Origin: Paramecium tetraurelia
Lineage: Eukaryota; Ciliophora; Oligohymenophorea; Peniculida; Parameciidae
NCBI RefSeq assembly: GCF_000165425.1
Contig: NW_001799034.1
Location: 1-64,000 of the forward strand
Direction: 5' to 3'
Length of the DNA stretch: 64,000 bases
The notes beneath the pieces were generated by a model that worked only from the letters and a program-made list of their open reading frames with translations, had not been told where the DNA came from and searched no databases. Numbering within the stretch: position 1 is the first letter of the stretch; each line of letters begins with the position of its first letter. This document shows, in pieces, positions 1 to 64,000 of this stretch. A program made the translations under genes and the position numbers.

Positions 1-2
1 AT

Positions 3-3000
3 GAGAAAGTTCAAAACTTAGAATCTGATAAATAGGAAAAAGAATAGAATATCAATCAATTGAATGAAAAAGTTCAAAACTTTGAATCTGATAAATAAGA
101 ATTGGAATAGATCAAATCTGAATAAGAACAAACTATCAATTAATTTAAAGAGAAAGTACATATCTTAGAATCAGTTAAATCAGAATTGGAATAGTAGCTA
201 ACACATTTAAGTTAAACCTTAGAATTATATAACCAAAACTAAATTTCAACATTTTTACTTGCAAATCATTCTTTTTCATTACTAGAATAACTTTAACAAA
301 TTGTTGCAAATGCTAATGATTTAATGATTGAAAAAGGATTTGTGAGTCTTGATTTAAGAGAAGTCGAATCTATTTGCTCGTCATAATATTAATATTTATT
401 AAGTAATTATTTTATATTTTTCTAGAATTAATGCAAATACTTTCTCCTAATTTTATTCCTTAATAATAATTTATTAATAATGATTAAAAATTTCATTCAA
501 TTAAAAACGATATAGATTAATAGCATACTTTAAATACCATTAACTCTAATCAAAATATTAAATTAGATGCGAACTCACCTTAGAAAACATTCTGTCTTTA
601 ACATTAAATTAATGCAGAAATTGAAATGCCAAACATCCTATAGAAAATTGAATATATGCAAAACAATATCAATTTTCTTAATGAAGCGTTATTAAGCACT
701 AAATAGTAAAACACAAAATTAACAAAAGATTTTATTGATTTGATTTTAGCTCATGACAAAATAATACTAAGTAATATTATTTATTCTATTTTAGGTCTTC
801 AAACGGAATAATCTTAATAATAAAGTTTAGAAGTTAATAACATAATAACAGAACAATAAGAAATTTTCTAAAACATATTAATATCTGATTAAAAAAACAC
901 AATAGAACTAACCAACCCTGAAGAACTAAAAAGAGTAATTAAAAATCAGCAATTGCAGTTAGATTAAATGAGTCGCAGAGCGTAAATGAAGATTTAACAT
1001 CTATAATAATAAATAGATTTACTTTCTTTAGACCTAAAGTAGCAATAGAAGCTTCGCCCTGTTATTAATGTTAATGATACACTTTTGGAGAAAATAACAT
1101 CTTTGGAAAGTAGTTTTTTTTTATTTTATTAATTAGACTTTAATGATTAAATGAGATAAATCATAACATCTAATACAACCGAGATTTAAAATCTGAATGA
1201 TTAGATCCAACAAAAGAACAGATGTAACAAATTTTCATATTTAGATTTTAATAATGAATAAGAATTATATAAAAAGTCTTTAGAATAATTGCAAAAATCA
1301 TAATTATCATATATTAATCAGATTGAGGATATGACTTAAGAGATAATTAGTATTAAATTTATAATATAGTAGAAAAAAATACTGAAATAAGTTCTTTAAA
1401 AGAAGAGATTTAGACTTTATAATAAAATAACTAGAGATTGACAGAACAACATGAATTAAATAACTATTATGAGCAATAAATGAAAAGTATAATTTTTTAT
1501 ATTCTAGTGCTTTAAAATTAATTGGAAAAATCGAAATAAAATATTCAATCATATTCCTTTGCAAACTCTCCATAAGTTGAAAATAAATCTGTTTTTGGAG
1601 ATGGAGATAAATATAAAAAACTAATAAATAGCTTGAATGAAGAGATCAAACTAAGCAAACTTTAGGTTTCATAATTTTCAACATCTTGCTCAGCTTTGAA
1701 GTAGGCTTAAAAAGAGATTTCTAATAGATTGAGAAGAATTTTGAGCATACCATTTGATTAAAAGGCTGATCTTTAAGAAATGCTTAATTAGATTGAAGAA
1801 TAATTCGAATTGTTATCTTAATTGCAACCTAGGAAAAAAATTATTGGTTTTTCTGATACAACAAAGTACTTATTAGGTAAAAGTCCAAAAGAATTGAATG
1901 AAACAAAACATAAAACAAAATAGGTGGTTGTCGAAAATTAGGCTAAATCAAAAGATAAAGACATTTATCAAGAAGAAATGTAAATATTACCATCTATCAT
2001 ATCAGCTCGGTTGATCTGGATTAAATTTTAAATGAAGAAGATTCTGAAGAGGAAAGTTAATAAAATATCTAAATAACTTAATTTGAATATGAAAAATAAG
2101 TAAATTCCATCTTACAAGAATAAGATGAATTAGAAAAGAGTAGATAAATAAACTATTCATAAAGTTATGATGAAGTACATAATGATGAATAGAGAAAAAT
2201 TTAGAATATTTAAGAACTTAAAGTAGAAATTGCTGACTTAGAAATAGGCTAGGTAAATAATTAGAAATTAATGCTGCAACAACAACAAGAGCATTAAGAT
2301 TCAATTTATCATTTATAAGAATTAATTGAAAGTAAATTATAATCTAAAATAGATTTACAACAAATAGTTTAATAATAAAACCTAAAACTGATAAATCAAG
2401 AAGCTGAATTAGAAAATCATTTCAAAAACGAAAAATAGCAATAAGAAATCATTGCTTGTTTCTAAAATTAATTAGAGTAAGCCAGAAAAGAGTTGAAATA
2501 TCAAAACCCAGAATTTGGAGATAATCAAAAGGATTATGACCAATCAAAAGACTTAAAAAATACAATCCTACTATTAGAATAGGATAAATTTGAGCTTGCA
2601 GCTTAATTAAACGAAGAAATCACAAGAAATAAGGAATAAAAGGAATAATTTTTTGATTCAATCTCAATAAGGGATAATATAATTTAATGTAAATAGAATT
2701 TTATTATTTTAGATTTGTAAACATAATTAGCAATAAAATCTTCAGATTATGATCCTAAAACCTCTGAAAGAAGTTTAAATTTACAGAATTAATATGAATC
2801 CAGTTTGGATATTATAATCAAACATTGAAGACAAAAGTAAGGTTTTATTTAATGAAGTGTTAACTCACGAGGAAGCCAGATTTGTTAGGTCAATTTAAGA
2901 GCATGAAAGTGAAACAGATGAAAATCAAACCGTTCAATAATAGCAGATACCTCGTCTACCCCTTTAGACTTAGCAATCAAGAATCAGAAATCCACGACCA

Positions 3001-4177
3001 ACAAGAGGTTTGAGAAGCAGTGGATCATAAGATCATTATTAAAGTAAATGCTTCAGTTAACATAGATAATTAAATTAAAATTGATTAAATAGAAGAAGAG
3101 TACTAAGAACAAATTTAATTTTTAATTAATGAAAAAACCCAAATGAAGGAATGTTTATAGAAGGATATTGAAAATAAGGAAGAAGAAATAGATGAAATGA
3201 AACTGGAGTTAGATAACTTATAATAAAGGTTAATAGCTCTTGATATAGCTAATAACGATAAATAAAAGGAATTAGAATAATTAAATCAATATTTAAGAAA
3301 ATTAGACAATTAAAATTAAAGTACTATTATTGTAAAAATTTAAGGTCTAAAAAATTATAATACTAATATAGAAAATCAACTAAATACTTAACTACAAGCT
3401 TTTGAAAACTAAAGAAAGATAGTTGAGAATATTCATAGAACAAATGATGAAATTTAGAAAAAATATGACATATTACTACAGAAATATTTAAGTACATATA
3501 AATAATTAAATTAAGAATTGGAAGATGATCATAATAAACTACTTGAATAATAAGAAAACGATTTAGCTTAAATAAACTTTTATAATGAATCCCTTAAAAA
3601 TATGTAAGATTAAGTAGAAAAGTCAAAGGAAAGAATTTGTAAGACTGTACTATAATCACCTAGTGGAGATAGGGATTAAAATGAAGAAAATAAATTTAAA
3701 TAGCAGATAAATCGACTTAATGATGAATTAAGAATAAGTAAATTATAGGTTGCTTAATATTCTGCAACTAATCTGTAGTTAAAATAAAAACATTAAGAAT
3801 TCGTTGTTAGACTTTAACAACTTTTTAAATTATAATTCTAAGAAAATGATGATGTTGCATAAATAATCCATTAAATTGAGTAGAATGTTTCAATTTAGGA
3901 TCAAAATAGTCCAATTAAAGCTTAAAAAAAATTAGGAATGAATGATGCAACTCGATTTTTCTTAAATAGGTCGAGTAAATCGAGATCGTCTTAGGATTCT
4001 AATAGGCCTTCATAATAATAATAAAGCTAAATACCTTCAAGAGAAAGTCCATAGAAGGCAGATAATTTAATGTATTTTTATTTTATAGGTTTTAGCGAAC
4101 TTGATAAAATACTTGACGAATCAGATTTTGAGAGAGAACTATCTTAATAACAAAATTTCTTTTTTGACAATAATTGA
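3..4177 (+). CDS. Large coiled-coil protein, 5'-partial, one frame break
   Basis: With TAA/TAG read as Gln, one frame opens at base 3 and ends on TGA at 4175-4177, giving about 1320 residues; the start lies before the window. The product is rich in E, Q, K, N and L in heptad-like spacing and looks like a long coiled coil with a Ser-rich, Arg-containing tail. About nine short introns fit, for example at about 401-423, 771-794, 1980-2005 and a 24-nt one just before the last exon. Near 2820-2824 (an AAAC run) the frame shifts by one; the total exon length is one base over a multiple of three, so a single extra base explains it. Alternatively two genes abut there. No catalytic domain is seen. A cytoskeletal or basal-body role is possible but is inference. 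Confidence 0.7.
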
Positions 4178-4543
4178 TGACGTAAAAGTAATTGATTTAT
4201 TCACTTATTTTATTATGAATTATAAATTATTTCTATATATAACTTTTCTTTTATAATAAGTGCTGAAAAACTAAGGCTATCATCTTCTAAATCATATCAA
4301 ACTATTGAAAAAGATAATTGTATTCATGGATTTAGATTGATAATATTCATATTGATAAGCCATCACCTTCACTTAGATTATGGATTTCTTATATCTAAAT
4401 TATAATATCTATTCATCTATATAACTCAATGTTAAAACTTCTTGATGGTATTTAATTTGAGATAAATAATTGGTTAAGTCGATACTAAGTGATGAATTTA
4501 ATTTAACAATAAAAAATTTATATAACGAAAATTCAAACTTAAA
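4178..4543. other. Intergenic stretch with weak open frames
   Basis: AT-rich spacer of 366 bp between two plus-strand genes. A ciliate-code open frame of roughly 75 codons runs across about 4258-4488 but has no ATG in frame and matches nothing I recognise. I do not call a gene here. Confidence 0.4.
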
Positions 4544-6568
4544 ATGAAAGGAAAATTAGTATAATCCTTAATCAATCTATTTCCAAATCAACATTAGGAA
4601 AAATTAATCAAATGTGTGTTTATAATAGGATTTGATAAGCTTATAAAAAAGGGTTTTCTATTAAATGGTAAACCTAAGCTTCAAGAAATAATAGATTATT
4701 CAAGTAAACATATTTGTCAATGTAGTTAAATTGGAAAAAAGCGGAAGATTAGACTTTGCTGAATAACCTTGCGATGTAAAACATGAGTTGGATCATCTAA
4801 AGGATGAAATAAGTAGGTTGACTTCATAAATATAATATAATAACTCAATGATGTAATCTTTAAGTCATATATTCTAGTCAAAAATAAACCCAAAGAAGCT
4901 ATGAAAGGTTAATATTATAGAATGTTTCCCCTCAATATGATGAAAGAAAAAGGTCTGTATCAGTTGGATATAAATAATAATAGCAATAATTGATTAAAAA
5001 AAAAACTAAAGAAATAACTCCGAAAATTACAGAAACTATTCCTTAGACAATTAATCAAATTAATATTACAATTTCCAAACATCATTTAGATGATACAGAA
5101 ATAAAGTCAGTAATGAGAGATGATTAAATAAGAATAAAACCTCCTAAGCCTAGCAAACTGAATTAGGATTAAATTTTCAAAAAACATAATCAGATTGAAT
5201 ATCAGTGCATAGACACAGAAGAACATCCCACATATATAGATACTGAGAGTGTGCCTATGAAGGAATATTGCATTCCTTAAATTCTTTAATACTCAAATCT
5301 ATAAAGTAGTTAGTTTTCATAGAATCATTAACAACAAGAGTTATAACAACAAGCATAGTCTAACCAGTTATAATAACAATCATTTAATTAATTGCAACCA
5401 ACCTAGATATAATAACTGAAATAATCTTAAGTTTCGTATTAGTCAAATACAAGGTAGAGTGATCATTAAACCCATAATACAAATTAAACTTTTTCATAGC
5501 CTTATTCAAGCTAAAAGCATTGTGTTCAACCTTCTAAATCTCCAAATAGTTAATCAAAATCTAGGAGTAAATCTCCAAAATTTAAGAAATAAAAAAAGCA
5601 AACTTGTAAAAACAATTTAGACACTGTACATGAAGAAAGTTTTACAATAGCAAAACATTAAAGCAGTCATTCAGCTTCATCCAAGGGAAGGGGATCCCAC
5701 AGATAATAAAAAGCTCAATAAAATAATCAAGCTGTATCTAAGATTAAAGCACTTTTGGATTAAGATAAGAAAATATACAAATAGCACTTATTAGATATGG
5801 CAAGTGAGAGAAGATCGTTCTTAAATAATTCTGAAAAGATGAAAAGAATTTAAGAAGAAAATGTAACGGGCAAAAGCTAATCAAAATATTAAGAAACTAG
5901 CGATTAGTTGAATAAAAGAACTCTTACAAATAATAGTTTTTATAAATAGTAATAAAACGAGTAAATTTCACCGTTGTTAGATTCAGAATCTAAAGGTCAA
6001 GGTCTAGATCCATTAAATCAGTTTTAAGGGTCATATTCAATGACAAGTTCAAATCGTGTTGGGAATTACATCATTAATCCGCATTAATAAGATAATATAC
6101 TAATTTATGGCAAATACAAATAATCAATATTTGATCAGTACTCTCCTAAAGTAAAATATTAAGCAAGACCCTAAAGTGTGGGTAAATAATTGGAGAGTGA
6201 CTTTAAAAGATCGAATGATTTCAATAGGAGTTCATTTAGTAGTACATTTTCAATGTTTAATCCAAACGAGGAGTTGAAGATATTCTTTTAGAATGATTTT
6301 CTTGAAAGGAAGAGATATTTCCCTTAAGGGTATAGTGATATGACAAAATAAGTATTTATTTTTCATTATTAGTTAGTCATCTCTAAATTCCTCGTAAGAT
6401 TATAATTAGCATTAAAGCAAATATATTAGCACAAGTCAAATTGAAGATCAGCAGAACTAAAGTAAGAACGTATTTAGTCCTCAATAATATTAAAATGTTG
6501 ATAAGTCAAATGTCTTCAATAATAATAGGCTTAGTGTAACTAGAATACTAAACAATTCATAAATATGA
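4544..6568 (+). CDS. Gln/Ser-rich low-complexity protein
   Basis: ATG at 4544, stop TGA at 6566-6568. Three introns of 22, 25 and 25 nt leave exactly 650 codons plus stop. The N-terminal 110 residues contain a short helical stretch (HELDHLKDEISRLTSQI); the rest is Q-, N- and S-rich with basic SKSPK-type repeats, typical of disordered scaffold or cytoskeleton-associated proteins. The last exon is only reached in frame if the intron ends at the second of two adjacent AGs (gtatttattt...ttag, 25 nt). No known domain seen; function unknown. Same orientation as the preceding gene, 366 bp downstream. Confidence 0.75.
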
Positions 6569-6592
6569 AAATATATTCGTTTTTAATTCTAA

Positions 6593-8503
6593 ATGAAATT
6601 ATTATTGCTTACCTATTTAGCTATTTCTTAATCTGAATGGATTAATATATATGAGGCATTTAAGGAGGATTCTTTAACAACTTTAGATGGTAAATTAAAG
6701 TTATAATTAATTAAGGATGGGTAACTTAGAATTAATTCTAAGTAACTTCTGATATAATAACTAAATGCGGTGAAAAACCATTGTAGGAGGATTGAAAACA
6801 TTTGGATAAAGGCCACGGCAACCAAATTTATAAAATTACCTCTTCATTTTAAATTGAAGTTTAATATCCAACTTTGGAAGTATAAATAATCTTGAAATAG
6901 AATTTGAAGAATGGGAAAATGAAGTATTTTCAATATATAGATGGAGTCCCTTGGGAAATGAAGTGGGGAGTTACTGAGGGAGGAATTAGATTATGTGGTC
7001 TCTGACCAATCTAAACATAGTGATAAAATTTTTGATGTAGTATTTGAGATCGCCCATAATTCTCCTACTGTGATAATCATAGTAGCAATAAATTAATAAA
7101 GATAAGCTGATATATAGGCCTGGGGATTTAGATAATTTAAAACTTTGTTTATACCTTGGAATTAGGAAGAATTAAGCTGGTTTTATATCGATACAAAATT
7201 AGAGGATGGCAATTGAAAATGGCAAGGAAAAGGGCTATGAATGCTCAGGCATAGTGATGTTTGGAGGGTATGAAAATTTTTGTGCCAAATTTACGTTATC
7301 AAAATCTTTTAAAAATAGCTCCTCATTATAAAATAATGATTAAATTTACATTTTGGAAAGTAATTTAATAATAGTATATAGATTGATCTTTGTGACAATG
7401 ATGAATTCTATATAAAAATTGATGATAAAGAAGTATAGAAAATAGCATTTTAGAAAACAGATGGGATAGAATTATGTGGAGTGTATGATATAATTCATAT
7501 AATGTTATAGGAAATAAAATAATCCAGGGCACGGAGAGAAGATTGTTGCAATCAAAATTATCTAAAAGCATTAAGAACCATCTTTAAAAATGACTTTTTC
7601 TTCTTCATTAACAATGGAAACAAATTAATAATCTTGGGGAGTTAGAGATTTCTTTTTATTTGCAGCGTAATGTACAAAATTTTGTGATGAATGTGTCGGT
7701 AATGCTGAAAATGAATGTACAAAATATCATTCAAATCATACGTTATAAAATGAAAAATACCTTAACAAAAATTAATGGTACTTTGCATCTAAAGAATTTT
7801 TTGATATGGAATCATTTTAGAAAATAGAATAATGGAATTTTTAAGAACTTGATCATTCTAGTCCTAATCCTCCTATTACAAAATGTTCTGATATTGATTT
7901 AATTGGAGGATACGAATCTTTTGGAAAGGTATTCAAAAAATTTATCTAAGAAAACAAAAGCATCAAAAAAGTTTATTTTACCAAAGCATGATTATGTAAG
8001 AGTTAGAGCAACTATCTACAAAATTGATAATTGGGAAGGAGAGGAATTCACAATGTCAATTGATAATAGTGAAGTTTGGATACAATTTTTAGGTTGGAAT
8101 GACCCCGCTCTAAGTGATATTTTTGGAAATAAGAGCATAATTAAATTTGATAAAATAGTTACACATAGTAATGCAGAATTACAACTTGATCTTGTAAGTA
8201 CTCTTAAAAAGAAGCCAATGAAGTATCTTGGGGATTTCGAGACTTTTAGCTTTTATATTCTCCATTAAATGATTGTATTTAATTATTCAGTGAATACAAT
8301 TTTAAGGAATTTCAGAAAATATTTGTGAAAACACAGAGTCGTTGGCCCAATCCAAAATAGAATTTGATATTAATATCAAGTCTATGAAAATACCTGAAGG
8401 TATGAAAATAATAGGATACAGAAATTTCGATTTCAAAGGGGACAAAGTTGAATATGAAACCAATCAAGAATGCCTAGATATTGTTTTCGCTATTTTAGAA
8501 TGA
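6593..8503 (+). pseudogene. Decayed secreted lectin/furin-type repeat protein
   Basis: The region starts with a signal-peptide-like ATG frame (MKLLLLTYLAISQSEWI) and holds about three degenerate copies of a beta-sandwich repeat common in secreted ciliate Cys-rich proteins. Recognisable pieces are GGLKTFGQG, LPLHFKLKFNIQLW, GGYENF, GGYESFGK, LPKHDYVRVRATIYKIDNWEGEEF and SWGVRDFFLF followed by C-x3-C-x2-C. These pieces lie in different frames. I count at least four frame changes not explained by introns, for example near 6780, 6880, 7000 and 7370. One 22-nt intron at 7939-7960 ending in AAG does restore the last repeat. The frame closes on TGA at about 8503. A gene with many unrecognised introns is less likely. 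Confidence 0.6.
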
Positions 8504-8713
8504 TTTGATGTTTAATAAAGCAAAATAATTTTAATTTAGAATACCATTGAATTCTCATTTATTGAAAAATTATTGATTGGGAATATGAAATACATTCATA
8601 AATGATAATATGATTTAAAGAATCATAATAATTATAAATTATTAATATGTATAACATGAAAATGATTCAACAGATTTGATTACACAACTGAGTTATATAA
8701 AATTCGACTAATT

Positions 8714-9202
8714 TCAATATCTATTTGTTAATGTGGTAAAAATAGTATCTGACTTTTCACATTTGTAACGGCTTGACTAATGTGTTCTTTTTTTATTAAA
8801 AAAATGCTTTGATCTATCATAAAAAGGTGTGATGGTATCCAATTTTTATTTAAGAACTTCATTTTGAAATGTATATTGTTTAATGCTTCTACTGGTGTAG
8901 GGAGAGTTTGAGATGTCAGATTCGTAAATTTTATGTAGTTATAATTACTTCGGATCTTTTTCTTTTTAATACGAATGATTAGCAAACTTTCTTTTTCTTA
9001 TATATGGAGATTCTTGCATATTCCATAAAGTTCTTTCTGTTTTAGGGTTATACTCTTCCGTAATTAAATCATCTGTTTAAATAAATTTAGAATTCGTTGT
9101 TTTGATTTGATCACTTTAGAATTTTTAATTGTTTGCATCCCTTTATTTAATATATAAAGTGATTGCCTTTTAATTTACACTAACTGATCCAGTTTTTGAC
9201 AT
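8714..9202 (-). CDS. Hypothetical basic protein, 162 aa
   Basis: Single-exon minus-strand frame from ATG at 9202 to TGA at 8714-8716, exactly 163 codons with ciliate code. The product is hydrophilic and basic, with several S/T-P and Y-rich stretches (SPYIRKRKFA, SNSPYTSRSIKQYTF) and no signal peptide or TM segment. A standard-code reader would see only a short internal ORF. No domain recognised. It lies tail-to-tail with the decayed lectin-type gene (210 bp gap) and head-to-head with the 8-TM gene (266 bp gap). Confidence 0.6.
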
Positions 9203-9468
9203 AATTTCTAAAAAGTGCCTTATAGATCGTGAATATGAAAAAATTCTTTTGGGTGGTTCCAAAACCGATTTTATGATTTAATGTTAGTGCTAACAAAAAT
9301 TTTTTGTGTGAGTTGGTTTGTTTAACAATATTCTGAGTTTATTTCTTCTTTGAGATATTATTTCTTAATCAATATCTAAAATCATTTAATTATATAATGA
9401 TCATATTTCATCAGGTTCCTACCAGGAAAATAAAAAATAATTTGCATAAACTAATAATAAAATAAAAA

Positions 9469-10293
9469 ATGTTAAGTTAAGTTTCAGCTTTACTATATGT
9501 TTACTACAAAGATTAGAATAGTGATCTTAATTAAGAAAGATTTACATACTATTGTGTTGTGATTGGCATTCTCAATTTCTTTGGATTTATTTTAAATGTT
9601 ATTGAGTAGCATCCAAAATCTAAAGGAAATTCATTTAAACTTGTTGTGGAATTGATTTGTTCTTTATTAGGTTTGATTTCAATATTGTGTTACTTCTTTT
9701 ATTACTTTATGGAATTTTCAATGCCTAGCATGTAAATGCTTGCAGGATTGATATTAATTTGGGTCATTGAATGCTCTCTTTATTATATTTTAAGCGATAA
9801 AGGGCTGTAAAGTATGCTCAGTCTATTTGTTACAACAAATGTTTTATTGATTAATGGAGATATTGCATTGAAAGGAATGGGATATTTTAGTGTAATTATT
9901 AATATTAGAAAGTAGAACTTATTTGACTACAGTTCCATCAATTTGATTGTGTTATGCGCTCAATTTTCGTGGGCAGGTGAGCCAACTACAAAAAAAACAA
10001 ATAGTCTATTTTATATCATTTCAAGGTAAGACTGTTTTAGATTAATGGTCTACTTTCTATTATTTAATATCTTAAATAATACAATTAAAGCAGTAACAGA
10101 AAACATTTATGTAATCGTACCAACTTTGGCTACTCTTATTCCATACATATGGGCTACTACTAAATTTAGTCAAAGAAGATATAAATAAGCATTTGGATTA
10201 TTCCTCTTCACACTAGTAATTTACTTTCCTATTGACGTGTACATAAAATAGTAATAGCTAAACCAATAAAATTAATAACAAATCTAACTATGA
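9469..10293 (+). CDS. Multi-pass membrane protein, 274 aa
   Basis: ATG at 9469, TGA at 10291-10293, 275 codons, no intron needed. Seven or eight hydrophobic segments span most of the protein (for instance VVIGILNFFGFILNVI, ELICSLLGLISILCYFF, MLAGLILIWVIECSLYYI, PTLATLIPYIWA, FGLFLFTLVIYFPI), ending in a Gln-rich cytoplasmic-type tail. No signature of a GPCR, channel or transporter family is visible to me. Function unknown. Confidence 0.75.
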
Positions 10294-10875
10294 TTCTATT
10301 ATAATAAATTAAAATTTTATATTTTTATTTAATCATTATCCAAAAGAAGATTAATGTTATTCATTAAAAATGCATAGACAATAAATCAATAACAAGTTTT
10401 ATAAAACTGAAAGTTGAATAAACACATTAATGATATATTAAATTTAAAGAATTAGTATTTTTTGAATATTATTAATTATAATAAATAGTTAGACTGTAAA
10501 TCAAAAAAATTAAATTCTAAATTTCATATGCTAAATCTTGGTTGAATCAACAAAAATATAATTTAAATAAGTTTAACCTTTATTGTGGCAAAACACATTA
10601 TAGTTTAAATAATCAAGTATTTCATTTGAAATTTTAGGATTAATTTAAGATCTTATATCTATAAATACTCTACTATAATTATATCGATGAAATCACCAGA
10701 AATCCAAATCAATCCAATACAGCTTTTCATTTAAACTTCAATAGATTATTCATTTTCATGGTATTTATGATTATGATATCAAAGATGATCTTTTTAGTTC
10801 CTATTAAATAAGGGATTTAATTTTAAGAATATTGAGAAAGAATATTGTCACCAAATATTAAATAAAAAATATTTT
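10294..10875. other. Spacer with a possible orphan exon pair
   Basis: Between the 8-TM gene and the end of a minus-strand gene. On the plus strand an open frame from 10434 to the TGA at 10833-10835 is preserved across a canonical 21-nt intron (10617-10637, gtattt...tttag) and encodes a coherent stretch (FNLYCGKTHYSLNNQ, then YNYIDEITRNPNQSNTAFHL). It has no ATG at its 5' end. It may be a gene remnant or the end of a gene whose first exons I failed to splice. Confidence 0.35.
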
Positions 10876-11948
10876 TCAATGATTTTAAATTTATTATACG
10901 CAATCATTTATTATTTAAATTTCTTGCTAATATTCACTAATTAATTGCTTATAGTTTTTCTATCTCAATTGAATCTCATTATTCAATTAAATGATCAGTT
11001 ATTGACTATTCTAAATTTATTATTGGATTTAATCAACAAGACTCTTCTTCAATTTATATTATTGTAACATAACTTCATGATCTTCCATTAAAATTTTAAT
11101 TAAATCGTTATTTACTTATTGAATTTTATTTTCATGCAATTTGATAGCAATATCATTCTGAGATTTTTCAGCATTCAAAGTATTTTATAATTTAATCTTT
11201 TAATCTGAAATGCTTGCTCTAAGTTTTTATAATAGTCTTGTTGATCTACGGATTAAATCATGATCTGCAAATTTTTCATAAGCAATTTAAGAAAATGTCA
11301 GTGAAATTTGTTGATATTCTGGTTCCAAATTATTTTGTAGCTCTTCACCAACTACGCTAAAAGTATCTGAATGCTCCTCAATAAAGTTAGATTCTAATAA
11401 ATTTTTAATTATTTTTACATTTTCCTTTTTCCAAAAGATCTATTGCAGTATCTATAGAACTTAAGGCTTTGTTATAGGAATTTTATTAATTAGTGTAAAC
11501 TTAATCTTCCCTTTTTTACCAATCAATCAATGATTGTTTAGAATTCACAAAATTTTAAACTTCTTACTTTTTGGAAATGATATCTGCTTCTTAAAATGTA
11601 ATAGATCTATCCAGTCGTCGAATTTCAACTTATAATGTAGCTAATTCTACTTATAGATCATTTATTCTATGTTCATGATATTCAATGTCACTCTATTGTC
11701 TATTTGTATATGTAGTATATGATTTAGTTTCTGTTTCAATTTTATCCTAAATACTTGGTGTGATTGATTACTAAAATATTATTCTTTATCTGATTGAGTG
11801 CTTGCATTAGTTCATTCGTGTTTGTTTAATCCAATTGGGATAATAATATGATAGATCTTCCCATGTTTGATACGCCTAACTAAGTTAACTTTGTTGTTAA
11901 GGAGGTCTGTAAACAATTGATTGTTAAAGCTAAGAAAAAAATCAACAT
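10876..11948 (-). CDS. Trichocyst matrix protein-like secreted coiled-coil protein
   Basis: ATG at 11948, TGA at 10876-10878; two 25-nt introns leave 340 codons plus stop. The N-terminus is a signal peptide (MLIFFLALTINCLQTSL), followed by an almost uninterrupted alpha-helical, Gln/Lys/Glu-rich body with the phrase SIDTAIDLLEKG and a C-terminal Cys near the end. This layout (signal peptide, length 340-380, repeated helical arms, few Cys) is that of trichocyst matrix proteins, which are cleaved and crystallise in the secretory granule. Sequence identity to the two clear matrix proteins at 24.2 and 27.5 kb is weak by eye, so it may be a divergent member. Its start lies only 39 bp from the stop of the LRR gene on the same strand. 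Confidence 0.7.
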
Positions 11949-11987
11949 ATCGTTTTTTTATAATTAATATAATAAATAAATAATTAT

Positions 11988-14900
11988 TCAAAATTCAATT
12001 TTATTTTATTTTATAAAAAACTTCTTTTCATTTTTCCACTTTTTACTATTCGCCAAACTGATTAGGTTTGTCTCTTGATGTACATCTAAGTTTTTGTACT
12101 TATCTTGTTCTTTATAAAATTGTTAATATTTCCGTTATAGTAAGGTATGATTCAAATCAAATCCATTTACTTATGGAGGTCTAGAAGTAAGTGCAATATT
12201 CAAATGAAAAAAGAATCCAAAGATGACTCTGATTTATCCAATCAAAAATACAAAGTATGCAGATGGGATAATAATGGATTCATATTATGATTCAAAATAT
12301 TGAGAGGATAAATTGAAATAGATTGTCATACAGATAATTGAAGGAAGATAGATTAGTAAAGCTAATATGAACTCAGAAATTTATCTACTATTTAATAGAT
12401 ATTTTTTGATTTATATTCCAATTTAAGGACAAAATTATCTTAATACACTTTCTAATACATAGTTCTTCTCGCTCATCTTCCAAATATGTGAAAAAAATGT
12501 TGCTTAATCTGAATCCAAGTTTTTAAATAGATTATACATATTATTATAATTTGTGTAAGTAACAATTATGAATTTAATTATTGTTATTGATGATAAGGCA
12601 AATAAAAGAACAAAAAACTTAAATTGCAATTCTTTTTAAATGTTTTGCTCCTGTAAAAATTTTATAAAACTACCACAAAATCCAATTACTTCAAATTCAA
12701 AGAAATAATCAGTCTGTATGAAAAACTGTATGAAAAATAGCATCAACTCATGCCTTAAAGGATATCTATACATTTAGGATTGCTTTTCTTCGAAGGTTCT
12801 AATACAATAGTCTGGAACAGCCTTAACTCTGATTTTGATTGCAACATAAAAACTCAACATCTATATAAAAAGTGTGATGATCATATAGGCTATACTGACT
12901 CCAATGATATAGATATTTAAGTTTGTGAAGTAACAGGGATTCATATTTTTACAATTAATATTTACTTATTTTGGATCTACCAAATGTTCAAAATAGAATC
13001 CTATAATGGCACTCAAAATTGCCTTAATAGGAACTGAAAAAAATTAAATAAAGCAATATGTTTTAATTTAGAATTTATTTTGTCTCAAAAATCTATATAA
13101 GGAGCTACTTAACTTAAATTCGGTATATTAATATTAATTTGTGTTTATCAATTAAATCATCCATTTTCCATTGCTTCCATTTCTTAGAAAATAGTTCTTC
13201 AATTTTATTAATGAGCATTATAAAATACCGTCGTCAAAAATATTAATTACTCTCTACTCATTATCTATCTTTCCATCAATAAGATTGTAATTCATAAATT
13301 ATTCATTTATCATGCTAATGTACATATGCATCTTTCCAACACTTGTACTATATTTAGTACTACCAGAAAAATCTATAGATTCCAAATATTAAAAATGAAA
13401 GTATTTCGAACCAAACCAAATCAAAAAATTGTCAGTCAAATTAGAATCTCTGATTATCAAGCTTTTCAAATAAAATGGCGTCATCTTTATATTATAATTT
13501 ATGCTATATTAAATATATTATTCTATTATCTAAAATGCCAACTCCTCAGTCGCCTAAGTCCATGTATTATAAATATATAATCCTGGATTTATTTTTAAAA
13601 AATCAATTAAATCTTAATTTCCTAAAGCCTTATTATTATCAATTATTAATAAATTAAAGTGTGTAAGCCTTTTGAGACATCGTTTAGAGAGAATGTAAGA
13701 ATCGATACAATTGCTAAATTAATTATTAAATTCTTACTTTGATATTACTAACTTTCTTAAATGACTCTTGTTTTCCAAGATAAAATTTATTAATGTGTTA
13801 AACCCTTTCGAAGTAATGTTATTTGTTGTCAAAGACAATTCTTATAATTTAATTTAATGTATTAATAATTCTAATAATAGTTCACAATGCTCATCCTCAA
13901 ATTGGCATTCATTAAATATTACAACTACAACATTCTAAAATATTTAGTCTGGTTTAATTCTATTGATTAATTATTTTAAGCTTGTTAATTAATATTTAAC
14001 CCTAGTTAAATCAAGTTAAATTAAATTGCAAAATAGAAACCTTGATTATTCTGGCAAATCAAAGTTGATTAGGAAATCATATTTGTATTCAGGAAGTGTT
14101 CTAATAAGTGACTACTTTTTGGTTTTCGAAAATTTTAATTTTTATAATTAAGAGATATTATTGTTGAAGACCTCAAAAAAGTTGTAATAGCTCTATTAAG
14201 TCAAGTTATTTCTTGACAATTCAAGATTCTATATAGTTCTATTTTTATATAATGATTCTATTAATAATTTGCATTTAAAATCATCTAATTTAATATTTGA
14301 TAAATTCAATGTTATTAAACTATTGTTAATTGATATTCCTTAACATAGAATTTCAAACTTTCGCTAATTTATTCTATTTTCGCTTATGTCTAATTCTTAG
14401 AGTTGCTCAGTCTATTATAGTAGTTATTTCAAAACCATAAAGAAATCTAAAGATAAAGTAGATTTCTTAATAATTAAATGTTATAAATTATCTAGAGCTT
14501 TGATTTGGATCAAAGTTGAAAAGGCTTCAAGAATCTCTCTTGATTCAATGAGTTAGTATTCGAGAATAAAAGATTTCAAGTGTTTAGAATAGGTCATTCC
14601 GTGAAGCAGAGTAAGCAAATAATTTTATGATATAAGAGTATTAGAGACTTCAATTACTGATAATGAATTTTGATTTTATTTTATTATCTATTGCAAAAAC
14701 TAATAAGATTCTAGTCTACATTATATCTTATTAATTGTCAACGACTTTACTTCCTTATGATCCTATAATGCTGTAAAATTGTTCATATAATCGATTGAAT
14801 CATTAAGACTAATATCTAATACTTTAAAGGAAGATATATCTGATATGATATCTGATAAAATTAATAAATCATCTGCAGTGAGTTTAAGATTATTTAATAT

Positions 14901-17023
14901 TAATTGTGGAAATTATGAGTGCATCTTTTGTATACAATATTTTATATTTTAAAGAGTTTTACCATGTATCCAATTGCTTGATAAGTCCACAATTTACAAA
15001 CTTCTATTCTTAAATATTAAAGGCAATTTCTTGGCTATCATTTCATTTTCATCAATCAAATTATTGCTAATATTTAAATTTCTTAAAGAACAACAATTTT
15101 ACAATCCATTTATGAGAAATTAAATTGAATCTTTCAACTTATTACTTGATAAATTTAAATTCCTTAATGTCGAGTTCTTCCCTAAAGAGCTACTCAATTA
15201 ATCTAAGGATTATTGGTTTAAGGAACCTAAATGGTTTTAAGCTATCTAGAGAGTAGTTAATGTATAAGTTTTTTCAATTAGAATACTCAGCTTCTCAATT
15301 AAAATAGATTGATTTAAGCCACAAGCATTCAGATTGAGGTATTCAAGTCTATTATACTGTTTACACAGTGATTCTAAAATGGGTTACATGATTGAGGGAT
15401 TAGAACTGAAATCTAATTCCTTTAAGTTGGTACATTTAATTTCAAAACAATCTTATTTACCACTTTGAATTTCATTTTCATCATTAAATAGTTGTGATAA
15501 GATTAAGGATTTCAATCTTGATTCCTTCATCATTGAAATTAAAGCATAAACCAAATCATATCTCAATTGATTGTGTGAAAGGTCTAAATATTGCAACCGA
15601 ATTTATTCATGATTAAAAATATAGACCAAAATGCCCTCGCCTGTAATTTGATTTTTGGATACCGACAGACTGGTTAGACTGGTGTTTTCAATCAATGCAT
15701 AAATAATAGAGATAAATCCCTTGGTTTTAATTTTATTATTGGTTAAGTCTAAATACATCCATCTAACTTTATTAGAACTCAACACTTGACTTATCTAATA
15801 AGCTCCTTCAGTATTAATTTGATTACTGGATAAATTTAAGTAGAAAACATTTAGAAAAAAATTGTTAGGTATTTCCTCAATTCTATTATGGGATAGGTCT
15901 ATTCTTAACAATTTCAAATTGAGAACTTATTGATTTTAAAATTCTACTAATTAATTATGAGCTAGATGCAATTCCTCTAATTGAATTTTCATTATTATTT
16001 ATTCCAAAAATTCTGTCTGAGAAATGTGATTTCCATTCAGATTCAATGACTTTATTTTAATTAATCGAACTGACATGAACAACCCTTTAGCTAATAATTC
16101 AATCCCTTCATTTTTAATCTGATTGTATGAAATGTCCAAGTAATCCAAATTGAGTTTACCTGTATAATTGAGCATCATGCTTGATAAGGCGAAGATTCCT
16201 TCTGAATTCAAACTCATCAAGGATAATTTTAAGCGTCTAAATAATGTACAGTATTTAATACCTCAAAGAGCTTAAATGATGAGTTTTATCCATTATTTAG
16301 GCTAATAAAGAGTTTTGAATGTTGCAATGAGATAAATTTATCTCCTATAATTAGTTCTTCCCGCATAAAACATACCTGCAAAAATCTTGGACTATCGCGG
16401 TTGTGAATGCTTAATTGTTAAACAAATTTAGGATCTTCAATCCTGAGTGATCGATCAACTGGTTAATTATATAATATTGATACTGCTCTGAATATACAGC
16501 TTAGTCCAAAAGAATTGATCAAACAGCTCCCTAGGTTTAATATTTATATATTTGTGTTTTTTTATATTAAACCACTAATCTCAATTGCGTAATATACATT
16601 AATGTTGCATCCTGATAAATTCACTTCACTAATTAGAATATCAAGACTTACATCACTCTGTTGTTTATACTCAAAGTGTTGCATAATGTAGTAAAACAAG
16701 CTAGGGCACCTCGATTTAAATGATAGGCAGCTTCTTCCTAATTTTTATCTAACTCTCTATTCATTTTCATTATAAGTTTCTTAATCAGCTTCTTAAAGTT
16801 AATCTAAGGGGATGATTGATTTTTAACTAAACTACTCATTAATTAATTATTATCATTATCAATTAATAAATACGGGAATCCGCATAAATAAGATTGCACT
16901 TTCTAACAATAATATCACTTGGGTTAAAATATCAACATCAAATTCCATCTTCCTTTGAAAAATGGATAATTCCATTAATTTAGTGCTTTATGGGCTATCA
17001 TTTGTAGAGTAGGAGAGAATCAT
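11988..17023 (-). CDS. Leucine-rich repeat protein with C-terminal six-TM domain
   Basis: One minus-strand frame runs from ATG at 17023 (in-frame alternatives at 16975, 16948 and 16839) to TGA at 11988-11990. Introns of 23, 31, 25 and 24 nt plus a short 5' one (16 or 34 nt, unresolved) leave about 1638 codons. Roughly residues 60-1150 are leucine-rich repeats of the ribonuclease-inhibitor type: repeated LxxLxLSxNxI, for example YLDISYNQIKNEG, YLDLSHNQL and NLNISNNLI. Without any stop the frame continues into about 430 residues with six hydrophobic segments (SVPIKAILSAIIGFYF, IYIIGVSIAYMIITLFI, FVLLFALSSITIIKFIIV, EFILALLIYLPSIICMTIYF and others) and a basic tail. The role is unknown; the domain order suggests a membrane-anchored intracellular LRR surface. 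Confidence 0.8.
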
Positions 17024-17558
17024 AATTTTAATGAAAATCTTGTTCCATCAATATTCTACTTAAAATAATATTATTAAATACTAGCTTATCAAATATTATC
17101 ACAGTAAACCTGTGTTTTAGTAACTAATAAGATAAGAGTTTAATATATAGTTCTGAATTTAAATGATAGATAATGAATATAAATATCAATATCAGAAATG
17201 CTTTACCAATATTACTTAAATTTTCAGTAAATAGAAATCAGGTATCTAATCAAATTAGATTTGATAGTTGAATTTGTAACTATTTTTTAGGAATTGAATA
17301 GGTAAATGAACTTATATAAGTAAATGTGCATAATTAAATTTCACCTTTTGTACATATTTTTACAATTATAAATTAAAAAATCGAATTTCATATTTTATAC
17401 CTAATCAATCTTAGTATTTGAATGAGCATCACTCCAAATACTAGGTTGTTTTTGAATTTTCTTGTAAATTTATCTTAAAAATACATTTTTAGATAGTATT
17501 ATTTTTATATTATATATATATCATTAATAATTTAATAGTAATATAAACTTAATTATAA
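17024..17558. other. Divergent intergenic region
   Basis: 535 bp between the LRR gene (minus) and the next plus-strand gene, so it should hold both promoters. Very AT-rich with poly-T and TATA-like runs near 17500-17530. I see no coding frame, RNA gene or repeat. Confidence 0.5.
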
Positions 17559-18675
17559 ATGAAAAGTACATATTTAATCAAAGATGTTATTTATGAGAAG
17601 AACCAAGAGAGATAATTTTAATTTCATAAGAACAAGTTAAAGGAGATACTTACATAAGTATTTTATCAAATAATACGATTAGCCTTTGTAATTGAATTCG
17701 GAGGGGATTATGTAAAAATTAAAACACAAGCATGAATAGATGAAATTAACTCAATAATTCTAAACTCAAGAATAAAACATAGAAAAATCTAGAATAGACA
17801 AGAACTTAATGTTAAAACTATTAAACAACAATAATAAATCAATTAATGGTGCATAATCAACAACACGTTCAATTAATAGAAATTCTAAAATCAATATGTA
17901 TTTGAACACAATAAATAATGAAAACAAAAGCCTTGCAATTAGAATATATTCACTACCATCAGTAATTAATTCTTAGAGACACCAACAAGAATATTAGAAC
18001 CATAAATCTGACCTAAAAATTATGTAGAGATTCCACAAATAAAAATTGTATTCAAATTAGGATCTCATGACTCAATAAATTTAAACCATATTAGGAAAGG
18101 GATTTGAAGGATCAAAATATTAGAACTTGAATTTTCTCAAACAAATTGGAAAACAAAACAAAGTCTTATTTTTAACTCCACTCTAATTGAGATTGTTTTC
18201 AAAGTTAAGTAACAATAACAATAATCCACCTCATTTCTAATTGAAAGCATTTAATGAATCTAAATATTTGGGAGAATCTAAATCCTTATAGCTTAATGAT
18301 TTTCTTGGTTCTTTATTTGGAATTGTAGTTTCATAAGATGTTTATACAATTAAATTTACGCTTTATAAAATTAAACAAAACGAGGATGTAAATAATATTA
18401 AAATTGTGTTTAGTTTGAGTTAGGACACTTTCTCTTCACTGAATCTGCTTCCCCAATAAAAACAAAGTAATTAAGAGAGAACTTGTAAGCCTAAATCAAT
18501 GATCCAATCGAATGCTATGTAAAAAAGGAGATAAACAACGAGCAGATTTGTGTGGGATTATTTGAATACTAGATAATTTAATTTTGTTATTGTGTAAATA
18601 AAAAGTATGTAACCATTCATTTACTAGTCCATAAATAAAGAAGGACAATTTGTTATAACCATAATATCTAATTGA
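17559..18675 (+). CDS. Hypothetical basic protein, 363 aa
   Basis: ATG at 17559, one canonical 25-nt intron (gtattttatc...gattag, about 17658-17682), TGA at 18673-18675; exon total 364 codons. A later ATG at 17584 gives another frame that needs no intron but loses the natural GTATT...TTAG intron, so I prefer 17559. The product is Lys/Asn/Gln-rich and probably soluble, with a more hydrophobic central block (SLFGIVVSQDVYTIKFTLYK) and a C-terminal FVITIISN. No domain recognised. Confidence 0.65.
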
Positions 18676-19187
18676 AGTTGTATAACCATCCCCATAAAAA
18701 TCAGCTTAAAAGAGTTTATCTGAAATGGATAAATTGTAACTAGATTGATATTTATTTTACATATAATGTGTATTAATAGTTTTGTTAATCTATAAAACTT
18801 ACTAATTATTATCACCAATCAATTACTTTAAAATAATGGTGATATGCTGAAGATTTAATAATGAACCTAACAAAAATCTGATGCAAGTTTAAATTAATCC
18901 GAATCAGCATTTTTCCCTCTTTAATTATGCAAGAGAAATAATGAGTGTAAGGTTACATTATTGAAAATTGAAAACATAAAATTGCATATTATTGAATTAA
19001 AAATTAAATATTTAATAACAAATCATTATGGACAAATTGATTACATAAAATTCAATAACGAATTCACTAAACCTTTTTATAATCTAAATAAAACCAAATG
19101 TTACTTCTATTTACTGTTTAGACTAAGAGTAGTGTCTAAAGAAAAGCTAAATTTTTTATCATTCATTTGTTTTTATTATAATAATAT
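18676..19187. other. Intergenic stretch
   Basis: 512 bp, AT-rich. Two overlapping ciliate-code open frames of 90-100 codons cross 18960-19240, but both collapse at the start of the PX-domain gene and neither encodes anything recognisable. No gene called. Confidence 0.4.
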
Positions 19188-20480
19188 ATGCACAGTAATT
19201 TGGAATTCAGTTGCAGAATTCCTCACCACTAAATAGTCAACAAGAAAATTGTCTATGTCATGATATTCATTTCGCACTCTTATTGCTCTGCAAAGGTCTA
19301 ACATCTTAGATATTCAGATGCTGAAAAATTGCATATGAAATTGGATAAGTCATTATAATAATTGCGTATTTCGGTCAATTTACCTTAATTTCCTGGCAAG
19401 AAACTATTTGGTAGTCATAATGATTCAGAATAAGGAATTTTAAGGCGTGTATATGTTATTATCATTTATCATTAGAGAACTGAATTACAAGACTATTTCA
19501 ACCAATTACTTAAAATTGATAAACTATATTCCATCCCTTATATGAAATCCATGTTGCCCAATATCATTGAGAATAAAAATGAAATTACTTAATTCTCTTA
19601 GAATAAGTATTATAATATAATAAATGCACTTAGACCAGAATAATAATACAACTTTATTATTGATTCATTCTAGCAATTAGACACGTTTGTACTGTATTTC
19701 GTTCAAGTTCTAGATAATTTTAATAAAACTAAATGGAGATTCAAAACTAGATATTCAGATTTGAGAGATATTCACTAAGCTCTTAAGGAATAAATCAAAG
19801 TTAATATACCTGAATTCCCTAAAAGGAAGATTTTTGGAATCACAAATGATGATCCCTAAGAAATTGAAAATAGAAAAAGAAATTTAGAAATCTATTTAAA
19901 TTCTATTTACGCGTATTCCATTTATATCTAATTAGAGTATTCCAGAATTATCATGTACAGATATTTTAGATTACTTCATTCAAAATAGTAGAAGGGAATC
20001 CTAAAAACTATAAAAATTTGATGAATAAAAATTGCTATTAAAATTAGTATATAATAATTCTAAATTCATTAGAAACTTCAACAAAAATAATAAAAACAGT
20101 AATAAATAGAACAATTGTAAAAAAAACTATTGAATATTGAAAATCCAGATAGTGATGATAAAACAGAAAAGCAATCTTTGAAACTAATCTCATAAATCCC
20201 TAGAAAAGGACTATTCGTCATTAAAGAGCTAATAGATAAATATGAGGATGATAATACTACGTTAGTAAGATACGGTTGCTTATCTACTCAAACATTAAAT
20301 ACTGTAGGTATTAATCAAATGTCTTCAATTTCTTTACAAGAGAATCCATGCGAGAAGGAGAACTTATAAATAACTACACAACCTAAAGCAGGATAAATTA
20401 TCATAAATGACCTCAAAAATGATATTTTAACATAATTTGAAGATAGAAAAGAGGATGTTTAATCAACCGATTAAAAATGA
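19188..20480 (+). CDS. Tandem PX-domain protein
   Basis: ATG at 19188, TGA at 20478-20480. Three introns (27, 25 and 26 nt) leave 404 codons plus stop. Two phosphoinositide-binding PX modules are visible. The first covers about residues 5-100, with the basic RYSDAEKLHMKL motif, Pro-rich LPQFPGKKLFG and a following RRRTELQDYFNQLL helix. The second covers about residues 140-235 (FVLYFVQVLD, KWRFKTRYSDLRDIH, NIPEFPKRKIFG, NRKRNLEIYLNSI). A Gln/Lys-rich coiled stretch follows. PX proteins sit on endosomal membranes through PI3P and act in sorting. The second intron fits only if its 3' end is the unusual TTAGAG, one AG beyond the canonical TTAG. Confidence 0.8.
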
Positions 20481-20910
20481 TAAAAGAATTTAAAAACAAT
20501 TTAAATTTCTTTATTTATTTAATTATTTGAATATCTAGTTGTTCTTTTTTCATATGATATAAGTCAATATAATAAGAATGATCCTACCTTTAATAAAGTA
20601 GATGCAACATAAAGAAAATGAGTTATTTTTATTTTTCTTAAGGAACCTTATTCAAAATCGTCATTAAATAGATGGAAATATTTTGATTAATTAAAGAATC
20701 AGATATATAAAGGTTGTCACTTGTTGGATAGTGCTATGATTAATTATGATACTTCTAAAAGTAAGATAACTATTTCACTTAATTATATAATCTATAATTT
20801 TGAAAAATAAATTTAATATTTCAGTGAATTATAGTCCATTCTATATTATAATCCTTTTAAAAGTATTATATGGAATTCAAATATATAATATATTTTAATA
20901 AGTTGCATCA
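20481..20910. other. Intergenic stretch with short open frames
   Basis: 430 bp before the SCI1-like gene. A short frame around 20535-20620 and another of about 55 codons from about 20641 (EPYSKSSLNRWKYFDQLK...) look protein-like but have no start or partner exon. Possibly a decayed gene; not supported well enough to call. Confidence 0.35.
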
Positions 20911-21158
20911 ATGAGCGAATTAAAAAAAATTGATGATGATTATTATTTCAGATTGAATGACATTTTTAGCATCTGGTTAATGAAAAAGCAAAACGCTCAC
21001 TTCAAGGATCTTTCATACAAAGACGGCAAGAAGAAATTTAAAAATTTTGTAAAAGGTACAATAATCAAAAACTCGATCCATTATATTATGAACACAATAA
21101 ATTGATTGAAAAGTATTAATCAGATATCCAATCTAAACACAAATGGAATTTTAAATGA
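20911..21158 (+). CDS. SCI1-like small protein, one frame break
   Basis: Starts MSELKKIDDDYYFRLNDIF at 20911. The block DDYYFRLNDIFSIWLMKK, then LSYKDGKKKFKNFVK, NNQKLDPLYYE and the C-terminal SKHKWNFK follow the conserved C-terminal domain of style cell-cycle inhibitor 1 (SCI1)-type proteins, small nuclear proteins found across eukaryotes. The first and second halves are in different frames: at 21051-21056 (AAAAGG) one base is missing. Restoring the count gives 82 codons plus TGA at 21156-21158. No intron fits. Either an indel in an A-run (assembly or allele) or a recent lesion. The family name is from memory of the motif order. Confidence 0.55.
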
Positions 21159-21362
21159 GTTAATTAGTCATTTTAATGAAATTATTAGCTATATTTATAT
21201 AAATTCATCTCTGAATTGAAATTCAATCGAAAATTTAGTTTAATAGTTACAATGATGATTTTGAATTAATAAGATATCAAGATATGATTTATTGAGAATA
21301 CTCCATTTAGAATAACTCTATTTAATAGTTGATTAAAATATAAAATATCAAAAAATATGATT

Positions 21363-23125
21363 ATGGAAAACTTGCTAGATCAGACTCATCGTAATACGAG
21401 AAGAGGCATTGTTTTCTCCCATACTCGCAAGACTTTTACGATAAAGCCAGACTCTCCAAAAACAAGAGAGGCATGCCTGGCATTAGGCTATGATCCTCAA
21501 ATATTTTAATTAAAGTAGTTGCTTGTAATCATAAGATTTTAGAACTTTTGAGGAGTTTGCAGAACCTGGTCTGAGTGAAAACGTTCAAAAAATGAGATAT
21601 GATCATTACATGAAAAAGACTGAAAGTAAAACGGAAAATGGATTAAAATAGGTGCTTTACAAGAAATTAGCAAGATGCGTAGAGTGATTATCAAGAAATA
21701 AAAAGCCATTACAAATCTACATCTGGAGAAGAGTTATTAACGAGATGAGGAGTATGAGAATGTAATTATTTAAGATTAGTAAATGATTTGATTGAAACCT
21801 ACAATAAGAAGATGAGTAACATAAATAATGAAGAGAAGGATAACTCCTATCTTTCTTTTGATGATGAAGATCCAATACTTGTTCTGGAATAACAACTCGA
21901 AAAGGAGATTACAAAATATAAAAAGTAATTGCAAGTGAAAGCCAAGGAAGTATAACATTAATTAGAGAATGAAAAAAAAAGATAAAAGTTATAACATGAT
22001 ATGAATGAAAGAGAGAAGAAAATTGAGGAATTATAATAAAAAATAGCACATTAGAAGGAACTGAAAAAGAAAGAATAGAAACGTGCAGCCTAGAAAAAGT
22101 ATAATGAGATCAAAGAGAAAGAAAGGGAAAAATAAAGAAAATTACTTGAAGACAAATAAAAGTAAGCTGAAAAATTTGAGAAAATGTAACTCATTTATAA
22201 CTATATATAAGTCGTAAGAAATTGGAAGAAGATGAACTATAGCAAAAGAAAGAATTAGAGGAATAAGAGAGAAGATATCAAGAAAGAAGACATATTATCC
22301 AACAAAGAAAACAAATTTAAGATAAAGAATATAACCAACATTTGGCTTCAACTATGAATTAAATTGAGTAGAAGTGGGCTGAAACCTCCCAAAACAAAGA
22401 TAGATAGATATGGGAATCTAAATTGGAAAGATTAACTATGAGAAGTACCTTACATGAGGAAAAGTTAAGATAATATAAACTCAAAACACAATAAAGAGAA
22501 GAATCCTTGATGCAATCAATTGTTAAGAAATTAGCTCATAAAGAAGAGGATTTAAAAGGTTTATTCATTGTCTTAATTAATAGCATTAAGAGAATCAAGA
22601 GAAAAGGAGGAATAAATGAGAATCAAAGAAGAAAAATTGAGAAAAAAGAAAATTGAAAAAAGTCTAAAGAACATCAAATCATAATAATTTGATAAAGTAG
22701 AAACCTTGTAAAAGAAGTTTTAATTGCTTGAAGATTACTCAGAAAAAAGAAAAGAAGAATAAGAAAATTAGAAATACATAAAAAAAGAAAAAATGAAATT
22801 AAAATAATAAGACTTAATTGAAAATTATTAAAGATAGGAGAGATTAAAGGATCTAAAATTTAAGTAATTGATTAAATCTACTTAATAATTAAATGAATAA
22901 AAATCATTAGAAAAGATGTCTGGAGAACTTGTACGTAGAGCCTAATAAGAACTATAAAGAAAGTTAAAGAAAGATGCTGAAAATTTAGATTAAAGTTTAG
23001 TAAGTGTGAGTTAAGCAGATGAAAAAGTTCTGAAGTAAATTAAAATAAATATTTCTAGTTAAATGGTCAGTTAGCTTGAAAAGAATTTATCAAATCTGGC
23101 TCAAAATTCTAAAATATTAAATTGA
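21363..23125 (+). CDS. Charged coiled-coil protein, about 540 aa
   Basis: ATG at 21363, TGA at 23123-23125. The first 50 residues are a compact conserved-looking block (KTFTIKPDSPKTREACLALGYDP) joined through a 28-nt intron to TFEEFAEPGLSENVQKMRYD. From about residue 110 the protein is a long K/E/Q/R coiled coil. With introns of 28, 27, 28, 26 and 25 nt the total is 543 codons, but splicing between 21660 and 21770 is uncertain and two of these introns would end in AAG. Similar N-terminal blocks occur, as far as I recall, in ciliate cytoskeletal proteins. Function unknown. Confidence 0.6.
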
Positions 23126-24207
23126 CTATATCTTTTGTGATGTCGTTGTATAAATTATAATAAACTTTTATTTGATTATTAATTTATTCATAAAAGACAT
23201 CTTTCTGGAGTTTGAACTATTTGATCATCTCTTGCCTTAGGCCTTACAAATAGAAGGAGTGGATTTAATAAAAATGAGCATAGAAAAAATACGAAATTAA
23301 TCCTGATTTCTTACTAAAGGAGGATTTTAGATTAAAAACTTAAAAACTTATTTAAAGAATTTAAAAAAAAATAAACCATTTGATAAGAAATTTGAAAGAG
23401 ATCTCCCTCAAAAAAATTAAGAAAGAATCAAAAGACTTTTAATTGTAGATTTTTCAAAGACTGATCCAAACAATTAACAAACAACATTTATTAGGACATT
23501 AAATTAATAATTGTTCTACCAAAAATAAGAAAAACTTGAGAATAACGTCATCATCTATAATAGATCAATTGATAGAGTGGACATAAAATAATAGAATTAT
23601 ATTAACTAATAAATTTAGATATCAAAGAAAATAATATGAGTCTGTGATAATAGTGAGTATAATTGTTGGTCTGATTGAGCAACTATAGTGAAACATATTA
23701 TCTACTAAAATTGATTAGTCTTGAAGTTTAGGATAATGAGATACCACTTTTTACTTACCTTAAAGAATTTTCTATAAAGGAATCAAAAATCATGTTTGAC
23801 TTTTTTTAAATGAAAAATTAACAACGAATAGAATAGATTTAGGTTAAACTATGAGTAATAATATTGCTTATCAAAAAATTGATTAATAGAGAAAGCAATA
23901 ATAACTAATAAAATATTTACTATTTTTTGTAATATAGACTATTAAATAAGAATTTATTTAAAAATGAGAAATAAGAAATAAGAAATAAATAATGAGGTCT
24001 AATGTGAATATTACCAAAAAAATCTACTTTTTAATTCCTAAGATAATATAAATGAATGTTTACAAAATTAGAATTAATGAGTAAAATGAGATAAATTTGA
24101 CACAGAATTTAATACAAGAATACAGATAGGCAATAATTAATAGAGATTTTGATGAGAATTTATCATAATTAATTTATAGAATTTATGATTGTTTTATTTT
24201 TGTTTGA
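23126..24207. other. Gap with a probable gene remnant
   Basis: About 1.08 kb without a convincing gene. On the plus strand 23196-23640 holds protein-like pieces in two frames (EINPDFLLKEDFRLKTQKL, then NKPFDKKFERDLPQ and RLLIVDFSKTDPNNQQTTFI) separated by a shift at an A-run near 23370. There is no start, and the frame closes on TGA near 23640. A separate ATG-to-TGA frame of about 72 codons lies at 23993-24211 and runs into the 3' end of the minus-strand matrix-protein gene. Most likely a decayed or mis-assembled gene. Confidence 0.4.
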
Positions 24208-25369
24208 TCACACAACTATTTCCATAAGTGCTGCTCTAGTCCTATCATTGAAATTGTTTTCAAATAGTTCCAACAACTAAAGTACAATCTAGATTTATTC
24301 GTTTCTAGCAACTCTAGCTTGTTCAGCTGCATTGTTGTCTTCCTTGCAAGCCACTTCAAATGATTTTCTTTCAATTTCTTTGTTGTCATATATGATTTAT
24401 TAAAGCAGAGCTTGTTATTAGAGATCTTCTAATCTTTATTAAGCAAATTCAGCAGCAGCTTAGTCATCAGCAATTTGACCAGACAATCTAACATTTTCTT
24501 TTTAAAGACGATTTCTAAGAAAGAATATAGAAAGAATACATACAAGTCTTATTAGAAGAACTTCTCAGCCCAATCTTCAGCATACATTTCTCTCTTTTAT
24601 ACATCATAAATGCTTTCAATCAAATCGTTGATGATATCAACAATCACTTAGACGTTGTCATTGTCTGAATGTATTTTAGCATCAGAGCATAATTCCATAA
24701 GTAATGAAGTGATACTTTTGAATTCTGAATTTTGGGCATAGTTCTTCACTAGGAATATGATTCATATATTTACCTAATTATTCATGATGGTCTTTTAATT
24801 GAACTAAAGCACCTCCTGGATGTGGTGTTTATAATTATCTGATGATTTGTTATGCTTGTTTTAAACCATTGATTAAACCAATCAGTTCATCTCTTTTTTA
24901 TTCATATAATTGATGCTCTTTTCTTCTTTGTTCAGAAAAGTTTAATTATAATTGATCATTTCTTTAGATTTCAGCATTCTTTTATTCAACCTAATTCACT
25001 TTATTGGCTAATTCTTCTTATTTTCCTGGGATTTACCTTTCGTAATCAGCTTTGGCTACAACAGCTTTTTCTTGAATCGAATTAATTAATGAGAACTGAT
25101 CAGCGCATTAAGCCTATCTTTCTCCATTAGCTTTACTAGATCGTGCATCTTCATCTCTTAAATCATAGAAAAGCTTGTTCAACATAGTGTAAATTTATCT
25201 GGCAGCATTTCTAATACAAATTAATGTTAGACAAGTACTCTTATGTAAGTTCTAGCTGAATGGTCTGTAGTATTTGACGACCAAAACTATTTGAAGCTAC
25301 TTGTTGTAAAAATTCTGGTTGTTGACCTAAAGTGCAGACCAGAAGGATAACCAAGATTACTATTTTCAT
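24208..25369 (-). CDS. Trichocyst matrix protein
   Basis: ATG at 25369, TGA at 24208-24210. Three introns of 28, 25 and 29 nt leave 359 codons plus stop. Signal peptide MKIVILVILLVCTLGQQ, then a Gln-rich helical protein with paired Cys-containing arms (RQAQCADQFSLINSI in the N-terminal half and FEVACKEDNNAAEQARVAR in the C-terminal half). This two-domain layout is characteristic of trichocyst matrix proteins, secreted into the trichocyst and cleaved into acidic polypeptides that form its crystalline core. It lies 73 bp downstream of the alpha/beta hydrolase gene on the same strand. Intact. Confidence 0.85.
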
Positions 25370-25442
25370 TTGGAATAATAAAAAACGAATACAGAAAATG
25401 CAAATAATGATAAAATTGTATAATACTATATAGATAATCAAT

Positions 25443-27541
25443 TCATTGTATTCCTATTTATCTAAAGAATGCCTTGACTTGACTATAATCTAATTCAGTC
25501 AAATTATTGTTATGACCACAGTCTACATTAATCAATTGTCCAATTTTAGTAATGTAATGGGAAGTCAATTTCATTTCAATGTTGGCTCCTCTTTCAGTAG
25601 ATTCATTTAAATTATATGTCTGTTAGGTATCATCCATATATTCTGAGAACCTGTCAACAATTTTGTTGAATTGATCTAATATTATTTAACCATCTAGTTT
25701 TAACTAATATATTAAAGAAATATACATTCGCCCAATCATGTTGATTTCCCTGCAAATTTAAAAACTCAGTCATGGCTTACCTATAAATTGAATATTGTTA
25801 AATAAAATTATGTTGATAGTCATGCATTCCAAAAGTAAAGCAGCACGCAAAGAAGCATTAGACCTTCTCTTCAAAATTATCTTAGCTGTAAATCAATAAT
25901 TCTATCAAAGCTGTATTGCCGTACTTTAAGGAATACATAATTTCAATCATCGAATACAAGAGTGGCTGTAATCTTTCCAATTCTTCAGCAGTAATCAATT
26001 CAACATAATTTTATTAATTGTGCAAATGTTAATTAATGTTGATATTGATCAAAGTTCTATCTTGTGGATTTTCCAATTGTTATTCCAATTTATTCAATTT
26101 TACTATTAAACTAACTACTCTATTCAAACTGTTCAATAGAATTCTCATTTACTAACGGTTGAGAATATTTGAGTTGAAGAATTTTTAAAAACTAACAGAC
26201 TCTTGATCCAACGCAGATGTAATCTTGTTAAAATATTTCTCCTTATAAGGACTGAACCACTCTCTTGCTACTGCTACTTGCAATTAAGCAACATAAGGAA
26301 TGATTTCATCCTTGGAATCCTGCACAATCAATTTATGTCCCCTATAATTCCAATAGTTCATATATTAAGGTTTGTCCCAATCAGTTATTATGTTAAGTAG
26401 CATCCTTATGCGACTGCTAAAACACTTCGAAGCTACTTATCCTAGAGATGAAAATGTTCTATCGACAATTAAAAAATCCAGATTGTTTAACAAAGCCACT
26501 TCCCCAGCTATTGATCCACCTAATGAATATCCTTAGATTCCAAACCGCATTATATTGAAGTGTTCTCTGAAGTAATTGACAATTGTGTTTGCATCTGAGA
26601 GGAGAGCTTTTGGATGAAGTTGGCCAGTACTTTAACCATATTGTCTATAATTCCACACAATCACATTTATTTTATTGTATTCATAGAATCTAAACCAATT
26701 ACACTAGAAATAGCGATTTCATATTACATCGTAGAACATATACTCGTAATATCCACCGTTTGGATTACAAAAGAGAACTGTGTTATTGGGTTGACCATCT
26801 AATTGATTGATCAAGTACATGCAATCAATTTTAGACTATCCATTCATGATCATCACTCTCTTTGCATTTTGATTCTTCAATTATATCATAGCTCTAAATT
26901 CATTTAAGCCACCAAATAGTTCTAAGGTGCACCACCTGTTTAATTTTTTGAAACCCGTTAATTCTTGCACATGCTTATTTGCAATATTGTAGATGGCATC
27001 CAAATTGATTATCAAATAATCAACATATTTTTATTCGATCTGATTACCTTTCAATATTTACTCTAAGAGAAATTGACTGTTGCTTTAAGTTCGAAGTATT
27101 GAAAGTATTTATTTAAGACAATTGTGGTATTCTTATTATAATTTGCTTAGGCTCTACATTGTTTAAAATATCTATCCCTATGTCTCAAACCATTATATAA
27201 TGTTTATGTTCGGCTACTTGCGTTGGTATATCATGTCTTCGAATTCCTTGACCTATTATTAGACTATCTAAATAATTCGAACCAATCCTTACTTTAGCAT
27301 GTAACAATCCTTGATTATTTTAATTGATTCTTTAGTACAATCTAAATGAGCCAGGGTAGATCAAGGCCTGGCAGATCAATCTCAAGAATAGGTAGAGGAT
27401 TCCCAATAGGAATATTAAACTGAGAGTAAAGTCAAGGAATAAGTGAAGAACACTAAATGTTCCAAATATAAATAGTATAACTATGGCGTAAAGGCAAATA
27501 ATGTGAGTATCCGTTTTAATATTAATAATAATGAAAATCAT
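25443..27541 (-). CDS. Alpha/beta hydrolase with N-terminal membrane anchor
   Basis: ATG at 27541, TGA at 25443-25445; introns of 25, 24 and 22 nt leave 675 codons plus stop. Residues 10-65 are strongly hydrophobic (two membrane segments). The hydrolase core lies at about residues 210-420: nucleophile elbow GYSLGGSIAG, then LIVDRTFSSLG (the DRTFSSL phrase is typical of the ABHD/BEM46-type lipase branch) and an acid loop QDSKDEIIPY. The C-terminal third is helical, with a late CGHNNN that could supply the His. Likely a membrane serine hydrolase or lipid esterase. Its start codon region overlaps the start codon of the matrix protein gene on the other strand by 11 bp. Confidence 0.8.
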
Positions 27542-28650
27542 CGCTTTAGTGTTAGTTGGTTTATTGTGTGTTTCTGCTGAAACCTAAACAAGATCACCAG
27601 GCCAATTGTTGGTTGATCACATCAACAGTTTGATCCTCTCCATCCGTAACGAGCAAACAGAACACGACGACATCTACACAGACTAATACACAGACATGTG
27701 GAGATGAATTGGGATTCAGAAAGAAGGAAGTCCAAGACGCTGTTGATGCCTTAACAAGAGCTACTGAACACAAGGGAAGAGCCTAAGCTGCCCATGCTTC
27801 AGCCACAGCTGATTTGATCAGCGATATCACCTATCAATAAATCCTTGAAGACTAAGTTGAATTCATTACCACCAGAAGAAACGACAGAGCTGCCAACTTC
27901 AACAAGAAAGTCTAAAACATCAACACATCATTGTCCTTGATCGACGGTGCTGAATAAATTGTCAATGTAAATTATTCATATTAAAACATATAGGAATTCG
28001 CCAATTCCTCAGCTTCATTCATCCAAGTCACAAAACACTTCAACAACATGTTCCTCTAAGCCACCAAAGCTGGTAATGCTGGTGAATATGCTCCATTGTT
28101 GTCTGTCCTCGTTGAATTAAGCGGAGATGGAAACGTTAGCGTCGATAACATCAACAGAATCAGATAATTATTAAACGAATTAAGAGAAAAATTATCAGCT
28201 GCTCTTTCATAATTGACAGATAACGAAAACACACAAATCGAAGTCTTCCAAGCCAGAAAGAACAGAGTCTAAGACGTCATCACTCTTTTGGTCAACGTCT
28301 AAGGATAATTGACTGCTTATATTGCCTAATTATAAGCCACCATCACCAAGGAAGAAGACATCATCAACTCAGCCACCAGCAAGAGAATCAGAAACTAAAA
28401 CTTACTTAACTATGCTAGTGACATGTGCAATGCCTTCAATACTGAATACAGTGACAGCACTGGTGCCAGAAGAAAGGAAGTCGAACTTTTGACCAAATTG
28501 AGAACCTTCGTTGAATAAAGAGTTGAAGAATTCAATCAATATGGAGGAGATCCCACTGACGTCTTCGCCAGTTATGCCAAATAAGGATCTGCCTAAGCTG
28601 CTGAAGCTCAATTCCTCCAACTTAGAGCTAACCTTAGAGCAAGAAAATGA
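27531..28650 (+). CDS. Trichocyst matrix protein, one frame break
   Basis: ATG at 27531, TGA at 28648-28650, with a 27-nt intron at 27967-27993. Signal peptide MKIIALVLVGLLCVSA, then helical arms with the matrix-protein phrases CGDELGFRKKEVQDA and, in the second half, MCNAFNTEYSDSTGARRKEVELL. Codons are much richer in C and G at third positions than in the neighbours, as expected for a very highly expressed gene. Between 27681 and 27700 the frame shifts by one base, and exon length is 3n+1, so there is one extra base in an otherwise well-kept gene. This could be assembly error or a very young pseudogene. Product: secretory granule core component. Confidence 0.8.
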
Positions 28651-28710
28651 GTTTTATAAATATCATAAAATTCAACCAATCCCCAATTTTATTATAATAT
28701 TAAAAATTAA

Positions 28711-29239
28711 TCATCTTTTAACTTTTTCAAATTTTCCTGACCTCTCCTGCTTCAAATTTGGATTCAACTCTTTTTCTGGACGTTCATCACTATACATTAA
28801 TGTGTTTGGATTCTCTTCATCTAAAATAGACTTTGGCATTGGCTTCCCTTCCCAAAAAGGACCACTAAAATGCTATCTATCCAGTAATTCTTTATGTCTA
28901 AGTATACATAAGCTAGACATACTTTTTCAAATCATCGGGATCAACATTAGCTGCATACCAATTAGAATAATCAACTTCCTTTCTTTTTTCAGCTTATCCT
29001 TATACCAAATTTCCATTTTAATAAATATAAGTACCTTTCTTCAGATCAATATCCTCAGTCTTTTACTATTATTCCTATTACTCATTAAACTTCTAAATGA
29101 TTTTTTCTTGAATAGATTCCTCTTCCTAAGTGATCTATTAGTACTGAATATTGGGATTAGTTAACTTCAGAAAATTTATTTAATATTGAATCTCTTTTAT
29201 TATTTATTCCTCAGGTTTAGCTTCCTATACGATTTTCAT
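28711..29239 (-). CDS. Hypothetical acidic protein, 167 aa
   Basis: ATG at 29239, TGA at 28711-28713, one 25-nt intron (gtatgtctag...cttag on the minus strand). N-terminal 75 residues are Gln/Glu-rich. The C-terminal 90 form a tidy block (DYSNWYAANVDPDDLKKHK, FSGPFWEGKPMPKSI, NLKQERSGKFEKVKR) that looks conserved but that I cannot place. The gene converges on the matrix protein gene with only 60 bp between the two stops. Soluble; function unknown. Confidence 0.7.
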
Positions 29240-29342
29240 TAGGTTTATCGATGCCCTTTGTTATTTTTATTAAGGAAGTTGATCAATAAACTTTTTAGCA
29301 GATAATAATAGGAGTCTCACTTCCTTCTTAATCATTTAATTA
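29240..29342. promoter_or_regulatory. 103-bp divergent promoter region
   Basis: Start codons at 29239 (minus) and 29343 (plus) face away from each other across 103 bp, so both promoters must lie here or inside the coding regions. No individual element is identifiable. Confidence 0.4.
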
Positions 29343-32300
29343 ATGTAATTTATAATATTTGAATAATTGTCGTGCTTGGCTCACTTAGCTCATAATAGTT
29401 AACCATCTGAATTTTCAACGATAATGAATGTCTTAATTGTTAATTTGTAATATCTCGCTTTGATGCTTCCTTAGAATGGATGGCATCTATGGAATTACAT
29501 TGATGGTCATCTCTATCTTTTAAAGTAATTCGCTTAGGCAACTTTGATTATTCCCTATGGATTTGAATCCTCAATTGATTTTGGTCCTTTTGCTTTGGCA
29601 ATGGTGATTATGCTGCTGATTTCATTTATAGCGATTATAGCTATATTTGTTACTTTTGGAATATTTGATAACCTAAATCCCAAGGATCATTATTCTTTGC
29701 GGAAATTTATCTTCCACTTTATACAAATTTGTACAACGACATTATAATTACCCATACTTTTCCTATTTTTTGCCATGATCATAATAGGATAAACTAAAAT
29801 AAACTAACATGATACTATTATTAATCTCAAAAGCATTTTAGGATTGTTTGGGGTTTTAATCTTTTCCATAGTTGTGTTCCTTTATCATTACTTTTTAAGG
29901 GCCTACACTTTTGTGCCCTTCTATAATTTCTAGTAAAAATTCAATCTACTCTAAATTGTACATTATTTCTTCAACATTCTAAATGCCATTTTATATATAA
30001 TTGCAGACGATATTTTGATAGAATATGTGAAAATAGCAGTTTTATTTTTATATTTTATATCCCGACTAACCGAACTCTATTATTTTAGACCCTTTTTACC
30101 ACACATTAATGGACTCCTATTTATGTCCAATAGCAGCTTGCTTGCAATTCTAATAGTAATTAGTATAAATATTTTGATGGCCGACAAACATATATTGCAT
30201 GAGGATTAGTTGCTTTACACACTATTAATATTTGGGAGCTTATCATTCTATTTTAGTTCAATGTATTATGAGACTAAATTCTTATCCACCTTTGATTTTG
30301 AAATGAATTCTTTTTCATGTATATATTATACTTAAGAGATGCACTTCAAATATCAATAAACAATTGAAAATCAAAAATAAAAGGAATTCTTTCAACTTTA
30401 TTTATATTGGAAAGCCCATAAGGTTGTGTGCACTAGACATTGGATCAAGGAATCTTACAAAACTGATTATAATTAAATTTAAAGAACACATTAAACCATT
30501 TTTTGTATTTTAAATACTGAATTAGAAAAGGCTCAAATGGATTAAAGAGTATCTTATGAAGAATTGCTATTAGTTTACATTAGTTATGTGGCATTGTTTT
30601 GCAAAAAACCACTTATGGCATATACAGAATTGAAAAGATATTAAAGTTAGAAGTCAATTTAATCATATTACTTCATTTGCATTCGTTATTAAATGAGTAT
30701 TTATTTATAAGAGTTGATTAAAATTCAACAATAAGAAAATATTTCGATGTCTTAAGGAGGGAAACAATTACAACCTGAACGATAACTTAGTATTCATGAA
30801 GTATTTGAAACGATGAGATTTTAAGATCAATTCATTCCTTCCCTTATTGAAATTTTAAGTGATAAAATCAATTTCTGGACTAAACAATTAAAAGGGTTTA
30901 ATTCCATTTATGAAGTCGAAAAATTAGCCCTAGCTCAAAGTCAAAAGATTCATAAATTATCATATCAAATAAAGAAGTATTGTTCTTTCGATATTAATAA
31001 TTTAGATCATCTATAAATAAATAATAATGTTTAAAATCTAAAGCTCTTATCAATATTTTGCAGTTCCATTATGAATGACTATTACAGTTCGTAGATATGC
31101 GAAACTGCAATCACTGATGTTTATAATATAGAGCATACACTATAAGAGGAAGCAATTACTAATTTAGCATTCATATAAGAGAAGGCTGTTTTGATAATGA
31201 TAAGTTTGGTCAAAAACAGAGGGAAGATAATTAATAAAGATAAGAAATTAATTCTATAATTCTTTGGTTACTAAGAAAGTGAAATATTTGAGATTGATAA
31301 TGTATCAAGATTAATGCCTTCCTTTTTTGCTGAATAACATGATAAATTATTGTTAAATTATTTACAAACTGCTAGATCTTCTTTTTTTTCAACATTCAAT
31401 TAAGTATTTGGATAGAGAAAAGAGGGATCTCTTAATTCTTACTAATTAAAGTTAGATAACAACTTTAATGAATTAGATGATTATGTTTTAATTGGGTGTC
31501 TTTCAGAATTCAAAAAAACATCCGATTATATTCTTTTTAATGAGGATGGCTATTTAATTGGAATGACAGATAATTTTTTTTATACGATTATTAATTCTGA
31601 TGATTAGGACTTTTAAATTCCAAAAGAAAATGTTGGGTAATTAAACATCTTTTTGATAATTTATAATATGATGGATCTATTAAATGAATTTAAGAGCAAT
31701 TATGGAAAAGATGTAATGTATAATTAGTAAGAAAAATATTTAAAAATTTGGAAATATGCAAACAATAAAGATTTATTGGAAAATTCGTAAAAGATACAAT
31801 ATTATTCCACCAAATTGAATTCATGTTTTAATGAAAATAGTCTATTAAAATCAAGAACTTCGAATATCACTGTAGAGAGAGAAAGAGCTGAAATATAAAT
31901 ATATTAGCAATTAGGTAAGAGTAATGTGGAATAGAAAAAATATAAAGGATCGTAGTTACTGTAATCTCTAACAATTTACAATGTTTAGCTTGGCAATTAA
32001 CTATAACATGTTCTTTAAACGTTAGAAGTAATCATATTTAGTATGATAGTTTAAAAATAGAACTCATTTTACAGGAAAAGCAAGTATCACTTACAAACTT
32101 GTAGGCAAGAAATCCTCCAGGAAATGCTATTTTGTATTGGAGATAAATGATCTAAAAAAAGCAGATGATTTGCTTAAGACAAATGAATCATTAATCAATA
32201 ATTAATACACAACTTCGATTTAAACAACAAACAAACGTATGTTGTCTTAGATCTTCATTTTTAGTTTTTTATACTCCAGATTTAAACCAAAGTAATTTTG

Positions 32301-34753
32301 AGATAATTAAAGTTGATAAGGAAGAGGTTACTCCAAATATTTCAAAGCCAGCCTAACCTTTCTTTTAGCGACTCATCAATAAATATGAATTGAAATAACA
32401 ATAATAATATGTAGATATCTTAGGAATGGAATCTGCAAGAGACAGTGTCAGCTATGGGCCCTTATCATAAAGAATTAACTTTATTAGTCCCTCTTCAAAG
32501 TAATAATAGATGTAAGAATTAATTGAAAAAGACTTCACAGACCTTCAAAATTAATTAGAATATATAAATTAAGATATCAACCAAGAAAATGATGTTCCTG
32601 ATTCTTCACAAATAAAGAGCAATAGTAAAGACTAAAATTAAAAAGGTCCCAACATCATTGAAATCTATCAAAATAATAAATTCAACTAAAAAATGGAAGA
32701 TATTGATAGGGATGCAAAAAAATCAAAATCCAGTATTACTTCTGGAACCTCTGGTGTGTCAGCCATAACAACTATTAAACAATTTCAATAGAATACCCAA
32801 ATGACAGATAGCCTAAAAAAGCTAGCCATTATTAATATTTTAATAATGGTTATAATTATAGGCTATATTATTGCCCATTTGGTAAAATTAAACACTTACA
32901 CAGAGCAAACTTAATAAACCTTAGCTAATATCAATGGGCCCACTTTATTTAATCGCTATTTCTTTAAAATCTTCACTTACACCTGGAGTCTTGTATTCAA
33001 TACACTTGAAATTATAGAAAGCAGCGATTTTATTATAAAGTCAACAATCTCTGAGATGCAAGATTTAGCTTAAATCGTATTTATTGACTTAAGCAAAATG
33101 TATAAAATTTTTATAGGGATTGAGGAATCAGGAATGCTAAGTTACATCAACTTGGATATGCTTTATCAATCAAATGAAAATGTAACATATACTTACTTTA
33201 TTAATTTAATTTCTACTGTTTCTGATCAATTATTTGAGGCTCTCAACTACGATGTTACTACACTGATTTAAATTATTGATAGAAGATATTTGGATAATCT
33301 ATTAATGTTGAGATACAATCTAAAAAATGTTGTCCTCATGAATTCATAATTAATTGATTCTTTAAATGAAGTCTATTTCTAATAGTAAGATGATAATATT
33401 CAAGAATTTTAAACACAAATTATATTAGAAATTGTTTTCTTGTTAGTAATAATAGTATCGTAATTAATTTACTGGAAATAAATTGAATAATATTGTTAAT
33501 AAATCTTAATACTAGCAGGAAGACTGTAATACACTTAAGCTTAAGAAATGATCTTAAGATTTACACTTGTAATTGAGACCTTAAAATAATTTTCTGGAAA
33601 TTAGAGTTGGAAGAAATAAAACTTTTATAAATTATTATTCTTTCCTTTAAATGAAATAGGAATAGATACTGTTCAAAGTCAATCAAGAATTTTAAAGGAT
33701 TACTAAAGTTCGTAAGTTAGTTAATAGTTTAGAATTAAGCAAGCGTTCGAGGAAAGATAAAAAAATCTCAAAAAGAACTTTAACGTTGTACTTAATTCTA
33801 AGATTAATAATCCAAACACCACAATCTTCAAAGCCACAATTTTAACAATGATAACATTTTTAATATTTTTAATTTATCTTTTGGGTGGATTTGTATTATT
33901 TAGACAATAATAAAATGATTTATTGCCAACTCAATAACTAACCTTAAGTTTTATTAGATTTACATCTTAATTAGATATAGTCGTTAGCACTTCATTAATA
34001 ACCAAATCTTAACCTCTTTTATATGATAAATTGATAGAAATGAAAATATACACAACTAAGGAAATAGATAAGTTTAGAGATTAAAGAAAAATTATAAAGA
34101 TTTTTATCTCTTTATATTCGATTTATTATGAAAATATTACTTCAATTTATGAGAACATCATTAAATCAAATAAAATATCAAGCGAGGATGCCAGCACACT
34201 GCTTACATTGTATTAAGGGGATTTTTGTTTAGAAATTGGTTCTGATGTGCCTTTTTGTAATTATGATACAATCACAAATTTTAATTCTCTCTATGGAATT
34301 CCAGACTCTCAAGATGACAACAGAGAGTATCTAAGTAAAGGTATACAAGGAATTGTGAGCAAATTAGACACTTTTTTCAAGTAGAATTATTAGTTTGAAA
34401 TTAATAACACTGAATACTTTCCAGATAAAAATGTAACCAAGGAAATCATGATATCCAAAGAATTTACAAATGCTGTAATGGAGCATTTCTTAGATACAAC
34501 AGATGGAACAAATTTGTTCCTTGATACGTTGATGTAAGCTATCAATAAAATAACTAATGATAATCTGAATTTATCCTATACCTATTACTTAATAACTGGA
34601 TTCTTATTATTGATTATTTTCCTTACTTTTTATGGACTTTGGATATATAACTCAAATCAAAGATTGATCTTGCTTAGGTTAATTCTAACAAATTTACCTA
34701 TTGAAGTTCTAACAGAATAACATACATTGACCTTACTTAGAAAATTATAATGA
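29343..34753 (+). CDS. Giant TmcB/PAS-like multi-pass membrane protein (paralogue 1)
   Basis: ATG at 29343, TGA at 34751-34753; introns of 22 and 28 nt leave 1786 codons plus stop. About residues 1-300 hold a cluster of TM segments opening with MNVLIVNLQYLALMLPQNGW. A helical region follows, then at about residue 657 the motif LMPSFFAEQHDKLLLNYL, characteristic of ciliate tmcB-like proteins, leads into a PAS-like fold (FNEDGYLIGMTDNFFYTI). The C-terminal 650 residues carry four more TM segments (near 1143, 1343, 1482 and 1730) enclosing two large segments with Cys. Likely a membrane sensor; ligand unknown. A same-strand paralogue starts 6.7 kb downstream of its stop. Start chosen by alignment of the N-terminus with that paralogue. 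Confidence 0.8.
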
Positions 34754-34824
34754 AAGAATATTATTTTAATAATTCATATAATGATAATTGTTTATGAAGT
34801 ATATTTTATATTCATAATTGGAAC

Positions 34825-35220
34825 TCAAAATGATTTAATATGTCCAAGGTATTCTTCACCTGTAATTCTCACTTGAGATGTACAAATCTCTAGTTCATCG
34901 GCTATCATGGCTGCTAAAATATGAGGACAAAATTAGAATTCACGAGCATTGAATTTATCGCAATTGCAGATATAATTATTGGCCTTGTAGACTTTACTAA
35001 CCTTTTAGTTTTATTCTGTGATAATATAAATAGCTTTATTAGCTTGGACTGGAATTTTGGTGATGGGAATTTTGTTCTCAATCAAGTAAAATGCCTCCTC
35101 ATAGTGTTTATGGAGATCAAATAAATTTTTATGAGCCTCCAGAGATTTATCGTCTGTTTGCCCCTTGAATAACCCAACCACTCTTGAAACACATTATTAT
35201 GTTACTTATAATAATTCCAT
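34825..35220 (-). CDS. SWIM-type zinc finger protein, SWS1/ZSWIM7-like
   Basis: Single exon, ATG at 35220 to TGA at 34825-34827, 131 codons plus stop. The C-terminal half has a SWIM zinc-binding pattern, CNC...CPHILA (C-x-C-x(n)-C-x-H), preceded by a helix and the strand NKAIYIITEQNQKVSKVY. Length (about 130 aa), one SWIM motif near the C-terminus and a short helical N-terminus fit SWS1/ZSWIM7, which with a RAD51 paralogue promotes RAD51 filament assembly in homologous recombination. Other SWIM proteins, including MULE-type transposases, are far longer. Stop lies 71 bp from the stop of the giant membrane protein, and its ATG faces the malic enzyme across 44 bp. Confidence 0.65.
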
Positions 35221-35264
35221 TTATAATTAATATTTTATTAGAAATCAGAAATTCCTTATTAGAA
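35221..35264. promoter_or_regulatory. 44-bp divergent promoter between SWIM gene and malic enzyme
   Basis: Start codons at 35220 (minus) and 35265 (plus) are separated by 44 bp of AT-rich sequence, so expression of both genes must be driven from this gap or from within the coding ends. Confidence 0.4.
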
Positions 35265-37474
35265 ATGTAACCAGGTTTGAAGCAATTATTCTTAAGAACT
35301 AATGGCCTTATATCAATAAAGCCAAAAATCAGAATCACGGACAATTACACTCTCTCTCTTGTGTATTCACCTGGAGTGGGCCACATTTGCCAAGTCATTC
35401 AAAAGAATCCAGATCTATTATACGATCTTACCATTACAGGCAATTCTGTTGCACTTCTATCCGATGGATCAAGTATATGTTCTACCTTATCTTAGGATCT
35501 TAAATTAAAAAGCCTTCTTGGATGATTCCAAATTTAGAAGCCATCAGTGCATTATACAAAGCCTTTTATGACATCGATGCCTACCCTGTAATTTTGGATA
35601 AGGAAATCATGAATGGGGCAGATGACTACTTGCTGATCATAGATAATTTATCTACAACATATAAAGTATTATCCCTTCTATTTTTAGACAATTGTATTCG
35701 TCGATATCGAAGAAAAATTGACTCAAGAACTTTTGCATAAGTTGGAAAATGCCAAAATTGATTGTACAGTCGTCATTAGTAACACTCATTCCTTAGTTGA
35801 ATAATTAAAAGATGCTGCTCTTATCAAAAGTGCCCTGGATTCTCGTTCTATTTTAAAACCATCTCTAATTGAACAAATTAGACTAAAACTCAAAGGAATT
35901 GATTTCTCACAATTACCAAACTACTTAACAGCTACACTCAGTTCTGCCTATGCTGCTAGTTTGAATGAAATCCATAGAAATGGATTATTTCATCATACTG
36001 TAAAAAATACCACTCCATCCCAATTCATATCAAAATTAAATGATTTATATCTGTATGGTGAGATTGCATACTACAACAGATGGACACCCAAATAATTCTT
36101 ATAAAATAATGACATTAATTAGAATTCACTGGAATTACATAAAAGATATAATGGTGTCATCACCATTGCTTTGAAATTTAATCCAAGATCTCTAGAAGAC
36201 TTATACAGAATCTATGAGTTATCTTATAGGAATAATGATATCTTAGAGATTCAAAAATTATTCGAAGCTGATCCCAAGAAAATCCGTGAAGTCACACTAA
36301 AAAAGAATTATGCTGCAATAGTCACAAATGGAACTGCCATTCTTGGACTTGGTAATATTGGACCAGCTGCTGGATCCCCAGTGATGGAAGGCAAATCTGT
36401 TTTATTCAATGCTCTAGGTGGAATTGATTTGATGCCCATCTGTTTCAAGGAAAGAGACCCTCATAAATTAGTGTAACTTATAAGATAGTATACATATCCA
36501 CAATTATAATTTAGCATTGCACCAATCTTTTCAGCAATTAATCTAGAAGATCTTAGAGCTCCTGATTGTTTCCCTATTGAAGAAGAAGCCATCCAAAGCA
36601 TTCATATTCCTTTGATGCATGATGATCAGCATGGTACTGCTGTCGTTAGTTTGGCTGCACTCATCAATTACTTGAAATTAACAAAAAAAAATGTAAAAGA
36701 TCTTAAATTGGTCATCAATGGAGCAGGGTATTCTACCTAATTATTCGTAGTGCTGCAGGTGTTGCCATTTGTAAATTACTCCATGGTCATGGTGTAGAGG
36801 ACATCCTCATTTGCGATACTGAAGGAATCATCTATGAAGGAAGACCCAAGAATATGAATACATTTAAAAATGATCTTGCTAAATTTACGAATAAAAATAA
36901 AATAGCTGGCAAACTAGAAGATGCTGTCAAAGGCAGAGATTTGTTTGTCGGAGTCTCCAGTGCAGTATATTATATTATTTATGGTTATCATAGGGAGCAT
37001 TAACATAAGACATGGTACGTAATATGAATAAGGATCCATTTATTCTTGCATTAGCAAATCCACTTCCAGAGATAATGCCAGATGATGCAATTCAAGCAGG
37101 TGCCTTCATTGTAGCTACAGGAAGATCAGATTTTAACAATTAAGTGAACAACTCCTTGGCATTCCCAGGAATATTTAGAGGAGCTATTGATACCAAAGCC
37201 AAAGAAATCAATTTACAAATGAAGGTATCTTATACCATTTAATATGAAAAAGATTGCTGCAGCATATGCTATAGCAAATAGTATCAAAGAGAGTGACCTA
37301 TCACCTACCAAAATATTGCCAGGAGCATTGACAGCTGAGATCCCAGCAAATGTTGCTAGAGCAGTTGCAATTGCAGCTATGGAAAGTGGTGTTGCTCAAG
37401 TCAAAGTAGATCCAGAGGAGGTTTTCGATCATACAAGAAAATTGATAATGGAAGGAAGCATACCAACATTATGA
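35265..37474 (+). CDS. Malic enzyme with duplicated malic domain
   Basis: ATG at 35265, TGA at 37472-37474; introns of 23, 22, 23, 29 and 28 nt leave 694 codons plus stop, so the gene is intact although the standard code shreds it. Oxidative decarboxylation of malate to pyruvate with NAD(P). Repeat 1 (about residues 25-120) has LVYSPGVG with the catalytic-type Tyr and [15 protein letters not shown]. Repeat 2 (about 330-385) has [18 protein letters not shown] with the catalytic-type Lys and [13 protein letters not shown]. Then the metal site ([19 protein letters not shown]) and the NAD(P) fold ([15 protein letters not shown] near 469; [17 protein letters not shown]). The last intron would end in AAG rather than TAG. 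Related to the bacterial-type malic enzymes. Confidence 0.85.
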
Positions 37475-37526
37475 TGATTGTTATAAATAAATGTAATGAA
37501 AAATTTGTAAAATAAATATATATATA
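37475..37526. terminator. Convergent 3' ends, 52 bp
   Basis: The malic enzyme (plus) and PP1 (minus) stop codons face each other across 52 bp of AT-rich sequence with a TA run at 37516-37527. Both polyadenylation regions must fit here or overlap. Confidence 0.4.
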
Positions 37527-38615
<1,089 letters not shown>

Positions 38616-38736
38616 TTAATTAATATAGAAATTAATTGTAATATTTAATTAGCATAATTAATTTAATTTGTTTTTAGAACTAAGAGATTTTATTAAGTAC
38701 TAACTCTATTAACAAAGGATATAAATATATTAATTT

Positions 38737-39730
38737 TCATTCTGCTATTGACACCTTGGCTTCATTCTGTAAGATTTGATCATAAATCTCAATTAACTTT
38801 GATGCCAATCTATATCCTCCAATGGCAAGATTTTCTTGGCAAAATTCAATTGCCTGTTTCTCATAATCACTGTTGTAAGTGTTCGATTTCTAGAGCATAG
38901 GGTAAACAAATTATTAGGCCTATCTGAATCCCAAGAATGACCACACAGCAGGATTACTAAGCTATAATACGTCAAATACGTCATGTCATAATTCGAATAT
39001 TTGTTAATGGGGAATTTTTAAATTATGTCATTTGACCACTTATCAAGATATTCATGATCTGATTAAGATAAAGGTCGAGACATATATGTAGTATTGGAGG
39101 CCATAGTGAAAGCCACAGAGTCCCAATAAGAGTGGAAATTTACAAAAGTGGCATTTTTTAACTAAATCTCAAGAGATATCATACTTGAATTTTCATGAAA
39201 TTGCCTCCAGCATCTCCATTTGGGAAAGTATCATTCCAAAATGTGGTGTCATGCAATGGTTAATGCATATCTCCAATTACATGCAGTAACACTCTCAACA
39301 TCTAGGCCTTAAATACAGTATGTCGATTCTTGGCAGTCTTGCTATTAGTCAAAACAGCTGTGGCTTAGTTTATCGCATAGATGGAGTTGATGTTCCTTCC
39401 TTGATCCTCAATTTTGATTAAGAGTCTAGATTTATTAATGTATACTCCATACCCATCAGGATTGATTGGTTTATCTGTGTAATGCCAATCATTAAGGAAA
39501 GAGGTTCCTGTCTCCTTAATGTCATCCATCCATACTGCTGCCTCAACAAAAGTGTTTGTGCGACCATCAGTGAGAGAATTGAAATCCTACACCAAGGAGT
39601 CTGCCCAAGCTAATACATCTGGTCTAGTGTCTCTTAATTAGTTTTTAGCTATTTAGGCTGTCATCATGTGCCCCATATCCCACCAACATTATACGACAGA
39701 TAAGAATGCACAAATGATAAGACCATTCAT
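38737..39730 (-). CDS. S1/P1-type secreted nuclease
   Basis: ATG at 39730, TGA at 38737-38739; two 23-nt introns leave 315 codons plus stop. Signal peptide MNGLIICAFLSVVQC is followed directly by WWDMGHMMTAQIA, so the mature N-terminal Trp can bind zinc as in S1/P1. Other zinc ligands appear in WMDDI, DWHYTDKP, HVIGDMHQPLHD and GDAGGNF. These enzymes cut single-stranded DNA, RNA and 3' nucleotides in acidic compartments or outside the cell; in a bacterivorous ciliate a digestive role is likely (inference). Intact. Confidence 0.9.
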
Positions 39731-40000
39731 CTTAGATTGATATTATTATTTCAGGTTCTACTCAGGTTCATTATATATGAATGCATCTAATTGTTTAATT
39801 CAAAATAATCCGTATGATGATGTGATATTAACTTGTTATTTTTTGAATTGATATATTTTGTTGATTATTAAATAGTAGATAATATACAAACAATTATTTA
39901 ATTAATTAATATATGAGAATTGTAAGAATAGAAGAACAAAAACTTAAAATTTAGTAGATAAATACATTGATGAGATTTTACAATTAATTGAAACAAATTA

Positions 40001-40905
40001 TCATTTTCTTTTTAACTTCTATTCTGAACTTTATTTAAAAATCGGCTTTAATCTTCTGTCCTTCTCTTACATTATCGTAGAATATTGAAAATGACCCTGT
40101 AATTCTTCTACTCCTTGGATTCTAGCATAGGTGATTTAGCAAATCTAAGAGTTCTAGAAATTCAATACCTTCTCTGAGTTAAACTTACTCCACTTTTTGT
40201 TATGGAATTCTAGGTAAAACTTTGGAATGTCTAATGAATCATAGAAATTAATAAATGCATATCCCACATTGCATTTGTTCTATTATCATTAAATTAAAAT
40301 TTATACTGTAAAGTCAATTGGTAAATAAAAGAAATTGTAAGTATTCTTATTATTGCAGTCTATCTCCTCGAGAAGGAGGGGTTAAGAGTATTTGTTTGGT
40401 ATATTCTTTATCATTAAGGTTGTACGATTGTCTTTTGGTATCTTGCCCATTATTATATATTTTACATTCTGTAATTGAATTTAGAATTGGGTTGTTTGTT
40501 GCTAAGGTTCATAGCGTCTTTTATTTTTAAATTGAAACATTTAGAAAGAAGTTGGCATAGTCGAACTAAATACTTCATCCCAACCCAGAGAGGATCCACT
40601 TATTGAAAGATTCATCTCCGGAATCTATTGATTTGAGTGCTTAGATAAGGTTTCAGGCAGAGTTGACCCATTCGAATATAGTGTTCTAGACCTATTTTTT
40701 ATGACTGGCTGTGAAGGTTGTTGATTTGTAAATTAATCCACATCCTCATCATCATCTATATTCAATTGCTATATGATAAATTCATCATTACCTTCAAGCA
40801 ATCTTAAACTTGACTCATTTAGGAAGCCACCTCTTTCTTCTGTCCTGTGGGTTTAACGAATTGAGAAAGGACATTTGGGTCAATCCTAAATACAATAGGT
40901 TTCAT
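40001..40905 (-). CDS. Mei2-like RNA-binding protein (RRM_2 domain)
   Basis: ATG at 40905, TGA at 40001-40003; introns of 23, 27 and 24 nt leave 276 codons plus stop. The N-terminal 140 residues are disordered and Gln/Ser-rich. Residues 145-265 form the Mei2-type C-terminal RRM: RTTLMIKNIPNKY (RNP-2), NVGYAFINFYD (RNP-1) and the hallmark [24 protein letters not shown]. In fission yeast Mei2 and plant Mei2-like proteins this RRM drives meiotic or developmental RNA regulation. The N-terminal RRMs of larger Mei2 proteins are absent. Intact. Confidence 0.9.
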
Positions 40906-41475
40906 ACAATTAAATAATTATTATATTTGAGGAGTACAATATATTTATCAAATGCTATTATGTACAACTTCGATAATTTTGTCAAGAAATGCCTTCTGAT
41001 AAAAAGAATCGTATATAAATTCAATAGCATAATATCAAATTAACACAAATTAGATTTATGAATTTTATAAAATATTAATACAAATGGATTAACTTATAAT
41101 TGTAATTCAAATAGTAAATATTATAATCACAACAATAAGCTGCAAAATGAATGAATAAAATCAATTACGTTTAAGTATAATAAACAAGAAGGATGTACTT
41201 TCTGTAGTTCTAGTTAATTCATTTTGTATTGCATGCATGTAATCAGAATTTTGATACATTCTTAGAATTAACGTAAAATCTTGTGTAAATTCATTATTTT
41301 TTGTATTCAAAGCATTTATTTTATTATTACAATAAATTTTGATATAAAAAAAACACTATTTTGTAGTTCATGTCTCCTGTAATCATGTAAATAATTAAAA
41401 CACGTATTTTTTCATTTATACAAATTAATAACACTAAGTTATTGTTTAAAATAAGTTTTATAAGGAATATATTTA
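40906..41475. other. Divergent intergenic region
   Basis: 570 bp between the Mei2-like gene and the second TmcB-like gene. It includes an ATG-to-TGA ciliate-code frame of 56 codons (41084-41254, mildly hydrophobic N-terminus), which could be chance. No other structure seen. Confidence 0.4.
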
Positions 41476-44400
41476 ATGAGAATTTCATTGATAGCTAACT
41501 TAACAATTATAGCTCATTCGTAACACAAGAATTCCGGAGAAGATACAATCGCTAAGCTGTTAGTCATCGTGCCTTACATTCAATATGTATCACTACTATT
41601 GCCCTAGCATGGATGGTAATATTGGAAATATAACGATGGTTATTTAATTTTTCTATCAAAAGCATCCTCCTATTTCACTATTACTCCCTTTTTCGAATTT
41701 CAAAATAATTTCATTTACTATCCTTTTACAATTTTTAGTCTCATTATACTATTAAGTCTTATATTTTACTTGTGTTTTTTCAGTTTAGAAGTGAATTCAA
41801 ACAAACAGAAAGTAAAGTATTTGGAAGGGAGAACCAGTCTCTTGTGTTCAATTATATTATTCACAATTTACACGCTGCAAATACCATGTTATAAGTTTTA
41901 CATTTAACAAATTATAGATGCTAATAATAAAAATTAGACAAATTAACTAATCGTTAATATCTGCACACTAATTTTATACTCTGTTTATGTTTTAGTATGT
42001 GAATATCTTTTAAGAATGTATTCTTTTATTGCTTATCATCCAATGTAATAAAAATTTACAAAGTTGAGAAGTTCTATAATATTATTGAATTTAATTGCTA
42101 TAGTCTTGACTTTAGATAATTAATCCAAATTATATAATCTTGTTGGTTTGTTTATATTGCATCTAATCTTTATCATTAAAATCGTAAATCATTTATACTA
42201 TCAATCCGATGTTCCGCATAAAAATATGGTAGATTTTGAAATCTCATTCACTCTTGAATCATTGGCACTTTTGATAACCTTCAATGTCTTATCCGAAAAT
42301 AAGATTTTTCCAGAAAATTAAATAGCTATCTACATTATGTTCATTTTGAGTCTAGGAATAATTTTGGGAAATCATATCTATTTATTTCTTTTTCAGTATA
42401 ATTTCAATGAAAAAACTAGACAATTGAATCAAATTTATGAATTATACTCCTACATTTGCCAAATTAATTCAAACTCTATAACTTAGCAACATTTACTGAT
42501 CTATCAGTTGATTAATAGTTCAAAGTTTTCAAAATTTAAACATAAAGCTATTATTAGCAATAAATGTGTAAATATGGTTGAGTATTACAAGTTAGGATTG
42601 TATTTAATTTCTGAAATCTTTCTTGATCTAATTAGTGGAGAAAAAAATGAATTGGAAGAAATATAATTGCTCTTTGTTTCTTTTGTAGCTCTTGTTAGAA
42701 AGAAACCACTTGTTGCTTATGTTGAATTTAAGAAATTTGAATAAAATAGTAATTACACTAAATCTTATTATTTTGGATTTATTAAAAACAGAATTGAATT
42801 ACATCTACAAAGACGAATATCTGCTGTTCAAAAGATTTATCAAAATGAATAATTATAGTCAGAAAAAAATAATGTCAGTATTGAAAAAAGAATTACAACC
42901 CTTGAACTTTTTTAATTTTGTTAATTGGAGGAGACTTTCTAAAAAGATCTTCTGGAGATTATTTAAACTAAAATAAAAATCTGGGAATTCCAAATCTAAG
43001 GATGCCAATCAATTTACGATTTTTAAACAGTTGCACTTCCTTTGAGTAAAAAAATAGTAGATTGCATTATTTATTTAAGAGGATAGTAAATCAATGTAAT
43101 TAAAGATGAGTTTATAAAAACATGTGAAAATATTTTAACTTTGAAGATTTGTTCTATGTTTCATAGTTTTGTTTTAAATGACTACTATAATTCTTTTTTA
43201 TGCGAATAGAAAATTTCTTCCATCATGAAAGCAGAAACTGTCTCTCAATAAAAAATATTATCAAGATCTAATATCTTATTAGATAACTCTGTATTGGTTA
43301 TTGTAAGTATGGTTAAACAATTAGGGTAAATACTGAATAAAAATAAGAGTCAACTTGCAAATTATTTTGGATTTTCATAAATGGATTTCAATTAAATCAA
43401 TAATATTAGAGAACTGATGCCTAAACATTTTGCCTATTAACATGATGCTTTCCTTTTATCCTATATCAAAGAAGCAAAGACAGATCTTGTGTTTAGAGAT
43501 TCCTTAACGTTTGCAAAAGGTAAAAATGGATTTTTAATACCTTAATATCTTAATATCTATAATAACTACAATATCTTTGATGATTTTACTTTAATTGGTA
43601 GTCTGACAAAAATAAAAGAATCTCATAATTATCTTTTATTTGATGAATATGGAAAGTGTATAGGCATCACAAAAGAGATGAGTTAACTATTGATACCAAG
43701 AGAAAACTAAGAATTTTTTTTATAGAACATCGAGCTATTTTTTATCTACATGTTTCTTCCACATATTCATATGTATGTTAATGATATGCTTCAAAATAAC
43801 AATAAAGAAGGAGGATTTTTATAAAAATCAGTCATTCTTTATGTTTATTAAGATTTAATTTAATTATCCAAAATTCATGAATCAATTTTCTCAACTTATA
43901 AAGCTTAATCTATAAAGTAAATTGAATAAACTAAAACATATACTTAATTTGAATATCTAAATTCCATGGTTAATAGTCCAAGAAATGGAATGAATCAGAG
44001 ATTGATTACTGATATAAAGCCAAACTAAAACTAGCTTTAGGATGAAATCATTATGGTAGATACAAATAGAGAACAGTAAAATAATTCAAAAAAAGAAGGA
44101 AAATCTGCATCATCTGCGGCAGAATAATAAAAAGAATAATAGACAGAATAATAGAAAGAATAATAAATGATTGAGTTTTTAAATGCTATAGATGTAATTA
44201 TATAAATATCTTTAGGATTTATAAAAGACGATGTACTTATGTACTGCAAAAATACATATGGCTGATATAGGTAGAAAAGGAAATAAACAAAATTATTTTA
44301 TTTTAGATTGCTCTGATTTTATTGATAGAGGGAATCTTAAAGAAGATGAAAAGAAGCTAATAAAAACACAATAAAGTTAATTGCGTAATATTAAAACTAG

Positions 44401-46693
44401 AAATTATATCAGAAGACCAAGTTAAATCATTTAATCTCAATCAAATCACAAGAGTTCTGAATAGTAGATGGAATCTTCAATAATGAGCCCCTTAGGATCT
44501 CAAGTGCACTAATCGAGCTTTCTTGATAAAAATTCTAGGTCAAAAAAAATATTGAATTATATCAACTAAAAGAGAACTAATTAGATTGGTAGAATAACTT
44601 AAGTAGAATCAGAGAGTCTACATGAAGAGATTATTAGCAATGATTTTAACTAGATTATATAAAAAAAGAATGAACTTAAATCCAACTAAGAGCTTTTGCT
44701 TAAATCTTAATCAAGTAGTAAGTCAGGTTAATCTGGATAAACAGCGATTGAAATAGTAAACAATTTTAAAACTCGAACTTCTCTAATCTCAAGCCTAACA
44801 ATAATCTCTATCTTGAAATTAATCATAATTCTACTGTTCCTTGTATTCATGTTCATCAACTTGACCTAGGTCATGACCTTCAATAATCAAGCAAAGAATT
44901 TTTTATCGGATATTAATTTACCAATCAGCTTTAACAAATATTTTTTAAATGTATTTACTCATTCTTGGATAATTTTAATGTAGAAGATTAAGATCTTAAA
45001 TACAAGCTAATTTATCTAAAACCAACTCCAAGACTAAAGAGTTAGTATGTTGAGCACATTTTAAAATCTGACAATTATGTACGGAAACTTTATAGCCTTA
45101 GAAGAAAATCGTTATTTAGACGAAATCTCAATAGTGCATCCAGATGAAAATCTCTAGGTAGAAGAAGTAGAGTTTACCGATTATCTGTTTTACCTTGAAT
45201 AAGTAGGTTTTAGATTATTATATAGTGATAATGAAAAAGACTTTTCAAGCAATCTTTTAAAATACAGGATAAATTTTGAAAATATTATCGTAAACAATGA
45301 TAAACTTATTTTATCCTTGAGCAACTATTATGAGGTTCAATAAAATGGAAAAATATCAAAATTTTTCAATTTAATTCTAGTTTAAATAATAGTGATTGGA
45401 AGTGTTATTATATCATAATTATATTTTTGGAGAAAAATAGAGCTTTATTGTTAAAGAATACTGATGTTATCAAATAGACTAAGTGAAAAAGCAGCAGAAT
45501 AGTAGATTAGCAAATTCAAAATCATAATCTCAGTGATTAAGTAATTATATGGCGAATTTGGCTATAAATAGAGAAATTGTTATAAGCTTTGTTATACTGA
45601 AAAATCATTCAAGAAAAAAAATTTTAGGTCAATATCCAAAATGAAACATCGAGAATCCATTTTACAACAAAATAGTTAAAAAATATTTGAAACTTAAATG
45701 AAACAATCTTAATAATCAACTATTCCCTTAAATTCAAGAATATAAAAACCTTCCATCAAATTGATGATTAAAAGTATTACAGTATTGTTCTTTGTTATCA
45801 TAATAGTGTTGTATTTCATAGGCTGTTATCTGATATTTAAGGATCAAACCTAACAATTGTCACCTCCTCAAGATTTAGCTATGGGGTATATCTAATTTTA
45901 CATAGATTTTGAAAATACAATTGCTATTTCACTAATAATAAAATCAGAATTTTAGATTTATACTTTCATGAAAGACTCAATTCCATTTTATGCAAAGACA
46001 GTCAATAAATATTTACAATAATCAAATACTATCCAACTTTTACAAAGTGTGTATAGTTTTGATCATAGTAATTTAAATGATATCTATGATCGTATCATAG
46101 AATCTGATGCTTTGAAAGGGGAAGACGAAACATTTATATTAAGTCTGTATAATGGAGATTTTTGCTAGCTATTTCAATCAAAAATAGCATTCTGCAATAA
46201 GGATATGAGTAAAATAAATTTTGAAAGTAAATTTGGACAATATGCAAATAAAGATAATAATTCTGATTATCTCAGTAAGGGAATTTCTGGCATGGTGAGT
46301 AAACTGGATAATTTCTTAACCTAATATTATGAAACTGAAATTCTAACAGGATAACCAGTTAATGATTTTGCCTTATTGAATTCTTAAATAAATACATAGG
46401 ATTTTAATAACATCATAATATAACATTATCTTGACACTTATAATGGATTTGAAGCATTTATTGCCAAGATTTAAGATTCCTTAATTAATCTGATACAAAA
46501 GCAGCAGAACAATTACAATATATATTAGATAGCAGTTGGTGTAATTTTTACTGTGTTTCTACTTTCCTCCTCAGCTTATATAGTAGTGAAAGTGAATTTA
46601 AGGTTGATTTATATTAGACTGCTAATAACTCTGCTGCCAATTGAAATTATGCTTGACATATATACCATATCTTTGCTGAAACTTCTAAAATGA
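41476..46693 (+). CDS. Giant TmcB/PAS-like multi-pass membrane protein (paralogue 2)
   Basis: ATG at 41476, TGA at 46691-46693; a single 22-nt intron (near 44198-44219) leaves 1731 codons plus stop. Same architecture as paralogue 1: N-terminal TM cluster opening LLVIVPYIQYVSLLLPQHGW, helical middle, motif LMPKHFAYQHDAFLLSYI near residue 647, PAS-like FDEYGKCIGITKEM, a Gln/Glu-rich linker at 44090-44175, then four TM segments around two Cys-containing loops. Ends in the same LIYIRLLITLLPIEI-type membrane exit as paralogue 1. Likely a membrane receptor or sensor; role not known. Paralogue 1 has one more intron in the PAS-to-linker region. Confidence 0.8.
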
Positions 46694-46946
46694 ACTATTT
46701 ATTTATATTAATACTTGAAATTCTATTTATTTCTTCGTTTAGATTTATATTCATAATAATTTGATAATATGATTTAAGTCTTTTTCCTCTTAGTTCAGAT
46801 AATGAAATCAATAACATTTCTTTTGATCCCATGATAAATGAATCATAATGGCCATTAAAATTTTATATTAACATACATATAATTAAATATTCATTCTAGT
46901 AATAAATATTTTAAACTCTTTGTGTTACGTGTAATTAAATAATTTA

Positions 46947-49305
46947 ATGAAGTTGTTCCTACTTTTATCACTAATTCTTATAGCTTCTCAAGGTAGAAAA
47001 ATCATTAAAAAACACGTCAAGGGTGAGAGACATTCAAGATAACCTGATTTCGATCCCAATTAATTAAATAATGATGATTTAATTGACAAGTTTAGTGAAT
47101 CTGAAATCCAAATTTCAGAACACTTATCTATTGGTGAAGACATTATTGATATAATAAACAAACAAACAATTGAATATGAAAGCTAAACTAATTAACAATA
47201 ACAATAATAATAATAATAATAACAATAAGAAGATATAACATCAACAAATGAACAATCAGATTAGATTGATCTAGAATAAGTAGAGTTTGATTAATTACTA
47301 TAATAACTAGCAAATGAAAATCATGACATAGATGTAGATATACCCCTTATTAAAGAAGATGTTATATAAAACAATAATTTTAATGAGTAAGTTGAAACTA
47401 AACCTGATGATTAAATTTAACATCATTAGGATGATTAATAAAATAGCGATTAGTTTGAATAAGTTAATGATGCTAATGCTTAAAATAATGTTGAACCCAT
47501 TCTTCCTATTGCACTTGAAGAATAAATATAACATTAAGAAGAAGTGAAATAATCTGAATAGGTTGAAATATAATTAGAATAAGAATAATAAGACATCCCT
47601 ATTTAGGTAGATTAGATTGATCTAAATGATTAGCCATAAACTATAGAAATCGATAGTTAAGATTAAACAGAATTGAAGTAGGAAGGACAACAGGAGTAAA
47701 TTCATGAGAACGAAGTGCTTACATAATAAGAGACTCAACCTTTAATAGAGAATTAAGTCGAAGATATATCTATCTAACAAGATAATCAACATTTAGAATC
47801 AAAGAATGTGGAGGAACTTGAATAAGTAGTAAACTTACATTAGAATATTCACTAGGATACCCAAAATGCATAAGAAATTATCAATTAATAAAATTTAGAA
47901 TTAGAAATTCAATAAATTACAATTGAAAATACATAAGACAATTCATAATAAGGTGATCAAGCAACAAATTAATAAACTGATGAATAAATGCAAGTTTAAG
48001 AAGAGATTCCACAATATTAAGAATAACCAATAAGCAAAGATTCAGAATATGTTGTAATAGAAGATAATATAAATACTGCTGAAATTATATAAGAAAATGT
48101 TGAATAATTATAAGTTTAAGAGAATGAACCAATAGTTGAAAATAATGAAAACATTCAAAATTAAGATGATATCCAATAATAGGAATAGGAGTAATCGTAG
48201 CAAAATTAAGAAATAATTGTGAATTTAGATGAATTATTAAATTAATAGTCAGAATAAATATCTAATCAAAATTTAGATTCAGAAGTTAATGAAGATATTT
48301 AAATCATTCCAGAATAAATAAGGGAAGAGAATTATGATCAAAGTCCAGAAATTCTAGAATAAGAATAATAAAATGAAATAAATAATAATGGTTAAAATGA
48401 TGATTAAATATAAGCAGAAATTTAATAAGATTAAGAAAATATTTTGATTGACCCTCATGCAAATGAATATGCAAATAATGGGCATTAAAATCATGATCAT
48501 CACCATCATCATGACCATGACGATCATCATCACGAACATCATGACCATCATAATCATTATGATATTCATCTTGACCATATTAATAATGCAATATTAAATG
48601 ATTAAATTCAAAATGAAAACTAAAATGATAGTAATCCAACCGATCCCAATAACTCAATATCACAATAACCATCATGCTCATTCGATAATAAATTATCTTG
48701 CTCAGGTGATACTCATACATAATATAGTACTGGGGTGGAGACAGAAAATAAACCTCTTAATTAAGAAGAATTGTTATAATACGTTCTAACTCATTCCTAT
48801 TTATAATATTATACGAATTATCCAGTGTAATTTTTTGGTGTTTTGGCTAATGTATTTCTATTTTCTTTGGTGATCTTGAAAAATCTAGTAACAAAGAAAC
48901 AAACTCCATATTCAGTAACAATTATCAATTTATTATTAGACACAAATTAGCAATGAATAATACAATGAAGATAATGGAGACAATTCTTAATTTTAGTATT
49001 AAATTAACTCATTAGACACTATTTTATCAGAAATAAATACTAAATTGGATACTCTTACAAAATCTTATCAAAAGATGTAGAAAGATCATCAATTGATTAA
49101 TTAAAGTATTAAATTCTTTATATTAATAGTTATAAATGACCTTTAAACAAAAGTACTTGCGAATTTAGAAAAAAAAAAACTGAAAGAATCTTGTAAATCT
49201 CTGAATGAAAGTAATGAAGATGATTAAGGAGTAAGATAAAAAAGAACTTAAACACAGATAAAACCTCGATAGCGACCGACAACCCCAATTTAAAGATAAT
49301 ATTGA
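46947..49305 (+). CDS. Acidic, Gln- and His-rich type I membrane protein
   Basis: ATG at 46947, TGA at 49303-49305; one 25-nt intron (gtaaca...ttattag) leaves 777 codons plus stop. Signal peptide MKLFLLLSLILIASQG, then about 500 residues made almost only of E, Q, D, N, I and V (lumenal or extracellular), a block with about 17 His and 8 Asp/Glu within 33 residues (48481-48577), a Cys pair (SCSFDNKLSC), one TM segment (FFGVLANVFLFSLVIL) and a basic coiled cytoplasmic tail ending in RQRPTTP. The His/Asp block resembles metal-binding loops (Zn or Cu); the acidic stretch could bind calcium. No homologue recognised. Confidence 0.7.
47193..47227 (+). repeat. TAA/CAA Gln-codon microsatellite
   Basis: A run of TAA and CAA triplets that reads as about 12 consecutive Gln in the coding frame. 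With the standard code this would be a stack of stops, so it is a clean local demonstration of the ciliate code. Prone to length variation. Confidence 0.8.
48481..48577 (+). repeat. CAT/CAC/GAC triplet-rich His-Asp tract
   Basis: Imperfect triplet repeat encoding the His-rich block of the acidic membrane protein. Local GC content rises here. The pattern is amino-acid driven rather than a perfect tandem repeat. Confidence 0.7.
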
Positions 49306-49435
49306 TTATGTATATTTAATTTCAAGAATAATACCCTTACTAAAAAGGATTGATATAAAATTGTTGCTTTCCAAATTTTTGTTCAATTATCAAATTTGCA
49401 TTATTTAATCTATATATAAAATAATAATAAACAAA

Positions 49436-50809
49436 ATGGATACTGAGGAAAAGTACAATCTGTTGATAATTGGGGGAGGACATGCTTCTTTTAAATTTTT
49501 ATATAATTTATTCAGAACATCAAGGATGTAGTTCTAATTTAAATTAAGATTGCCAGAATATGTGAATGGATTAGGAATTGGGATTCTTGAAAAGGGCAAA
49601 TGCTTTGGTTCTGGAAATCTAGAAAATAAGATGAATTAAACAACATATCCAGCAAACTGAATTGCTGAAATTCATGTATTTTCATTCAACCAATTAAATG
49701 ATATCAATTTGTAAAGATCTAACAGATACTCAGGCATATAAAACTCTTTATTAATATGGAGAGAAATGCCACCAAAATCATTAGTAGGATTCTTTTTAAG
49801 ATTGTTGGGAATTGCGTTTTTGAAACATATATACACTTTAAAAAAATTGCGAATACTTCATTTTCAAAGAGAAGCAATAGCGATAAGACTTTTGGCTGAT
49901 GAATAGTTTTAGATAAGAACACAGAGCTTATCGTAAAAGTTTTGAAATAATTTGTAAAAAATATATAATTGTATAATTTGCAAATCATTGAAATGCTCAT
50001 GTTTGGATCCCTTATATTTTCAGATCAAATTATATTGTGTTTGGAACATTGATTTACTCAATACCATAAAAATATATCTGGCATCACACAGTAAGACATC
50101 ATTATCTAAGGATGTTGCATTACCTGAATACAAAAGGGGGAATTAAAATTAATGTTTCTACAGTTCCACGACCATATTTTAGTAATCATTAGAATGAATA
50201 CATAACTATTCCATAGTCATAGACTAATAAAAAAGGAGAATCAAATTATCTAACTGGATTGAGAAGGAATTCAAAAATTTTATTCTTAAAATGCTTGCCA
50301 CCTAGGAAGCTAGGGTTTAACTTACTTAAGGTGATCCTAATTCAAATCAATTTATTGAAGGAAAGGAATGCAAATGCAATCATATTGAAATCAAGGATAC
50401 AGATTGCAATTTAGTTGAAATTTAATATAGTTTTGGCTTATATTAATTTGATGATCAACCAGGCTGAAAACATAGAAGAGGAGTATTAGAAACTTATTTT
50501 GTTATGGTTCAAATTGTACAACACAAGAGCATTTGAAGTGAGGATGTTAAGATGAATATGGAGATTGTAGTATAGAATTTGATGAATATGACTTGTTCGT
50601 TTTAAACATCAGGAATGAAATCATTACTCAATGGTTTGACAATAAGGAATTTCCATTGACTGCTCAATCTCAAGTGTCTAAGGCTGGGGATTTTGACTCA
50701 GATCCAAGTGTTCATTCTGAAGTGATGGAAACAGAAACTTTTACTTTAAATTAATTAAAACAGTAATTCAAATAGAAGAAACAAAAGAAATAATACAAAT
50801 GAAGAATGT
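49436..50809 (+). pseudogene. Decayed FAD/NAD(P)-binding oxidoreductase
   Basis: Begins with ATG and a nucleotide-binding start (YNLLIIGGGHASFKFLYNLF), then GLGIGILEKGKCFGSGNLE, as in flavoprotein monooxygenase-like proteins. A TGA interrupts at about 49658. Downstream pieces lie in different frames: KDLTDTQAYKTLYQYGEKC, PPKSLVGFFLRLLGIAFL, SNYLTGLRRNSKILF, LATQEARVQLTQGD and a tail FDSDPSVHSEVMETETF ending TGA at about 50807-50809. I found no set of short introns that joins them. I read this as a pseudogene of a ciliate flavoprotein family; several unrecognised introns or assembly errors are the alternative. Confidence 0.55.
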
Positions 50810-50870
50810 GAAGATATTTATGATATGAATTGATAATAGACACTATACAAAAGAATATTAAAACCTATAA

Positions 50871-53632
50871 TCAATCTTTCACTTCTTCTTCTTCTTCCTC
50901 CTCCTCTATCTTAAAACAATCCTACTCAATTTTATTGTCTCTATACAAGTTGACCATAGTCTTTTTATCAATCAACTCATCGAACATAAGTTCAAATCTA
51001 TTATTTTCTAAGACATTATCAGGAATGAATAGTTTTTTATTCAGAGGCCATTCCTCAAAAAAAGGGGGAGGAAATATTGGATCAATGGCAATTCTAATAT
51101 TTATAGTGTCAAGTACCTAAACAAATTTTCAACAAGGGTTGGAATAATTTTACTTAAAAGTGGACATGATAATTCTAGACATGGATTTGTATTAGCTTCA
51201 ATTAACCAAAGTTTAAAATTGTCATCTATCATAAAATCTAATCCAAAAAGCTAGATAGAATTTAGTTATTAATTTACTTCAAAACTATTTGATCTTCTTT
51301 ATTGATCTATCTTTCCATATGATGCTTTTATCAAATCCAAAGCAATCTACTTCATTTTGGGATAGATATCAACAAAAAAGTTCAATTTTTATTCTTTATG
51401 ATATGTATCCAGATATCTTTGATATTCTAGGAATGATATCTTATTTCCAAATTCATACTTTCCATAATCTTCATCTTTTGATTGAACTGCATCATTTGTT
51501 AAGTGAATGTATTTGTTCAGACATTTTGTAGTAAATTCCTTAGACGATGTTCTTATATATCCTTCTTAATACCAATATCCTTTTAAGACCCCATTCTAAG
51601 AGGTCAGGAGCATATAACATCTAATATCGAATTTTCTCTTGTTATACAAAAATGGATTATCTATGTATTACTAGATTATGTAAGTTCTCTATCTCCCATC
51701 AGGCTACTCTTCCATTATTGTCTTATTAATATCCAACAAGTCCTAGCAAACTGTTATCCCATTTCCCCTGTTTGTACATTCTCCAGGTTTCACTATCCAT
51801 AAATTTATTGGTTTGGCTTTCTTATCTTTCCGATAGTCCATATATATTCTCTTCTCTTACTCTCTTATCTCTTCTTGCCTTTTATTATAGTAGTCTACAA
51901 ATCTAAGATATTCTGGATCAGCTGTCCCTTGCTGAATGTGAAATGTAATTGGAATATACTTTGTATAATCTTCCTTAATTATTTTAAAATAGTTCCTCAT
52001 GTTATAAAATAGGGCTTTTTTATTTCCCAAATGCCAATTGTCTTACATATGATTGTGCATTCTATAATTTCTACTCTCAATTCGAATTGTAGTGTGAAAC
52101 TAATAATTATAAGAGAAATTGTACTCCTTTGATGTTGAATAGCAATTTTTCAGAACAATCGCTAAACACTAACTAAGTGTCCCATAAATTATTGTCCTTC
52201 ATATAAACCAGTAGTTTTTAGAGTTCATTTTAATTGAATATTCGCTTTAATTAAGTTAAATTACTAATTTATTAAAAAGCTTATTTGCCTTAAACATTAG
52301 TATTAAACAGTGGAATGGATCTAGTTTTGATACTAATTTCCAATTCTGAATCACTAGAATCAGCCACTGTATCTTCAATACTTTGAATAAATGAATCATT
52401 ATTATAATTTTAATCATTACTTAAAACATTAAAAGCTGTTAGATTTTCAATGCATGTATTTTATTTCAACTGAGTCCATATCAAATTAGCTTTTGTGAAA
52501 TCCATAGTTTCAATTTCTTGCCACCACCATCGCTAACGAAATAGGTTTTTAATCAAACTCGCATTATTTCCTTTACCGACATAAAAGTAATATGCTGGAA
52601 TTTCCATTTTATTAGGTGATTGGATGCATTAATTATTTGAAAAATTGATTTTATTTAAAAAACATCTATAAGATGTATGTCTCAATTGTAATTTGTCTTT
52701 TAATAGATTTTATTGTTAGCTTAAGGAAATTAAGGTATTTTGTTTTTGGGCTATATTTGGTTAAGTATTTTATTTGCTAGATACAATCTACAATTATTAT
52801 TATTATTATTAGATAGTTTAAGCCTATCTTGTTTTTCTTTTCACTTGAAGTTTCTTGTCTGATGGTTCTATCACCTTAATCGAAGATTTTTAAATAGTCA
52901 GTACTTTGTTTGTATTTTAGGTGTATCTCCTTTCTTTGCCTTAATTCTATTTATGATTCGAGATGGTCATTTTTTAAGGTTTTTAATTTTTTGACTTTGA
53001 TCGCTAAGTAGAAGATCCAGATCTGCTAGTCAAATTTTCCCTTTACAGAGGCTTATAGATAAATGGGGTAGAAGATGTTCTGCATACTTTATCCTTTTCT
53101 AATGATTGGCCTGGCGTTTTCTTATTGCTTTTTCTATGAATCCTTGGACTTACTAATTTACTACTTTTGGATGAATATAATTCAATTGGTTCCTTCTCTC
53201 TTGATTGAATTCGAATTAATGGCTTCTTAGGTATTAACTAGAGAGGAGGTAAAGCCTTCTTGACTTCTATCGAGTATAAATATAGAAATTACGCTTATCA
53301 ATTTCTGAAAAAGTTGGATTTGATTTAAGATTGTAATAGGGGTGTTCTTGCTTGATTTCTGAAGGGAATTCTTTATTATTAGAGAAGGTTTCATTAATGA
53401 GTAGATTTTTCATTTTATTATTGTTAAGAGGGGCAAGTCCTTTGGAGACTAAGCACAACAACATGTCATCAGGGTATTTAGGAGGGAGTTTATTCCTTTG
53501 AGTGAGTTGTTAATGGTCATTCCTATGGGTATTGGGAATAATCAATTTAGGATGTTGCATGGAATGATAATCTTTGCTGCTATTCAAAGATTCTGACAAT
53601 TTTGTGTTGTATCGAAGTTGGAAGATCATCAT
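50871..53632 (-). CDS. Tubulin-tyrosine-ligase-like enzyme with long N-terminal extension
   Basis: ATG at 53632, TGA at 50871-50873; introns of 26, 25, 27 and 23 nt leave 886 codons plus stop. The first 330 residues are basic, Gln/Ser-rich and probably disordered (with a poly-Gln at 52795-52815). The TTL domain starts near residue 335 (YYFYVGKGNNASLIKN) and contains the ATP-grasp signatures NLWIVKPGECTNRGNG, YIIQQYIDNPFLYNKRKFDIR, KYIHLTNDAVQ and FGLDFMIDDNFKLWLIEANTNPCLE. It should ligate an amino acid (Glu, Gly or Tyr) to tubulin; the preferred one cannot be told here. Acidic C-terminus EEEEEEEVKD. An ATG at 52607 would encode the bare TTL domain. Confidence 0.9.
52795..52815 (-). repeat. 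Gln-codon triplet run in TTLL extension
   Basis: ATT/ATA triplets on the plus strand read as TAA/TAG-type Gln codons on the coding strand, giving a short poly-Gln in the disordered N-terminal extension of the TTL-like protein. Confidence 0.6.
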
Positions 53633-53749
53633 ATTATTAAATTTAATTAATTAAACTTAGACCTTGAAATAACTAGAAATTTTATTTATTGTGATCTGCA
53701 ATATTAATAATAAGATGATAAATTTGATTCATATCACAAATTAAATATT

Positions 53750-55210
53750 TCAGATAGAACCTTCCTTTTGTTTGTCTTTTCCTTCATAAAACTTAATGTA
53801 TTAACTCACCATCTCATTCACTTAAGGTTTAGTGACTCTTTCACCATCACTTTTGATCATTTTTCTAAATAAACAGAAGCCAAGTAAAAAGAATAATACA
53901 ACAAATGCAGCTAGAATCAATAAATATGAAATAATAGATTAATCTAGTACTGGAGGTTAATAGCCTTCAATTTCTGAACTACATTCAGGTGGTGGTGTTA
54001 AAAAGCCTACGTTGAAATAATAGAATTACTGTTGCAAATCTCTCCGAAGATGCCTTATCCCGAGAACTACCCTTTGTAAGTCATAGAGTTGACTAGAACT
54101 GCTGGAAATACATTTATTCCAGAAACTTAGTATATGTGCAATTAATTTTCTAGTAAAAGATTGATAGCATTAGATTCATTTTTGGTTGGTTGGGAAGTAT
54201 GTTGGTCCACAAATGATCCATCAAAACAATTTTGAACTTCAGTTTTAGAGATCCCTTGTGCTTCCATTATTTATTGACTACAAACAGAGTAGGCTTAAGG
54301 CTTAGAACATTTGAAATTGAATTAGTCCTAAATAAATAGCTTGAATTGAATACCATATACGAAAACCATTTCTCTGGGTATTTTTAGAATATGCATGTTT
54401 ATCTTAAAATCTCATAGACTACATCTTTGCCAGTTCCAATGCCATAACCATCAGGATCAAACACACAATATCTATTTGAACAAATACAATCAGCATCCTT
54501 TTGATTCACAATTGGAGTTGTATCATTAAAACTCATCATAAAATATACAAGAGTGTAATTGATATCTTGATTTTTCAACTATTAGTAGTATGGTTAATAT
54601 TCATCAATAATTCTGAAAGATTCTCGATTTTGAATATTCAGTCCAAAAATGACTGATACTTTATCAGTTTAGACAACATCAAACTTTAAAAGCATCATGA
54701 TCTTTAAATCATTTGGGTCCTCTACTTTATAGGACTGAGCATTCTTAGTTAAAATATCGAAATGCTTTTTTTTGATGAAGATGGATGGGATTGATACCTA
54801 AGATAAAACTTGGAATATAAACTTAATATCCATAACCATCATCAGCCATAGTAAAATCATATTGCATTTGTTCGTCATTGTAATTCCCAATGATTGCCAT
54901 TTAATATCCAGCTTTCTCAGCATTCTTGACTTTAGTGACAAATGTACAGTTCCCTCTTTCAATCAAGATAAAATGAGCTCCATAAGTAGGTCGAAGATCA
55001 CTACATCCATTTTGTGGATAAGCCACATCTACTATTCCCATCAAACGATGTCCAAATGGTATAATTCTAGTTTTTGTAGACAACAACAATATACCCAAAA
55101 TTGGCTATACTATAATCAATGTACTCATTAATTAGGTTTTATGGCCTGATAACTTTGAGTTTAGACTAAATAACCGTAATAATGCAAATGAGTAGGAGAA
55201 TATTATACAT
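53750..55210 (-). CDS. Vacuolar sorting receptor-like protein (PA domain), one frame break
   Basis: ATG at 55210, TGA at 53750-53752; introns of 28, 26 and 23 nt. Signal peptide MYNILLLICIITVIQS, then a protease-associated (PA) domain (HFILIERGNCTFVTKVKNAEKAGY), a central Cys-rich VSR-type domain (CICSNRYC, FDPDGYGIGTGKDVVYEIL, IMEAQGISKTEVQNCFDGS, VFPAVLVNSMTYKGQF), a TM segment (IISYLLILAAFVVLFFLLGFCLF) and a cytosolic tail with KFYEGKD. Plant VSRs carry soluble cargo from Golgi to vacuole; EGF repeats are missing here. At 54787-54789 (CCC on the coding strand) one extra base breaks the frame; dropping one C gives 460 codons plus stop. Confidence 0.8.
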
Positions 55211-55361
55211 AATTTAAAAATAATTGTGTCATCGATTATTAGTTTTGGATTAGATTAATACAATCGACATAAAATGTGAAGACATTACTCACAAGGTATT
55301 GCCTTGCATTATTATTCTCTGATTGAGCCAATTGCATTATTTTCTAAAATTAAGAAAATTC

Positions 55362-55904
55362 ATGTATTATATTGATTTTTTTGTTAGTAGAAGTGACTTT
55401 TACAAACAACCTTTCCCCAATATCGGTTTAAAATCAATAGAAGAGTTCTTCTCAGAGAGAAACGAAATGTAAAAAGTAGGATTGACTTCAGATGACAATA
55501 TACACTAACAAATCATGACTAATGAATAGTATTTGTAGGATCCAAATAAAATTGAAGCTCAGAAATAAATCCAAATGGCAAATCAAGGGTTATTAGAAGA
55601 GTTAAATGATTCATTTGCAGATTCTTATGTAGATTCCTAAAACCTAAACAAAAAATCAATATTTCTCAAAGGTGCTAAAATAGTGAAATAGTTAGTTGGC
55701 AAGATACTTCATTTCAGAAACAACAACAGAATGTAAAGTAAAAAAAGGAAGGATATTAAATGCACCTGTAAAAAAAATTAATGTTGCAATCTTTATTGTG
55801 GGTGTTATTAGATATAAAAACATTGCACGAAATCATGTAAATGCAACAAAATCGAATGTCACAATATGCCTAATACAAGTTCCTAATATTAATAATTACG
55901 ATGA
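55362..55904 (+). CDS. Small CXC-domain (tesmin/TSO1-like) protein
   Basis: Single exon, ATG at 55362 to TGA at 55902-55904, 180 codons plus stop. The first 130 residues are unremarkable. The last 50 hold one CXC module: RKDIKCTCKKNQCCNLYCG, then CYQIQKHCTKSCKCNKIEC with nine Cys in the spacing of tesmin/TSO1/LIN54, which bind DNA (CHR-type elements) through two such modules. Only one module is present, directly at the C-terminus, so DNA binding may need dimerisation (inference). Divergent from the VSR-like gene (151 bp) and convergent with the giant gene (64 bp between stops). Confidence 0.8.
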
Positions 55905-55968
55905 TATTTTAATTAATAAATTTTAATCTCTATTCCAAAAATGTTGAAATTCGTTTATTTTATTATAA

Positions 55969-58900
55969 TCAAGTTGTACTAGTTCTTCTTTTGGCCTTAG
56001 ACTTTTATTTAACTGCATAGAACTCCAATTTCTGGCATAATGGATTATCCACGGGCAATAGAGCCTTGCAAATTTAATATGCCTTAATATTAGATGTAGA
56101 GCATATACCTTTTAAAAGTATTCCTCTCCCGAATAATCCATCTTTATCTTCTCCTTTTATAGAGTCTCGATGCCATCTTTGATTATGAGTTCGATCGTAT
56201 GAGTAGGGACCTTTGCTTTCTGATCAATTGTTAATTAGAAGGCTAATTTGTCACCTTCCACTTATAAGAATTGGATTAATTTCTTCTAATCCTTCCTTTG
56301 CAAATCTGGCAATCTCTTACCAGATAGAGTGTCCAATTCTAATTGCTTCAACAAATTCTACTCCAAAAACCTAATAAATCCGTGGGTCTTATAATTGTCA
56401 AAATGTTGAAGGTACGTTTTATCCTCTTTAAGAATTAAGGTGAGGATCTCAAACTTTTTGGATGGAGCTACTTAAAAATAAATTATCTACTTAATAATGA
56501 CAACCCCATGAGAACATCCACGTAGTTCTTAATCATATTCATTATATTCTATCTTAGATATCCTTATCTAAATGTTAGTTTGCAATAGTCTGGGTTGTAA
56601 ATGGATGTTTAACAAAACTCATAGGCACTTTTAGCCTCTTCCAAGTACCTCATTGTTGACACAATTTTACTTTGGATCTAATGATAAATGTTGATATCAT
56701 ACAAAATAGATATCTGAGTAAGTGGAATAGAGATAAGCTAATTAGGGACTGTACTCATAGGAGTATTCCTGACAAAAGCTCCTGTAAATGGAATAAGATT
56801 AGTTTGCTGCTATTAATGACCATCTGCAAACTAAATCAATGGACAATCCTTCATTGATGCCTTCTAGCACAGTTATCTTTGACTAAATGAATGATTTGGT
56901 TTCCAAGTATTTCTATTCCATAGCTGGGGAGCATTTATTCTTGACTTTGCTTTCCAAAATCTTGATGGTTTTTTGATTCAACTCAGACTTGAATGTACTG
57001 ATTTTAGCTTCTGTATCAGTCTAATGTTTATATCATAGATTCTTACAATTAGTTGTTCTTCTAGATCTTTGACTCTTAAAGTAGTCAAGAATTCAGCATA
57101 CATTCCAGCAATCAATCTTTGGATGTGAGCATTAAAGATATGATTCGATCCATATTATTACTATACGTATTTTTATATAGCAAACATAGGGTCGACGACT
57201 TGGGTTAATTTATCTGCGACATTAAGAGAAGACTCCAAATAGCATAAAAAGGCTTCTGTTTTGAGTCTATTGATTTCAAAGTAGGGTCTAAGTGCACTTT
57301 TCATAAGTGTTTAGTCATAAGAAAAGATGAGGGGTTTAATAGATTCTTGTTCAGGTCTTTTGATTTCAAAGAATTTGTCGAATTCCAAATTGCAAAAAAC
57401 CTAAAGATATATAAGGATTAGATAATACTCTTTCATTTTTGGTTGTTTTGATTTGAACATTTAATAACTATTGTTTATCTTCAATAGTTTGTATCATTAA
57501 TTGAGATTTTGAAATACCTTTCATATAATCTGCAATAATTAAATCCAAGTTCATCTGAATATTAGAATTAAGTGTAATGATCTCCTCAACTTGGGATTGC
57601 TAACCAAATTTATCCACACTAAAAGTAATTATAATTTGATTACAAAGATAAATTTGCCTAAGCCAATTTAAAGTCTCCTTTCATCATGATTGCTAGGGTA
57701 TGTAAACTTTCAAGATACTGAAACGCTGTTCTTAGGAAAATGATTTGTTTCAATGTTTTAAATTATCGAACATTCAAAAAGAGTTCTTTGATTGGTTCTA
57801 GAAGTGCCAATACATTATGTTCGTATTTCTCATAAATCTAAGCATTTTAATTTAATATTTTGAACATCTCCTCTACCTTCAAATCCTTTTTAGTTGATTT
57901 TTAGAATGTTTTCTCAGCCTGCCATCTTATAGCAACCTTACATAATTATGAGTAGATTAATTAAAACAGTTTCTATGAGACACTGGCTGCAGTGGTATCT
58001 GCATCTGAATATTATCCAGTGTGCATCTGGTAAATGACTAACTTAACTCCTAATTGACACAAAACCACTTGATTTTCTAAGGAGGCTGAATCAATTTATG
58101 CCAAGGCTGCCTTGATCTAGGTCATTTCATTTTACTCAAGGGATTAAGACAACAATAATTTGCTTACTTCTAAATAGTTATTTGATCTCTTGGTAAAACT
58201 CTAGGCCTTCTACACTTGTTCAAAGAGATCTTCCATTTGTCTTTCATCGGTTTTGTCTTCTTTGAGGATGTTCAAACGAATCTCTTCTTAATAAGCGAAG
58301 ATCTTGACGTTGAATATTTGCAAGGTTTGATAGAAGGATGAATGAGTAGAATTGAATAGATATGATTTGTTCTCAAACAGCATCAAGGTGAATTTCAATA
58401 ATTCGGATGCAAATTCCAATTGTTGGTTCTTCAGATTTAGATCTAAGATCTTTAAAATCACAAACTTGATATCGTAATAGTTCTCATACTTCTCCTTCTT
58501 TATCCAAGGCATTTACTTGAACTCAATCAATTAAGTAAGTGAAGTTCCTCCCAATTGATGTTAGACTATGGTAATAATATCGATGGTGGACAAGAGAATC
58601 ATGTGAATCAACGATTTGGTGTCTGTTTGCAGTACAAACTCTTCGGCTATCTGATCCATTTACGTATTGATTGTCTATAGAATGACCGGCAATTGCTGAT
58701 GATTTTAGGATATTAAGCAAAGTCTTGCTCTTACCAAATTGTGCTACACAACCATGAATCCATTTTTATTGCATAATGATTCTTCAGCTGCATGTTTGGC
58801 TTCTATAGATTTGAGAAAGGTCTCAAGATGTTCATCATCCAAAGATTCCAAATTCTACTTACTATTGATATAGAAATATCCTTAGATTAATTCCGTGATT

Positions 58901-61900
58901 ATGTTGTTCATGAGATTGTTCTTGAGCCAAGAATCGTTGTTGTTCTTTGAATTATACTCCTCATAAAAAAAGGGCACTAAGGGTTAATAATAAATTTGCA
59001 ACTACTTGATGAGTGACTATTCCATGATTACTTGACTAATCTCCTCAATGTTATTAGTCTCCTTTTTGGTTATGTAAGGGTATTGATGATTCTATGTGTG
59101 AATGAGTATATGCAAAATCTTAATGCATAGGATGCAATTCAACAGTTCTGCATTTTGATCCTTCAGTATTTACATGAATCCTTGGAAGATTCCCTCACTC
59201 ATCGTAATGGGATTGTAATAGAGCAATTAAGAACAATGATATATTAGGAGAGCCAATAGTTGTTTGTTGTAATTCTGAAAGATTTAGGATTTGAGACCGA
59301 AACTCTCAGAGATAAAGAATACTTCTTCCATTATTTCAGTGACTGTTTTGAAGATATTCAAAGTAGATTTCTCATCGTTGATTTCTGCGAAGTATTCTCC
59401 AGTCCACCCTAATTGAGGAATCTGATTCAATTGACTCAACAAACAATTTTACATAGTGAAATTCTTGGTGTAAGGCTTCAACCTCTTCAGTATGCCATGA
59501 TTGTCCTTACTCCTATTCAAATGCATAATCTACAGAAATTTGCCTTGCCTGTACAGCCACTGCAAAGTGTGATCCAAACTTCGTTGAAAATCTTCCTTGA
59601 TTTTGATTTGAGTGTTTTACAGTTATTATCTTACCAAGGATGACTTTCTCCTGTCGATTTCTCCCAAGTTCTCTTCATCCACTTTGATGTAACTGTGCAA
59701 GATATTAACTTCATTTAGTAGATCATGCACTTACTGAAAATCAGCATCTCGCCAACTATCAAAACTGATTTACACTTTCATATAATACATTTTTAATCTA
59801 CTTACCATCTTGATTAGGATATCCTCTTTAATCACAAATTATCCTTACTAATTCTTTTTGGAGTGTTTCACATCATGGACTATCTCACCTGAAGTATCAA
59901 TGATGAACTCTTCAGAAATGTCATGAGCCAATTAATATTGTTATTGCAGATGGTAAATCTACACCAAAGCTTACTGGAAGAAATGCCCATACTACTTTAA
60001 TTTATAAGGCAATTATTTGACATCCTTGAGTTTGTTTTTATCTTCCTTACAATTCTTTATTAATTGATCTTTGGACACTTACAATTCATACAATTACTCT
60101 CGATTTGCTATTGACAAATGAACATTCTAGATCTTCTGTCGTTCTTCCTCTGTCTTCGTTATGTCATGCAGCAAATGAACACATGTAATCTCCACTCCTT
60201 TGATGATCTCCTGAGATTTCAGTGACAATTGTTAAGCATAACGATATTGCTATTTCATGATACTCAGTTGCACTTTACTCAACAGATAAAGTACTAGATA
60301 TTTAAATTCGTGTATATTGCTACTCAATATTTCATACACTTGATTGTTGCAATAGTTGTCAATACAAGATAGAATGTCTCCTGTTTCTTTGGCATATGGC
60401 AATTGATAGAAGAATTGTGTCAACATGTTCTTCTCAAATGCTTCGATCTCCTCCTCCAATTAAACCAGTTGATGCAATTTCAAATGCTATTCGAATTTGT
60501 ATATATTCTATTTCAAGTACTCTTGAATGGATATCTTATCCTTCACATTCACATTGAGTTGAGTATTCTTCCCATCGAAAATACGAACCATCTAATCCTT
60601 GGTGATTTTTGGATTTGAGTTCTGTCTAATCTAATGGAATAAGGCTTCGTCAAAATTGATTCTCACTTCAGTCTCTTTGTAAGATTGCTAATTCTTGTGC
60701 TTCTAATAAATCTAACTAGGGAACTATCTCTGCATTTAATCAGGATTGATCAATTACAACACCAAATTCATAGTATTCGGATACTTCATTGTCAATTGCT
60801 GCTTACTATTCACAATCCATCTCTTAACAGCTCTCTCCACATCTCCTTCTTGATCCTTCAATAACTGCTCAATCTGAATGCCCATCTTACCAAGTGTTGC
60901 CATCTGTAAACCAACCATGCCTAATGAGTATGCATCACACTTCTATGGGGAAATGGCAATCTGGAATTTTGGATTCAAATAATTTGTGATTAATTCTGGA
61001 CTCATGTACCAAAGTTCATCATTTTATTCTATGGCTCTTGTGAAATATACTTTCTCCTCGTTATAATCATACCAATAGAACATCCCAAAATCCACCAGTC
61101 CATACGTATACCAAATATCATTCGGTTATTAATTTTTCAATAATATTATTGTTTACAAATTGATACTGCCATGATACATACCCTATTCACATTCAACAAA
61201 TGACAAAGTATCCAATACACTCACCAAAAATTCACAAATTTCCTAATCACTGTAATAGTTTGTTCTACTCTACAAGACTTCCTTGAATGCCTTACCATTG
61301 CAAATGCTGAATCCTTTAGGTGGTCCGTATGCTCTACTCAAATACCCTTTGATGACTGGATCCCTAATATTTGTTATTGGATCTTCAGGTGTTATCTTTA
61401 GATACTTAAGAGGAACAATAGGGACCTTCAATTGCAATTCCATGTATTGTATATCAGTTATTTTCTCATAGAATCTTGCCACTCTGCTTATAATGTCTTT
61501 ATGTAGAGTCCTGTGGTACAGAATTTCAGTCTAAAAAAACACCAAAACATCAGCCAATTTAGGCTTCTGAACTTAAGACACTAACCATCTATACATTTAC
61601 TGTTTGGCTGCAAAGACATTGTATTCTAAAGTGGCTGTATGCAAGGATTTCTTCGTATCTAAAGGAACGATGAAATATAAAATAGGCTACTCCTTAGCAA
61701 TCTATTGATCAACGAACAGATTCCAAATCTGATTTCTTAAGATTGAGACTGGTGGAGCCTAGATTCTGAAAGGAATGTAAGTGAAATTGACCAAATTGAA
61801 TTACTTCCTCAAATCCAATCCAATGTAGGCATCTAATTCGTATTCCACCTAGCTGACTCCTTTGGATGTCAAAGGGAATTGTAAGTTGGTCTTCGGAGGC

Positions 61901-64000
61901 AATTGTATTGAATCCACAAATTTCAAGTAGTCTTCATCACAATATCTAGATATTTGAGTTTGAGTCATGCTATTAATGTAAGAGTAGAATCGTTCGTCAA
62001 CGGGTTTAGTATCCAATTCCCTTCCTTATTGTTTGAAGACGGATTTGTAATTCATAAGCAACTTAACATAGTTCTTAGCAATTGCTATGGCTGGTTTTTT
62101 TCTTGTGCTCTTACGATATTAACTAAACCAAACTCCTTAGACTTTAAACACAACAGTCTTACGGCCATCAATCCATAAGTGCTTCTCCACATATTCTTCT
62201 ATCTTTTTCAATATTTCCATCTTTTCAATGAAATTCGAATGGATATCAAGATTCTGATTCAGGATTGTCAACTACCTTCTATACTTCTCATGTTAACTCT
62301 CCTTCAAACCATGTCTAAGTTTGTTTTGATTCTCCTAAAATACTATGGTTCTTCTCCAATCAAGATTTCTTATCAACACTAGATGTCTTCTTAAGAAGCA
62401 TTTTCTGAAAGTGAAACGATCATCTGTCCACAACTTTTAATGAGGATTGAGTTCATTCAGCATTTTCAGAAATTTGAGAGTCTTAAAGAAGAAAGCCTTT
62501 TGCTTTTGTTGTATTTCTGGGTCAGTAGAATCCTTCAATTTAAATTTCATAGCCCAATTAGAAGGTCTGCCAGCCAAATATTTCCTTAAAGTTTCAATGG
62601 ATTCCTTTTTCTTTTTTGATTTGGCATCTTCATCTTCCATAGTAGTGGATGCACTTAATTTAGATTTCGATTTCTTTTTTGATGACTCTGATTTCAATGC
62701 ACTCCTTGGTGATGATTTCATACTTTTAGGGGAATTATTATTTTATTATTATTTCTCCTTTTACTTCTACTTGTTCACAATATAATCTTCCACATCAGAA
62801 TCTGAACTAATTTCTTCGTATTAACATGTCTTCTATTCTGATAATAAACAACCATAAATCTTTTGAGTCGGATATCTTTTGATATCATCGTCTCCTTGGT
62901 TTTCTGATGATTACTTTTCACTTGAGCCCATAAACTTCTCAATAGTACTCTTGATCAAATATTAATGTCTTTGCATTAAATTCTATATTTCGTAAGGTAT
63001 CTCTCCAAATATTGAACCTTCAATATACCTTAAAAAGAAATTAGACAACAAGATGATTAGAAAGAAAGCGAGCAAACTTATTGTTGGATTGTAATCAACG
63101 ATTCTGTCTCTCGAATAAGAAATCAAACCACTATTCGAAACTAAGGATAGATATGCCAATCCTTCAAGCACATCATTCCACACTCCAATTGTAGATTCCC
63201 CTAGTGGCAATGGTCTTTACATATCATTCAACAATTTCAACTTGTCTGTCTGCAATTCCACCACGTTCCAAATGAAAGCAATGAAAAAACATAATGGAAA
63301 TGTCGTACCAAATAACACCAACATTGAATATTAGAGAGTGATTTCCATATATTCATCTACAGTACCATATCTTTCAGGACTGATAACGTAGGACTCTTTG
63401 TACAAGAATTCATTTTCAATAAAATTATTTATTTTTTCGAAGGGATTTGTCTCTCTTGTAATGGTTTCTTTCTTTTGAGTATCTTATTTCTCAGAAACAT
63501 TTTGTTCATTAGCCTATTTCGAAGATGCTCTATCAGGAGATAGACTTGGTGACTTTTGGGAATTCAAATCATCATGTCTCACATCCTCATCATCCTCTCT
63601 GATCTCATCAATCTGAGAAGTGAGTTTCTTGTTTTTTTAGACTTCCACATTTTCTTCTTTTTTCTCCCTCAATTATCGCAGAAATACTATCACTTTTGGT
63701 TTGATGATTTCCCAAATGTTCAATGAAAATTGTATTAAGAATATGGTCGAGAAATGATATTAAGCATGCTTCAAACAATCATCATTTATACAATGCAAAC
63801 CTACTTTCTAAAATATAAAAGCATATTACTTTATGTCCAAACATGATTTCAACCACTGGTCCACAGAGTGCAAAAAAAGATAGGAAATACTTCTTAAAAA
63901 CAAAATTGGTCTCATATTCTGTAATTGTTTTGTGATTCTCATAATCAGTCAATGACCCTGCTGTCTTGTCAAAAAAAGGATCCAAAATCAGAATCACTAT
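55969..64000 (-). CDS. Giant anoctamin (TMEM16)-pseudokinase-helical fusion, 5'-partial
   Basis: The frame is open from the window edge at 64000 to TGA at 55969-55971. Seven introns (22, 25, 28, 26, 25, 20 and 26 nt) leave exactly 2619 codons plus stop. Residues 1-330: anoctamin C-terminus, with DPFFDKTAGSLTDYENHKT, an acidic loop, YGTVDEYMEITLQYSMLVLF, RPLPLGESTIGVWNDVLEG and LISYSRDRIVDYNP, as in TMEM16 channels/scramblases. Residues 330-440: Ser/Lys-rich linker. About 440-920: unknown region. About 925-1040: kinase-like core with HGSIN in place of HRD, VDFG retained, WYMSPELI and CDAYSLGMV. The rest is helical, TPR-like. No TGA separates the parts. Confidence 0.75.

Follow-up and report, generated by a model that had tools for sequence, protein, structure and literature searches.

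Lipid scrambling and chloride passage across membranes are controlled in place and time by TMEM16 (anoctamin) proteins, whose own placement and control are an open question. The ciliate cortex, for its part, consists of flattened alveolar sacs and contact sites. The solved TMEM16 chains that our sequence matched, those of ANO1, ANO6, ANO10, nhTMEM16, and afTMEM16, are 667 to 975 aa long (an engineered fusion was set aside). In yeast, the TMEM16-like scramblase Ist2 uses its tail as a tether and to recruit a lipid-transfer protein, and it scrambles lipids independently of Ca2+ (PMC12617493). We analyzed a 64,000-nucleotide stretch of Paramecium tetraurelia DNA (the window) that carries most of a gene whose product would resemble Ist2 in having a TMEM16-like membrane domain with a long C-terminal region behind it, cytosolic in Ist2 and putatively so here. 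The Ist2 tail is about 360 aa long and disordered, whereas the arm that follows the anoctamin domain in the window protein is far larger, at about 2280 aa in total, and contains a kinase-like fold, a feature that the passages cited on Ist2 do not mention (PMC12617493). The first-pass annotation knew of no described protein joining a TMEM16 to a kinase-like module, and a search of open-licence PubMed Central returned none among the matches listed.

The window contains most of one predicted anoctamin-pseudokinase-tail gene on the minus strand. In the spliced model, it runs from an ATG at C81:66864 to a TGA at 55969, is interrupted by eight short introns, seven of these inside the window (22-28 nt, n = 7), and encodes a predicted product of 3565 aa. 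The order of its parts is an N-terminal region of ~770 aa, the anoctamin domain, a charged linker, a conserved segment of ~180 aa, the pseudokinase, and a tail of ~1500 aa (Table 1). Translated with ciliate code 6, the minus strand offers one 2120-aa frame free of TGA (63948 to 57589), which connects the TM segments of the anoctamin, by way of the linker, with the C-terminal region, as first claimed. Its TGA count is 0, whereas the two other minus-strand frames have 81 and 92, and between 62400 and 62950 the count is 0 against 9 and 7. The A+T content of the latter interval is 68.2%, that of coding sequence 66.3%, and that of the comparison flanks 76.3 to 77.5%, the 3' flank being 55800-55968, which overlaps a CXC-domain frame. 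The exon total within the window, 7857 nt in the model, equals 3 x 2619, in agreement with the earlier statement that it is a multiple of three with seven introns. Two points refine the earlier description, namely that the gene starts outside the window and that a conserved segment lies between the linker and the kinase-like fold.

Table 1. Features of the predicted gene (window positions unless prefixed C81:)
Feature	Position	Strand	Detail	Basis
In-window part of gene	55969..64000	-	2619 codons including stop	spliced model and homology with C21 copy
Predicted intron, upstream, beyond window	C81:66505-66483	-		spliced model
Anoctamin (TMEM16) domain, C-terminal part	62965..64000	-	N-terminal part extends to C81:64540	PF04547
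Predicted intron	63808..63829	-	22 nt	spliced model
TM7 codons EYME	63343..63354	-	equivalents of ANO1 E702, E705	alignment with Anoctamin-1 chains
TM8 codons ELQTD	63244..63258	-	equivalents of ANO1 E734, D738	alignment with Anoctamin-1 chains
Linker, Ser/Lys/acidic	62584..62892	-	SSDSDVEDY motif common to C21 copy	alignment with C21
Conserved post-anoctamin segment	62068..62601	-	behind 14 anoctamins	alignment A2 of 11 copies and genome searches
Pseudokinase, hinge to last C-lobe helix	60715..61308	-		hhalign with 10 kinases of the genome (prob. 97.8, E 1.2e-12); PF00069
HGS replacing catalytic HRD	61165..61173	-	HGQ in C21	alignments
DFG motif, retained	61084..61092	-		alignments
SPE replacing APE	60994..61002	-		alignments
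Tail	55969..60639	-	~1500 aa, basic end KQKSKAKRRTSTT	spliced model
Predicted intron	57619..57643	-	25 nt	spliced model
Predicted intron	57401..57428	-	28 nt	spliced model
Predicted intron	57021..57046	-	26 nt	spliced model
Predicted intron	56678..56702	-	25 nt; same position in C21 copy	spliced model
Predicted intron	56468..56490	-	23 nt; same position in C21 copy	spliced model
Predicted intron	56083..56108	-	26 nt, ending AAG; same position in C21 copy	spliced model

A profile search recovered the complete anoctamin family PF04547 in two exonic pieces, both over the cut-off of 28 bits: C81:63830-64540 (158.3 bits, profile 1-227) and C81:62965-63816 (139.8 bits, profile 225-460), together covering profile 1-460. 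All four acidic positions of TM7 and TM8 are kept in the window copy (E, E, E, and D at the equivalents of ANO1 702, 705, 734, and 738), as in the TMEM16 family; we take E702, E705, E734, and D738 to be Ca2+ ligands of ANO1. Its TM6 ligands are presumably N650 and E654, and their equivalents were not placed, a 50-aa TM6 piece matching no anoctamin chain when used as query. The genes of this genome that carry the conserved post-anoctamin segment fall into two branches, one of C81 (the window gene), C21, and C66 and the other of 11 members. C21 is a second full-length copy, a divergent paralogue that preserves the whole order of parts; it is 38% identical over 1988 columns, and its tail runs on through matching introns, read by eye from its DNA. 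C66 reads from the N-terminal region into the tail as a single 1891-aa frame with no intron. The 11-member group retains the long arm, aligning from a kinase remnant into the tail, and has Gln at the equivalent of ANO1 E734 in 11/11 members.

The kinase-like fold proposed earlier held up in some comparisons and not in others. When all 2120 aa of the frame were scanned against Pfam, no kinase family was listed up to E = 1, and the 403-aa kinase-like piece alone reached 29.5 bits against PF00069, just below the cut-off of 31.7. The C21 counterpart did match PF00069 (E = 8.6e-10), and a search of the PDB with a two-sequence C81/C21 profile gave, up to E = 10, seven different sequences (best E = 0.003), six of them named serine/threonine-protein kinases and one an 'F22L4.1 protein'. 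Against a profile of 10 kinases from this genome (two of 12 fetched were left out for an internal stop), profile-profile comparison by hhalign gave a probability of 97.8%, as against at most 3.3% for 20 column shuffles. The C-lobe alone was recognized; the N-lobe had no match in the comparisons of the window copy and C21. Single-sequence AlphaFold2 of the piece 60694-61902 yielded no usable structure (mean pLDDT 32.9).

Across the family, the kinase fold was recognizable in two of the 12 copies tested, the kinase regions of C58 and C179 lying outside this set: Pfam recognized two of 11, and C66, compared with kinases by hhalign as a single sequence, had no profile match (0.5%). We limit the direct kinase claim to C81 and C21, because this pair matched kinases and a PDB search with the 11-copy alignment of the kinase region gave no match. 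Of the 11-member group, the nine members that were aligned link to the kinase solely by way of this pair: they scored 0.2% directly against kinases and 83% (E 9e-6; hhalign A1-A4) against the C81/C21 kinase region, with 20 shuffles at or below 0.3%. In these nine, the activation segment is absent and most of the C-lobe is gone although the long arm is kept, and this, together with the small number of copies with a recognizable fold, speaks for a pseudokinase that is a decaying passenger, with the arm as spacer or structural tail only and the membrane domain an ordinary scramblase or channel. Against such decay, the HGS-DFG-SPE block is identical between C81 and C21 at 59/99 positions, compared with 21 to 50 per 100 columns in the tail blocks (blocks 2078-3210), and we judge the passenger reading unlikely, though deserving of weight.

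Some supposed pseudokinases later proved active. With this precedent, and with DFG, the APE-like SPE, and the helix-F Asp of the kinase superfamily retained in both C81 and C21, the domain could be active and use a non-canonical catalytic centre to phosphorylate its partners or even the anoctamin to which it is joined. The residues of an active kinase are nevertheless missing: the HRD Asp is Ser in C81 or Gln in C21, Asn stands in place of the catalytic-loop Lys, and the catalytic Asn has given way to Thr or Ser. As the N-lobe is unmatched and the nine aligned relatives have no activation segment, we consider an active enzyme improbable; by its motifs the domain, which differs from the kinase superfamily also in being joined to a multi-pass membrane domain, is predicted to be catalytically dead.

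From TMEM16 topology, we take the C-terminal extension to lie on the cytosolic side. No Pfam family was above cut-off in the scanned part of the tail (to 57589). The ~1500 helical residues claimed for it stand as to length, and a low Pro+Gly content (3.9%) lends weak support to helicity. An Ist2-like tether would have a polybasic motif that binds PI(4,5)P2 at its C-terminus. The window protein ends in the basic sequence KQKSKAKRRTSTT; the C21 end is less basic and offers no clear match, so that a phosphoinositide-tether end does not appear to be conserved. Homology between the tails of the C81/C21 and 11-member groups was not detected by hhalign (probability 0.3). A scan of viral contigs with the arm gave four pattern matches and no relative.

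The linker after the anoctamin has the Ser/Lys-rich composition described earlier, with acidic residues in addition. The segment behind it is present at at least 14 of the 43 anoctamin-matching loci of the genome, the weakest match being C66 (E 1.8e-5). By comparison with the PF04547 loci, every match lay directly behind an anoctamin, and the genome searches made found no segment away from one. The joint is crossed stop-free in 13/14 copies, and C21 aligns straight across it without a frame change. A TGA in the linker of related genes would have pointed to separate genes: the linker itself has none in the 13 other copies, but in C193b a TGA lies in frame at the end of the anoctamin, just upstream of the linker, and no candidate intron removing it was found. 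Selection on the linker is purifying in the two closest pairs, with dN/dS of 0.030 (75 codons) and 0.145 (142 codons); distant pairs gave 0.351 and 0.471 at dS 1.4-1.5. These segments were taken from stop-to-stop frames, and the 'post-anoctamin' ones thus contain some codons beyond an intron. Two adjacent genes, separately transcribed or translated (for example, from an internal promoter), with the stop absent by chance or the model wrong, would accommodate the C193b TGA but are very improbable given the stop-free gene frame, the coding-like A+T of the linker, its purifying selection, the C21 alignment, the absence of the segment apart from anoctamins, and the recurrence of the joint in 13 other copies (12/13 stop-free). 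The earlier reading of an in-frame TMEM16-pseudokinase-tail fusion is supported at the level of sequence by C21 as a full-length paralogue, by the segment in 12 more anoctamin genes, and by purifying selection on the linker in the two closest pairs.

We lean, with slightly better than even confidence, towards a single polypeptide of ~3565 aa in which a TMEM16 is joined to a cytosolic arm serving as scaffold or tether. The cytosolic C-terminus of the TMEM16 would continue as the charged linker, the conserved basic segment, the dead kinase, and the long tail. The membrane part would scramble lipids or pass Cl- under Ca2+ control, and the arm, much like the tail of yeast Ist2, may bind partners and anchor the protein at a cortical site or a contact site; the pseudokinase would serve as a surface for interaction or allosteric control and have no enzymatic role. 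Such an arrangement might, as first proposed, link signalling to scrambling or to Cl- current. The altered TM8 ligand (11 members) and the shrunken pseudokinase (nine aligned) suggest that the 11-member subclade comprises Ca2+-independent, mainly structural or constitutive forms. A wider proposal, which we offer tentatively and think unlikely to hold in full, is that the at least 14 giant ciliate TMEM16s captured a kinase as a non-catalytic regulatory surface linking cytosolic signals or the cortical scaffold to scrambling or Cl- flux: the C81/C21/C66 branch, with a recognizable pseudokinase C-lobe in C81 and C21, would be Ca2+-gated, and the 11-member branch, in which a Ca2+ ligand (E734 to Q, 11/11) and most of the kinase (9/11 examined) are gone, would act as Ca2+-independent tethers. 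If true, this natural multigene set, whose members differ in the stage of kinase loss and in Ca2+-site change, would be a ready series for testing scaffold control of scrambling, and the Ist2 idea of a scramblase with its own tether might extend to ciliates.

Since a similar joint recurs in related genes of the same genome, an artefact seems less likely than a conserved design. An origin of C81 and C21 by block duplication was rejected: of 16 predicted models on C81:25000-89000, three were pieces of the anoctamin gene, and none of the 13 flanking models matched the 54 kb around C21 (E 1e-8). A tree of 21 anoctamin rows out of the 43 loci (C166b, with a split domain, was excluded) favours, but does not prove, that the fusion arose once. 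Without C101, single origin appeared in 36% of bootstrap trees and the best tree had two changes. Support for a single origin was 92/90 with all 21 rows, 81/87 without C193b, 87/94 without C171, and 74/73 without C193b, C101, and C66.

A codon-scored splice search over C81:55501-67500 (C81 being contig NW_001799034.1, the window its bases 1-64000) predicted a single minus-strand gene that starts at 66864, ends at 55969, contains eight introns and encodes 3565 aa; its start codon lies beyond the window edge. Seven of the eight introns fall within the window, where the exons add up to 7857 nt, which is divisible by three; this upholds the coordinates (55969..64000), intron count and in-frame reading proposed by the first-pass annotation. 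In this gene TAA and TAG encode Gln, TGA is the stop codon and the predicted introns measure 22-28 nt, features that fit Paramecium. On the minus strand, a frame of 2120 aa (63948 to 57589) has no TGA, versus 81 and 92 in the two other minus-strand frames, and across 62400-62950 the counts are 0 versus 9 and 7; the open frame exceeds chance expectation. The linker, the charged stretch right after the anoctamin, has an A+T content of 68.2%, near that of coding sequence (66.3%) and below that of the compared flanks (76.3 to 77.5%), one of which overlaps a CXC-domain frame.

The same arrangement recurs in the genome (69 Mb in 231 contigs). C21, a second copy named, like the others, after its contig, shares 38% identity over 1988 aligned columns and crosses the joint in a single frame; its tail runs on through introns at positions that, by eye, match those of the window gene. 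Using the window arm (everything C-terminal of the anoctamin) as query, we found at least 11 places: the window gene, C21 and nine others, each of the nine immediately downstream of another anoctamin. An arm query from clade B, an 11-member group of extended anoctamins, added C58 and C179, and the segment, a conserved stretch of ~180 aa between linker and pseudokinase, added C66 (E 1.8e-5). A query made of the clade-B remnant plus tail returned at least 11 places, the 11 clade-B genes. None of these four genome searches, whose counts are lower bounds, found an arm or segment match away from an anoctamin, and at least 14 of the 43 anoctamin-matching loci (40 without the three weakest) carry the segment.

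The frame passes from the anoctamin TM segments into the segment without a stop in 13 of 14 copies: 10 of a first set of 11, plus C66, C58 and C179. In C66 a single frame without introns, 1891 aa long, extends from the N-terminal region into the tail and stays open at either end of the DNA examined. Only C193b departs from this pattern: its frame contains a TGA at C193:202075-202077, at the end of the conserved anoctamin C-terminus, flanked on both sides by in-frame homologous sequence; no candidate intron was found over this TGA. C193b forms a long branch in the anoctamin tree and may be decaying, split or mis-sequenced.

We estimated dN/dS by the Nei-Gojobori method in four copy pairs. Because the linker gave 0.030 in C166a/C219 (75 codons) and 0.145 in C94/C156 (142 codons), the joint appears to be translated and under constraint, at any rate in these close pairs, where the anoctamin part gave 0.053 and 0.082, respectively, and the arm behind the linker 0.08 to 0.19. 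In two more distant pairs the linker values were 0.351 (the C188 pair, 105 codons) and 0.471 (C81/C21, 101 codons), with linker dS at 1.4-1.5 and dS elsewhere often beyond estimate; the test is weak for the window gene itself. Judged from sequence, the fusion is almost certainly one protein.

The anoctamin domain is complete over two exons (profile positions 1-227, 158.3 bits, and 225-460, 139.8 bits; cut-off 28). For its TM7-TM8 portion, sequence matches include the solved chains of ANO1, ANO6, ANO10 and fungal TMEM16 proteins. By chain counting and family alignment, ANO1 E702, E705, E734 and D738, which bind Ca2+, align with E, E, E and D; no placement was found for the TM6 Ca2+ ligands in the window protein. 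In the family alignment, the E734 equivalent is Gln in all 11 extended clade-B anoctamins, and the D738 equivalent is kept in three and replaced in eight. Among seven other aligned anoctamins, only C171 has all four acidic positions.

The kinase-like region is absent from the Pfam scan listing of the whole 2120 aa frame. A 403-aa piece reached 29.5 bits with PF00069, just short of the cut-off of 31.7; the corresponding C21 piece matched at E 8.6e-10. A PDB search with a profile of the C81/C21 pair listed kinases, the best at E 0.003, and the pair profile aligned from hinge to last helix with a profile of 10 kinases of the same genome (97.8% probability, E 1.2e-12; 20 column-shuffled controls, at most 3.3%); of 12 kinases fetched, two had been dropped for an internal stop. 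This profile match supports the kinase-like fold claimed at first pass. Because HRD is replaced (HGS in the window copy, HGQ in C21) and the catalytic-loop Asn is lost, with DFG and SPE retained, the region is, judged by its motifs, a pseudokinase. No recognisable match to the N-lobe was found in the window protein, and a structure model of the kinase piece, predicted from its sequence alone, reached a pLDDT of 32.9, too low to be of use. The tail has no Pfam family above cut-off in the scanned part; its earlier description as helical is compatible with a Pro+Gly content of 3.9%, which falls short of proof.

In a tree built from the anoctamin part alone (21 rows out of 43 loci), the 14 extended genes lie on one side of a branch (support 92/90) and divide into C81-C21-C66 (80/75) and the 11-member group (97/98). 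Three reruns without some rows gave the branch 81/87, 87/94 and 74/73, and with C101 removed it appeared in 36% of bootstrap trees. A single origin of the fusion is favoured rather than shown, with support that varies with sampling. In nine aligned clade-B members the pseudokinase-matching stretch lacks the activation segment; it matched the C81/C21 profile (83%, E 9e-6; shuffles at most 0.3%) and gave no match to kinases directly (0.2%), nor did C66 (0.5%).

The arm is expected to be cytosolic, given that TMEM16 proteins have both termini on the cytosolic side. It would act there as a scaffold or tether, with a non-catalytic pseudokinase part; we hold this to be the most likely reading, with modest confidence. 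The nearest working analogy is yeast Ist2, which PMC12617493 describes as a TMEM16-like scramblase with Ca2+-independent scrambling and a disordered tail of ~360 aa that extends to the plasma membrane, interacts with Osh6 and assists lipid transfer. The window protein likewise joins a TMEM16-like membrane part to a tail. It ends in a basic stretch, KQKSKAKRRTSTT, but the C-terminus of C21 is less basic.

The first-pass annotation knew of no comparable protein, and we found no published anoctamin/pseudokinase fusion among the matches listed, as titles and abstract openings, in the open-licence literature; the gene models described here may already figure in database annotations and in subscription papers. 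A Toxoplasma inner-membrane scramblase is discussed as MFS-like in PMC13298984.

Other anoctamin fusions may exist in this genome, since the anoctamin protein predicted at C186:227502-231884 includes ankyrin repeats (PF13857, E 3.7e-8) towards its N-terminus, and its C-terminus gives an EF-hand-like match below threshold (E 0.019). The C-terminal part of another, at C72:28803-33233, resembles an EF-hand by eye (LADVDNDELITKHEIEAIF).

Domains encoded beside the window gene
Feature	Location	Strand	Evidence
Tesmin/TSO1-like CXC domain	window 55323-55901	+	PF03638, E 2.3e-6; frame immediately 3' of the anoctamin gene
PA domain	window 54712-55359	-	PF02225, E 1.9e-10
Ras-family small GTPase	C81:67488-68042	+	PF00071, E 4e-43; "Rab-like" by eye

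The PA domain is adjoined in neighbouring frames by a cysteine-rich continuation that appears, by eye, sorting-receptor-like. The GTPase gene neighbours the anoctamin gene on its upstream side, in divergent orientation.
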